Source: Amyelois transitella (lineage: Eukaryota > Arthropoda > Insecta > Lepidoptera > Pyralidae). From it: 64,000 nucleotides of DNA. A program made the translations under genes and the position numbers. Positions within the stretch are counted from its first letter, which is position 1; each line of letters begins with the position of its first letter. The notes beneath the pieces are model-generated. The model searched no databases. It worked only from the letters and a program-made list of their open reading frames with translations, and was not told the origin of the DNA. Below are positions 1 to 64,000 of this stretch, piece by piece. The DNA lies in the NCBI RefSeq assembly GCF_032362555.1, contig NC_083517.1, positions 7,646,001 through 7,710,000 of the forward strand, read 5' to 3'.

Positions 1-1848
1 TCTTAACTTGTTGGAGGACTTTGCCAGCTTTGAATGCTTTGAAACGAGAGCAAGAGGCTAGAAAAGCAAAATGGCGGCAAAAGGTATTACAAGTGGTACC
101 AGACTACGTGCCACCAGACGATTAATTATATTTCTCTCGATATAAATGTCCTAGTCATACTGTGGCTTATTAACTAATGCTCTTTAGTTTTTACTGCTTT
201 TGTTTTCCCTGCCTCATCACGTGGGTAAATAATATTTACTACCTACCTATTACGGGGTTTTCAATTGCGTTATTTTAATTCGATTGAACTTATCTGAAAT
301 TTTCATCTCATTCAATACCCTAATTTTAGCCATTAGTCCAATGTAAGTATTGATGTGATACAAAAAGGGAAGGTGAGAAAAAATGACCCTTTTTTGCAAT
401 CAAGCAAAGTAGACTTTTCATCGCAATTATTTATTACCCCCATTAGTCCTGTGTAAATATATCACAAATTACAAAGTGTTAAGATAAAATTGATTTAATT
501 TTTAGCTCGTAAGTAGAACTCCAATTATTTTTCGGCAATTAAAATAAAAGAGTCAAATAGAAATATGAATAAGTGTATTTATGAGTATAAAGGATAAATG
601 ACTTCTAATAATACAAATTGCTGGAACTGGAATTATTATTACACATCTATTTACACAATATACCTAACATGTATGTGTGCGTAGCATAGACATACTCTAT
701 GTATTGTATCAAATTACAGTATGTTTTTTATAAAACATTCTGGCCACATGTTTTGTCACGTCTTTTTTAAACCTTGTATAAAAGATATGTTAATAAGTTT
801 GTGAGCGCCCAACTTGTTTACCGCGTTATAGCCGCATACAAAACTAATGAGAGATTTAACTTACTATAAATCTTTGAGCAATAATTTCCTCCTTTAAATA
901 TACATTGTAAATAATAAGTAATTCATAAGGAATCAAGCTATCTAGGATTGTATATAAAAGAAACATTAAGTTATGCACATAATGTAAGAATTTAAATATA
1001 AAAATAAATAAAAACACATGAAAACCTAGTTTTATTACTAGAATAATCATTGGATATTCAAAATATATTATAACGTTATTTCTTTATTTGCCACTCCCGA
1101 GTTGGTCCCTTGGAAAAAAATATTTGAGATAATAAATTAAACGTGCGCGTTTAATACCTGTATTTATAAATAGTACATTAAACTATATTTTATTTTGTGC
1201 GTTACTCTTTTTCGTAAGTACAATATATATAGTCACTCCTATATCCCCTGCGCGGAAGACAGAGCCAATCTTGAAAAGACTGAAAGGCCATATTCAGCTG
1301 TATAGCTTTATAATGTAATTATATTTTGAGAACCAGTTTTAAGAAAATATTTTTATATTATGAAGCGATTCATGATTGAGAAGATTCAATACAGATTATT
1401 TACCGCAAATTATAGGAAACATACTTTTTAAGGGCAAAAGGGAAAAGGAAGTTATGATTGCTTGCTTCAAGTTAATTAGGATGTTTAGTTGAATTCTCAA
1501 AAAAATTGATGTTAATTTTACTGTCTATCATGATTTTGGAGGAAAGCAAAATCATGATCATATCTAGATATGTGTGCCTGCTCTCCAGTGGTGGCATATC
1601 TCCATCTATACACGATTATTTGCTATAAGGAATATCTTATGTATGTTAAAAAAATAATTAAATATCATATCCATATATATAGTTTTAAACTTTATACATT
1701 GCATTAGTCTTACTCTCTATGTAGCAACATTGCACATTTTATTCCGTAACCTTCAACACTTTTCCTTGGTTGTTAGATTAGGTTGCAGTTTGTTTAAGTA
1801 CTTTTTTTGACTCATTAAAGTGTTCCTTTAACTTCTACAATTTCATCT
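1..1848. other. AT-rich stretch without a recognisable gene
   Basis: I see no convincing exon here on either strand. The stretch is AT-rich and holds a decayed SINE fragment near 1232-1330 and a 12-bp inverted repeat at 1527-1538 and 1547-1558. It lies downstream of the last predicted exon of the minus-strand DHHC-like gene. Confidence 0.5.
1232..1330 (-). repeat. Decayed 3' half of the TATG-tailed SINE
   Basis: In the minus direction this keeps, with many changes, the blocks shared by the better copies (for example 35342-35610): the 'gctgaa...ggcc' block, the 'cttttcaagact' block and the 'taccccgcaagggatatag' region. It is an old insertion that has lost its 5' half. Confidence 0.6.
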
Positions 1849-4800
1849 TCAAACATTAAAAGCATGAACAATTCTCTGCCACTGTGATTCTGAAAAAATA
1901 AAACGTTTTTTTATACACAATGATAATTAATAATTTACTTAAGTACTTGTATTTACGTTTATTAATGATTACGTAAATACATAATATATATTGATATTTG
2001 TAAATTGACGTCCGATGAAAATGCTGCAGTGTAGTTTGTGCCGCCGCTTCTTCTACACATGCACTTTGGAAGCGGTAGTAGTTATAATTAGATTTATGTG
2101 ACGTCAATAAGTGATCCAATTTTGAAAATAAATCTATTCTATTCTATTATCAAGAAGAAAAACTGAACAAAAACTTGGGAAAAGAGCAATTGCTATAACA
2201 GAGCGAATGCTTTAAAGATGTCTATGATTATAAAAAAACTTTCCAACTCCTTTATAGAACTAACAATTTCGCCTGCCTGTCCGTCTGTCCGCCGAACTTA
2301 ATATAGTAAACCTATCCTACGTGTCAACAAAATTTCATCAAAATCGAACCGTTCATAAGTTATTATGTTGCAAACATACATAAAACAAACGCATTTTTGT
2401 CCCAAGTGTATTTGGTAGACAAACCTAATTCGTTTCGATCGCTCAGTCAACAAAATTACTTTCGCATTTATAAAACCTAAGTATTTCATAATATGAAATT
2501 ATTTCTCTATATACTATATCTCAGTACTATAATATATAGATAGATAAACAGTCTGTTTATTGCACCAGAAAAAAAGGAGTTGGAAAAAAACAGGTAAGTA
2601 ATGAGGTACAAAGGTGGACTACGAATAATACCCCACATGCAAGTCTTCACTAGGGAACTGTACTATATAGATTACCAAATTTCTGTAGGTATATATTGGA
2701 AATCCTACCTAAATAATTTAGCTTTTTTGATTCTGTTATGACTGTGTTTTAAATGTAAATTTTAGAAAAATACTTAATACTCTCCTGCATGTAAACTAAT
2801 CTATCTCTGCATTCAATCTTATCAAAATCTAAAAAATATACTAATTTTTTTATAGAATGTTTACAGATATCTGTACTGAATACTTACCACCATATTTTGG
2901 GATGTTCTTTAATAGCTGGTGAAGAAAAACTAAACAGATGACTGATACATATCCAAGGCTATACACACATGTCACAAAACACAGGGCTAAGCTGAAAATT
3001 ACCAAACATTTACATACTTGTGATGAGCACAAATATATGCTAAGTGCAGTCTTTAAAGGTGACTAAAAAATATCTGACTTAATTTTTATTCAAGTTCAAA
3101 CAGCTTAACATTCTAGTCTTGTGACTTTACATTTACCCTCCCTGGTTGGCTCAATGGAATTGAGATCCAGATTGGCAGGTTGCTAGACCATCTAACCTTA
3201 CTAAGAATCTCAATTAATTAAAGCCACACATTTTCAAATATTACTTATTGCACAAAACTCTGATTTATTTTACTATCACTATTGTATAATACACTTTTTC
3301 AAACAACAAATAAGCATGATGATATTCTAGTATGGATTTATAAAAAGCTGAAAGAACTTTGTAAAATACAACTTACTAAAATTCATTATAAACATCACTA
3401 CAATCTTCAGGCATTAGAATAGGACCATAAAATATATATGGTTGACAAATTGTTGTTAGTGTCAAATTGGTTCCATATAATAACGTTGCCAAAGTAAACA
3501 TATGCCCCAGTAGGAAATATCCATAATTTGGTTTAAGTACACAACAATCCCACCTGAAAGACAAATATTTAACATATTAATATTTTATGTAGCTATATAC
3601 ATCATATCATACAGACAAGTGACCATAAGAATGTATGAGGTGACAGAGTAGGTACCCATTAGAGTGCTGTATCTGTTCTTGACTTGATACAGTTAGGAAG
3701 TTCTAATGTGTACATATGTTACATACAGTGTTTTCAGTCAGTGGTGCTCTGTTATTGAGGGCCCTTTGATTAGAGGTATTTCTTTAAGCAACCACGTGCG
3801 CGATCGAAGCACACGTCTGATGATAATCTTATTTGTAGTTTGATTTTTTATTTCATTATAGCCCTAAGCTTTAATAAAAAGAACAGTAGTACTCATTGCT
3901 ATGAAATTTCTTGTTCAGTGCTAACTTTACAGCTAATAGATAAGTGTATGTGAACAGTCAACATGTGAAACAATGTACAAATATTGTTATCTCATGAGTG
4001 CCTACTGGAGTTACACATTTATTTTAAATGATTAGATGTTATGATAGCTTCCTTCAGGTAGTCCTTTCTTTTCCAAGGTCTGTAAAACTCATTTCAGGAA
4101 TTCAGGTTTGAAAACACAGTCAACAAATAGTCAAAATATTATACACTTACCATATTGAATGAAAATATCCCTCGCTCACCTCAATTTCACATATTTTGCA
4201 ATAATGTGAGTCTGAAGTTAACACTGGGCTGAAAAAATGGATAGTTTGAGTTACCCAAAATATTTATTTCAATATGTGCAAAGGAGATATTTAGTTTCCT
4301 TATTTCACATATGAATCACCCAGATAATCGCATATTTCTTTGATAAAATTATTCGACAAAAATAATTGGAAACACAAAATATACATATATTTTAAGATAG
4401 TGAAATAATAGGATTTTCCTTGGATATCCTAGAAGTAATGTAGGAAATAAGCACTTTACTTTTGTGCAACAAACATTACGAACTGGTGGTTAGGTTTCAA
4501 CTATTGACTGGTACCTATATAAAGCTCAGACAGGAATCCCTGTTTATAAAAGATAAAATGTTTGTCAAATATGGGTGACAATTTAAAACATAAAGCAATA
4601 AAAATAGTTTATTAGTTGACTTACCTATAGTCATTCCCCTTACATGTTCCAGTGGCCAGTTCAAAATCAGCAGTAGACTTCATTTTATAGAAGAAATAAC
4701 AGGTGAATGTGATCAAGGAGAGAAATACAACATTCTCATAATATGTTATTTCCCAAAAATCCATGACAATCATTTCAAAAATCAAAAACATATATAATCC

Positions 4801-5602
4801 TGATGATAAAGTCCAGGAATAAAAAAAGGGTGATCTGTAAAAAACGATACATACATACATAAAATCACGCCTCTTTCCCGGAGGGGTAGGCAGAGACTAC
4901 CTCTTTCCACTTGCCACAATCTATGCATACTTCCTTCACTTCATCCACATTCATAACTCTTCATGCAAGCTCGGTGGTTTCGGGTACTTTTGACCTGACT
5001 CTTTACCAGGACGTCCTTAATTTGATCAAGATACGTTTGTCTTCCCACTCTGACCTTTCTACACTCTCCTTGCATATCTGCTTAGTCAACCTGCTTTCAT
5101 TCATCCTCTCCACATGACCGAACCATCTTAACATACCCTTTTCTACATGTTCCTGTAACTACATGTTCATCTGTTCAAAGACTGAAAGGCCGCATTCAGG
5201 AAGCAGCTTATAATGGAAATAATTCAGATAGTGAAAGGTTGCTTGGTCATAACTTTCTCTTCGCTTATAGACCAGCATGGAAGCTTGCACTAAGTATATA
5301 CTTATATAGGTAAACTGACAAAGATATTATATGTAGAATCACCACATTATAGCTATAAATATTTTTTAAACATTTTGCCCATGTGAAAAACACTTTAAAT
5401 GTTACCTGTTCCTATGACGTGGTCTTGAAATAACGTATAAGGCTCCCATTCCTATAAATATCATCACAGTAAGTGTAACAGCTCGAGAAAGCGTTGCCAC
5501 CAACAACAAGATTGGTAAGATTATAAACGGTAATATTATATCAAGATCCATTTTCTTATTGGATTTGTTGTTGTTATACGGGAGTATTTCCTGAATTGTC
5601 AT
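1849..5602 (-). CDS. DHHC-family (ZDHHC24/23-like) four-pass membrane protein with degenerate catalytic motif
   Basis: Six exons in phase: 5602-5406, 4834-4625, 4228-4151, 3553-3377, 2991-2888 and, less surely, 1889-1849; about 268 aa. An alternative start is Met at 5551. The first two exons encode two hydrophobic segments near each end of the loop-free N-terminus; exons 4 and 5 encode two more, with an LTLTTIC stretch after the third segment as in ZDHHC23 and an NYGYF motif as in ZDHHC24. The family normally S-palmitoylates proteins in Golgi or ER membranes. Here the cysteine-rich domain reads CKICEIEVSEGYFHSIW then WDCCVLKPN, so DHHC has become YFHS and the nucleophilic Cys is Ser. Ligands of one zinc site are gone while those of the other remain. 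A pseudoenzyme is the likeliest reading. The last exon is supported only by a good acceptor, matching phase and a stop, and it gives a short C-terminus. Confidence 0.72.
1990..2147 (+). repeat. 3' tail of a CR1/L2/Jockey-type LINE
   Basis: This is nearly identical to the tail at 32404-32572, which directly follows the reverse transcriptase region at 30.5-32.2 kb. It shares the 'ctgcagtgtagtttgt' block, the 'ggaagcggtagtagtta' block and the terminal 'aaataaatctattctattc' repeat. It is a heavily 5'-truncated insertion between exons 5 and 6 of the DHHC-like gene. Confidence 0.75.
2255..2420. repeat. Probable LINE-derived 3' UTR debris
   Basis: The run 'tgcctgtccgtctgtccgcc' followed by a 'caaaatttcatcaaaatcg' phrase resembles the 3' UTR fragments seen elsewhere in the window near 28.9 kb and 50.8 kb. 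No coding part remains. The family cannot be named from this fragment. Confidence 0.4.
4846..5225 (-). repeat. RTE-like LINE 3' fragment plus SINE scrap in an intron
   Basis: 4846-5172 repeats, in the same orientation, the last ~320 bp of the LINE at 10575-13230, including the (ATAC)n tail and the end of the coding region, with several small deletions. A short SINE-like scrap follows at about 5175-5225. The insertion lies in intron 1 of the DHHC-like gene and on the same strand. Confidence 0.8.
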
Positions 5603-6356
5603 TATGTATTACATAAAATGTAACTTTCCGGCTCAAAACTTGCTTTGCATGATCCAATAAGTTGTTAACGATTCATGAATCTTTCTTTACACAATGTATG
5701 TTTTGATTTTTTTCATTCACCACAAAGTAAATACCTAGTTATCATACATACAGTAGCTAAATTTCGTTTTAAACAGCCTGGCGCAACTCTAAAGAAAAAA
5801 AGCTATTGTATGTAACAAACGGGAATTTGTTAGAGCTGCAACAAACTGTATGTATTCGGTACTGAGTAACGATGTGCGCTCTGGTACCGAGTAACGAAAC
5901 GTAACTCTCGAATATGTAGTATATGAGCGTTATTCGCACGATTTCGTTCCTCGCATTTATTGTATAATGGATTCATTTCCCGCAGATAAGTGTGCTTGAC
6001 AAGCACCAATTTACCTGCGTGAAATGCTTTTTGATTTGTTTAACGTCATGTTTTTATTTAATACGTCTAATTTTAGTTTAAGAACAAAAGATTCTGTTGT
6101 TTAAAATATGGTTTTATTTAATATGTCTCAATTCAGTTTAAGAACAAAAGATTTTGTTGTTTAAAATATGTTTTTGTTTAATATGTCTAATTTCAGTTTG
6201 AAAATAAAAGATTTTTGTTCTCGAAATGTTTTTGTCATTAAATAAGTTTGACAATGTTGCTTTTTCATTATAATTTAGAGATTCTGTCAATACTATTAAC
6301 TCAATACTTTATTTGCAGTTCGACACGCGTATGAAACTACAACATACGAATCGATT
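5603..6356. other. Intergenic, upstream of the DHHC-like gene
   Basis: No exon is seen. The first 150 bp should hold the promoter of the minus-strand DHHC-like gene, but I recognise no clear TATA or initiator. The right part holds a 60-bp tandem repeat listed separately. Confidence 0.5.
6045..6230. repeat. 60-bp tandem repeat, about 3 copies
   Basis: Units start near 6061, 6121 and 6181 and share 'agtttaagaacaaaagatt' and 'tttaatatgtct' blocks at an exact 60-bp period. The first two copies are the closest and the third has diverged at its end. There is no coding content. Confidence 0.85.
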
Positions 6357-6369
6357 CGTTTCGTTGGGT

Positions 6370-6400
<31 letters not shown>

Positions 6401-6424
6401 CCCCTGGGTGTCCACACCCAGGGG
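6401..6424 (-). other. Perfect hairpin next to the LINE poly(A) tail
   Basis: Two 11-bp complementary arms (6401-6411 and 6414-6424, CCCCTGGGTGT and its complement) are separated by two bases, only 7 bases from the poly(A) tract of the ORF1-only element. Some LINEs use 3' stem-loops for recognition by their reverse transcriptase. That role is inferred here from position only. Confidence 0.7.
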
Positions 6425-7310
6425 GAGTTTATTGCAATATCTCTCTGTTGTATGACAAAGACATTTCAAGACTTAATTATGTACATGTTATATGATAAAA
6501 ACTATGTCTTAACTTATCACCTCACCTAGTCTGCTTAATTTTAATACAATTGGTGGGTTTTCAGTCTATATTTCTACATAACACAATATTGTTTAATGCT
6601 AATTATATTTATCATTTGGTTAAAAGACAATTTATATCTATCTTTGGTCATTATTATGGCTATAAACTAACTCAATTTTATGTTGCGTCTTTGTTTAATA
6701 TATTGGATACTGCTTAAACATTTTATAAATCACATAAATGGTGTTGCTTTATGATTTTCTACATTTGTCTATTTAGCATGATTTGCTAATTTTGTATACT
6801 AATTAATACCTAGTCGGTACATTGTTAAGGGTATTCCTTTTATTTAAATACCGTCATTTTAATTAAAATACGAATTATTGTCAATACTAATTACAGATAA
6901 TTTGTTGAGGGTATTACTCTTATTTTAATACCGTCATTTTGTTATAATCCAAATTATTGTCAATACTTATAATTATCTCTGTATATTTTCTTACTTATAA
7001 ATTAAACGAATAGCGAGTCAATTTTTAAAATGTATACCTAATTCTACTTAACCACTATAACAGCCTCGTAAAGTCCTTATTATGTCAACAATTAAAATTT
7101 TGCATAAATTTGCACTTCAGGTGTCTTCGCGTCAGGAAATAATAATTATTTGCTAATACGGAGACTTATGCACTATTGTTTGCGTTGAGTCCCGTCCCCA
7201 GCCTACGCGTTCATGTCGCAGCATGCCCTTCTTAATTGCATTATTAATTAGCTAATTATTAATTTAGCAATTGGTGTGCCGCGGCACGCCGGCAAACCTG
7301 AGACCCTGAC

Positions 7311-8708
7311 TCACGCATATGCAATTCTGGACCTGGCGAGAGCCTCCCACCTTTGCCTGACCTGACAGGCAGAGCTGAAGGCGTTGTGATTGTCACTTAC
7401 CGCACTTCGGTCTGCCCGGCAGTTCAGGCACGATGGGACGGCTCCCGCCATCCAGCCTTGACACTCCGACCTCTGATGCTCCCCGCCGCAGTGGCTGCAC
7501 CTCTCTGCTGTCTCCTTGCAGTGTCTCCTGCCGTGGCCGTAGCCCAGGCACATCGAGCACTGGACCAGCGGAGAATAGTCCTCCGCCTGGACCCGCTGCA
7601 TGTCGATGCGCGCTGAGCCGGCCACGACCACTGCCTTCCACATCTTGGGAGGGACACTTAGGACTATGTGCTCCAACAGCGGGTTGCGGGCCTTCTTCCT
7701 AAATTTGAATTCTATGGCCATATCTTCCTCCTTTAAGTCCCCAAGTATCTCACTATTTTGTTTTACCAGTTTTTCTATAATTTCTTCATTTTTATTTTTC
7801 TTTATAACATTTTTTAGCACTATGAGGGGGTTTTTATTGTGTACATCTCTTGCCTGTAGCTTCCCTAAACTATTTATCCTCTTCTTAAGTTTCTCCCTTC
7901 CTTCTTCTGTCTTGCAGCTTATAATAAGCTTCCTATCCCTCGTCTTCCGTATCTTTTCTATTCTAACCCAATCCCCGCCCTCTCCCGCCACTTCCCTAAT
8001 TTGGTCCAGCACCTCGTCACCTGTTTCCATTCCTGCCTTGTCGTTGACAATAACGGAGTGGTAGGTGACGGGTGGTTCCTTCACATTGGCGACGACCTGC
8101 GAGTACGTTCGGGGCTGCGTGCCTGTGTCTGCTCCTGATTCGGTCCGATTTTTAAAAGCCTCCTTGAGATCCCTTAAGGTCTTTGAGTTCTCGTCAAGTC
8201 GATCGGTCAACATCTTCAGATGGCTCTTGATGTCCCCGATTTCCTCTTCTTCCTCAGGAGCAGGGGACGTCTGCGTTCTCACGCATGGATTTTGACCTGG
8301 TGTGAAATTTTTCAATTCCTGATAAATGGCCAGGTCACACACCAGGTCATCCACCGCTTTCAGCTTTTGGATTACGGAGTCCTTTGTCGTTCGCTTTAAT
8401 CGCAGCGCCGTTTCGACCTCGTTAATGGCGGCTTCCAGGAGGCCTCTGATGTTGCCGCCCAACATATCCCGATCGTCATCAGTCAAGATCTTCCTTCTGT
8501 TTTCTTCTCTTAGGAGCGGGGTTTTTGGGTGGTGTTGGATGAATTTACTCCTGGTTATGGGAGTAGCCCATTCCGCTGCAGGTATACTGGGAGGGGAGTC
8601 TGTGAGGGAGGAATCACTCGGCAGTTGAGTGGGAGAAAGCGTGTTGTTATCATAATAGGAGAGTGTCTTTTTAAAGGACACGGTCTTTGGCGTTGGGTTA
8701 AGAGTCAT
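7311..8708 (-). CDS. LINE ORF1 gag-like protein with three zinc knuckles
   Basis: An uninterrupted 465-aa ORF inside the element at 6371-9083. The N-terminal third is polar and low in complexity. A mixed-charge middle part (roughly 210-360) resembles the RNA-binding core of R1/I-group ORF1 proteins. Three cysteine-rich knuckles close the protein: residues 384-397 (C-x2-C-x4-H-x4-C), 404-416 (C-x2-C-x3-H-x4-C) and a looser one at 427-448. Such ORF1 proteins package LINE RNA into ribonucleoprotein particles. After the stop an overlapping frame (ATG in GCATATGCGTGA) opens for only about 19 codons, which may be the stub of a lost ORF2. The GC-rich coding composition differs from the surrounding AT-rich DNA. 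Confidence 0.85.
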   Translation of the reverse strand: MTLNPTPKTVSFKKTLSYYDNNTLSPTQLPSDSSLTDSPPSIPAAEWATPITRSKFIQHHPKTPLLREENRRKILTDDDRDMLGGNIRGLLEAAINEVETALRLKRTTKDSVIQKLKAVDDLVCDLAIYQELKNFTPGQNPCVRTQTSPAPEEEEEIGDIKSHLKMLTDRLDENSKTLRDLKEAFKNRTESGADTGTQPRTYSQVVANVKEPPVTYHSVIVNDKAGMETGDEVLDQIREVAGEGGDWVRIEKIRKTRDRKLIISCKTEEGREKLKKRINSLGKLQARDVHNKNPLIVLKNVIKKNKNEEIIEKLVKQNSEILGDLKEEDMAIEFKFRKKARNPLLEHIVLSVPPKMWKAVVVAGSARIDMQRVQAEDYSPLVQCSMCLGYGHGRRHCKETAERCSHCGGEHQRSECQGWMAGAVPSCLNCRADRSAVSDNHNAFSSACQVRQRWEALARSRIAYA

Positions 8709-9097
8709 GTTTTAAAAAGTAAATTTGTATAAGTTGTAAAAAATGCAGTATATCATAAAATATGATTAAGTAAAAAACAGAGGTCACGATTTAAAACAAT
8801 TAAGAGAAAAGTATTTACAGCTTCTTATCCTAGGGTTGCACGTGTTCTTATGCCTGTTGATCCGGATCCCGACGAATCCAAGAGAATCCACTCAATCCGT
8901 CAAATTTCGAATAATTCTTGGAGCCCAGGTAAGTATGTCGTGACACTGAACACTGTTAAACACTGATTTTCACAATTTTTATTTTTCACAATTTTATTTG
9001 TCACAGATTTTTAATTTTTCACAATTTTTATTCGCGGAGCTCGTCGGAGCACGTCTGCACTCCACGACGGCTCGAAGCAGACTCCGTTTCGTTGGGT

Positions 9098-10564
9098 TAT
9101 ACTGAGGTATCAAAAGTAACGAGTAACGTAACGATACGATAGTAACGAGTACTCATTTTTATAGTAACAAATACATACGGGTTTGCTTTTTCTCGTTACT
9201 TTTACACCTCTAGAATTTGTTACCGCTTCTTCTGCACTGACTCTTTGGAAGCGGCAGTAGTAAACTGTTGTTGTAAAAAACCACTGTGAAACCAAAAAAA
9301 AAATATGACGATTATTAATTAATATAAAATATAAAAAGTTTGATTTTTTTTATTTCGATGTGTTTACTTTCAAAATACTCATAATAACAAAAGATAACTG
9401 TCGGCTTTAGAAATTTGTCGAAATAAACCATTGTCATAAAATAAAGGACTTGACACTAAACAAAAAATGTTTACCTACCATTGCGGCCCATATAGACATA
9501 TTTGATCCTAGCCTTATAAATAAGAAATGCTTCTGCATATTAATAGTCAATAGACATTTTCGTCATATTTAATTTATCGATAGCATATCGATAAAACTAG
9601 TTTTTTAACAAATGTTTGTTTATTATTAAGTATTTCAAAGAACTTTATTTTTTATTATATTACATTGCCGACATTTAAAAAAAACCGGCCAAGTGCAAGT
9701 AATCACGTTGGTTACTTAATTATTTAAATTCACGTTAATTTCTGTTCATTAAAATTGCTTGTCACAGTGGGTGTCAACACATTGACATTTTTTCGTGACC
9801 GGGTGCTTGTTTGTTGTTGTTGTTGGATATTTGTAATATCTGAGCTTATTTTTCAAGCAAGAGTATGAGAGTGAATAGAAAGAAAAAGTTGTAGAGTAGA
9901 TAGTCAAAAATGAGATTTTATTGGGTGATTTCCAGTTGATCATGATCGGTAAGTATTTATATTATTACCGTTTGACAAAACTGTGTTTGCCATAATTTAC
10001 ATTGTAAAATTAAATAAATAAGTAATATATTAACCATATTTGTTATTTATTATATTAATAAAATCACTTGCCTAACAACCTAAGAACTTACTAGGTAAAT
10101 ACGACAAAATACTGATATCGATAAGTAAGATGTTATACATGTCTCCCTATCTCATTTTTTTCTTGTTGTTGGCACAATGTTGCACTGTCAATTTTATATG
10201 CGGCCTTCATGTTGGCAAGACTTTTCCTATACGTTTCATACTAAAGCATTTTCATTTTTTATATGTGGAGCTCCTGACTCTTAACACGTATTGATAACAT
10301 ACTCTTTGGTAACAAAGTTTCCTTTCAGAGACTGTCACTGACCTACTGACTGATAGTAACAAACAAACAATCATCAATATGCGTGATGGTGCGTGCAAAG
10401 ACATTGTGTGAGTGAGTGTGTAAGAACGTAGTGATTACATCCTCATTGGTTTAAAGTGGTTTACAAGAGGACAAAGAGTACTTATGTCACCGAAAAATAA
10501 CAACAACCGCCAATTTATTATTTTCCTATAACATTTAGTAACTTAACAATTATATAAACTTATC
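9098..10564. other. Intergenic, no gene seen
   Basis: AT-rich. It contains a scrap of the LINE tail family near 9215-9265 ('accgcttcttctgcac', 'tttggaagcggcagtagta') and a pair of TATCGATA-type sites at about 9577-9592, similar to the cluster at 20.4-20.8 kb. I found no exon. Confidence 0.5.
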
Positions 10565-10574
10565 GAACTCACAA

Positions 10575-13230
10575 CATACATACATACATACATACATAAA
10601 CTTACGCCTCTTTCCCGGAGGGGTAGGCAGAGACTACCTCTTTCCACTTGCCACGATCCCTGCATACTTCCTTTGCTTCATCCACATTCATAACTCTCTT
10701 CATGCAAGCTCGGCGGTTTCGGGCACTTTTGACCTGACCCTTCACCAGGACGTCCTTAATTTGATCAAGGTATGTTCGTCTAGGTCTTCCCACCCCGACC
10801 TTTCCCTCCACACTCTCCTTGTATATCTGCTTAGTCAACCTGTTTTCATTCATCCTCTCCACATGACCGAACCATCTCAACATACCCTTTTCTATTCCTG
10901 TAACTACATCTTCTTTCACATCACAACATTCCCTTATCACGCTGTTCCTTATCCGGTCACTCAATTTCACACCCAACATACTCCTTAACGCTCTCATTTC
11001 CACTGCATTTATTCTGCTTTCGTGCTTCTTTTGCCATACCCAACTTTCACTCCCATACATTAATGTCGGGACCAACACGCCCCTGTGCACAGCCAGTCGA
11101 GCCTTTTTGGATAGTTTCTGACTGCTCATAAAGGCATGCAAAGCTCCATTCACCATGTTCCCCGCGTTCACTCTCCTTTCAATATCACTATCACACTTGC
11201 CATCTGATGTAAACTTTGATCCTAGATATACAAACTCTTTCACTTGCTCAACTTTTTCTCCTCCAATCAAAATATTACATGCTGTCATTTCTTTCTCCAT
11301 TTCAAAAACCAGTGTTTTAGTTTAACTTACGTTCACTTTCATTCCTTTCTCTTTTAAAGCTTCATGCATACAGTTTACCATCTCCTGTAACTCCTCCGCT
11401 GATGACGCCAGTATAACCTGATCGTCGGCATAGAGCAGACATTTGACGAGTAATTCATTCATCCTTAATCCACTTTCAGACTCTTTCAAATCTGTCAAAC
11501 AACTATCCATAAATAGGTTGAACAGCCACGGTGACGCAACACATCCCTGCCTAACACCTTTCTCAATCTTAAACCACTCAGTGTGCGCTCCGTTTATCCT
11601 GACACAAGCACTCGAATCCTCATATAAGGATTTCAGTGCTCGTATCAAGAGACTGCTCACCCCATGCATAGAAAGTGCTGACCACAATTCATTCCTCTCA
11701 ACTCTGTCATAGGCCTTTTCCAAATCCACGAATGTGCAATAGACTTTTTGACTCTTGGCCAAAAACTTTTCGGCTATGCACCGCAAAGAAAAGACCTGAT
11801 CAGTACATCCCATTCCCTTTCGAAATCCCGCTTGAGCATCCCATATTTTGTCATCAGTTTCATTCCTGACTCTATTAATCAATACCTTAGCATTCAATTT
11901 GCCGACGACGCAGGCTTATACCACGATAATTTTTGCAGTCCAGTTGTGACCCTTTTCCTTTGTAAAGTGGCACAATAACAGCCTTACACCAATCTTTTGG
12001 TACTCGGCCGCTTCTACAACACAAATTGAAAAGGCAGTACAACTGTCTAGCTACGACGCCTTTTCCTGCTTTAAGCATCTCGACCGACACTCTGTCATAC
12101 CCGGCAGCCTTACCCGCTTTCATACTCTTAAGTGCTTCCACAATTTCAAACATTTCAATTTCGCCTTCCATCTCATTCTCTTTTTCTTCGCTATAGCAGA
12201 ACTCTTTCTTATTTTCTTCCTTTTTTCAAATAAACTCTCAAAATAGTCCTTCCATATCTTTAGCACACATTCTTCTCCTTTCACAACGCTACCATCCTGG
12301 CATCTGATCCTAGTCAGCTCTCTGGTTATAGTTTTTCCTCGGGCTGACCTTACGGATTTCCAGAATACTTTCAGATTTGACTGAAAGTCTTCTGATAGCC
12401 TTTTATCAAAATCCTCTTTATACTCTTCTTTCTTTCTAATCACAGCTTTCTTAACCAAATCTTTCATTTTTTTTATATTCCTTACGTGCTTCATTCACAT
12501 CCTCATCTATAACCTCTTGCATTCTTAAGTTAGCTTTTGCTGCTAACAAATCCAGCCATGCTTTCTTCTTTAATCGCACAAGTTCTTGCACATCTTTACT
12601 CATCCACGCATTTTTGTGATTTTTCCCTTTCCTTCTTCTACTTACACCACACACTTCAACAGCTACTTTCACAATTCTTTCTTTAAATTCCTTCCATCCA
12701 TCTTCAATATTGCTCCTCTCATCTAAATCTTCAATTTCATCCTTCAGTCTATTAATATACATCTTACCTACATCCATATCTTGCAAATTTTCTACTTTCA
12801 CTCTTTCCAAAGCGCTGGTTTGCTCCCTTACCCTGTGCCGCCAGCGATTGAAGATACCCCTTATCCGGGATATCACCAGTAAATGGTCCGAGTCAATGCC
12901 AGCACCGCGATATGCACGGGTATCCAGCACTTTGTTCTTCAATCTTTCATCTACAATCACAAAGTCTATCATACTTTTTAAAATACCTTCCACTCTTGTA
13001 TAGGTGTGGATCTCTTTATGTTGAAACATTGAGTTCGACACAAAAAGATCCCACTCTAGACAAATTTCTAATACACTTCTTCCATTATCATTCACCTTTT
13101 CGTCACCAAACGCACCAAGCACCTTTTCATATCCATCACGCTTTACACCCACCCATCCATTAAAATCACCTAACATAATAATCTTCTCATTTGGCTTGGT
13201 AACTTTCAATACTTCTCTTACACTATTCCA
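10575..13230 (-). mobile_element. RTE-like LINE, 5'-truncated, with target-site duplication
   Basis: A 10-bp duplication (GAACTCACAA) flanks the element at 10565-10574 and 13231-13240. The minus-strand element starts inside the endonuclease domain and ends with its reading frame running almost to the end, leaving a very short 3' UTR and a (TATG)n tail at 10575-10600. A minimal 3' UTR ending in short tandem repeats is typical of the RTE clade. Shorter 3' fragments of the same family occur at about 4.9, 13.8, 17.9, 22.2, 27.5, 33.8, 37.2 and 38.7 kb. Confidence 0.85.
10602..13209 (-). pseudogene. LINE endonuclease-reverse transcriptase, broken by frameshifts
   Basis: Five overlapping frames together make the C-terminal part of one polyprotein. 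13209-12451 carries the back half of an apurinic-type endonuclease (IIMLGDFNGWVG, SMIDFVIVDERL and a DSDHLLV motif). 12494-12120 is a linker. 12171-11887 and 11897-11322 carry the reverse transcriptase with GFRKGMGCTDQ, DLEKAYDRV, GVRQGC and the catalytic YADD. 11300-10602 is the C-terminal segment with SESWVW and WFGHVERM. Frame changes occur near 12470, 12140 and 11905, and an in-frame TAA lies near 11322. No functional protein can be made. The closest family is RTE by domain order and tail. Confidence 0.85.
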
Positions 13231-13527
13231 GAACTCACAAACGTTAACTTATAACGTTAAATATTATGAGCATTTAAATAAACGACATGTGCGCTCTGAT
13301 TGGATGAATACATCACGTGTTTCTTGGAAGAGGAGCAGGAGCTGCCCGCGGGTTTGTTCTCATCACAATAATTTTTACCTACAAAGGCTACAAGTTACTT
13401 ATTTTTCAAAATAATAATATTATCTCTTATACTGTTAACATTAAAATTAAACAAGTTTCGTTTATGGAATCTATCATTTTTATAAGATTGTTCGTTGTAT
13501 TCTTATTTTCGCTTCAATAAAATCAAG

Positions 13528-13797
13528 GTGCCGTGTGGTTCCCGGCACCAATAAAAAAAAAAAAGAATAGGACCACTCCATCTCTTTCCCATGGATGTCG
13601 TAAAAGGCGACTAAGGGATAGGCTTACAAACAAGGGATTCTTTTTTAGGCGACAGGCTAGCAACCTGTCACTATTTGAATCTCAATTCTATCATTAAGCC
13701 AAATAGCTGAACGTGGCCTTTCAGTCTTTTCAAGACTGTTGGCTCTGTCTACCCCGTAAGGGATATAGACGTGATGATATGTATGTGTATGTATGTA
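13528..13797 (+). mobile_element. Full-length TATG-tailed SINE with 10-bp target duplication
   Basis: It begins with the self-complementary GTGCCG...CGGCAC end and finishes with (TATG)n. The duplication TAAAATCAAG lies at 13518-13527 and 13798-13807. It inserted at the edge of an older LINE 3' fragment. It has the same internal blocks as the copies at 31305, 35342, 56675 and 58202. Confidence 0.85.
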
Positions 13798-13800
13798 TAA

Positions 13801-13945
13801 AATCAAGTACCCGAAACCACCGAGCTTGCATAAAGAGAGTTATGAATGTGGATAAAGCGAAGGAAGTGTGCAGAGATCGTGGCAGGTGGAAAGAGGAAGT
13901 CTCTGCCTACCCCTCCGGGAAAGAGGCGTGATTTTATATATGTAT
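13801..13945 (+). repeat. RTE-like LINE 3' end fragment
   Basis: This matches the last ~140 bp of the LINE at 10575-13230 in the opposite orientation, including the codons for RVMNVDKAKEVCRDRG and the 'ctacccctccgggaaagagg' end. It abuts the SINE at 13528-13797. Confidence 0.85.
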
Positions 13946-14656
13946 AAAATCAATACATATACTTAAAATAATACAGTAAAATAAAATTATCTGAAAAATT
14001 CACGATACCAGCCTAGTCCCTTCACGAACATTAAACAAGGGATTGTTAGCGTTACCAAATAAACAATAAAAGTAACGATATATAACATTATTTTCTAAAA
14101 GTTATGACTGATATCAGTAATGTAATCTTATAACGTTATAAAAAGATATTAAATTGCTTTTATATCGTAACCAATTAACTTTATAAATATAGGTACCTAA
14201 AGTATGTCTGTCGCAACGCAACTGTACGATACGCGACGCGATTAGAAGTGTTCACGGCGAATCCGTCATATTTACGTCATGTTATAAATAAGTAGCCATT
14301 ACCCAGCATAACGGTACTTAATTTATAACGTAAACGCTGTTTGACAGTAATACGATCCAATTGTTAAACGGTAATTCAAGCCCTGCGTTAAACTCTTTTT
14401 GTATCTCCTTGTATATTGAATAACGTCAGTAATCATTGTCAAGTGTCAAAACGGCATAATATTAAGATTTACCTTGGCAAACTTATTATTATTTTATGGT
14501 TATCTCGGATAATAATCTTAAAATCTCCATCTATCTACTCCACCCACATTTTAACTTTGTTTTTATTATTTGTGGCTTTGTTTCACATGCTATGGATGAT
14601 TATAGGTAGACTAAAACTTCAGAAATATTAAGTGTTTTATCAGTGTTAGTGTTTCA
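13946..14656. other. Upstream region of PGAP2
   Basis: No upstream exon is recognised. The first ATG used is at 14657. A short open stretch at 14416-14631 has no recognisable protein similarity and lies in presumed 5' UTR or promoter sequence. Confidence 0.45.
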
Positions 14657-16219
14657 ATGTATCTTCCTCTTCATAATGTTTCAGCAGGAAAGAAGTATTA
14701 TTTTAGGATTCCAGTTACTAAACTTTCTTTTTTTACAGTATCATTACCTTTATTTTCCTTTATAATTTGTGTTTTGTTAACTATGTATAAAGACTTTGAT
14801 AGAGCCAATAAAACTCATTGTAATATTCCGAATATTTTTCCCTCTATATCTGCCTCTATAGGAAACTATGAACCCCAAATTACTATATGGAAAACAGCTA
14901 TTTATACACATGCTCCTTTAAGATTTATTTTGATATATTTACGGTGGGATTATTATAAAAGTATTATAAGAGATGATTGTAGAATAATAGTTAAATTGGC
15001 AGTGAGCCTTAATATAATTGAGAATATTACATTACTAGGTTTAACTCATTGGACATCTTCTTTGAATTACTGTAAGTAAACCAAAATAAACTCAAATAAT
15101 AAGTAGTTTATAATCATCTGCTCATGAGGTGAAGGGTGCTATTTAGTTGCAAATGTCTGTATTTTTAGATAGTAGAAACAAAACAAAATTATTACAGGTA
15201 CCTTATACAAGAGAAAACCCTGCATCCATTTAGTAACATACTTTGTATAAGTTCCTTAAAAAAGCAAAACACTACTCAGTTAAACTTTAATATTTTTATT
15301 GGATTTAAAATAAAAAGCAAATTATATTTTGAAAAAGTTATAACATTAGTCAAATATGTTTTATTTACAAATATTTATCATTATTTTTACACATACAGTG
15401 ACATGATTTTTACCAAAACAACAAAGTTTATAAAATATTTTTTTACAGCATATCATGAAGTATGTTTCAAAACTTTCATAGCTGCTTCCTTATTATATAT
15501 GGTTTTTATATGTATTTTGCTAACAAAATGCAGAAGGAGGCCAAACATTACATTATTGGAAAGATACTCTGTAAAACTGAAATGGAGGCTCTTCTTAGTC
15601 AATGCCAGCACATTTACAATGGCAGCTTATTTCTTTTTAAGACATAACAGTCTTTGTGAACCATATGGTAAGTAAGTAAGAAAGAGTTATAGGAAAAAAT
15701 TTAAAACAGAAAAAGATTGTACCAATGACATTGATCGTACAAAACACAAATGAAAAAACTTAGATAAACTTAACAATTGGCTTTAAATTTTAATAAACAA
15801 ACAGTATTAACTATTCAAATAAACATATAATGTGTTTTGATAACCCTACCAAAATCCTTGTAGAACATGCTTATATTCCAAATTTCAGTGAAATCTATTC
15901 AGTGGTTTAAGGCATACATTCATAAACATATTAGTTACATAGGTGCAAGTTATATCATTGATCTTACTTTATCTATGTACTTATAGTCAAAACATCCACA
16001 ACAAAATTTATTTCTATAAAAATATATATCAATACTACAATATTTAATCTGGTCAACTGATATTATTTGTGTTTTATTTTTCTTTCAGTATACTCGATCT
16101 TTGCATTCTCTGAATACATAGTTGTGGTTAGTAATATACTATACCACTGTACAACAGTGTATGACCTTCACTCGCACTTCATTACAATATCAAAGCATGG
16201 AGTTACTATTGAGAAATGA
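14657..16219 (+). CDS. PGAP2: Post-GPI attachment to proteins factor 2 (PGAP2)
   Basis: Three exons in phase: 14657-15071, 15449-15667 and 16089-16219 with the stop TGA; 254 aa, the usual length for the short PGAP2 form. PGAP2 is a Golgi/ER multi-pass protein needed for lipid remodelling of GPI anchors, where the unsaturated sn-2 chain is replaced by a saturated one. Recognisable parts are the first membrane segment (about residues 24-42), the CNIPNIFPSISASIG block after it, the ENITLLGLTHW segment, KLKWRLFLVNASTF, the RHNSLCEPYG block spanning the second splice site, and the final VYSIFAFSEYIVVVSN membrane segment. Splice sites are canonical (gtaagt donors, acag and tcag acceptors). No damage is seen. 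It is convergent with the L2HGDH gene downstream. Confidence 0.93.
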
Positions 16220-17058
16220 TAATCATGGCTGGGAACTGATGGTCACATGTGTAACAATTATGATTGTTGGCATCAAGTTTGGACAAATAAAGAAAATCAT
16301 ATTTAAACTTGAAGTTTTTGTAAAATAAAAAGAATTATAAGTTGTAAATAATTGACTTCCACTTACATATGTTTTTAAGTTTTTTTAAATGTATGAATAT
16401 TAAAATATTGTTTTTATTTATTTATGCCTCAAAAATATACTATTTATTTTTATTATCAATACATAAAAAATAATACAATAAATTTATAGAAAAATAATTT
16501 TGCAACATTTCCTATTTAGCTTACAGTAAAATATTAACTTTGTTTTCTTAAAAACTTAACTTTAACAAGTTAATAATTTGCCACAAGACCACTTCAAACA
16601 AGGGTGTTGTGTCAGTTATCTTAATACTACAAATAAAATAATGACTTTCATTGAAGCACCTTCTGTTGATTGTGACTGATTTTATATATCACAAAATCAT
16701 GACCTCTTGACGAGAAAAGTACAATCAAATACACACGGAACTCTACAATGTTGTAATAGGGGCAAATTTTGGTAACTTGATATGCTTTTGACTGTACCTA
16801 TACTACTTTCAATAAGTATAATGGGTGAAATGGTAAAACTTTTCTATCTGACCCAGTGTATGTGTTCATACATAGTTTACTGTCAATCTACAATTAAAAA
16901 TATGATATTTCATCACATAAAAGAATGTACAATTCTGAGTGTATAAAACATAATTGTATAATAATTAAAAAAATATAAATCGATCTAAAATAACCTTATT
17001 TTTAAATAAAATTTGTATAATACAAATATAAGGAATTAACAATCACTTATCTGACTAG
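16220..17058. other. Convergent 3' flank of PGAP2 and L2HGDH
   Basis: AT-rich, no exon seen. It should hold the 3' UTRs of both flanking genes, which face each other here; several AATAAA or ATTAAA-like words occur but none can be assigned. Confidence 0.5.
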
Positions 17059-19979
17059 CTAGAACTTAAATTGTTCTTTCATTTTATCAGCAATCATCTC
17101 TGCAATAGCCAATGATGATGTAGCACCTGGTGAAGGTGCATTACGGCAGTGCAGCACTCGACTTCCGATAGCACCCGAGGATGGGTTGGAATCAAATACA
17201 AAGTCTTCTACCAATGTACCTAAAACAGTCATATGTATATTTTTATTTACATGGAAAAATAAAACATGCGACTTATCAGCTCTGATAATGAAACATTTTA
17301 CATTAGCTGTTACCACCTAAGTATACTAAAATGTATTATGGGATATAAACTTTATAATATACTAGCTGTTGCCCGCAGCTTCGTTCCCGGACATTGCTGT
17401 ATTACGCAAATCCTATGAAAACAGTCTTTTTGCTGGATGAAAAGTATATGGTACGCTTGTTTTTCTAAGTACAGACTACAGTTCTAAAGGATTTAAACGT
17501 GCTTTAGATTACTTTTGCCTGCAAATTCGTACACACAATGTTTATTTCCTTAGATAGTGTTCACTACACAAAGAATTAACATGCCAAATTAACGATATTT
17601 ATAATGAAATAGCATTTCCCACAGTTTTACTCGGTACATTATTGTTCATAGACAATCCTGCGGGAATATAATTTATTTTAAAACAAATATATGCTCATGG
17701 CACCTTCGGATAGTGTAGTTATAAAATGGGGAAAAATATTTTTCCATCAGTTTCGTAGATTTTGAAATTATTCATTACAAAGATACTACAAATCTTTTAT
17801 CTTTATTAATAGCGCAGATTAATTATGATGATTTTGATAGAGTCCTTGAGTGAAGAATGAAACAAAAGTAGAACTTATGTAGATATTGTGGCAAGTGAGA
17901 AGATGCTGTCTCTGCCTAGCCCTTCAAAAAAAAATGTGAATAAAATCACTGAATATCAATAATCATATGTCATATGGTTTGTGCTAGCTATCCCAAATCA
18001 AACTCCATTAAACCATTGAAACTCGGACCACACTATACAACACTTTTTTGTATCACTACTCAGACAATGCTACCATTTATAGCAATTTATTCAATCATTT
18101 CAGTCTTAGGCTGACTTCCTTGGAGTATGATTTGATTGAATTTAATTGATTATCAATGACATCAGCATCATTTGTTTTGTTTATTGAAATATTTGTCGTT
18201 TGTGTCATTTATCATCATCAATATAATATAAATTGATATGTATATAATATGAATTATAATCATAACAGTTAATCAGTCATTTAGGGAATTCAAATCTTAG
18301 TTGACTAGTTAATCTTTATAAAAGATTAAATCAGTTATATTTAGAATAGTGTAGGTGTTTAAAAGATTAGTATTTACCATCTTTTGTCATTGCCTGTGCC
18401 CTGACTCCTGCGGGTCCTTTCTCCACATCTGCTACAGATAAATTTTCAATATACCTCTGTATCTGCATTACTTGTAGTGGTGTTATAGCTGATCGTATCA
18501 TTTCCTTGAACCCAAATCCTGCATATTTTAATGCCATTTTCCGGAAACCAGAAAAACCGCATATCTCTCTCAGTTCTGTAGTGTTGATATCATTCCATCT
18601 GAAATATTGTTTGTTAAGTGTCATTGGCTTGTTAAGAGTCAAGGCCATTTTGATATATCAAATATTAAACATCATTGTTATCTATTTATATACATACACA
18701 AGCAATCCAGATAAATAATCAAAATTCAACAATATGATAAAGTTAAATATCTGTATACCTTTAAATGACTTTGACAGAAACTATTAAAATATAATTTCTT
18801 ATTATATGACATCATTTAATGGTTATAAAGTCATAAAATGTAAAAATAAACTTAAAATAAATTTATTCATACCAAATTATTGGTACTTAATAATTATCAT
18901 AGCAATATAATCTAGGTTAAAGTAAGTTTTTTATCATAATCACCTATATCCTTCTTTACAAAATGCTAAAATAGCATTTGGACCAACAATAACACGGCCA
19001 TCTATTCTAGGGGTCACATGAACACCCAAAAATGGGAATCTTGGATCTGGTACTGGATAAATATTGGCTTTTGCTATATTACTTTTGTTCTGTACAACAT
19101 ATAAATATTCTCCTCTAAAAGGTATAATTTTTGGCTCCTCCGGGCAGCCAGTCAAAGTTGCAATAGTATCAGAATGAAGCCCACAGCATGTAAGAACATA
19201 TTTTGCATGGACAGTGTCTCCTTTACTGTTTATTATCATAACAGGGTAATCTGCACTTTCTGCTTCAGCAAATTTATTCACTTCATAATTCAAGTAAGCT
19301 TTGCCACCTTTATCTTTGAAATCTTCTACATAAGATCTGGTGACCTCACCCCAATTCACAATGCCAGTGTTTGGTGACCACAGTGCCTGGACACCCTTAC
19401 AATTTGGTTCAACTTCACGCAATTCCTTTGCATCTAAAATTGTTAAATCTTTAACTCCATTCTTTATCCCACGATCATATAAATCTAATAATCTGGGAAC
19501 TTCAGATCTATCAGTAGCTACAATCAGTTTTCCACACTTGGAATATTTTATGCCTTTTTCATCTAAATATTTGTAAGACAAATTTAGGCCTTTCACACAT
19601 AATTTAGCTTTCAATGTCCCTGGTTTATAATAAATGCCAGCATGAATAACGCCACTGTTATTTCCACTTTGATGGTAAGCAAATCGATCTTCTTTTTCAA
19701 CTAAAGCTATTTTCAATTGTGGATGTCTATATACTAGTTCTCTGGCAGACGCTGATCCCACTATACCACCTCCAATAACAACAATGTCATAATTTTCTTT
19801 TCTTATTGTACTATACCTGTAAAATATTTATATAATAAAAAAGTTAGTCATATTTTTCAACACAATAGTGACCATTTAATGCTATTAAAAATAACATACC
19901 TGGGCGAGTTGTACTTAAATTTCGAAGGCCCACTCAAGGTCAACAATGAGATCTTTTTCCATTTCATTAGTGTAGCCAT
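17059..19979 (-). CDS. L2HGDH: L-2-hydroxyglutarate dehydrogenase, mitochondrial
   Basis: Four exons in phase: 19979-19900, 19816-18944, 18598-18378 and 17219-17059; 444 aa, close to the family's usual ~460. The enzyme is an FAD-linked mitochondrial dehydrogenase that oxidises L-2-hydroxyglutarate to 2-oxoglutarate, a metabolite-repair reaction. Exon 1 gives a basic, Ser-rich leader suited to mitochondrial import. The FAD-binding GGGIVG lies at residues 42-47 after the YDIVVI strand. [36 protein letters not shown], the [20 protein letters not shown] block, GPAGVRAQA and the C-terminal [20 protein letters not shown] are all hallmark stretches of this family. All introns are GT-AG. It is divergent from the BTB-FLYWCH gene and probably shares the DRE-rich region upstream. 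Confidence 0.95.
17363..17945. repeat. Retroelement debris in L2HGDH intron 3
   Basis: About 17363-17410 begins with 'actagctgttgcccgcagct', a phrase like the LINE-related debris near 28.9 kb. About 17870-17945 (plus) is a degraded RTE-like LINE 3' end ('gtggcaag', 'tctctgcctagccct'). Neither affects splice sites. Confidence 0.5.
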
Positions 19980-20407
19980 TGTTTTTGTTTATAGCAAAAT
20001 AAAAAAGTGCGCTGTTGCTCAAATTAACTACGGCATAGAACTAAATTCCTTGGTATGCAGACTATTATTTTACGTTGTTGGTACGTATTTATTAATAACT
20101 TTATTATCTCATTACACCGTTGAAAAGATAGAACTGTTGTTATTTATCGGGCTTTAACTTATTTAACAGCCGCGCGTGCACGAAAAGTATAATTTAATCG
20201 AGCTAAACATTTTTAGTATTATGCAGATATCGTAAATAAGTGTCAAATTAATTATAAGGCGTCACAAGGTGTACTGTTAGCTACTTACTTAGTAATAATT
20301 AATTTTCCTACAGTAAAACTAAACAAAAAAAAACTAAATAAGTAGTAGGTAGGTATCTGCAGTCTGCAGGTATAATCTAAAATCTAACCAACTGATTAGT
20401 GTTGCCG

Positions 20408-20812
20408 ATCGATAGGCCACTATCAATAGGTTATCGATAGTCGAGCAAAAGCAAAAGTATCGATAGCGCAGTTACGTCAATACTATTGACTCACAACGTT
20501 TATTGTTCTTGCCTATCGATAGTGAACTGGGTTCTTCCCTTCCACCCCTTCTTTTCTCCCTTTCCCTCCATCTTCTCCTTCGCCATTCTTTGAATTAATG
20601 CGATTGAATCATATCCCACTGTTAATAATGTAAACCTATCGATACTTTCGAAAATAGTGACAATATTGATGATCAATACGATAGGATTTGTAGTTTATCA
20701 ATCCTGATATACCAAAGTGACCTATCAATAGGCCTAATAATACTATCGATAGGCTTAACTATAGGTTAGACAATTTTCAAGGTCAACTATCGATAGTAAA
20801 ACTACTATCGAT
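20408..20812. promoter_or_regulatory. Cluster of ATCGAT (DRE-like) sites between divergent genes
   Basis: ATCGAT occurs eight times in 405 bp, at about 20408, 20433, 20459, 20515, 20639, 20745, 20789 and 20807. Most copies sit inside the palindrome CTATCGATAG or TATCGATA, and near-copies (CTATCAATAGG) lie in between. In Drosophila TATCGATA is the DRE bound by DREF, and CGATA is bound by the insulator protein BEAF-32; both mark housekeeping promoters and domain borders. The cluster lies 430 bp from the L2HGDH start and 400 bp from the BTB gene start. A shared promoter or boundary role is inferred. Confidence 0.65.
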
Positions 20813-21218
20813 TTTAACATGTATTTATTATCAGTTATAAAAAATTAAATTTGAAATAGACTGTCAAGTCAATATCCACAAATTATAAATCATTAAATTA
20901 TGCTAATAATATGTAGCATAATAAATTATCATTCATTGTATTGTAATTATTAAACAACTCAATCTGTGTAATCTGCCCCGCATATATTCATCATTCATCT
21001 TGCACTTGCACTTGCTTTTGCTTATCTGTGGCTTTATTTTGGCAATTCGAATCTAAGTCAATTCAGTTTGACATTTGAATTTGTGACTGTTTGTGGTGGA
21101 TTGTTTACTTTATTATTTTATTTTGTTACCTGCTATCGTTTTGGTTATACCTGGGGAATTTCGTAGTTGGGCTTATTTACCTGTTACTCACACAGCACAA
21201 AACAATTATAATAAAATA

Positions 21219-24200
21219 ATGGTCCAATCTCAATTTTCCCTGACATGGAACTCATACAAAAATAGCATTTGTAGTGGATTCACTTCTTTGCAACAGGTAG
21301 GTTCTTGCTAAAATTATAGACTGCTATTTATCTGTTTCACAGAATCACAAGTGGCAAAAAAAAAATGACGGAAATCAGGAACTCAGGGTCCCCTGAGACC
21401 AAAGTAAAGTAAAGCAGTGGTGGGTGCAAACATGAAAGAGACCACTCTGTCTCATCGAACTCCAAACTCGTCTTCCTTCTGCCGTCAGTCCCGGTTACAT
21501 CTTCACATCTGATGTAACCAGGGTGCGCTTTTTGAGCATACTTCAAATCAAGCTTAACTCTTTAAGCTAACTCTCTTATTTTATTGGAATGGAATTCATG
21601 CATGATTTTAATCTATAATCTTCTCTTCTGTAACAGAATGGGGAGTTGGTAGACATGACCCTGGCAGCGGATGGCCACTTTGTAAAAGTACATCAGGTTC
21701 TATTGGCATTGGCTAGTCCGTATCTGAAGGAGCTCATCACATCAGCTCCATGCCAACATCCTGTCCTGTTTCTCAATGTGAGTAACTTTTACTTTTGGGA
21801 GAAAGAACTTTAAATTATTTAAATGTTGATTATGCAACATCTTTATTTATTGAGTTGTTTCATATCAAAGTGAGATATAAATGGGGAGTTTTGTTTTGTT
21901 TATCAGCTTTTATTAGCTAGTTTACTGTCATAGGAACAACAAAATGTTTTGAGAAAAGGCTATATATATTAAAATAAAATATTTGAATTTTATACATTTC
22001 AGAATGTGTCTTACAAGAATATGTCACTGATATTAGAATACATTTATACGGGTGAAGTGTTGGTTCCTGTAGACAACATCTCATCATTTGCAGCAGCTGC
22101 AAGGGGGCTTCATATTAAGGGTCTTGAAAACCTTGTAAGTAGCTTATATTCCATGCATATTCTGATATCTTAACATACATACATACATCCATAAATCACT
22201 TTTTTTAGAGGGGTAGTCAGAGACTACATCTTTACACTTGCCAAAATCTCTGCATACTTCCGACGCTTCATCCACATTCATAACTCTCTTCATGCAAGCT
22301 CGGCAGTTTCGGGCACTCTTGACCTGACCCTTTGCCAGAACATCCTTAATTTGACCCATCCTCAAAATTGTTATTAAAAACAAAAATACTACATTTTGTA
22401 GTAAATAGGTATTTAAATGTACATAATAAACATCCAAGACCCAAATCAATTAGATAATGTTTATTTTTCATAATGCCCTGGCTAAGATTTAAACCCAGAA
22501 CCATCCACAACAGGGGCTGTCTATGAACTACTTGGCACAATAGGATGCATAATATTTGTTTCTTTTACCAGACATTTCTTCTTCCACCTTACTTTTGCAC
22601 AGCACATATTTTAACCAGGCACCTTACCAAATTGAACACCGAAGTTCTTACAGGACTAAATCTTAAATTGTTACTTGTGTTTTCAGAGTAACGAATGTTT
22701 GAATGTTCAAGATACCAGGTCATCACAATTGGAAACTTCAGACTTGTGCCATGTGAGTGGGGTGAAGAGATTGGCTGTACCAACCAGTGATGGCATAGGA
22801 CAGGTAAAAATTATATAAATTACTCTGGAAAATTCTTCTTATAGCTCCATTATATTACATTATTAGCTTTGTTCTCCCTGAATGTCAACTCTATCTTTGT
22901 ATGTTTAAGTGATTTAGGCGTGAATGCGTAACAGACGGATAGACAGAGATAGTACTTTCTTAAGTACGATTTTAAACTACAAATTGGCAACTCACCTCAT
23001 TGAAGAGGCACCTGAGTGAAGTGCGCCTATGATCACGATTGGGTTTGTCATGTTTTACAGAAAGCGGCATATTTGAGCTCCATTAAAAGTTACACAATTT
23101 CATATGGGGTAAACAGAACTATCCAAATAAGAACCTGTATAATGATTTTATTTTCATCAGAATGACATGATTGTTACTGATTGTATGTCAACAACCAGTA
23201 ACAATTGATCTTCAAGTTCAACAAGTTTTTTTTTCACAAATTACACCGATTGACTTGATGTTAGTGCGAGACTTTTTTACAGACAACATTTTATCATAAA
23301 GATGTTTAGTTTTAATTTTTATTCCCACTAATATTTAACCTGGGAGAGGATAATAAATAAACCATTGCCTTGATCTCTGCTCTCTGTGAAATTCTTTTTT
23401 AGCATATGCAAATTTGACTTTTTAAATTTATATTTACAGGTCGTCATCATATAAGTACTTGTAAAATGTCAGAAAGCCAGTAAATTTGGCTTAAAATTTC
23501 GCATGGATAATTATAAAGAATATATTGTGTTAAACTGTTGTTTTCTTTATACAGATAGACATACCAGCCGCGGCGAGGAAAATTTATGTGAAGCAGGAGC
23601 CAAACTCACGGTATGTATGGGTATGAACCGGTATTCTAGTCATGGAGTAAGATTCGTGATTTTATTTACTTTGTGCAGGAAAGGTACTTAACGTGGTTGT
23701 GGAGTTGCGTTGAACCGGATTTCGTACAATTTTGTAAAGAAGATATTTCAATGTAGTGTCGGTATGGGCACATGTTATATTGCTAACGAATTAATGAAAT
23801 TCTATCTGTAATCAATATTCAAACCGTTAAAACCAGTCTTATAATATTCAAACCGTTTTACCCCTGAGCCGCAGAGTGACGACTTTGAAGAGTATCTGTT
23901 AAAACGTGGTGTTCCCCCTTTCAAATCGTGCTGCTTTTGTAAATAATTAAGTAATTTCTCAGAAAAAATGATTCTCCGCCGCCTGACACATCGCAGCGTC
24001 TGAACGACTACTCGGACGTGATAGAAGACAACGTGGCTCACGACACGGACGACGACTACAAGACTGAAGCTCAAGTTGTAACACACACGCCCAAACATAT
24101 CAAAGATAACCGTAAGTATTTATAGTGGGAATCATACAAATCTTGTAATGATGAGATGCAATTTGTATTTCAAACTCTTGCAGTTTTCCGTGCAGTTTTA

Positions 24201-25865
24201 AACATTTCAAATAAAACTCAGAATTGCAAAATTACAACTTTATTGTGACTGCCGGTGGTGATTTCCAGTTCATATACAATGCGACGACACAATATCCCTT
24301 TTATAAGTATTTTATGTTTGCTTCATCAACGTTTATCAATCTTTTCGTCCAAACTCTTAGCAAAACTTAAGTTTACTCTTGATCTCACCTGTCACCAAAT
24401 CGATTTCTCCTATTTGATCATGACTCCGAATCGTCCCTTTTCCCATTATCTTTTGTTGGTGAAGTTGTTGGCCGACTGTTACTCAACTCTTTTATACCTG
24501 ACTTACACCATAATATCGCATACATAAATCATCTGACTATAATTATTATTTATTGATTTACAGCGGCATCCAATCTGCAATACACCGTGTCGATCCGAGG
24601 CTCCCTGCAAGTAATCCTGAACCGATACATTTACAACCTGCAGTCCGCCACCACCAAGGCGGGCTTGCGGCGGTGGCGGTGTATCGACTACCGCAACCAA
24701 AAGTGCATGGCTTTTGTGGTCACCAAAGACAATGTAGTTTTAAATAGGTAGGTACATACTTTGTTAAACTTTATTGGAAATTGTTTCAATACAGTCCGCC
24801 ACCACCAAGGCGGGCTTGCGGCGGTGGCGATGCATCGACTACTGCAACCAGAAGTGTACGACTTCCGTAGTCTGTAATTAAGTCTATATCCCTTGCGGGG
24901 TAGATAGAACTATAAGTCTTGAAAGACTGATAGGCCACGTTCAGCTATTTAATGATAGAATTACAATTAGAATCGAGTCATTATCATGTATTGAAGAACA
25001 GAACTCGAAGAATATTGTTTATGATTGATAAACTATAAACTTCCATATAAAATTTTTAATAAATAATTTAATAAAATTTCATCAATTTTTTTATAACATA
25101 TTTAATGTACAAAAACAAAGATATCGACAATTTGGATTGCAGCAATGGACTTATACAAAAATCACTGATACTGTAATATTTTGCCAGTAGTGTTTTCTGT
25201 CCCGACGGCAGGTTATCTAATATTTGAGTGGTGTAAAATAATAATAGTTATTTGAGATTCTGTTTTTAATTTCTTAGAATAATATAGAGAAACCTTATCT
25301 TACGAGACATGCCCAAAAAGTAGGTGTACTGAATATCGCCTACAATGTCAACATGTCTGTCGGCCGTGTGAGTCCATTAACTTTCTAAACTTGCCAAGTA
25401 CTATACGCCACCCAGTACTTTTTCCTCATGGTATAAATCCCAGTTACCTGCTCACCCTTCTTGATGATTACAGGCATACCCCGGGCTCTTCTCCAGAGTG
25501 GTGAGGATGCAACTGGGACTAAATCTAGGAGAAAGAAGAGTAAAAGCTGATCTATTCCCGATTTTAGGACATCCATGGGAAAGAGATGGAGTTGTCTTAT
25601 TCTAAAGATAGTTAATGCTCACTAATTTGTGTTCGTTTCTTGTGTTTACTTACCCTCGAACTTGCAATTTTTTATGCGGATGTTTTTTTCCAGGGCTAAT
25701 CTCCATAATCACGGGTTCCACGATAAGAAAATTTTGATGAAAATGGAGAAGAAATGTATATTCTCGGCGATAGATGACGTGCAAAACTACAAAGAAACGG
25801 AGGGCTCCAGAGACAGCGACTCTGCGATGGACGAGGGATTTGAAGCGACCAGCGATTTTAAATAA
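21219..25865 (+). CDS. BTB/POZ protein with C-terminal FLYWCH zinc finger (mod(mdg4)-like)
   Basis: Eight exons in phase: 21219-21296, 21637-21777, 22003-22134, 22687-22803, 23555-23610, 23963-24111, 24564-24747 and 25694-25865; 342 aa. The chosen Met directly precedes FSLTWNSY, the usual start of the ttk-group BTB domain; an in-frame ATG at 21093 would add 42 residues that look unrelated. The BTB domain (residues 1 to about 117) carries DMTLAADGHFVKVHQVLLA and the YIYTGEV segment. An acidic, unstructured linker follows. A FLYWCH-type finger spans about 229-294 with W262, C264, C272, H290 and H292 as probable core residues, split between exons 7 and 8. The last ~45 residues are acidic. BTB-FLYWCH proteins such as mod(mdg4) act in chromatin insulation and transcription control; DNA binding or partners here are inferred. 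Confidence 0.85.
21470..21545. repeat. Fragment of an unnamed interspersed repeat
   Basis: The phrase 'gtcccggttacatc' followed by 'ggtgcgctttt' recurs, with variation, near 58035-58110 and more weakly near 42915-42970. It lies in intron 1 of the BTB-FLYWCH gene. No coding content, and the family is not recognised. Confidence 0.5.
22170..22363 (-). repeat. RTE-like LINE 3' fragment in BTB-FLYWCH intron 3
   Basis: Minus-strand copy of the last ~190 bp of the family seen at 10575-13230, starting with a (TACA)n tail. It contains the codons for ACMKRVMNVDEA and several point changes, and is oriented against the host gene. Confidence 0.8.
24792..24873 (+). pseudogene. Partial duplicate of the FLYWCH exon inside intron 7
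   Basis: The sequence repeats positions 24641-24725 of exon 7. The first 38 bases are identical and the rest differ mostly by transitions. The copy keeps the WRC and KC residues of the FLYWCH finger and reads on to a TAA about 28 codons in. It lacks the first half of the finger, and it starts exactly after a splice-acceptor-like 'tttcaatacag'. It is either a dead tandem duplicate or a remnant alternative 3' exon. Confidence 0.8.
24874..24975 (-). repeat. SINE 3' fragment
   Basis: A minus-strand piece of the TATG-tailed SINE ('tcccttgcggggtagat', 'ttgaaagactgataggcc') directly after the duplicated exon fragment, in intron 7 of the BTB-FLYWCH gene. Confidence 0.75.
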
Positions 25866-26400
25866 TTGAAACTTTATTAATTTTAATTGTATGTTTAAGT
25901 AACTAATTAAATGTTATATGAAAATATTTGTATTTTATTTATAAATAATGATAAAGTTAGGAGAGATAGCTATACTTAAAATCTAATCAAATGTGAATCA
26001 GTCTTGACTCCTTGTTCACATTTAATTATCAATACTACTATTTCTATTTAGACAATGTAAATAAGTTTTTTTTCCCTGTTTATACAAATCAAAACCATTT
26101 AATGTGTCTGTGCAGTTGACTGTACCTCAGCCGCAGTTTTTGTCGCGATATGAACTGTAAATAAAAGATGTTATCAGTCAAATTTTAAAACTATCTTGAT
26201 GGAATTAGTGCATTACTAAGTATTTTTGAATCACTCTGTACGACCAGTTTCTATGCATTCACTGATAAATTTTATCGCAAGCATCTTATGTTAACAGCCC
26301 ATTTCTAGTTCATCCAATCTTAGAGATCGTGACATTAGACTGCTCCATCAATGTTGTTATCACTGTTACAGAGTCCATACAGATACGCTATCCTTTAAAG
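25866..26400. other. Intergenic between BTB-FLYWCH and aminoacylase copy 1
   Basis: This holds the 3' UTR of the BTB gene and the 5' region of the first aminoacylase. An ATG frame from 26329 reads into the aminoacylase, but the signal peptide fits the Met at 26401. I see no clear TATA box. Confidence 0.5.
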
Positions 26401-29400
26401 ATGCGGTTAGTTACTCTGCTATGTGTCTTCGTCTGTTCTGTTAAAATCAAAGCTAGTCCTTTGCCGAAAAAAATAATAATACAGCAATACTATGACAATC
26501 CAGCGGTCAAGAGATACCGGGAGTATGTACAGATAGACACGAGCCGGGAAGATAATTTACGTAAGTACTTATAAATTATATTTGGCTAAGTTGCATGATT
26601 GTAAACACATTAATTCCAATAGTAACAAATAACGTGAACTATAATAGAAACCAATTTCGAGTACGATTTCTAATAATTGACCAAGTGCCAAGTAGGATGG
26701 GACTGCACCTTTATGAGGATTATTTTGTGTCTCCAAAAACTAAAACTGTGTTACCTAGTCATGTTATTTAATTAATTAGGTCACTGTTCTCCTGGCGCTT
26801 GTCCCGGTTGAGCCCCCCTTGGAATGGAACCCGTGGTCCGCACATGTCCACGATCAATGACTCAGGTATTAAACCAAGGACTTCAGCGATCTCTAATCTA
26901 CTTAGGACCAGGGTTGTTGATTCGCTCGCATATTCCTTTAGTGGTTTATAACGACGGTCACGGCAGCGATTGAGCGAAGATTACCAACTTACGAACTTCC
27001 GGAAACAAAACAACATATATATTATCACGTCTTTATCATTTAGTAGTATATTTATTAGGGATAGACAGAGCCAGTCTCGAAAAGACTGTCAGACCACGTT
27101 TAACTGTACATATGCCATATGTAAAATAACGCTTATTTTAATAGACTATGCTGTGGAATTCTGGCGTCGTCAAGCTCAGGAATTGGGCTTGGCTTTTACC
27201 ATACATCGCCCCGCCGGGAAGCCCATTTGTGTGATCACCTGGGAGGGCGCCGACCCTTCTTTGCCCAGCATCATGCTTAACTCTCATATGGACGTTGTTC
27301 CTGCAGAGCCATTAGTGAGTGTTTTAGACTCCCTACGATAGCTAAATCATTAGATAATAATTTACTTATCTACATTAAATTTACTTTGATCGAGTCCGTT
27401 CACTGTCATACCAACACACCAAAAATTAAAAATTCTTATTGCTTTTTTATGATTTATTGTCACGATCATTTTGTTTTAGTACAAAATCACGCCTCTCTCT
27501 CGGAGAAGGCAGAGAAATCTTTCCACTTGTCACGATCCCCGCATACATTATTTATTAATTAACAAATTAATAAAAAAATACTAATTTTATTTTTAAAACG
27601 TATCTTTTTTTTTCATTTTAGATAAGCAACCTTGTATCTATGAACACATACAATTAAGATTTTTTTTAAATTTGGAGATTCCATATTGGGATAAAGCCAG
27701 GAACTCTACCAAATTATAACATATAGAACTGTTGTTAGTTTGATACAGTTTTATATGTTGTAATTTGGAACAGTTCCTGGCTTGACGTCGTTAAAAAATT
27801 ATATGCGTTACAATGGTCTGAAAAGTAAAGACGCCGCAGACCGGAGAAGTGGAAAGAAAAATGTACAAAAGCGGACCTCAGGCTCAGCAAATATAAATAC
27901 TTTTACTTTTAGGTGCTTACTTATAGAAAAAAACACGCTTCGGTTTTATTTATTCGTTTGAATATGGATGAATAGAATAGAATAGATTTATTTTCAAAAT
28001 TGAATACATGGTATCATTTATTGATGTCACATCACTTAAATCTAATTATAACTACTACCGCTTCAAGTTCTTCTCTCTTCTCTCAAGTTTCAAATACCTA
28101 CCGGTATGAATTATTGTGGCTAGTATTCAAAGAACTTTATTTATAGTCAGATTGGACATACCCCCCTTTTTCGGCGCACATGGATGAAAACGGTGACATT
28201 TATGGGCGCGGCACACAAGACGACAAGGATGTCGCTATACAGTATCTAGAAGCTATCAGAAAACTCAAAAATGATAATATCACTCTTCAGCGTACTTTGC
28301 ACGTGACTTTGATGCCAGGTAAAAGAAAAATCATAAATTGAGAATAAAACAAATTGATATTGCCTTGAAAAACTTGGCAAACTTTCATACGGGTACTCTA
28401 CGTACTAAGGACTGACAGGATATTCCATTTTGATTTATCGTCAGACGTTTACAGATCATCAGGTAGATTATAAGAGTCGATATAACGTGTAGGTATTAAA
28501 TATTTACTTGTTAAATCAAATAAGCTTCATCAAATCAAATAAGACTATGTTATTTATTCTATGTTTGACAGACGAAGAAATTGGAGGATTCAACGGAATG
28601 CTGCCTTTTATAAACACGACTGAGTTTTCAACATTGAACGTTGGTTTTGCCCTGGACGAAGGACTGAGTACCTCCGATGGAAACTACGTAGCCACTTACC
28701 AAGACAGGAGGCCGTGGAGTAAGTGATAGAGCGAAGCCCTAGAGCGTTGGCCTGATCTGATATCCATAAAATTACCGAAAATTAGGAATCGTCGAATGCA
28801 TTCATATTTAACTTTAGTACCTACCCATTTTGTGTATACGTTCAAAAGGTTGAAGTAAATGATGAAATTCAACATATTTATAGTTACTAGCTGTCCCGGC
28901 AAACGTTGTTTTGCCATATAAATAATTTTTAAGTAATTTAATGAAAATCGGTCAAGCCGTTTCGGAGGAGTACGGGAACGAACATTGTGATACGAGAATT
29001 TTGTATATAAGATAGTATGTAAATCAATTGCCAACATAAAAAAGAGAGAAAAAAATTTAAACCGACTTCAAAATACACTAAAATGCTAAAAAGTATTGAA
29101 AATTAAATTAACGCGTATTACTCTTTTGTTATACTTGGCATAGGAAGCAATTAATGACGGATATTTTTTTTGTAATTTCGTGCAATCTGATTATTTTTGT
29201 ATAATATTTTCAAGTTGTTATGTCCTGAAAAAATAATTCCTTTCAGTCTTAAAGTACACCGTATACGGAGAAGGCGGACATGGAATTTTAATGCCAGAAG
29301 GAAGCGCTATGGAAAAGGTTATATAATTTCTATTTATTTATTTATTTATTGTGACAAAAACGGTTTACACCTATTTCAATTATCACACTTTACAATTTGA

Positions 29401-32400
29401 AACACAGGTATATCATATTAAGTTAACCATATTAAATCATATAAAAAATTTTAATAATGAAATTAAATTTGAATACACATAAATTAAAAACAACAAAAAT
29501 AATATTTTAAAAATTTTGTCAATAAAAGTTTTGTCCGTCAGATCTTATATTTAATACAATAATTAAGTTAATCACTTTCGTCAGTGTCAGTGTTATTGGT
29601 ATTAAACCACTGGTCACTCAAATTTTCACAATACATATATTAGTAGTGCTCGTGCAATGGTTGGCCAGTTGTCAAAATAAGGGTCAAAATCAGTGTTGGC
29701 GCTACGAAGTGCATTGAGGTGGTTTAACGGTCGAACTAGTGGCGACATCGCGCGGGATACCGTGTGCCCTTCGTCTGGGTAGAATAATTTAGGGGGTCTA
29801 CTACGGCCACGCCTATCCACTGGAATCTCAAGCTCATCAGAGACGAACAATACACACAATAAGTTGTGTAATAGGAGACAATCTATCGATCCTTTCAACA
29901 CCTTAAGACAGACAGTTATTTGCTGCACCATTCTACGTACTTCTAGGGAGTTGTACCCTAAATGACCAAGCAAGAACTTAGTGAAAAATGAACTCAATAT
30001 TAAGTAATATCTAAACAAATTATGTTTGTACAGTATGCTTAAGTAGTTTTATTCAAAGCACCTACTTCAAATACTTACCACCGAATTGAAAGGATTTCTT
30101 TGAGCCTTTCTTAGGTAATTCTAAGTAAAGATGCCGCATTTTGAAGACAGCTGCTAGATAGGCACTTTTATAATTTTTGTTATATTCCAGGCTCAAAGCT
30201 TAATAAACGTGATTATGAAATTCCGAGATGAGCAAAGACGCATCATGTACACGAAGGAACCGCTCGATTACGGGGCATATAATTCAATAAACATCAATGT
30301 TATTAACGTAAGTAAAATAAATTAAGAAATAATAACGTTCAACCTATCTTGACACTTTAATTTTGCTACATTTTCTATAGCTAATCACATTTTTTATACA
30401 GGGTGGAAGTGTTGCAAACGTGATTCCTAAATCAATTACAATAATGGTCGATATCAGGTTGGCTCTAACAACAGATGCTGATGAACTTTTAGCTTTGGTA
30501 AGTAATTAACCATTTGTCTTATTTTTTATCAATTGTGTTGACCAAGGGATATTTCCAAATTTAATGAAGTATAGTAAACTAATTCCATTATTCAAGAAAG
30601 GTGAAAAATCAGATCCTGGTAATTATAGACCAATCTCAATTTTACCAATTTTGAGCAAGGTGTTCGAGAGAATCATGCTTAATCAAATGCAGCGTTTCTT
30701 TAAGTCTAATAAATTATTTCATAGTCAGCAATACGGCTTTACTGAGGGGAAATGTACAACAGATGCAGGTGTGGCTCTTGTCACTCATATTCTCAAGGCA
30801 TGGGAAAACTTACAGGATGCCATCGGAGTGTTTTGCGATCTGACCAAAGCATTTGATTGCGTAGATCATAGAACTCTTCTGCTCAAGCTCGCTCATTACG
30901 GGTTCGATACTGCTGCCGTTGAACTAATTAAATCATATCTTAGTGATAGATTACAGACGGTAGATTTAAATAATACAAAATCGAAAGGAGCGACGGTAAA
31001 AATTGGGGTACCGCAAGGTTCCATTTTGGGACCTTTTCTCTTTCTGATATATATCAACGACCTGCCTTGCATGATTGAGAAACAGACTGGCATCGTGTTG
31101 TTTGCAGATGATACGTCACTAATTTTTAAAATGAACCGCCGTAGCGAAATCAGTGATTATGTGAATAGCACTTTAGCCGCCATTTCTAACTGGTTTACAA
31201 TCAACAACTTACTGTTAAATGCAAATAAGACCCAATGCATTAAGTTTACACTTCCCAATGTGCGGCAGGCAAATGTGGATATTAGTATAAGTAGTAAAAG
31301 ATTAGTGCCGTGTGGCTCCCGGCACCAATACAAAAAAGAATAGGACCACTCCATCTCTTTCCCATGGATGTCGTAAAAGGCGACTAAGGGATAGGCTTAC
31401 AAACTTGGGATTCTTTTTAGGCGATGGGCTAGCAACCTGTCACTAGTTGAATCTCAATTCTATCGTTAAGCCAAATAGCTGAACGTGGCCATTCAGTCTT
31501 TTCAAGACTGTTGGCTCTGTCTACCCCGCAAGGGATATAGACGTGACCATATGTATGTATGTATGTAGTAAAAGATTAGATTTTGTTGATAATACTACTT
31601 TCTTAGCAATAACATTAGATTCAAATTTGAAATGGCATGCTCACATTTTAAAACTTTCTAAAAGGCTTAGTTCTGCAGCATACGCTATTCGTCGTATTAG
31701 GCATTTGACGGATGTGGCAACTGCTAAGCTAGTATATTTTAGTTATTTTCATAGTTTAATGTCATATGGTCTACTGCTTTGGGGATCAGCAGCAGACATA
31801 CAAACTATTTTCATTTTACAAAAAAGGGCAATTCGATATATCTACGGTCTTAAACAAAGAGATTCCCTTAGAGATTTTTTCAAAAACCTAAATATTTTAA
31901 CTTTGCCCTCCCAATACATATTCGATAACATCATGCATGTTAGGAAAAACTTAGACTCTTTCAAAAAAGGAGGTGAATGTACTAGTAGATCACTGCGGAA
32001 CAATTACAAGTTGTCGATCCCAGCACATCGGCTGGCTAAGGTAGGGAAATCATTTCTGATTAATGGTATAAGATTTTATAATAAATTACCAAAAAGTGTT
32101 CTTGAAATGAATGATAGAAAATTCAAAAAGTATATTAAAGTTGAGCTTTGTAGGAAAGCCTATTACAGCACGGATGATTATATTAATGATAAACATGTGT
32201 GGCCCGAGCTGGACATAATGGCCTCTTAAATGCTTGTGTATTTTTGACATGATCTTGACATAATTTGTACAGTATGTACATATTTTATTTGATATTTATT
32301 TTATTTAACGAAATATTCGTATTGACATAATCAGTTCTACATTCATACATGTTTTTTAATGTAGACAATGTGCATTCGTCCACGATTTAAATTTAAGAGA

Positions 32401-33712
32401 TCTATATTTGTAAATTGACGTCCTATGAAAATGCTGCAGTGTAGTTTGTTCCGCCGCTTCTTCTACACATGCGCTTTGGAAGCGGTAGTAGTTATAATTA
32501 GATTTAAGTTATGTGACTTCAATAAGTGATACCTTGTATCCAATTTTGAAAATAAATCTATTCTATTCTAATTGGCATACAAAACACTTACTTACGGTGC
32601 TGGGCGCAAAAGTTAAAAATAAAAAGACAAACATACATATAGGTAGTCACGTCTATATCTCTTGCATAGTTTGACAGAGCCAACAGTCTCGAAAAAACTA
32701 ATAGGCCATATTCAGCTGATTTTATTTGGGAAAGACGATTACAAAGTTTCCAAGGGAACAGGACAGACCGGAAAAATCTGGATTTTGTGCGAACGAAGAT
32801 ATGGACAGTGGACTTCTATTAACGTGAATGCTAATGCTATTTATTAGGACATAGGTAGATGAACAATGTTCGACGGTTTTTTTGTGTTACAGACAGAAGC
32901 CTGGCGTATGGAGAGTGGAAATAGAACGGAATTGGAGTTTGTGCGTCATGTGACTAAGTCGGCAGCGACGAAAGTCGGCGACGACAATGTGTTTTGGAAG
33001 GCGTTTAGAGAAGCTATTACTGATATGTGAGCATCGATATTAAATTCGTTCCTCGCATTTAATTTCGAATCCCGATGAATGTTCCAATTTTAGGCTTGTA
33101 ACACCTCAAAGCTCATCTTTGCGATAAGACTGTATCAGTACCTAATAAAAAAATTGATATTTATGTTTCGATTAGATTAGAAATATTATCCAGCTTTCCA
33201 CTACCAAATTTTTGTTATTATTATTATTATTTTTTAAGATAAATTAAATTTTCAAATGCAAATCTAAGTAATGGTGCCGTGTGGTTCCCGGCACCAATAC
33301 AAAAAAGAATAGGACCGTTCCCATGGATGTCGTAAAAGGCGACTAAGGGATAGGCTTATAAAATTGGGATCCTTTTTAAGGCGATGGGCTAGCAACCTAT
33401 CACTATTTGGATCTCAATTCCATCATTAAGCCGAGCAGTAATTTTTGATTTCCATACGAGAAGAACTCAGTTACAGGAATATGTATTGTATACTTTCTTG
33501 TTTCCAGGGGTAGCACGGTGACGCCGCTCGTCTGCCCGGCGGCCACCGACATGATCCCGTTACGCGACCGCGGGATACCTTGTATTGGATTTTCTCCAAA
33601 GATTCACACGACATCCAGGATCCACACGACTAACGAATACCTGAATGTAGACACGTTCCTCCATGGAATTGATGTTTATGTTGCGATTTTAAATAAGTTG
33701 GGAAATGTGTAA
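26401..33712 (+). CDS. Secreted aminoacylase-1-like M20 peptidase, copy 1
   Basis: Nine exons in phase: 26401-26560, 27145-27314, 28147-28318, 28572-28718, 29247-29317, 30191-30307, 30402-30497, 32893-33026 and 33508-33712; 423 aa. Family members remove the acyl group from N-acyl-L-amino acids with a two-zinc centre. Expected ligands are present: H101 and D103 (SHMDVVP), D135 (GRGTQD), E169/E170 (DEEIGG), E197 (LDEG) and H395; H228 in GGHG fits the dimer-interface His. NVIPKSITIMVDIR and GIPCIGFSP are further family blocks. Residues 1-19 are a likely signal peptide, unlike cytosolic mammalian ACY1, so the protein is probably secreted. Caterpillar gut aminoacylases that cleave fatty acyl-glutamine conjugates are the nearest known function; that is inferred. 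The donor of exon 5 (gttata) is weak. A LINE with a nested SINE fills intron 7. Confidence 0.9.
27055..27112 (-). repeat. Short SINE fragment
   Basis: The blocks 'agggatagacagagcc' and 'cgaaaagactg' in minus orientation are a remnant of the TATG-tailed SINE, lying about 30 bp before exon 2 of aminoacylase copy 1. Confidence 0.6.
27480..27548 (-). repeat. Short RTE-like LINE 3' fragment
   Basis: It carries 'aaaatcacgcctctctctcg' and 'tttccacttgtcacgatccc', a degraded version of the LINE end, in intron 2 of aminoacylase copy 1. Confidence 0.65.
27696..27781. other. 86-nt hairpin, 33 of 37 pairs
   Basis: Arms 27696-27732 and 27745-27781 are complementary except at four positions and enclose a 12-nt loop. 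The size and pairing resemble a microRNA precursor, but small foldback transposons look the same. It lies in intron 2 of aminoacylase copy 1. Neither strand can be chosen from sequence alone. Confidence 0.6.
27965..28080 (-). repeat. LINE tail fragment, reverse orientation
   Basis: Reverse copy of the 3' tail at 32404-32572, beginning with the 'gaatagaatagaatagattt' end. It lies just before exon 3 of aminoacylase copy 1. Confidence 0.75.
28884..29020. repeat. LINE-type 3' UTR fragment
   Basis: Starts 'actagctgtcccggcaaacg' and contains 'gtcaagccgtttcggagga', phrases that I recognise from dispersed lepidopteran retroelement 3' ends. Intron 4 of aminoacylase copy 1. The family name is uncertain. 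Confidence 0.6.
30535..32229 (+). pseudogene. LINE reverse transcriptase split by a SINE
   Basis: The 5' part (about 30535-31304) encodes the fingers and palm of a reverse transcriptase: NYRPISILPILSKVFE, GFTEGKCTTDA, DLTKAFDCVDH, GVPQGSILGPFLFLIYINDL and the catalytic FADD. The 3' part (31565-32229) encodes the thumb and C-terminal region and ends at a normal stop. Without the SINE the two parts are in the same frame, so the insertion is the only interruption seen in what remains. The N-terminal endonuclease is missing, so the copy cannot be autonomous. Confidence 0.85.
31305..31564 (+). mobile_element. Full-length SINE nested in a LINE
   Basis: An exact 14-bp duplication (GTAGTAAAAGATTA) at 31291-31304 and 31565-31578 flanks the element. 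It carries both the GTGCCG end and the (TATG)n tail. The insertion is younger than the LINE around it. Confidence 0.92.
32644..32726 (-). repeat. SINE 3' fragment
   Basis: Minus-strand remnant with 'agtcacgtctatatctcttg' and 'acagagccaacagtctcgaa', downstream of the LINE in aminoacylase copy 1 intron 7. Confidence 0.75.
33274..33438 (+). repeat. SINE lacking its 3' end
   Basis: It begins with the canonical GTGCCGTGTGG end and stops at 'ccgagcag', before the LINE-like tail. A ~13-bp internal deletion removes the 'accactccatctc' block. It lies in intron 8 of aminoacylase copy 1. Confidence 0.85.
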
Positions 33713-36700
33713 TCATTAAAGCCATTTATTGAAGTTTTTTTTTTATTGAGTGACCTAAATCAAAGAGCTTGCATAAAAAGAATGTGGATGAAGCAAATGA
33801 AAGCTGTGGCAAGAGGAAAGATTTAATTTAGCTCTTGAAAATATTGATTGAAGTTCTGGATTTTTTACTATATTGTTAGTTAGATATTGTATCGAGCTGA
33901 CTGGTCTTATTATTTGCAGTCTGTAGGTATTGTAACATTTGTAATTCTCACATGCGTTGATGTATTTCGAGATCATTGAAGAAAATTGCTGAAAATAACA
34001 AGGAATATGCTTTGATGAGAGAGTGGCTTCGATTTTAACCATGTTCAAATAAACATAAGCTCTTCAAAATTACATCTGACAAATGCACGACTATATCCGT
34101 TTAGCAATTCATATTAGCAAACAATAAGCAAGCTCTTCAAAGGTATTTTGTCTCATAATAATAAATTAGTATATACTACAAGGTACTTACCTACATACCA
34201 CTCGTATCGAAATAGTATGAACTGCGCTAGTGATAACAAATTCAATTATTATTCATACTTGCCCATTTTAGGGTACCGTATTCAACTAAGTACATACGTT
34301 ATATCTTAATGTTCGACGGTTGTCAGTCTTGACATCAGCCTGGAAATCTAAATGATATAAGACTATTTTGGATTTATATGCTTGTGATATTAGTTTGGTC
34401 AACCGCAATATTATTATATATATTTTATAGTTACCTGCGATGGTGAAGTGGCTTGATAAAATAAACGATAAATGTACTCTATTACGCGGCTTAGGTTTAG
34501 GATGACAAGTTATAGGCGTCAACTTGTACAATGTAGTCTGAAAATAAAAAAAAAATGTAAAGGCTGAAATAACAAATAAAACATTGCGTAGTTTCTATCC
34601 AGAATATAAAAGCTTGTTTCATAATTGTCGACCATAACGGAAGCAGACATGCGCGCCGCCGCCGACACGCACATTGCAATTTTTTTCATATGACGACATA
34701 TTATGTAGTTATAAAACGGAAATATACCCTGTATTTTCTGACTTTAATAAAAAAGATGTAAAAATATTCTTCAAATTAAATTATATTCAAATTTTCCGCC
34801 ACATTTGGCAGATAATTTTCGATCAATTTGTGATATAAATATGGGCAGTAAAATTAACGTGCACTATTTAAACAGGTGCTATAAAACCGATATAGATACC
34901 TAGAGGTTGTAAATACACCTTCGTTCTGCATATAAAATATGATATAGTTGTAAAGTTAAATAAGATATCTAAAGTAGGTATAATTGCCAATATAAAGTCT
35001 TAATAAAATCATAGTAGGTAAGAACAATGTTCGCCGCAGATCAATCAGGTATTGTAAAGATATAACACGTTTATGGACGAATATAAATATAATAAATTAA
35101 TTTTAGTGAAACGGATATCGATATCGCACAGATTGAGTTGGTTCTGAAAGAAAGATATGTGAAACATACTTATTTTTTTACAAAATTATCTTTCTTTTCT
35201 TTTTGTTCATATCTTTACATTGTTCTGAAAAAAAGGTCAGATAAAGAGTACCTAGTGGTATCGAAAAGCCTATATGATAATATGAATGTAGGTAGATGAA
35301 ACATATCAAGTATGCAGGAATTTGAAAGAGGAGTAATATAAATGTGCCGTGTGGTTCCCGGCACCAATACTAAAAAGAATAGGACCACTCCATCTCTTTC
35401 CCATTGATGTCATAAAAGGCGACTAAGGGATAGGCCTACAAACTTGGGATTCTTTTTTAGGCGATGGGCCAGCAACCTGTCACTAGTTGAATCTCAATTC
35501 TATCGTTAAGCCAAATAGCTGAACGTGGCCATTCAGTCTTTTCAAGACTGTTGGCTCTGTCTACCCCGCAAGGGATATAGACGTGACCATATGTATGTAT
35601 GTATGTATGTAGTAATATAACTTACCTATATGGTTATCCTATAACTGTAGAGATAACCTTGTAGTGTGGTGTAGTAAGTGTCGAGCCACGCGTATAGGGT
35701 TTCGTAGTTGCGAATGCTAACTTTGAGTTCGTTCTCACAAATATCTAAACACGAGTCCATAGAGGTACGAGTATGTCATGCGCCGCGAACGTAAACACGC
35801 TGCTATATTGTTTAACTTGCTTTAATTTTGTTTTTCTTGTAACTTAATGTTCTTTGTTAATTTTATTTTTATGTAGGTACTTGTTTTACGTAACTACGAA
35901 CTGTTAACTAATTTTTTATCCAATTTGTATGAAGTTTAACTTTTCCGAGTACATTACAAAATATAAGTTTTTACTTTAAAAAAATACCCATACCAAATAA
36001 AAAGTAAAACCGCGGACAGACAGTCATGGCGAAGCTTAAACATTACCGCTATGGAGCTATGAAGCTATTTTTGTTCTCAACCCAGCATAGTGTATTACTG
36101 GTTTTCCATTCTTGTAATGAAAATTTTACAATCCCGGGATGGTAAATAGCCTGTAAGCGAGTTATCTAACATTTGGGGAATAAATTACAACCGATAAATT
36201 AAAAATCTGGCAAGTGGCCTAACGACTAACTGTGATCAAATTGTTCAAAATTGATAGATTTAACATCCCCCAATCCTAAAATTGTAGACGTAATTTGTCT
36301 GTATATATGAGATAACAGATTCTCACAACACAAGCAGCAGGCAAGAGCATGTATGGTAAGTGTATAATATAGATAAAAAATTATATCTTTTTAGTAATAG
36401 GTGGGTACTACTAGGTATATCTATATAATAAAATCGTTAACGAGCTCTCGTACATGGAGTATTTTTTCGAAAAAATTTGTGTTTTTAAGAGTAGCATTAT
36501 TTAAATGTTTCGGAGGCCGAAACAACAGTAATCTTATATGACCTTATCAAAAATGTATATCTCGTTAGATACCAATGCTTTTGAGATGTGATATTGACAT
36601 ACTTATCTATAAACAGTTGATTATAGAAAAACTAAATACTACATTAACAAAAAATCACAAAATTGTGTTCAGCATAAACAACTTTTTTGTTATTAGTGAA

Positions 36701-36752
36701 TGATCGTGCAAATGATACTACAGCTTTTCGTATCCAAATTCTCAGACATATG
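33713..36752. other. Intergenic between the two aminoacylase genes
   Basis: No exon is convincing. It contains a degraded LINE 3' fragment near 33769-33830, the SINE at 35342-35610, and near 36300-36363 a TATA-like word followed about 55 bp later by a donor-like ATG|gtaagt that might mark an upstream noncoding exon. Confidence 0.5.
35342..35610 (+). mobile_element. Full-length TATG-tailed SINE
   Basis: Complete from GTGCCG to (TATG)n, flanked by AGTAATATAA at 35332-35341 and 35611-35620. One of the best-preserved copies in the window and useful as a family reference. Confidence 0.9.
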
Positions 36753-36761
36753 TATAAATAG
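36753..36761 (+). promoter_or_regulatory. TATA box of aminoacylase copy 2
   Basis: TATAAATAG lies 47 bp before the start codon at 36808, which places a start site roughly 30 bp downstream near 36785. The short leader is typical of highly expressed tissue-specific insect genes. Confidence 0.6.
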
Positions 36762-36807
36762 GCAGGTGTTTTGATAAAAATGAATATTGGTGTATGAGAG
36801 TGTCAAT

Positions 36808-39800
36808 ATGATGTACGGTTTGCTTTTCATGTGTGTGTGTGTGTTGGGTGGAGTTCACGCTGCTGAAGACTACTCCAATAATGAATCAGTACAACTTTTA
36901 AGACAATATGTTCAGATTAACACAACCACGGGAAGAGATCTCAGTAAGTTTAACATTAATTATTCTCTTAGGGCGCGTTTACATTGCCGGTTTGTGTTGG
37001 GCCTGATCTTCTGAATTTATTTTCATTAGTAAGATGATATGTCTTTTTGTGGGTTGGTTCAGTGCAAGTAACTGAATAAGCCTGCACCGATTGTCCTAAA
37101 GAAGGCGACTGAAATAGAGCATCGATGGTCGATTGGTAAAGGTATCAGACTCAAAAATCAATGCTTACTGGTAAAAGATACATACCTACATAAAAGCACG
37201 CCTTTTTGTCGGAGGGGTAGGCAGAGACTACATAGGGGTTTTCCCTATCACAAAATCAGCACTTTCATTTGGGCAGGTATAAGCATGATTCAAGCTGGGT
37301 AAGGTTCACCAAAAGGCCCTGAGGTCATTCGGAAATCGCTTTGTGTTGACCTAATTTGCTCACATCTTGGTCACCAAGCCAGAAAATAACAATAATCCTG
37401 ACGAGGTGTTTAATTTTTATTGTAAACAATTTACCTACCTATATGCCTTTAGAATTTTTATTCTTCAGATTTTAATGAAAATTATCAAAATTGGGGAATT
37501 GAGGTCTCAAAAATTTTTACATATATGTTAATATATAATATATGAAACCAACAATAATTTGTTTAGTTATTGCTTAATATACTTGAAGTTACTATATTAT
37601 ATTAGAAAAATTAATGAAATACATTTGTTATTTTTCAATTAGAAAACAGATACTTACTGTATTGTAGTTGGTATACGGAATTCCTTTGAGATTTATACGG
37701 TAGAACTACAACCAAACATTTGCGGAAGAATTTGTTAAATTTGATACAAAACTAGTTTTATTTGTTTAATGTAAGTAAACCTTCTACTAACAAGGCACAA
37801 TATATTTATTCTATAACTTAGTCTCTTTTATTTATTGGGAAGGATAGTAATACTTATTCACGTTATAAAATTCTTGTAGGCCCAGCTGTGCAGTTTTGGA
37901 GATCGCTAGCGGAAAAAGAAGGAGTACCTATCAGTGAATATGAGTATGAAGAAGGCTATCCAGTACTCGTGCTCAAGTGGGAGGGCTCTGACCCATCCCT
38001 CAACGCTATTATGCTTAACTCTCACATGGACGTGGTGCCGGCTGATGAGAGCGTATGTTTTTTTATATTAGTAAAAACCTAACCGAAAAAGTAAAGTATT
38101 GCTGTGTGCTACGACCCTAAATTAGACCGATTTTTGTGTCTACGATAGATTAATTTTATTTTAGTTGTTTAAAAAATATTAGCGACATATTCACTTACTC
38201 AGACGGAAATCGAACTGAGGAAAACCAAGGCGAAGGTCAGGTTTTTAAAATAAACAATGACAATGGATAGATGTTTGAAAGATATAGTATTGTTATAAAA
38301 AGTGAAGGATATAGTACTGTTTTAAAAAGATTGGGCGAACACCTGTTAACACATACAAACAGAAATTATGTTGCTATAAATAAATTTACATTCTGTAAAT
38401 TTTGACTAATATTTTCAGACAAAGCCTGACGAGGTATACATTTTTCAGCTCTTTAATTATAAGTATTTTATGCAAAGCTGAATACTGAATATTAATAAGT
38501 TTTTTGAGATAAAAATAATCCCGATCAAGCAAACAATAATTCTTGTAAAAAAATACAAGTAAATAAAGGAACAAATCTTTATGATTATTCTGACTTCTAT
38601 TATTAATAATCACAGTGGTACGATGTAATTATTATTTCAATCAGTAATACAGTTGTTTCAATCACTGATAATATTTGTAGGAGCAATTTAATTATACATA
38701 CCTACATACATAAAATCACGCCTATATCCCGGAGGTGTAGGCAGAGACTACCTCTTTCCACTTGCCACGATCTCTGCATACTTCCTTCGCTTCATCCACA
38801 TTCATAACTCTCACTTCATTTTAATTATAATAATAAGTTATATGAATATAACTAATTATAAATAATTAATTATATCAAACTACGTTGGACAGCAACCTCA
38901 CATCTACCTTGAATCAAAGTGTTTATTTTGTTCATAACGTAAGTGTATCTAACAATGAAAGAAAAAAAATTATCAAAAAAATATCACTTACAAGTATTTT
39001 TCCAATTAACAAATTGCGAAGTTGAAAATTTTATTATTATTTTTTTAAATAAGGAAGTCCATAATTTAACGTGGACTGGGCTGCAGTATAGCTAGTGTTA
39101 AATTGATCAAACGTAACACAACTTACCTCTTTGCTAAATATACATATAAGTATTATTCTAGGATGGTTGGAGCTACCCGCCATTTGACGCAGAAATAACT
39201 TCAGATGGGGATATCTATGGGCGCGGCACTCAAGACATGAAGTCTATTTCTATACAGTACTTCGAGGCCCTTCGACGTATAAAAGCGAATAACGTTACTC
39301 TTCTCAGGACGGTCTACATGACTCTTATGCCAGGTAGATATTAATGGAGACATATCCTCAAAGCTATAGTTTACCTGTTATCTAGAGAATATTTAAAATA
39401 CCTTTAAAATTTTATTCCTTAAGTGAAATTCCAGCTTTATTGAAATAGAAAAACTATTTTAGAGAGCGTTGCTGTGTCATTGCTCTAGTCAAGCTGTGTG
39501 GCTCCTAGCAGAATTGATATGACCACAAAATCTCTTGTTGGTGATGATGTTTTTGTTAATGTTTTTATTAGATGAGGAAGTCGGCGGTGAGTCTGGTATG
39601 ATACCGTTTCTGAAGACCGCAGAATTCGCTGCTTTGAATGTGGGAATCGAGTTCGACGAGGGCACTCCATATCCTGTTCCGTTTATTCCCGTTTTCTATC
39701 AAGATAAATCTGTGTGGCGTGAGTATTTAATTCAACTCCTTTTTTTAAATAGTGTCATTACTTTTACTCTCTGTCTTACACAGTGTCGTGAAAATATGAA

Positions 39801-42081
39801 CAAAATAGTGACTAATTATTAAAATTTATTGTACTTAATCAAAACCAGGTTTGTACTTATTTAGGTTTAATTTAAAAGACTGTTTATCACGAATAGATTT
39901 ACCTACTCAAAAAAAAATATGAAAAGATTATTAAACAAAAGTACTTTATAGGTAAATACTAAAAAAAGTAATTTAATTGTATTATTTAACATGAATTCTG
40001 TTTTAAGGCATGTTAAGTTCAACTCATCATACCTTTATAATCCCATTCAAAGTTATTTAATGTTATTTAAACTTATTTTAAAAATAAACTAAAAAAACAT
40101 GCATAAATCCCTGACTCCAGAACATTTTGTCGTAGAAATTCAAGTGGATTGTCACGGCGTAGCCGCTCACGGCTCCACGTTCCCCCCGACCAACTCTACC
40201 GCTACGGGAAAGGTAAGCTATTTGGAAACTACGATTTGCAAATTTTTATATAAGTAATGATAGTAAGTACTGATAGTATTTTATGACATTCCTCTCTCTT
40301 TCTCTTCCTCTATGTCATAAAAATTTCTATTTCTATTTCCCGATTGTATTCTCGGTTGGTGGCTATAAATTTCGCAGTCACTAAAGATAGAGATAGCATG
40401 GCAGTACTTTTTAATAGTAAGATAGTTGATGCCAGCACTTGTAATTGGTTTTTTATCACATTAAACTTCTAAATTGGATTTGAATTCTACAAAGTGCACA
40501 CTTGGCTTATAGAGTTAAGCTATTTTTTATATTAGTATTATTTTCTAGATAATATCAGTTTACAAAATTACACAAACATTAACTTAGCCACGACAGCGCA
40601 AAAACATGCATTCATGTTAGATAAAGCATTAAAATTGTAATACGTACGTACATACGTTAGTATGTTTGTTTAGCAAATAAGTTTTCGTCTCATAGGTTTC
40701 TAATTATGTATTGATTGATTTATACATATATATTCTTACAGTGCCGTAATGTGATGGACGTTCTGCTAAACTACAGAGAAGAACAGTACGAGATATCGAA
40801 AACGGCTACAGTTTTCGACGCAGGAGTTTACACTTCCATAAACCTTAATAAATTAAACGTAAGAATTATAATTTTCAATCTTTAATTTCATTTTCATTTA
40901 TCTATGGGGGTTGAAATATAAATTCGACAGAATTATTTATATGTTTCCTCCGTCAAGGCTTTGTTGTCGTTGTTATCGCGTGAACAATATTCAAGGATCC
41001 AAGAATCTTGATATGAAATTTTTTTTCACCAGGGTGGCACCGCAAACAATATAATACCCAGTCATGTGAGCCTGACTTTCGACATCAGACTGGGTACGAG
41101 AGTCGTCGAAAAAGATTTTCAACAAAAGGTATTCCTAGGTTTCTACTCTAAAATATAATAATCCGATGATATAATACCATGCGAAAATCTGTTAAATTTA
41201 TTTATTTATTAAGGAATTAACAGCACTTAAAACATTACAATATGATAATAGGAGATTCTTGTTCCATAGATTTAACTCTAAACTGCTTAGGAAAGTAGAC
41301 AAGTAAAAATTAAGGTAACAATCATATCTTCAGCCTTTATAACTATGCTACCTCGAAGATGCTACCTATTAACGATAGGAGATAAAGCGGTCCTATTTAA
41401 CCCTAAATAGCTCTACCACAAATTATGATACAGCTAGGGTATTAAAAGTTAAGTTGTTAATCGCATCTCCTTACAGCTTGAAGCCTGGATATCCGAAGCT
41501 GGTGACAACGTGACCCTGACTTACATTTCAAAGAACAAGCAATCGCCAGCCACACAAATAGGCTTAAAAAACCCTTACTGGAATGCGATCACAGCTGCAG
41601 CCCTTTCTCTGTAAGTATATTTCATTAAAGTGTTACGGTTCACTTGCAAAGGTGTTTTAACTTTTCACGTGGAGCTAAGTACGTCTTCTAGTCGATGTTT
41701 CGTCTTTTTCCTGCTTAAATTCGAAAGCAATAACTCGCAACCAAACTCGTATAACTAGTTCGCCAAGGTTAGAGCAAATATATTGTCCGATAAGAATAAC
41801 ACAATCAAACGCATATTTTCAGGAAAATCATCATTCTGCCCATAGTGCCGCCAGGTTCCACCGACGCGCGTCACGTCCGCTCGGCCGGCGTACCAGCCTT
41901 CGGCTTCTCTCCCATGCCCAATACCCCACTGTTGCTGCACTCAGTGGATGAACACCTTAACGCGAAGACTTTCCTCAAGGGCATCGATATTTACGAGAAA
42001 TTCATAACCAACCTCGCGAGCATCCCAGAGACTTTGACGAAGGCAGACCCAAGCGCCTATCTTTATAGTACTGTTGAGTGA
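36808..42081 (+). CDS. Secreted aminoacylase-1-like M20 peptidase, copy 2
   Basis: Nine exons in phase: 36808-36943, 37880-38052, 39162-39333, 39572-39718, 40136-40212, 40742-40858, 41033-41128, 41477-41610 and 41823-42081; 436 aa. All metal and catalytic positions are present: H94 and D96 (SHMDVVP), D128 (GRGTQD), E162/E163 (DEEVGG), E190 (FDEG), H390 (LLLHSVDEHL); H221 fits the dimer-interface His. The first ~18 residues form a signal peptide with likely cleavage after VHA. Exons 3, 4, 6, 7 and 8 have exactly the lengths of those in the copy at 26401-33712, which shows tandem duplication. A second ATG directly follows the first. The C-terminal end is 13 residues longer than in copy 1's corresponding region. 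Substrate is inferred, as for copy 1. Confidence 0.92.
37188..37236 (-). repeat. Short RTE-like LINE 3' fragment
   Basis: Minus-strand end of the LINE family with (ATAC)-type tail and 'ggaggggtaggcagagacta', in intron 1 of aminoacylase copy 2. Confidence 0.7.
38693..38817 (-). repeat. RTE-like LINE 3' fragment
   Basis: Minus-strand copy of the last ~115 bp of the LINE with its (CATA)n tail, in intron 2 of aminoacylase copy 2. Confidence 0.8.
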
Positions 42082-44175
42082 AACTGCACCTTATTTCACA
42101 TTCTTTAACCGCAAAATGTTTTGCAGCTAACATGAAGGCTCGGCTGAAGTTGTGTTAATTTATGACTGTTTTAGAGAATTAAGGAAAAGTACCAGTTTTA
42201 AAGCAGTCAAACATATTTAAAAGACAACATCTATTTATTTTTTGTCCGGTATTATTATTTATTAGATTTTTTTAAAATTACATAATAAATGAAAGCAAAC
42301 CTGATTAATGACTCTAATTTTATTGTTATAAAAACTATGTATTAGTGTTTTAAGTCGTAAATATGTACCTACATCTAAAATTCGAAAAAAAGTTAAGATC
42401 TTCAAAACAAGGGGAGAAAATAAATTTTTTTTACAATACTGTGAGCTTTGACACAATAAAATACTAAACGGTTTACGCTGCAAATCCTGATCACTCCAGA
42501 ATTCATTTGTTCGTTAAAAGCGTGACGAGAGTAATCGAGCGCGAGCGAGCAATGTCCTTCAAATAACGAAAGGACAGATGGGGGCTTATTCTTTTGCAAC
42601 ATTTACTTTATGGTTTTTGCCTGTAGGAATTGGAATACGCGCATAAATACATATCGTCTAAATCCCTTGCAGGAAAGACAAAGTTTTGAAAACACTGAAA
42701 GGCCACTTTCAGCTGGAATATGGTCTTATACTATTCCGATATTTCACGGTAGCGATACCACTCAACTCTTATACGAATATGTGGTAATAGACGACAGTAC
42801 CATTTGAACTACTAATAAAATGTTTGACTACTTATAAGACTTACGACTAATGTTGTTTATAATTTTTATTTTACACAAAATAACTCAATTTTTTCTCAAC
42901 ATACATTATCAACATCCTCCTGGCATCAGTTCCGGCTACGTCCTCACTTCTGGAGATGTGGCTTAACCATACTTTATAACAGAAATAAATACTTAGATAA
43001 TTTTCCGATATGAAGTGTCAGTTTATAATCTCCATATTTGTGCCTATTCAAACAGAGGATGCGGCTGAGGCTTGCGAAAAAGTCCTTTTAAAAATGTTGC
43101 GGCACGTTCGCGAGAAGGCACCCATTACGGCAAAGTGGCCACTGTTGATTTAAAGATTTCCACGCAAACGTGAGACAACATTTTTCTTTAAGTGGCGATT
43201 TCGTTTGGGAAACGATAACTTAATGACCCTCATTATATGAATTTAGGGGTGGCTGTTATTTATGCAGGAATGTAAAACATTTCTGCGTAAAATTATCCCC
43301 AACTTATATTATAAATGCGAAAGTATATATATTTCTTTGTTTGTTGTCACTTCACGCGTTTAATAGAACCAGACTTCTAGAAATTTTGCGTATGCAATAG
43401 GTACCTTTATATCTGGAGAAGGGCATATAAAACTTTTGATACCGGTTAAAACTATAGTTTTCGTGGGATTTGCAAAAAAAAACTGTATTTTTTGAAGAAA
43501 TTTTCTATCCACAGTAATGTCCTAGCTACAATATCAAGTAACGAATCATTCGATCATCAGGCGACTGTATCGACTTTTACCGCTATTGAATTTCGGTGAA
43601 AATTTGTTAATATTCATCTTAGCAAATATGGCACCAGATAGCCGCGGGTGGTGCAGGCGCTAATTGAAATAAATTGTCATGGCGGCTGTCGGCGCACATA
43701 AATCAGAGCGCCGGCGGCGGCAGCTAAGTGCCCGATCCCAGCGCTCGCACTTTCTAACGATTAGACATGGCAAAGTGATTGCTAGTATGGTAGGTATTCA
43801 TTGACCAGGTGTACAAACATTGTATAGTGTAGAAAATGCCAATTTAAATTATATTTACGTCTGTTTTTATTCTACTGAATACATGGTAGTACTCAAAATA
43901 AATATTAACAGACATACATAATTTTATCATCAATCTTATAACCTTAACTCTTGCCATGCTAAAACAAACATAAGAGTTTACTATGTAAGAATGTAAGAGA
44001 CTAATATCTCGTGAATGCATGGGTTCGAAGAGAATAGGATAAGAAGCCAAAGCACATCGTACAATTTAGTTAATGGATTGATTATTTTTCTTAAAGGGCG
44101 TTTTGCTGGTTCCAGCATCCATTTTACCTATAGCAAAATTGTATGTCAGTTTTAGTCATTAATAATTGTCAATCA

Positions 44176-44262
44176 TATAGTCACGTCTTTATCCTTTGCG
44201 GGGTAGACAGAGTCAACAGTCTTAAAGAGATTGATAGGCCACGTTCAGCTGTTTTTGTGTAT
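44176..44262 (-). repeat. SINE 3' fragment
   Basis: 'tagtcacgtctttatccttt' and 'tgataggccacgttcagctg' in minus orientation, from the TATG-tailed family. Confidence 0.75.
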
Positions 44263-45917
44263 GATTGAAAATAAAGGGATTAATAATCAAAATGGGAAGA
44301 AAATTACGAAAAATCCTATTAGCATTCGCATAATCAAGAGCATTTGACATAAGCATAAGTAACTTAAATCGCAGTCTTCTCTGGAAGTTGTTAAGGCTAT
44401 GTTTGAGGATGACGCTCTAAGAGACACGGAGAGACGAATTAATTCAGTCGAATGCGGTGAACGCGGCGCGTTTTTATTCGTAGTGCTCATTTGTCACCAG
44501 TGCAGGTGTACATCATCACACCACTAAAAGCAGACGCGAAGTTGTGAACATATCGTAATGATATGGATGTGGTAAATTCTGGATTCAGATCAGGGTTTTA
44601 AGCAATTATAATACTCTTTTTGCACACATATGCAGATGTTTTCTCAAAGACTTTTAGTCTATTTAAGAGTTAAACTTAAATACTATTGTGACTAAACGGT
44701 TAAAATGAGAATTAAACTTTCAATTTAGGCTTTATAATGATAAAAGAAAAGACTCGATGGTTATCTTTAGCAAAATTTTTACGTGATGAAATTGGGATCA
44801 AAACATCATAGCTCGTCTTAAAAATAAGCTCATATTGAATATCATATACTTAATTATTTTATGCATTCTTAATCTAATATGAAGATTCAAACCTCTGCTG
44901 ATGCTTTTGTTGCGTAATGCCGACGTTCAGTGTGGTGTCGAATGAGATGTCGTTACGGGTCGCGGTGTAGCCCTCGCGCTAATTTACCCTTTACAACCAG
45001 GTGAGAGGCTGATTTATCATAGCGTAGTTCACCCCTTGGATGGGTAGTCATTATTTAATTCTCTACATGATAAATTTAAATGTACATTAGTATTGTATTA
45101 CAATATTGATGGATATTTTTGTAAACTTCTCGATCGTATGGAAACGAAAACTCTTTAGATAAGTATTTTGTTAATTCTTAGTCTCAATCGTTTTATTAAT
45201 TATTGTATTACAGTATATAAACATAATAATTATAATAGCTTGATATGATATATATAACTGTGTATATCTATAATTACCACAATGTAAAATGTTCGTTATA
45301 TTGAACTTCTCATTCAGTTTTATCTACCTCTAGTTACTATAACTAAAAGTGTAACTACTATGACAGTTAGTTAGCAAAACAAAAATAGCCAGGGATAATT
45401 CTCGGCTATAGATGTTAGTACAGTAATCTCCGTCACTTTAATACCCATCATGAGCTGGGTTTACGCGGAGTCCCCTAACAAAGCGATGGTCACGCGCGTC
45501 TATTTGATTTTTTCGAGTGTACCACTTCACCCCTTCCATATTTTACCAGCCCGTGCATATGTTTTCACTTTTTTAAACGAACAATCGTCACCGCAGAATT
45601 CACAATGGATTTAAATATTAGTTTAAAATTGAAGTGCTAATTGAAAATGATTGTGTATTATTTTTTTAAACAGACATTTATTGCGGCCTGTTTCTCACGA
45701 GAAGAAAATCTATGTAAATTGATTTATGGTTGTCAAATTTAAAGATTGTATTCACACTAAGCCGCTGCTGTACTACTCCTTTTCGCAATGTTTTACACGA
45801 TTCTATGCCCAGCTTGTCTTGTAACTTTCTTTAAGCTGAACAAAATAAGTATTTGAGCTAACATGTAAAAATAATTTACATATTATTACAAATTACAATA
45901 ATAAAAATCATTAAGTC

Positions 45918-46010
45918 AAACACCTAAACGTGGCATATCAGTCTTTTCGAGGCCGTTGGCTCTGTCTACCCCGCAAAGGATAAAGACGTGATTATATGTA
46001 TGTGGATGGC
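45918..46010 (+). repeat. SINE 3' fragment
   Basis: Plus-strand 3' end with 'ttggctctgtctaccccgca' and a decayed TATG tail. Confidence 0.75.
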
Positions 46011-46937
46011 TCTTATTCATCCCGTATCATCAAACGTAAGCTGCCGGAAAAGCAAGCATTCAGAAAAATCTTTCCCTACCTACTTAACGATTCTCAATGC
46101 AAATGATCTATAAACACTTCTTATAACATTTACTTATACACGTACCGTAATTATTCTTATTCCGATAAAGTTGGCTAAATGTTTACCGACGCAGCACTAG
46201 GCTGTAGTTTGCTGTAAAGCAGGCGACGTGACACATAGGGCTCGCGTGCCGGCCGCGCGCCGGATTATCGGCCGACGGCATAAAAACAACACGCCAACAC
46301 GCCGTTATGCTTGTTACTATTAAACATCGATAGAAGGGAGAACAAGCTCTGGTAAATGAAAAGTTACGTTCAGTTGTAAGACTTGATGATGGAATTAAGA
46401 TTCAATAACTGTGACTGGTTTAGCCCTTGATCGACTTTTACAGTCTGCACAGCAAGAGAAGCTGGCACTCATTATGTTTTTTCTTCCCTTAATCATGAAA
46501 GTTTGTACTAGATGAATATTCCTTGAGTCATGTTTTACGACATTCATGGTAAAGGACTCTTATTTTTAAGTCCCGGGAAACTTTTAAGTTTTTTTTAAAA
46601 TTAGGAAATAATTATTAGTAATTTAACTTTTAACTATTTTTTTGTCAATTTCGTAAGTAATAAAATTAACATAAATAAAAATGTATTAATGGGCCACATA
46701 GACTGCGTTCTGACTGAGTGTTGACCAACTACAACCATTTAGAACTGGCTTACTATTTTAATAAGGTTTTTTTTCTATTAAGATTTATCTCTATATTTTC
46801 GCCCTTTTGCCATGGGTCAGTCCTTAAGATTAGTACTGTTATCGACGTAGAGGAATGGCAAATATAAAAAAAAATAAACAATTGGACTCCTGAATAATAA
46901 GACTGTTAAATCTACCAGTTTCATAATTTATAAAGAC

Positions 46938-47180
46938 GGCCTCAGTGACGCAGCGGTAGTACCTACGCTTGTCTGTAACACCGGTGGTCCAAGGTTCGAA
47001 TCTCGGCTAGGGCATGATGAGAAAATAACTTTTTCTGATTGGCCTGGGTCTTGGATGTTTATCTATATAAGTATTGATTATAAAATATACTATCGTTGAG
47101 TTATTATCTCGTTACACAAGTCTCGAACTTACTTCGAGACTAACTCAATGAGTATAATTTGTCCCGTATATATTTATTTA
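46938..47180 (+). mobile_element. tRNA-derived SINE
   Basis: A tRNA-like head with an A-box-like 'cagcggtagtacc' near 46956 and a B-box 'ggttcgaatctc' near 46993 fits a pol III promoter. The body has no coding content and ends in an AT-rich stretch. The head is too divergent and lacks a closed cloverleaf, so it is not a functional tRNA gene. This family is different from the TATG-tailed one. Confidence 0.75.
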
Positions 47181-48234
47181 TTAATTTAAATAATTTATTC
47201 CTTATGTATTTAAACTTTTATGGTATACAAAATTACAAAGATGCACAAAATTTATAATTTATTTAATAGCAGCCCGACGATTACATTATACGTTAAAGTA
47301 ACCTTCGTATAAACATTGTTTTGATGCTAATGCTACATGGACCTGTTCTGATTATTCTAGAAATTCTGTTCTGAGTATTCAATTCACATTTGAAAAATTA
47401 TATTAAATTAAATATTATATCGAATACTTATTGAATAGTTGAAAAAATCCGTATTCACATCGCATTCTGTTTGGGAAAACAAATAAAAGATAACTTTGTC
47501 GATAAGAATGTCATACCAAACCTGATGTGAACTCAATAAATTCAATTTGATTGACCTTTCAATATAACCAAAAATCTCTTTAAATGCTGTGTGAACAATT
47601 TAGAACAACATGTATGGTAACATTTCGCTTTAATTCAAAAACACCTCTGTCGTAGATGCGCTACGAATGTAGACTCGTCCTAATCGTAGCGCTCGTAGCA
47701 CGTGGTGACGTGGTCGGCCGGCGGCGCTGGCGCGAGTTCGCTTCGTAGCTCGCTTTCGACTCGAAGCGACCCCGCCCCCAGCGCGCCGGCCTGCCATTGG
47801 TCGAATGAGACGCCCAGCCAATTAAGCTGCTTTCTCACCCCATAAGCTAACTTGACGTTTTAATGTTTACTGTATTAATAGTTTGTGCAAAAATTGTATT
47901 CTTTATGAGATTTTCTTGGATCTTCTCTTGTTTTGTATTTACTTCATCTAATTGTGCTCTATGACGAAGTTGAATGTATTGTTTTGGTATCATCATTCAT
48001 GAAACGAAATGCCAAAATTTGCGAATTAATCTACAAAGAAGCTACTGGTATATTAATGGAGAAAATGTAGATTTCTTAAAATTTGCTAAATATAGTTAAA
48101 CAATCGACTACAATTACGTTATTTTCAAATACAAATGAAAATTTTAAAATGAATAACTTTTCTTCGAAATTAGTTTTAACACTTCGTTGCGTAAACGTAC
48201 CCTTATCTATCACGTAACGCACCCATTATGTTTG

Positions 48235-48730
48235 CACGTAATTCGGTCAGAGACGCAGCCGACGTGACAATGTAGACTGTGGACCGGGACACAAGATGGG
48301 ATCACTGCTGTCTCGCTCGCACTCACCCTTTCCCTATATAACTATCTCCCTCTGGGGGTGGGACTCGATGTAATCAGGGGATGATGTGACTCGCGATCTC
48401 CGTAGCTTCAAAGATCACAATTATCAGAGCAGTCTGTCGAAAGCCGCGACTGGGTGGGGAAGTCACCTGGGGAAAGTCATCGGTTTACGTATACCGATTT
48501 TTATCCGCATTTATAAAAAGTATATACATTGTATCAGTTTTTGATTTCATTGTAATTAAATATTGTTTGTGGCGTAAAAAAAATAAGTATTAAAAAGAAG
48601 TTAATAAAGTGCTTAAAAATGATCGTGGTAGGTATTGTGGTGTGATTTGGTTTTGAGGAGTGGTCAGGCAACAGGCGCGCTGTCTGCCTTCTGGGAGAAG
48701 CATCGGGCGCCAGCCGTGGCCGTCCGAAGG
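48235..48730 (+). promoter_or_regulatory. Probable dsf promoter and 5' UTR
   Basis: A GC-enriched island directly precedes the first coding exon of dsf. TATATAA lies at 48335-48341, and an initiator-like TCAGAGC lies near 48424. The exact start site cannot be fixed. The leader reads into the ATG at 48731. Confidence 0.45.
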
Positions 48731-51700
48731 ATGGGGACTGGTGAGCTCATTATATACAAATAGTCACGTCTATATCCCTTACGTAGCAAACAGAGCCTAC
48801 AGTCACGAAAGGATTGAGAGGTCACCTTCAGCTGTATGGCTTCACGATGGAATTGAGATTCAAATAGTGACCGGTTGCGAGCCTATCGCAAATAGAAATT
48901 CTAAGTTTAAAAATCTATCGCTTAGTCGCTTTTTACGACATCCATGGGATAGACATGGAGTGATTCTATTCTCATTATATAATAGAAAATAATTTTCATG
49001 CGTTCCATAGTAAAAAAAAATATAGTGTGTACAGCTGTTTCTATTCCCGCGAAGAAGTAAAAAAGTCAAACAAGAAAATAGTTTATCTGAACCTTAATTC
49101 CATAAATAAGCCACCTTCCAAACATATGAATGTTGGCTTTGTCTTCTCCTAAGGGGAGTGTGTGAATTTTGTATCCCACTGCTTTCCTTTCCTGCCTTTC
49201 CTTTCTCCGCTCTTTTAAAAGAAAATTTTGTGTTTAAATAAACAAATGAGTGGAATCGATTTTAATATTATTGTTAAGGCCTTCCAAACCTGCATTTCCG
49301 CACCTAACTATCCATAATATAAAATAGTTATTCTATTAGCTCTTTGCTTAACACGTTTGATGTGCGATTGATGCGATGATTGTGAGTGTGAACTAAGTAT
49401 TTTACAAACCAAAGGTTTTAAGTGCCGGTGCCTGCTGCCGTGAGAAGAACCAGACACTGAAAAGCTTTTATTTTAGGTAGTGTCATTTATAATTTACGTA
49501 ATTTTCTCCTTTATAAAACGATTATATATGATCAAAGGTTATTTGGTCTATCAATATAAAAAATCAATTGGACCATGGGGTAAACGCATTCATTACGCAA
49601 AGCGCTAAGGATGATTTTTTATTACTGTTTTTACTTAGATAAGTAATATTTAAGAAAAGGCGCTCTACAATTCGGCTTCTAGGCGGCATTGTCAATTATC
49701 CGTGACATAGAAACAAATTCAAGAGTTTATGTTCGACTTAAACTCAAAGGAAATGTCAGTAATAATATGTTCTTTACATGTCGTGTAAAGACAGATAAAA
49801 TACTCTTTCTCTCGATTCTTTTTATTATTTTTTTAGCGCTGCATGTATATCTTGACCAAAAAAATCTTTAGCACTATATTCTACGTAACGAAATAGTTCT
49901 ATCTTACTTATATAGATAAACATTATGTTAAGTTTTATGCAAGCCAGCACTCTAAATTGGATTTTCATTGTTTCAAGGTTAGAAATCAATCGCTGTGTGC
50001 CTTTTAAATTATAAATACCTAAATGATTTTTCCTTGTATTTTTATATCGTTTGTCTAAAAAATTTTCCAGCAGAACAAAACAGATCCTCTTCATCTACCA
50101 GGATAAGAACTAAGGATATTAAAAAGAAGGTCACTGGAGGACAAAATCACTTTCTTATCACAGCCGACACAAATTTTTCAATAAACTTATGTCACGTATA
50201 TTTTGCATTAATATAATTAAAATTTGTTTCTTTTACAAGTTTTTGATAAACAGAAGAAAATATACATTGTTTTTCTATTAATAGGTAGGCACACTATAAT
50301 CTGTAACATACTTATATACTTTTTTTCTTTCACACTAATTACTTAGAGGGATTATATTTCATGTGATATTTCGAGTTTTACAAGTGGCAACGTTACGTGC
50401 AAAAGAAAATAAAAAATATACTATTTTTATCCGTATAAATCCAAACCCAAAAAAAAAAAAATATTTTAATTAATCTTAAACTACTTACGACCAAGAGGGA
50501 TGGACGTAAACAGTGTGATTGTTTGTAGTGAATGCACAAGTAAGATCGTGTAAGTTCAGTGAGACGGTACAAAGCGTTACTACGTAACTTAGGGACGGAC
50601 CCGAAACTTCCGCGGTGCCGACCCTGCCCAGACTCCACTACACACTACAGGATGTTCTTACACTGCTCAATCACTATTTGTTTCTAAAGGTATCACTCAG
50701 ATAAAAAAAACTTACCTACAGCAATCTTGCGCTTATGCAATTATTTGATTATTTCATTAGGTACTAGCTTCCGCCTGCGTGAATACCTATAAATTTTGCA
50801 TAAAAATAGTGGGTAAAAGGACGACTCCTTTTACCCACTATTTTTATGCAAAATTTCATGGAGATACCGATCTCCATAAAATTTTGCAGTGATTAAAACT
50901 TGAAAGACGGATAAACAAACACCCTTTCATATTTATAATATTAGTTTGGATTTTAATTCTCTGTAATCCTGCGCTAGTGAAACATATTGATTTTTTTAAA
51001 ACTAACCTAAGTAGGAAGTACTTAGGTACTTTTCTACCTTAGAAAAAATATGCTAGTATCAATTTGGCATCAGCATGATTTGTCCTGAACCCATTTAGGC
51101 TTATAAAATATCTTCTATATGAATTACGATTAATTTTTTTCATGTATTTTATGGAATTTATACAATTCAGTAGAATACTATGTAGTACTTTGAATGTCTC
51201 CGTTAATTCATGTAACCAGCTCGGGGTGCTTTTGTATATAACCCTGGATTGTGTGGGTAAATCATCACCACGAAGCAACTTCCTTTTAACCTACGCAACC
51301 TTCACTCAGGTAAAAGCTACACTTACTGATCTTTTACATTCCTAATCTAAAGTCCGGGTACATGGCTTTTGGTAGCCTGATAATGGGGATTTTACGAATG
51401 AGCTAAACAAAGCAAAATGAGATAGACTTACCTTAGGTAACTGTCATTCAACTAAACACAATTCGATACACTCTTTATTGCACCGATAAATTACAGCAAA
51501 TTCACAATCATGTATAAGAACAAAGCAACAAAAGGCACATAACCGACACAATTAAAACTACTTTTATAACCTTATATGATGTAGCAATTTTTTTAATTTT
51601 ATCCTACGGGTGTGGAAAAGTGAACAAATATGTTGTGTACTTTTGGTGGTACAACTTTTCATTTTTATTATTACTTCTACAGCCCTTCACGCAATTAATA

Positions 51701-54700
51701 ACAGAATCCAGGGTGTGACTTTATTGCCTACGTCGGATTTACTCATAGTAATTAATTACCGCGATAGATTAGTTCAGTAAAATTTTATTGTTACGGTATT
51801 AATTTCAAAATAAATTAAGCATAGGAATATTTTCATAAATATTTACCAATTTTAGAAAAGATAAAAACCGCAATAATTCTTGCTTAGCAATACCTTGTTT
51901 ATAAAATATATTTATTCATCACAATATGTTAAACAATAGCATTTTTGTTTTTATCAATCTGTTTGATCTGGGGAACTAGAGTACCTACATATTAACCAAA
52001 TTTTGAAAAGTCTTCCCAGTCCAGTTGATGGTAAATTATACTTTCGACTTTACGATTATACTTTTCATTTAAATTATCAAGTTATTTTCTTTATATTTAC
52101 TGATATTATTGCTATCTTTTTTTTAATGAAAAATACCGTCAGTCCCCGCGGGAATTTAGTAAATCTCATCTTGATACACCCCAAGACTATAATAAAGAAC
52201 CTTTATACCTCCAATCTACTTGCAGTACTTGTATCTTTAGAAAAATCTCGAGTCAAGTAACTATAATCATTTGGTGATAATCTATTTAACAATGTAAAAA
52301 TAAAACCTATAAATAATGAGTAGTCCTTAATGTAACCTAACTGTAGTATGTAGTTTATAATTGTTAACAAAGTAACTGCACAAACAAAGGTCTAATCTAG
52401 CATGTAGGTAGTAGGAGTGTTGCTTTTCACACGAATATAGCAAATAATCGCAATTTGTCGCGCGTTATCGCAGCTCAATGCGCACTGCTACGCATCGCTG
52501 CACGGCGCGGCGCCCCGTCGACGCAGCGTACGACTAGTATACGATCTGTATGATCATAAAGTAACATCGCATTACGTCAACATCTATAACATGATATTGA
52601 CGTAATGCGATAAACGAGGAACATATTCCTCCATACTTTGGGATAGGACCATTTCTTCCTTTTCATAAGGATGTCACAAGGAGCAATTTTCACTGCAACA
52701 AACAGCTGATTTAGGTAGCTCTGTTAGCAGTATCACGAAGTACAGAAGGGGAGAGGCTCCGGTATTACCTGACTCATCCACTCCCGGATAAGGAAAATAT
52801 GCTAAGAGAATTATGAGTATAAGAGAAAGTAAACTCAAAAGTACAAATGTTTATAATATCTTATTTTTTGATAAATAATTATTTATCATGAAGAATAAAA
52901 GACTTTAGAAAACTTTATTCAATAAAATTGGGATGGATATTATTCTGGTTTCAATGAGTCCCTAGATGATGTACGGCTTAGTCTGTCTTAGTAACGCTAG
53001 GTAGGTTTTTCCTAACAAACAACCGAACTACAAGATGTTATTTAAAATATAATACAAAATAAAATTATTATACCTGTATCAATATACAATGTATTTGATT
53101 ATTACTACTCGTAGTTTTACCATAGAATTAATAATAGTTTTAAGCTTTCGTAAAGTTATAAGAGATCAAAGTTAGGATAAATAAAAGTTAATAATTCTTA
53201 TTTAAAGAAAAAACATTTTTTTTAAATAAATATGTTTAGGGGACAAATTAAACAAATTGAGATAGCCTTGAAATACGAAACAATCGCACAAAAATAATAT
53301 TTTTGAATTACTCTTGATACTTAAGAATATAATGTTTGATATACGCCTAATCTTCAAGATCTTTTTTACCTTAAACGTTTTTAAAAGAATTCAAAAGCTG
53401 TAGATAATTATGACACTTCGCGGCTTTTGTTGGAGGCCTGAAAGACGAACAGTAAAGTCGTCTAAGTCCGTTTCAGCGAAAAAAGAAAAGATCCTTACTT
53501 GAAAAGGATTCGCGGCATTAAAAACAGCATCCACTGACACCGAAACGCTACGGATTTCAAGATACCATTATTTTATTAAGTGTTTTGTAAATATGTAACA
53601 AAATGGAAAAATGAAATAAAATTTGTAAATAAATAAAAATTATAAATAATAATGAGAACCACTACCACCACCAATCGAAATAACATATTAGAATAAGTAC
53701 TATTAATATTTTATTTCAATAGGCTATTACACTCTTTTTTGAAAACTGTTTTAAATCAATCCTGAGACTGTGTTATACCTATAGAATTTTTATTAAAAAT
53801 TTTTGAAGCCGAAAAGTGCTCTAAAAACGATTTATTATTTATGATTTTGTATTTTCGCGCGAAAACGCCATCCGCCATGCTGTTTTGACTCGTGACGTCA
53901 TACTTTTAGTAAACAATACGGCTCTACGTAAGACTAAAGTAAAAAGATTTTTGTAATAATGAATTACAATACATATTGTTGGTGTCTTGTTCCTGAATGC
54001 AAGAATACAAGTATAAAAACACCAGAAAAATTGTGGATTCCACTGCCAAGTGATATTAAAATGAGAAACAATTTCGCCACCATCAACGTATTAATCCTCG
54101 GTAGATTTATATTGCCTGCTTTCACAAAACCGTCTTCCATGATTCTATTAAATTATTAAAGAGTAAAAACCCAAAAACGTGATAGAAATTTTAAAATTTC
54201 AAAATAAACAGAGCCTGACATCATCAATATGTTTTCGATTCGATATTTGTTTACTAAAAGTATGACGTCACGTCAGTACCCAACATGGCGGATAGCGTTT
54301 TCGACTTTTGAAGAACAGATTAAAAAAGAGGATTTTTTAAATTGAATTATATAATCCATATTGCACTTTTATGAATAATGATCGATGTTTTTCTTTTATT
54401 TTTTACAAAATCTATAAGATACGTGCATTTTTATATTTTTTTTTACATGGTGTAAAATAGCCTATTGATGTTTAGAACAAAAAACATATCACCGTACAGG
54501 TTAAATATATACGATAAATAAACTAGGAATTTCAATTGGGTATCTTTCTAACAATTTTCACCATCACATTTTTTTTTTTTTGATATGTTTTGGCTGTTGT
54601 GTTATGTGTTGCCGTTGATATTTGTTTAAGTGTCAGTTGAACCTACTAAAGTCAGGAGCTTACGAAACCCAGATGGACAATCATTTTATTATACAAAAAA

Positions 54701-55863
54701 ACATTAAACGAAGCATTGCAGTAACATTTAACGGTGTAACAGAAGGCTTTTCATAGAAAGGGGCGTAGGGGAAGGCTTCAGTAAACGGAACAAAAACACC
54801 GACGTTATTAGCGGGATTGGTGTAATCTGACTAATCTATTTTGGGAAAGGGGCGCTCAGCTACGCTTAGAGGTGTCAATTAATAAATAAACACTTCTTGA
54901 AGATGTTGGTAGATCATTATTATTAATACAAGAAATTACACTAGGAAATTAATTCTGTGGGAAAGATACTCGGATACGCATCATCGTCAACCCAGACCTA
55001 TGAAATTTATTGTTAAGCTGTTTTACCTCACGGTAATAGCTTCGGTTATCAGGTTAACTATCGATAATTGTCCTCTCTCAAAGATTGAACCTTAATTAAC
55101 AAGCATCTTTTTTTTGCGATTTTTGTTATGGCATTTATTAAAGACATACGCTGTGTCTTGGGTTTTTGAAACATTCTTCCTCAAGGGGTAGTCATCGTTC
55201 TCCAGGCGATAGCCACATATACGTATACCCTCGTCTTTCTAAAGAGGAGCTCAGGTCGTGATTAAAATCCTGAAATAATTTGTCTGGTTTCTATTTGTTT
55301 AGTAATATTTTTTTTATTTCCTGCAGGAGATCGCCTGCTGGATATTCCTTGCAATGTGTGTGGAGACAGAAGTTCTGGGAAACATTATGGGATATACAGT
55401 TGCGACGGTAAGGGAAACACTAAAACGTATACAATTTTGCTTAAAACTTATTTTGTTTTGTATTCGGTCTATTATTAATATTTAAATTGTGTAAGTATAT
55501 TATAATGTTGCAATTATTAAACAATACAAAGTGTACAAGGAACTACCGCTACCATTTAATTTAATTAAACAAAAATAGGTTTTATCGCATCGCTACTCCA
55601 CTTTTTAACAAGCCGTTTGTTTAAATTGGGATAAATAAATATGTAGTCAAATATTTTTTTACATATACGAATGATACATAACCAAGGTGTTCCTCACACA
55701 GGGTGTTCGGGTTTCTTCAAGCGGTCTATCCACAGGAACCGAGTGTACACCTGCAAGGCGGGTGGCGAGATGAAGGGCCGCTGTCCTGTGGACAAGACGC
55801 ACAGGAACCAGTGCCGCGCCTGCAGGCTCGCCAAGTGCTTCCAGGCCAATATGAACAAAGATG
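48731..55863 (+). CDS. dsf: Orphan nuclear receptor dissatisfaction, N-terminus and DNA-binding domain (partial)
   Basis: Three coding exons in phase: 48731-48740, 55327-55407 and 55702-55863; the gene continues beyond the window. Dsf is an NR2E (tailless-group) receptor; in Drosophila it controls sexual behaviour and sex-specific neurons and acts mostly as a repressor. The N-terminus [12 protein letters not shown] is typical of dsf. Zinc finger 1 uses C12, C15, C29 and C32, with P-box region [10 protein letters not shown]; finger 2 uses C48, C58, C68 and C71, followed by [13 protein letters not shown]. The [14 protein letters not shown] stretch separates it from tailless and from the Hr51/PNR group. 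Exon 1 encodes only three codons plus one base, joined over a 6.6-kb intron. The hinge and ligand-binding domain are not found before position 64000, so the next intron exceeds 8 kb. Confidence 0.93.
48761..48985 (-). repeat. Degraded SINE just inside dsf intron 1
   Basis: Minus-strand copy of the TATG-tailed SINE ('tagtcacgtctatatccctt' to 'catggagtgattctattctc'), starting 20 bp after the dsf exon 1 donor. Both ends have decayed. Confidence 0.8.
50791..50856. repeat. Perfect 31-bp inverted repeat with 4-nt loop
   Basis: Arms 50791-50821 and 50826-50856 are exact complements around CGAC. It sits in what looks like a LINE 3' UTR fragment (about 50765-50945). It has no mismatches, so it arose recently or is kept identical. 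Confidence 0.92.
52566..52611. repeat. 15-bp perfect inverted repeat
   Basis: Arms 52566-52580 (ATCGCATTACGTCAA) and 52597-52611 with a 16-nt spacer, next to the GC-rich patch in dsf intron 1. Could be a regulatory palindrome or a small transposon remnant. Confidence 0.75.
53716..54468. mobile_element. Small THAP-containing DNA transposon remnant
   Basis: Terminal inverted repeats TCAATAGGCTATT(TT)ACAC at 53716-53732 and 54450-54468 bound the element. A perfect 24-bp subterminal inverted repeat at 53892-53915 and 54248-54271 includes TGACGTCA on each side, and CGCCATCCGCCATG recurs inverted nearby. The middle encodes the start of a THAP zinc finger. This is an internally deleted copy of a THAP-type transposon (P-element-like group possible). 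No transposase catalytic region remains. Confidence 0.75.
53959..54159 (+). pseudogene. Truncated THAP zinc finger of the transposon
   Basis: A 66-aa ORF beginning [16 protein letters not shown]; the Cys-x4-Cys spacing, the KLWIPLPSD stretch and the following basic residues fit the N-terminal half of a THAP domain. The expected second Cys-x2-His pair and the AVPTIF-like end are missing. It starts right after the left inverted repeat, as expected for the first exon of a transposase. Confidence 0.65.
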
Positions 55864-55918
55864 GTGAGTTTTTTTAAGAAAATTATGTAATGGTAAATAA
55901 CAGAGAAAGCGAGTGGAT

Positions 55919-55977
55919 TTTTCTTTTAGGCGATGGGCTAGCAACCTATCACTATTTGAACCTCAATTCCATCACTA
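55919..55977 (+). repeat. SINE middle fragment in dsf intron 3
   Basis: 'aggcgatgggctagcaacct' to 'cctcaattccatcac', about 60 bp after exon 3 of dsf. Confidence 0.8.
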
Positions 55978-56674
55978 GGCAATAAATAATTTCTCAATTT
56001 TCGATTGACAAATAAATTCTTAAGTTCTCTCATGAAAAATAATCCTGACCGTGATGCAAAGCTTGGAAGATGGAGACTGAGGTAGACTGAGTTCAGTTGG
56101 CGTTATTCGGTTACCTTTGTCGATTCCACCACTGTTTAAGACTCTTTCCCAGTCTCGGTCCCTGTCTTTAGGCAGGTATATATGCTCAAATAATTTGCCA
56201 ATCAAATAATTCACAATCTTTTGAAAGTATTAAACCCTTGTGCCATTTTAAAGAAAAAGTATAAATAAATAAAAAAACTGCATGTAATGGGCATACAATG
56301 ACATAGTTCGACGGTAGCCCGTCTGTAGTTTACACATTCAGTCGTCGATCAGGCTCGCAGCAGGTTGTTTTGTGCTGAAATATCGAGGGACATATTTGAA
56401 CAAAGTAATGAAAATATAGAGTAAAGGTCTCTTATACGGGTCACTCTTACACTAGATAAGAACAGGTATTTTAAACTTCAAAATACGCCAAATTATTCGA
56501 GCACATCATGGCATGTCTAAAAAGGTAGGTGAAGGAGTGCTGATTTTTAATAAGTAACAAACTATTATTACTACAATGTGCTTGCTTTATTCTAAAAACT
56601 AAGAAAGAATAATTTAAAACATTTCTTTTCTTTCTGAAAATTACTTTCTGAAATTACAATACAGAATTTAAATT

Positions 56675-56937
56675 GCATGCATGCATGCATATGATCACGT
56701 CTATATCCCTAGCGGGGTAGACAGAGCCAACAGTCTTGAAAAGACTGATAGGCCACGCTCAGCTGTTTGGCTTTGTGATGGAATTGAGATTCAAATAGTG
56801 ACAGGTTGCTAGCCCATCGCCTAAAAGAGGAATCCCAAGTTTATAAGCCTTCCCCATAGTCGCCTTTTACGACATCCGTGGGAAAGAGATGGAGTGGTCC
56901 TATTCTTTTTTATAATGGTGCCGGGATACCACACGGC
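56675..56937 (-). mobile_element. Full-length TATG-tailed SINE
   Basis: Minus-strand copy complete from the GTGCCG end (56937) to a tail that has changed to (GCAT)n near 56675-56690. Flanking duplication appears short (AAATTG on both sides). Confidence 0.88.
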
Positions 56938-56945
56938 AAATTGAT

Positions 56946-59900
56946 TTAAATAAATGTTTTAAGAATAAAAGAAACACTAAAAATAAAAGGATTCAACACA
57001 AAAATAAATTTAGCTTCTGTTTTCTCAGTGTTTTGTACATCTATTGCGAACCGGCGACCTTTTCCCTGTGGCACGTCGATGCTATCAGTCATTACGTCGC
57101 ACAGCGGTATCATCACGCGATTGTAGTTCTGTTCCAACAATACGTCGCTTTGTGAAATGACCATAGTTCTTTTATACATCGAGAACTCGTTGTTAGTCAC
57201 CTGAACCTACAAAAAATGAACACATTGAGGTAATCGTATAAGTGGAAAGATGTACCTTGTGTGTGTCTACACCTTTGTGGAATAGGGATTAAATGATATT
57301 TTTATTCATTGATGAATACATTTACTCTGTAGAAATTGGTAGACCGTTCATCAATTTACAGCATGAGCGTTAGTTATATTTAAGGATAACGAGAGACGTA
57401 TCCAAGAAATAATTGTAGCAGCCCATCGCGATTAACAGGATTTTAAAATTTTCTAAATTAAAAATAAAAAATTTAAAAAAGTAATTTCGAAAATGTTTGG
57501 CACGAATAGTTTCAGATCAATAATGTTTAACGTCAATAAATTTATGAGCTTAATCTCTTTAACTCAGAGTATAGAGTATCACTGTATGCAAATTACTGTT
57601 TAAGTAAAATCTTGTGAATAATTGAATATGCATAGCGTCCCATGTCGGTCGCAAGTCGGGTTTTAACTCCCGTCTGTAACAAAGCCTTTCTTCAGTTAGT
57701 TATGTACGTATACACCCGTACAGATATGGACTACTAATGCCTCGGTCAGGGCTGCCAGCTCAAAATAAAAATCAATAATAAACATGATTCTTACGTAATG
57801 ATTAGAGTAAATGAGTGGCTGTATAGCAAAATCTACGGAGTATATGATAGCTAAGGCGTTTAAGTTCTTAAGACGATATAGAGGAGTACTAACAGAAGAT
57901 TATCTAAAATTCCTAGAAAACTGAAACGAAATTTTTCACATCATGTGCTTGGATCAGGAAGTGTGGTAGTGGAACACTAAGATAGGTTTTTCCAAATTTT
58001 CACGCTAAAGAGAAAAACTAATTTTTGCTCTCCTTTTTCCTCTTGGCGTTAGTCCCGGTTACATCATCACCTCTCTGTGAAAGAGGGGTGCGCTTTTGAC
58101 CATGACCCTGAATTGGCTTAGTCAGGTTTACACAAAGCGGTTAGCCTCGACTCTCGAACCTTTGCAGCATAACCTAACCAATACTGGATCAGAGAATCAT
58201 CTACATACATACATATAATCACGTCTATATCCCTTACGTGGTAGACAGAGCCAACAGTATTGAAAAAACTGATATGCCACGTTCAGCTGTTTGGCTTCAC
58301 GATATAATTGAGATTCAGATAGTGACAGGTTGCTAGCCCATCGCCTAAAAGAAGAATCCCAAGTTTAGAAGCCTATCATTTAGTCGCCTTTTACAACATC
58401 CATGGGAACGAGATGGAGAGGTACTATTCTTTTTTTTTTATTGGTGCCGGGAACCACACGGCAATAAATTCATCTAAAATATATAATTTATATAATAAAT
58501 AATTATAATTTAGGCGATGGGCTAGCAACCTGTCACTATTTGGATCTCAATTCCATCATTGAGCCGAGCAGCTGAACGTGGCCATTCAGTCTTTTCGGGA
58601 CTATTGGCTCTGTCTACCCCGTAAGGGATATAGACGTGACTATATGTATGTATGTATGTAAAATATATAATCTGTGCGCGCGCCAGCCCTGCGCGGCGGT
58701 GCGGTCGCGCCGCAGGTGCTTCGTCGCTAATTTATTCACGAGCATCACTTTGTGCCGCCGCGGCCCGGATTACCTTTATATGTTTGCTCGCTCGCGTAAT
58801 TATACGCCCTCACGAAACTTGCCCGCCGACGTACCTACTTATCTATATGTAATATTGATATATTCTTATATATAGGTAAAGTAAAATTATAGCTTTTTCA
58901 TTTACGATATAAAGCATCGATACCTCTGGTAATGCCGGTATACATGCTGATATTCCACTTATAATTAAGAGTGACCAATGACCATATTGACCCTTAAAAT
59001 ATTATATGTATGCCTGTTTTTTCATTTTTTCAGTTTAAATTATACATAAAAATTTCATATCGTATTACTTATGTATATCATACTTTCGGCTTGTAAGCAC
59101 TACATAAAATATAATTAAAAGTAGTGATTATGAAATGCTACGCCGCTACGCTACGTTACAATTCTTATAAAGACGCTACGGCGTAGCACTCGTAGCGATC
59201 GTAGTGGCTAAAATATGAAAAGCTATTGCTGCGACTTCATTCTCGTGGTTTCTTTTTCGCAATAAAAAGTAGCCTTTCTTCCTCAGGGCCAACTCTATCT
59301 ATGTACCAACCAATTTGATCCCAATAGATTTAGTAGTTTAGGCGTGAAAGTGTAACAGACAGACGGAGTTATTGTCGCATTTATATTACTAGGGAAGTAG
59401 CGATTAGGGTGTCATTACTGTTTAAAATAAATGGACCACCAAAGTCTATCTACAAACTAGATTGGAATATTTGAACATAATCGACGTTTAGGGATGTAAA
59501 ACAAAATTGAAACACTTTGAACTTGTGCATAGGTTCGCTACAATTACTTATTACTATTTTCACCCAATTAATAGGCAATTCTTATTTTCCATGGAAATGT
59601 GATTATGATACCTATAGGTATCACATAATTTATTTACACCCTTCGACTGTTTCGCTTTCCGATTCCGCTCTGAGGCCACGACCGCAGTATTAATTATTAA
59701 TTAAGTCTAATTCATTAAACAGTAATAGTATTAGCTGAGCTTAGTTTTTATTAAGATGGATTTAAAAATTTAATAAATTATAACAGAAACTTGTTTCTTT
59801 TGTTTGTCTTCCAGATAAATGCCAATGTTATAAGCCATTCATGTTTAAACTTTTTACCTCATTCAAGAACAATAAACTTGTAAAACGATCTCTAAAACAG

Positions 59901-59980
59901 TTCAGCATTTCACTTTCAGGAAAAAAAATCACTGTGTACTTTGGACTGTTAAGTCTAATAACGGGACACGCGAGCTCCGT
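56946..59980 (-). CDS. Two possible exons of an unknown membrane protein, antisense to dsf
   Basis: Exon 59980-59858 is preceded by a good acceptor (ttttttattcag) and followed by GTAAAA. Exon 57206-56946 is preceded by tttttgtag and ends at a stop. Both are open in the phase that joins them, giving at least 127 residues. I do not recognise the product. The first exon has CPVIRLNSPKYTVIFFPE; the second has an ordered, codon-rich middle (SQSDVLLEQNYNRVMIPLCDVM) and ends in a hydrophobic stretch that could be a membrane anchor, though that last part may be intron if an unseen donor precedes it. The start exon was not found: a candidate ATG near 60170 has a signal-like N-terminus but its donor is out of phase. 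A gene nested in a dsf intron is possible. Confidence 0.35.
58035..58180. repeat. Fragment of an unnamed interspersed repeat
   Basis: It shares 'gtcccggttacatcatcacc' and 'gggtgcgcttttgacc' blocks with the fragment near 21470-21545. No protein coding content. Confidence 0.5.
58202..58463 (-). mobile_element. Full-length TATG-tailed SINE
   Basis: Minus-strand copy from the (ACAT)n tail at 58202 to the CGGCAC end at 58463. Confidence 0.9.
58511..58660 (+). mobile_element. 5'-truncated SINE, opposite orientation
   Basis: Plus-strand 3' part of the same SINE, 47 bp from the copy at 58202-58463 and facing it. A word 'aaaatatataat' precedes it at ~58478 and follows its tail at 58659, so it may be part of the target duplication. 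Confidence 0.85.
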
Positions 59981-60179
59981 CTGAATAAAAAACACATAAT
60001 AGTGTCAAAACAAGAATATAGAGATAATTTTGAAAAATATTGTTATGTAATGAGCTAGGTTCCAACTAGGTTTCGATCAAAGGCTACAAAACAGAAGATT
60101 TTACTTACGATGAATAACCAGCACCAAAAAGAACGGGAACAGCGTATAATATTCGGTCAATATTTGACATGATTTCGTC

Positions 60180-62930
60180 TCTCGTTCTGCCTGTTAAATT
60201 GGAGTTGACAAAGTCTAACAGCCAGGGAGCCAATCAACTAACTCCAATATCACAGAGCAAACACGACCCGATCGAAGTTGGCCGGAGCGTCAACACCGCC
60301 CAACCTGAATCATGTAACTTATCTGAATTTATAACGAGCTTTTTGTTTCTAAAGCTATTTTACTCAACCGGTATTAAAAGTTCTTCATTTCGTAACCCAA
60401 TGGTAAACAAGTAATAATTAAAATCGGCCCAGTAGGAAGCGTACTCGCGTACGATGAGTTCCCATTCATTTTGATAATTTCGTACAATATCATGTTAACC
60501 CGTAAAATGTTTAGATTTTGTTCAAACCAAGTTTTATTTAAAGTTTTATTAATTCAGTGTAAGAATATATGCAATTTTCATCACAAGTGTTAACACTTAG
60601 TTGGTTTCTAGTGCTACGCGCATCTTCAATAATTTAACCATAGGAAACATAGCTTCGAAAAAGTACTGCGAACTGATTTTAAAAGGTTTTATGGTTGGCT
60701 GCCTATGTTTTGTGTCCTTGAGTAACCATCCAAAGAAGCAATATGCTACTGTATCAGTATCCACATGGCTGAAAATCACATTATAAGAAATGTAGGTATC
60801 AATGCATAATGTTCAAAAATTTTACAACACGCTTGTATTATTTTGTTTGTATATAGGTACATTTGTATAAACAAAACCTTTCGAGCAACGGCTATGGTTA
60901 TGGACGATCATGAACACAATCCCCAATTTAACTTCATAAAATTAATTTGAAATCGACCGGCAGCGTGCCAGCTACACCAAGCTTCCCGCTCTTTTGAATA
61001 TTCCCTGAAAAAAGTTAAAGGGTTTATAGCGAAAAGCTTTCTTTGAGTGCTTTTCCTTCAAAGTTAATCAGTTGCCTTCTTCAAAGTTTTAATGCGACTA
61101 TCTACTGACTGACTTTGTTTACATAATTATTTAATAACTGTTCATTTTTAGATCAAAAAGATATAACTTCTGTGGTATTTGTATAGTAAGTACCTTATTT
61201 TTAATTTTAATGAGGTTTTGATTCATTTGAGATACTGTACAAAGTTATTCCATTCTTAATTTTCCTTTTCAATTCCATTATCAAATTAAAGTGTAGGACA
61301 AAATTATACATTTCTATAACAAAATAAGTTCGTCATGTTGTGTATATAAAATTTGCCGCCTGTTTTTTAATATTTTTTAATAATCCTTGTTAAGTAAATT
61401 TAAGGAGAATCCGTTTACTTATCAAAACTTAACAGTTACTTATAGGTTCTTTTAGAAAAAAACTTTTAAGTAAATAAGCAAATTAATTTTAAATTATGAT
61501 TTTTATTTGAATTGTTAAAAGTGTTAATAAAACTTAAACGTCGCGAAGACGTGTCGCCGTCGGCTCCGCAGCCGACAAGGGGCAAACTTTTCAATTACCG
61601 CCATGTCGTGTTACCCCGCAGCGGGTTAAATTAATTCTCTCCACTTCACAAAAAGATTCACCTTCCCCCACCCACCCTCGAGCGACCCGACATCGGCCGT
61701 TCTACCGTTTTTTTTCCTGAATTTCCCCGGCTCCACTGCCGTAACATACTGACGTTTCGCAATATTTATTTTTAATTTAACGGTTCGCGCGCAACCTCTG
61801 AAATGAACGAAATCTACGGCGCCTACCTTTTTGAAATCCTTTTGTTGAAAAACGTTAAAAAGTAACGAACTGAATCCCGGATCATTGTTATCTTTATGTA
61901 ATTGTAGGTAATATTATTCTGTTTATAAAGTATCATACACTCTTTATGAGAAATGGTCTAGCTGTCTTTACATATCTTTACACAAACTCGTTAGGTGTAG
62001 TTTTGAGTCGGTTTGTTGGCCCACCATACATGTTTCGCAGCAAATTTCTTCTGTGAAAAGTTCATAAAGACTTATTTATTTCTTTGCTGAGGTTTAATTT
62101 AATATCTTAATTACCTACATATTTTTTATACCGATGCCAATATTTTGTCAGTTTAATTTTGTTTTTCTTGTCATGACTGCCGTGAAGTAGTGGTTAACCC
62201 GATAGTCCCCCGCACCCGGGGATAATATGACTTTGATTATTTGTGTTTATGTTTATTGAGCCTATGATAATATTTAATACGGTGTAAAATTTAACGCTGA
62301 CTTTTGTAGAAGTATATTGTTTAAAGAAGATAAATATAAACTACGTGCTCTGTTGATCGTGGTCCCCTTCCACGTCCACTTGAGAATAGACGCATCTTTC
62401 TCTCTCTGATGAATTATCGTAAAAGACGATTCAGGGAAAGGCACATCCATCTAATGCAGCTTTCACCATGATCCTAAGACTAAGCGTTTCGTGTATAAAT
62501 AAACCTGACTTACACACTCCAGAATCCAGAGAGATGAGGGTGTAGCCAAGTCGTGGTTGAGTTTATAATTTAAAAAATAACTGCATCTTGCAACAGTTTT
62601 ACAAGTTTCAATACACGAATACTTTAAACACTTAAAACCTTAAATACATGTAATAAAATTAATTTTTACCGCTTCTTTTTCATTTAATACTCGGTAATAA
62701 AGTGTAATGAGCCCCGGCACGCCCTACACAGCGCGCAGTGTAACCGTAACAAATGGACTTGATCGCCTATTCGATCGGTGTTTACCACAGACATATATCT
62801 TACTAGATAGTCTGTGTGAAATGACGCCTGCTTTTCTACAATCATCAACGTGCGTTTTCAACTCAATACCCCGTTAGATTCCCCTGCAAAGGTTGCGACA
62901 GTCAGATGGGAGAGTTGCTTTGTATAAAAA
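60180..62930. other. dsf intron 3, right part, no gene seen
   Basis: Apart from short chance ORFs I see no exon; the next dsf exon (starting AVQHER in the family) is not found. A GC-rich island near 61540-61800 stands out from AT-rich surroundings. Confidence 0.5.
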
Positions 62931-62961
<31 letters not shown>

Positions 62962-64000
62962 CGTGTGGAAAGACCTTCGTCTACCCGGCCGGCTACGGGA
63001 AGTCAGACGGGTTATGTGGGGCTTGAACCCACTAAAACCACACGGTGCCATCGCCTACCGCTTCGTTGCCAGGAGTGTGAGCTGCCCTCGCTCATACTCC
63101 TGACGCGGCGGCCGCTTCCACGGCGGCCTCGGCTCGGCCGCTCTCCACGGAGCGGCCAGCGGGGTGACCCGTCGGCCTTCAATTCTACCCGCTAGGGGAG
63201 GGCGCGCCTGGCACAAGCGCGCCTTCGACCCAGGGCCGTTTCGCCAGGCAGCGGAATCCCGTTTCCGCCGCCCGACCGGCCCTTATTGTGGGGGCAGCAG
63301 GTGCAGGGCGTATGCCCGCCTCCTGCGCCCAGTGCGCCGGCGGCGTATGGGGAGGTCGGTCGTGTCCTCTCTCACCCTTTCCGCCGCCTCTTTGCGGAGC
63401 ATGACGCTCTCCGCAAAGGTCTGCACTGCTGTCCACGACCTCTCGCTGTCGACCATCTGTCTCACGACAGCCGGCAGGGAAAGGTCGTCCCCCACGACCG
63501 CGCGAAGCTCCGCGCGGTCTTGGTCCCAGGCTGGGCAAACCTCCAAGGTGTGCTGGGCGTCCTCGTCAGCACATCCGTCACAGTGGTGGCAGATAGCAGA
63601 CGGCTCCCGACCGATCAGACACAGATACCCTCCGAAACAACCATGTCCGGAGAGCATCTGGGTCAGACGGTAAGTCAGGCTACCGTGCTGCCTCGCCAAC
63701 CACTGTCCCAACACCGGACGGACCGCCTCGACGGTTCTACGCCCAGCAGTCGGCTGCTCCAGCCTTTGGGACCACTCTTCAATGGAGCGCTGACACAGCT
63801 CATTGCGGCGTCCTGCGATCTCCCTCGGTGCCAACCGGTGACCCTGGGCCACGGCCTCCTCGCGCCAGAAGAACAGCGACGCGAGGGTTTTCGCCTCTAG
63901 GTCCCAGGGAGTGGAACCGGCCAGCACAGACGCTGCCTCAAAGGAGATCGTGCGATATCCCCTTGCGGCTCTCGTCGCCATCAGCCTCTGTGGCCTCCGC
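62931..64000 (-). mobile_element. 3' end of an R1-clade LINE, running off the window
   Basis: The minus-strand poly(A) appears as a T run at 62934-62959. A GC-rich 3' UTR of about 320 bp precedes it, and the C-terminal part of ORF2 fills the rest. The GC content differs sharply from the flank. The 5' part lies beyond the right edge, so length and target duplication cannot be judged. Confidence 0.85.
63283..64000 (-). CDS. R1-type LINE ORF2, C-terminal region (partial)
   Basis: The frame enters from the right edge and stops at 63283. It begins with RGYRTISFEAASVLAGSTPW, typical of the segment after the reverse transcriptase in R1/TRAS-like elements. A cysteine-histidine motif follows (CHHCDGCADEDAQHTLEVC; C-x2-C-x9-H-x4-C), which is the C-terminal zinc knuckle of this clade. 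The tail is arginine-rich. No frameshift is seen in the visible part. The reverse transcriptase and endonuclease would lie outside the window. Confidence 0.85.
   Translation of the reverse strand, partial: RRPQRLMATRAARGYRTISFEAASVLAGSTPWDLEAKTLASLFFWREEAVAQGHRLAPREIAGRRNELCQRSIEEWSQRLEQPTAGRRTVEAVRPVLGQWLARQHGSLTYRLTQMLSGHGCFGGYLCLIGREPSAICHHCDGCADEDAQHTLEVCPAWDQDRAELRAVVGDDLSLPAVVRQMVDSERSWTAVQTFAESVMLRKEAAERVREDTTDLPIRRRRTGRRRRAYALHLLPPQ

Follow-up and report, generated by a model that had tools for sequence, protein, structure and literature searches.

The window, the whole stretch of 64,000 nt of DNA that was analyzed, carries on its minus strand a multi-exon gene that is a homologue of the DHHC palmitoyltransferase family and in which the motif that names the family reads YFHS. 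We consider it reasonably probable (at about 60%) that this gene is an insect descendant of ZDHHC23 that has turned into a pseudoenzyme. A wider proposal, that the only ZDHHC23 gene of this insect lineage is a conserved one-zinc DHHC pseudoenzyme with the role of a membrane scaffold, is put forward tentatively and with some doubt.

Gene structure

Exons A to E join in phase to give 238 open codons, which a tentative exon F extends to 268. The features of the gene and of the intron that separates its first two exons are as follows:

5406..5551, minus strand: exon A, with an ATG in good context (AAAATGG), a GT donor (AACAG/gtaacatt) and a phase that suits exon B
4847..5145, strand not given: 3'-end fragment of a LINE in three matching pieces, inside the intron between exons A and B
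4625..4834, minus strand: exon B, with two hydrophobic segments, a linker and AG/GT borders; it carries positions 0 (Gly, codon 4638-4636) and 3 (Tyr, codon 4629-4627) of zinc site 1, both lost ligands
4151..4228, minus strand: exon C, with C14 (4200-4198), C17 (4191-4189), E20 and YFHS at the place of DHHC, including the retained H27 (4161-4159) and S28 (4158-4156), which replaces the catalytic Cys
3377..3553, minus strand: exon D, with the last zinc ligand C34 (3543-3541), an NYxxF motif, TM5 and the YGxxLTLxTIC loop common to ZDHHC23
2888..2991, minus strand: exon E, with TM6 and the donor TGGTG/gtaagtat
2650..2741, minus strand: tentative terminal exon F, in phase, with a TAG stop at 2652-2650
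2556..2561, minus strand: AATAAA polyadenylation-like signal, 89 nt past the tentative stop

All five introns are of the GT-AG type, and none of the stops, frameshifts or broken splice borders by which a pseudogene would be recognized occurs in exons A to E as joined. The initial annotation had described the exons as open and spliceable, which holds, and had placed them at 2888..4834. The exons of that span (B to E) are real, but the span is too short, since it missed the 5' exon at 5551-5406 and the tentative 3' exon at 2741-2650. In sequence of intron-like base composition, six stretches as long as these (counting exon F) would all be open with a probability of about 3e-10, an overly favorable figure given that the exons were picked as open. 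The codon positions of exons A to E show little compositional contrast with introns.

Exon A encodes two strong hydrophobic segments, and a second in-frame ATG lies upstream of it at 5602. Its similarity to the N-terminus of human ZDHHC23, a sequence that in all our comparisons was written out by hand rather than taken from a database, is weak (30 of 1000 shuffles scored as well). The protein has six hydrophobic stretches in all, three of which exceed the threshold of 1.6 and three of which lie at 1.19-1.46. The earlier claim that membrane segments are retained agrees with the count of six and must be qualified for the three below threshold; one comparably weak segment occurs in each of the intact paralogue L007 (1.34) and human ZDHHC23 (1.29).

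The 3' end of the gene is less well defined. Exon F is assigned to it tentatively, and only from its phase, its stop and the adjacent polyadenylation signal. A by-eye reading of this exon as a conserved C-terminal motif was rejected on the basis of shuffles: its peptide had no significant similarity to three DHHC tails (607, 241 and 606 of 1000 shuffles scored as well), and extension with the end of exon E gave none (780 of 1000). Nor did the exon rank in the top ten of 55 candidate 3' exons. An alternative tail exon at about 1889 met an early stop and was discarded. TTxE is a conserved C-terminal motif of the family. PaCCT is also named as a conserved C-terminal motif (PMC5364179). Since the tentative C-terminal exon has no significant similarity to a DHHC tail, the tail that carries TTxE and PaCCT may have been lost.

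The LINE fragment stops about 12 nt before the acceptor of exon B, the polypyrimidine tract and AG of which are intact. Its pieces share 92-95% identity (5-8% divergence) with parts of another copy in the window, at 10584-10894. The fragment may have shifted the branch point, with recent harm perhaps done to exon A or to the entire gene.

Other elements surround the gene. Upstream of it, three tandem 60-nt units occupy 6048-6227, with the second 90% and the third 78% identical to the first. By eye, a 466-codon frame with CCHC-type Cys-His knuckles (7314-8711, minus strand) is gag-like and probably belongs to a LINE, and frames resembling endonuclease and reverse transcriptase at 10605-13248 (minus strand) and 30510-32226 (plus strand) indicate further LINEs. 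A 295-codon frame at 18943-19827 (minus strand) resembles, again by eye, L-2-hydroxyglutarate dehydrogenase.

Residue losses in the zinc domain

The ligands of zinc site 1 (positions 0, 3, 13 and 20) read G, Y, Y and E and are all lost, those of zinc site 2 (14, 17, 27 and 34) read C, C, H and C and are all retained, and the catalytic D25, H26 and C28 are replaced with Y, F and S. Each of these residues reads as the initial annotation had it. If losses were random, the exact split in which seven of the 11 residues are lost and these four are kept would have a chance of 1 in 330, a figure made post hoc. Measured against the definition of a DHHC palmitoyltransferase given in PMC5359973 (a DHHC motif, six conserved cysteines in the domain and four to six transmembrane segments), the gene lacks the motif and the full set of cysteines; three of the six zinc cysteines (C14, C17 and C34) are kept, and C34 forms part of a Cys-Cys pair at positions 33-34. 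In the family, placement of the active site is aided by the pair of zincs, and the Cys is positioned by the Asp and the histidines (PMC8107437). Conserved CCHC ligands bind the zincs, which are not directly involved in catalysis (PMC8227752). As far as is known, a protein that has lost Cys, Asp and His could not use the acyl-enzyme route.

Register of the alignment

The assignment of the surviving site depends on the register of the alignment. Both zinc sites of the DHHC domain share the spacing C-x2-C-x9-H-x6-C, and because of this equal spacing a lone surviving site could in principle be site 1. We scored the window protein at each ungapped offset against the zinc domains of seven of the 11 DHHC loci detected in its genome, over a span that covered the whole domain and TM5 (the TM3 of the family). 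The best offset sets YFHS under DHHC with a score of 36.0, against -4.0 for the next best and a mean of -58.4 (sd 14.7) for all offsets. The offset that scored -4.0 sets NYGY under DHHC (CVLKPNYGY under CVLKxDHHC) and would leave site 1 as the survivor. Taken alone, the residues upstream of DHHC favor this rival register (16.6 versus 9.7), whereas from four residues past the start of DHHC onward the YFHS register scores 23.3 and its rival falls outside the top four. The comparison over the whole domain leads us to reject the register that keeps site 1.

Other profiles give the same pairing. A profile of the seven loci matches the protein at 25.2 bits in the YFHS register. The Pfam DHHC model (PF01529), matched from its position 17 onward, gives it 28.5 bits, marginally short of the cut-off of 28.7; L007 reaches 84.2 bits from position 3. 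Among PDB chains, zebrafish DHHC15 (6bms) pairs with the protein in the YFHS register at a weak E of 0.099, with an unrelated lectin chain placed better at 0.081; 6bms was the only DHHC chain matched, and that match alone proves nothing. The gapless register proposed earlier is consequently supported by the DHHC domains of the insect's own genome, by Pfam and, weakly, by the PDB.

An exon that escaped the gene model might instead restore a normal domain, a condition under which the initial annotation would have fallen and for which it pointed to the interval 4151-3553. A six-frame scan of the window revealed no convincing second DHHC-like piece in introns. The best two pieces were exons D and C, which are themselves weak when scanned singly (E 0.11 and 0.17), followed by a plus-strand piece at 43922-43993 (E 0.38). 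Such a scan is sensitive enough for an intact DHHC exon; an exon that had diverged as far as C and D would escape it. In addition, the alignment has no gap for a missing exon to fill, and we reject one that restores DHHC. Searches of the window with Rfam at gathering thresholds and of the 238-residue protein with NCBIfam gave no match, and the four pattern matches in a scan of viral contigs included no relative.

Kinship with ZDHHC23

The protein matches human ZDHHC23 with an E of 1e-10 (single comparison) and 32% identity over 111 aa, and no gap is needed between the zinc domain and the end of YGxxLTLxTIC. Over the stretch that begins at the NxxxF motif and ends with TM6, the score is 95 (z 11.64), a value reached in 0 of 2000 shuffles. 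When five paralogues (those of the 11 loci readable in one frame) were compared with ZDHHC23 over the same region, z ranged from -1.09 to 0.48. Most of the signal comes from the piece in exon D, which alone gives a z of 8.29; the piece in exon E gives 2.35, with 69 of 2000 shuffles scoring as well. In comparison, the E between the window protein and L007 is only 0.010. The TM5-TM6 region of ZDHHC23, used as a genome-wide query with two candidates scored, failed to bring up the window gene even with E values up to 10 allowed, so that kinship rests on the direct comparison. We conclude that the gene probably descends from ZDHHC23 rather than being ZDHHC24-like. Of the two relatives named jointly in the initial annotation, ZDHHC23 stands on its z of 11.64, and ZDHHC24 as nearest kin is set aside given the E of 0.010 with L007 and the z values of the paralogues.

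The sole match of the TM5-TM6 query elsewhere in the genome was L033 (C6:4635231-4635434, minus strand, E 0.09, 25% identity), a 68-codon stretch with two internal stops and an ungapped alignment of 65 residues (score 76). Its comparison with the window protein gave nothing beyond a score of 30, and its 3.2 kb contain neither DHHC nor HCxxC. We take this match, the best of a whole genome, to be a chance one in preference to a relic of another ZDHHC23 copy. Other candidate relatives were rejected by what they read as, L031 being by eye an amine-type GPCR and L019 and L032 broken frames.

Other DHHC genes of the genome

A Pfam DHHC search of the 327 Mb genome gave 12 matches in 11 loci besides the window gene, two neighboring matches on C5 being taken as one gene. 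DHHC is present in all 11 loci. The ligands of both zinc sites occur in the same frame in L001-L008, and not all of site 1 is in view in L009-L011. Used as a genome query, the window protein matched its own locus in six exon pieces and gave a single weak hit elsewhere (E 1.4). The human ZDHHC23 sequence from zinc domain to tail brought up those 11 loci again, together with two weak hits at other places, and the window gene was not listed. By reading, the ZDHHC23 loop was seen in none of the 11 loci, in some of which the exon ends early and the region is out of view. The genome search works exon by exon and has little power for relatives of this kind: a diverged second ZDHHC23 split by introns could escape it, but an intact zinc-domain exon should not, as pieces of 40-50 residues were found.

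The domain lies in single open frames of 275-377 codons in L005, L006 and L007 (and L001). In the first three (on C6, C4 and C1, respectively) it shares one long intronless open frame with the membrane segments that follow, which suggests retrocopies that stayed active. The check for an intact ZDHHC24 paralogue, advised when the locus was annotated, finds L005 and L007, both of which bear DHHC and which we take, by eye, to be ZDHHC24-like.

Probable maintenance of the reading frame and alternative explanations

We simulated neutral drift of the present 804-base frame with a transition weight of 2 (2000 runs each) and assumed an indel rate of 10% of the substitution rate, with 80% of indels breaking the frame. 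With substitutions alone the frame was open in 44.7% of runs at d = 0.02, 15.9% at d = 0.05 and 2.95% at d = 0.1; with indels these values fell to 12.3%, 0.75% and 0 of 2000, and at d = 0.3 no run of 2000 was open either way. The seven lost codons hold at least 12 base changes over 21 sites (0.57 per site), and since these codons were chosen as changed and possibly evolved fast under selection, the simulation shows selection on the frame and not the date of the catalytic loss. Neutral change on this scale would disrupt the frame, and most of the change would therefore have arisen while the frame was being kept. The frame has probably outlived catalysis. Selection for a non-catalytic role, rather than random decay, had been proposed from the outset, with adaptor, competitor and chaperone as candidate roles; the open frame supports this in part, in that it argues for selection after catalysis was lost.

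A gene that died recently would also have an open frame. Catalysis would have been lost earlier under relaxed or changed selection, with the disuse too recent for stops and perhaps following the LINE insertion. The fragment does adjoin the acceptor of exon B, codon positions contrast weakly, and short neutral phases (d = 0.02 to 0.05) leave an appreciable fraction of simulated frames open, much reduced when indels are allowed. We nevertheless regard recent death as unlikely, because the change in the lost codons, at least 0.57 per site, exceeds a short neutral phase, so that upkeep of the frame during the catalytic loss is still needed, and because the acceptor retains its polypyrimidine tract and AG. 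Less likely again is an acyltransferase that works by an unusual route, for example via a membrane-near cysteine such as the extra C33 of the Cys-Cys pair. Yeast offers models for it: Swf1 and Pfa4 keep partial activity when the catalytic Cys is replaced (PMC8107437), Akr1 is active without most zinc ligands (PMC8107437, PMC8227752), and a table in PMC10816013 includes yeast transferases without a DHHC motif in which the site of S-acylation is a Cys near a transmembrane segment. However, the window protein has also lost the Asp and the first His, and mutation of the first His in Erf2 or of Asp-His in Akr2 abolishes activity (PMC8107437). C33 moreover occurs in the DHHC-bearing L007 and is hence no special replacement. 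It is very improbable that the gene model or the register is wrong, with an unseen exon that gives a normal DHHC domain or with site 1 as the survivor. The equal spacing of the sites and the scores upstream of DHHC lean that way; they are outweighed by the score over the whole domain, by the gapless fit of ZDHHC23 and by the lack of a convincing second DHHC-like piece in the window.

If the gene is a ZDHHC23 descendant turned pseudoenzyme, site 2 would still bind zinc and hold the TM5-proximal half of the domain. The protein would keep a folded cytosolic patch at the membrane and form no acyl-enzyme intermediate. It might then act by binding, for instance by holding a former client of ZDHHC23 or by partnering an active DHHC enzyme, a weaker step in which the choice of partner is a guess. 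In mammals ZDHHC23 plays the major part in acylating a loop of the BK channel (PMC6690687), and ZDHHC23/NIDD is named among the PDZ ligands of nNOS (PMC5350102). With an acylation target and a PDZ partner on record in mammals, a binding role exists to be kept.

Significance and comparison with known systems

Pseudoenzymes are well known among kinases. Our searches of the open-access literature turned up no animal case of a DHHC pseudoenzyme or of a DHHC protein without the motif. At least one genome survey of the DHHC family dropped matches that lacked essential residues (PMC5359973), and motif-less DHHC proteins can thus be filtered out before they are noticed. Flies have several DHHC genes without clear mammalian orthologues, and nine of their DHHC genes are testis-specific (PMC9374236), which gives lineage-specific change of the family in insects a precedent. 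A retained dead ZDHHC23 would make it possible to ask which jobs of the family need binding and not acylation. Were the only ZDHHC23 of the lineage indeed a one-zinc scaffold pseudoenzyme, the binding function of the family could outlive its chemistry.

Three comparisons place the gene among known systems. The ZDHHC24-like paralogues L005 and L007 belong to the same DHHC family and share the register of the zinc domain, but they have all zinc ligands and DHHC, and their TM5-TM6 regions match ZDHHC23 no better than shuffles do. Yeast Akr1 is likewise a family member with an incomplete set of zinc ligands; it differs in having DHYC, Cys included, and in being active (PMC8107437, PMC8227752). The closest likeness is with mammalian ZDHHC23 (NIDD). 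Lacking DHHC and zinc site 1, and with a shorter linker before the zinc domain and an unrecognizable tail, the window gene still has in common with it the second half of the zinc domain and the TM5-loop-TM6 region with its YGxxLTLxTIC sequence.
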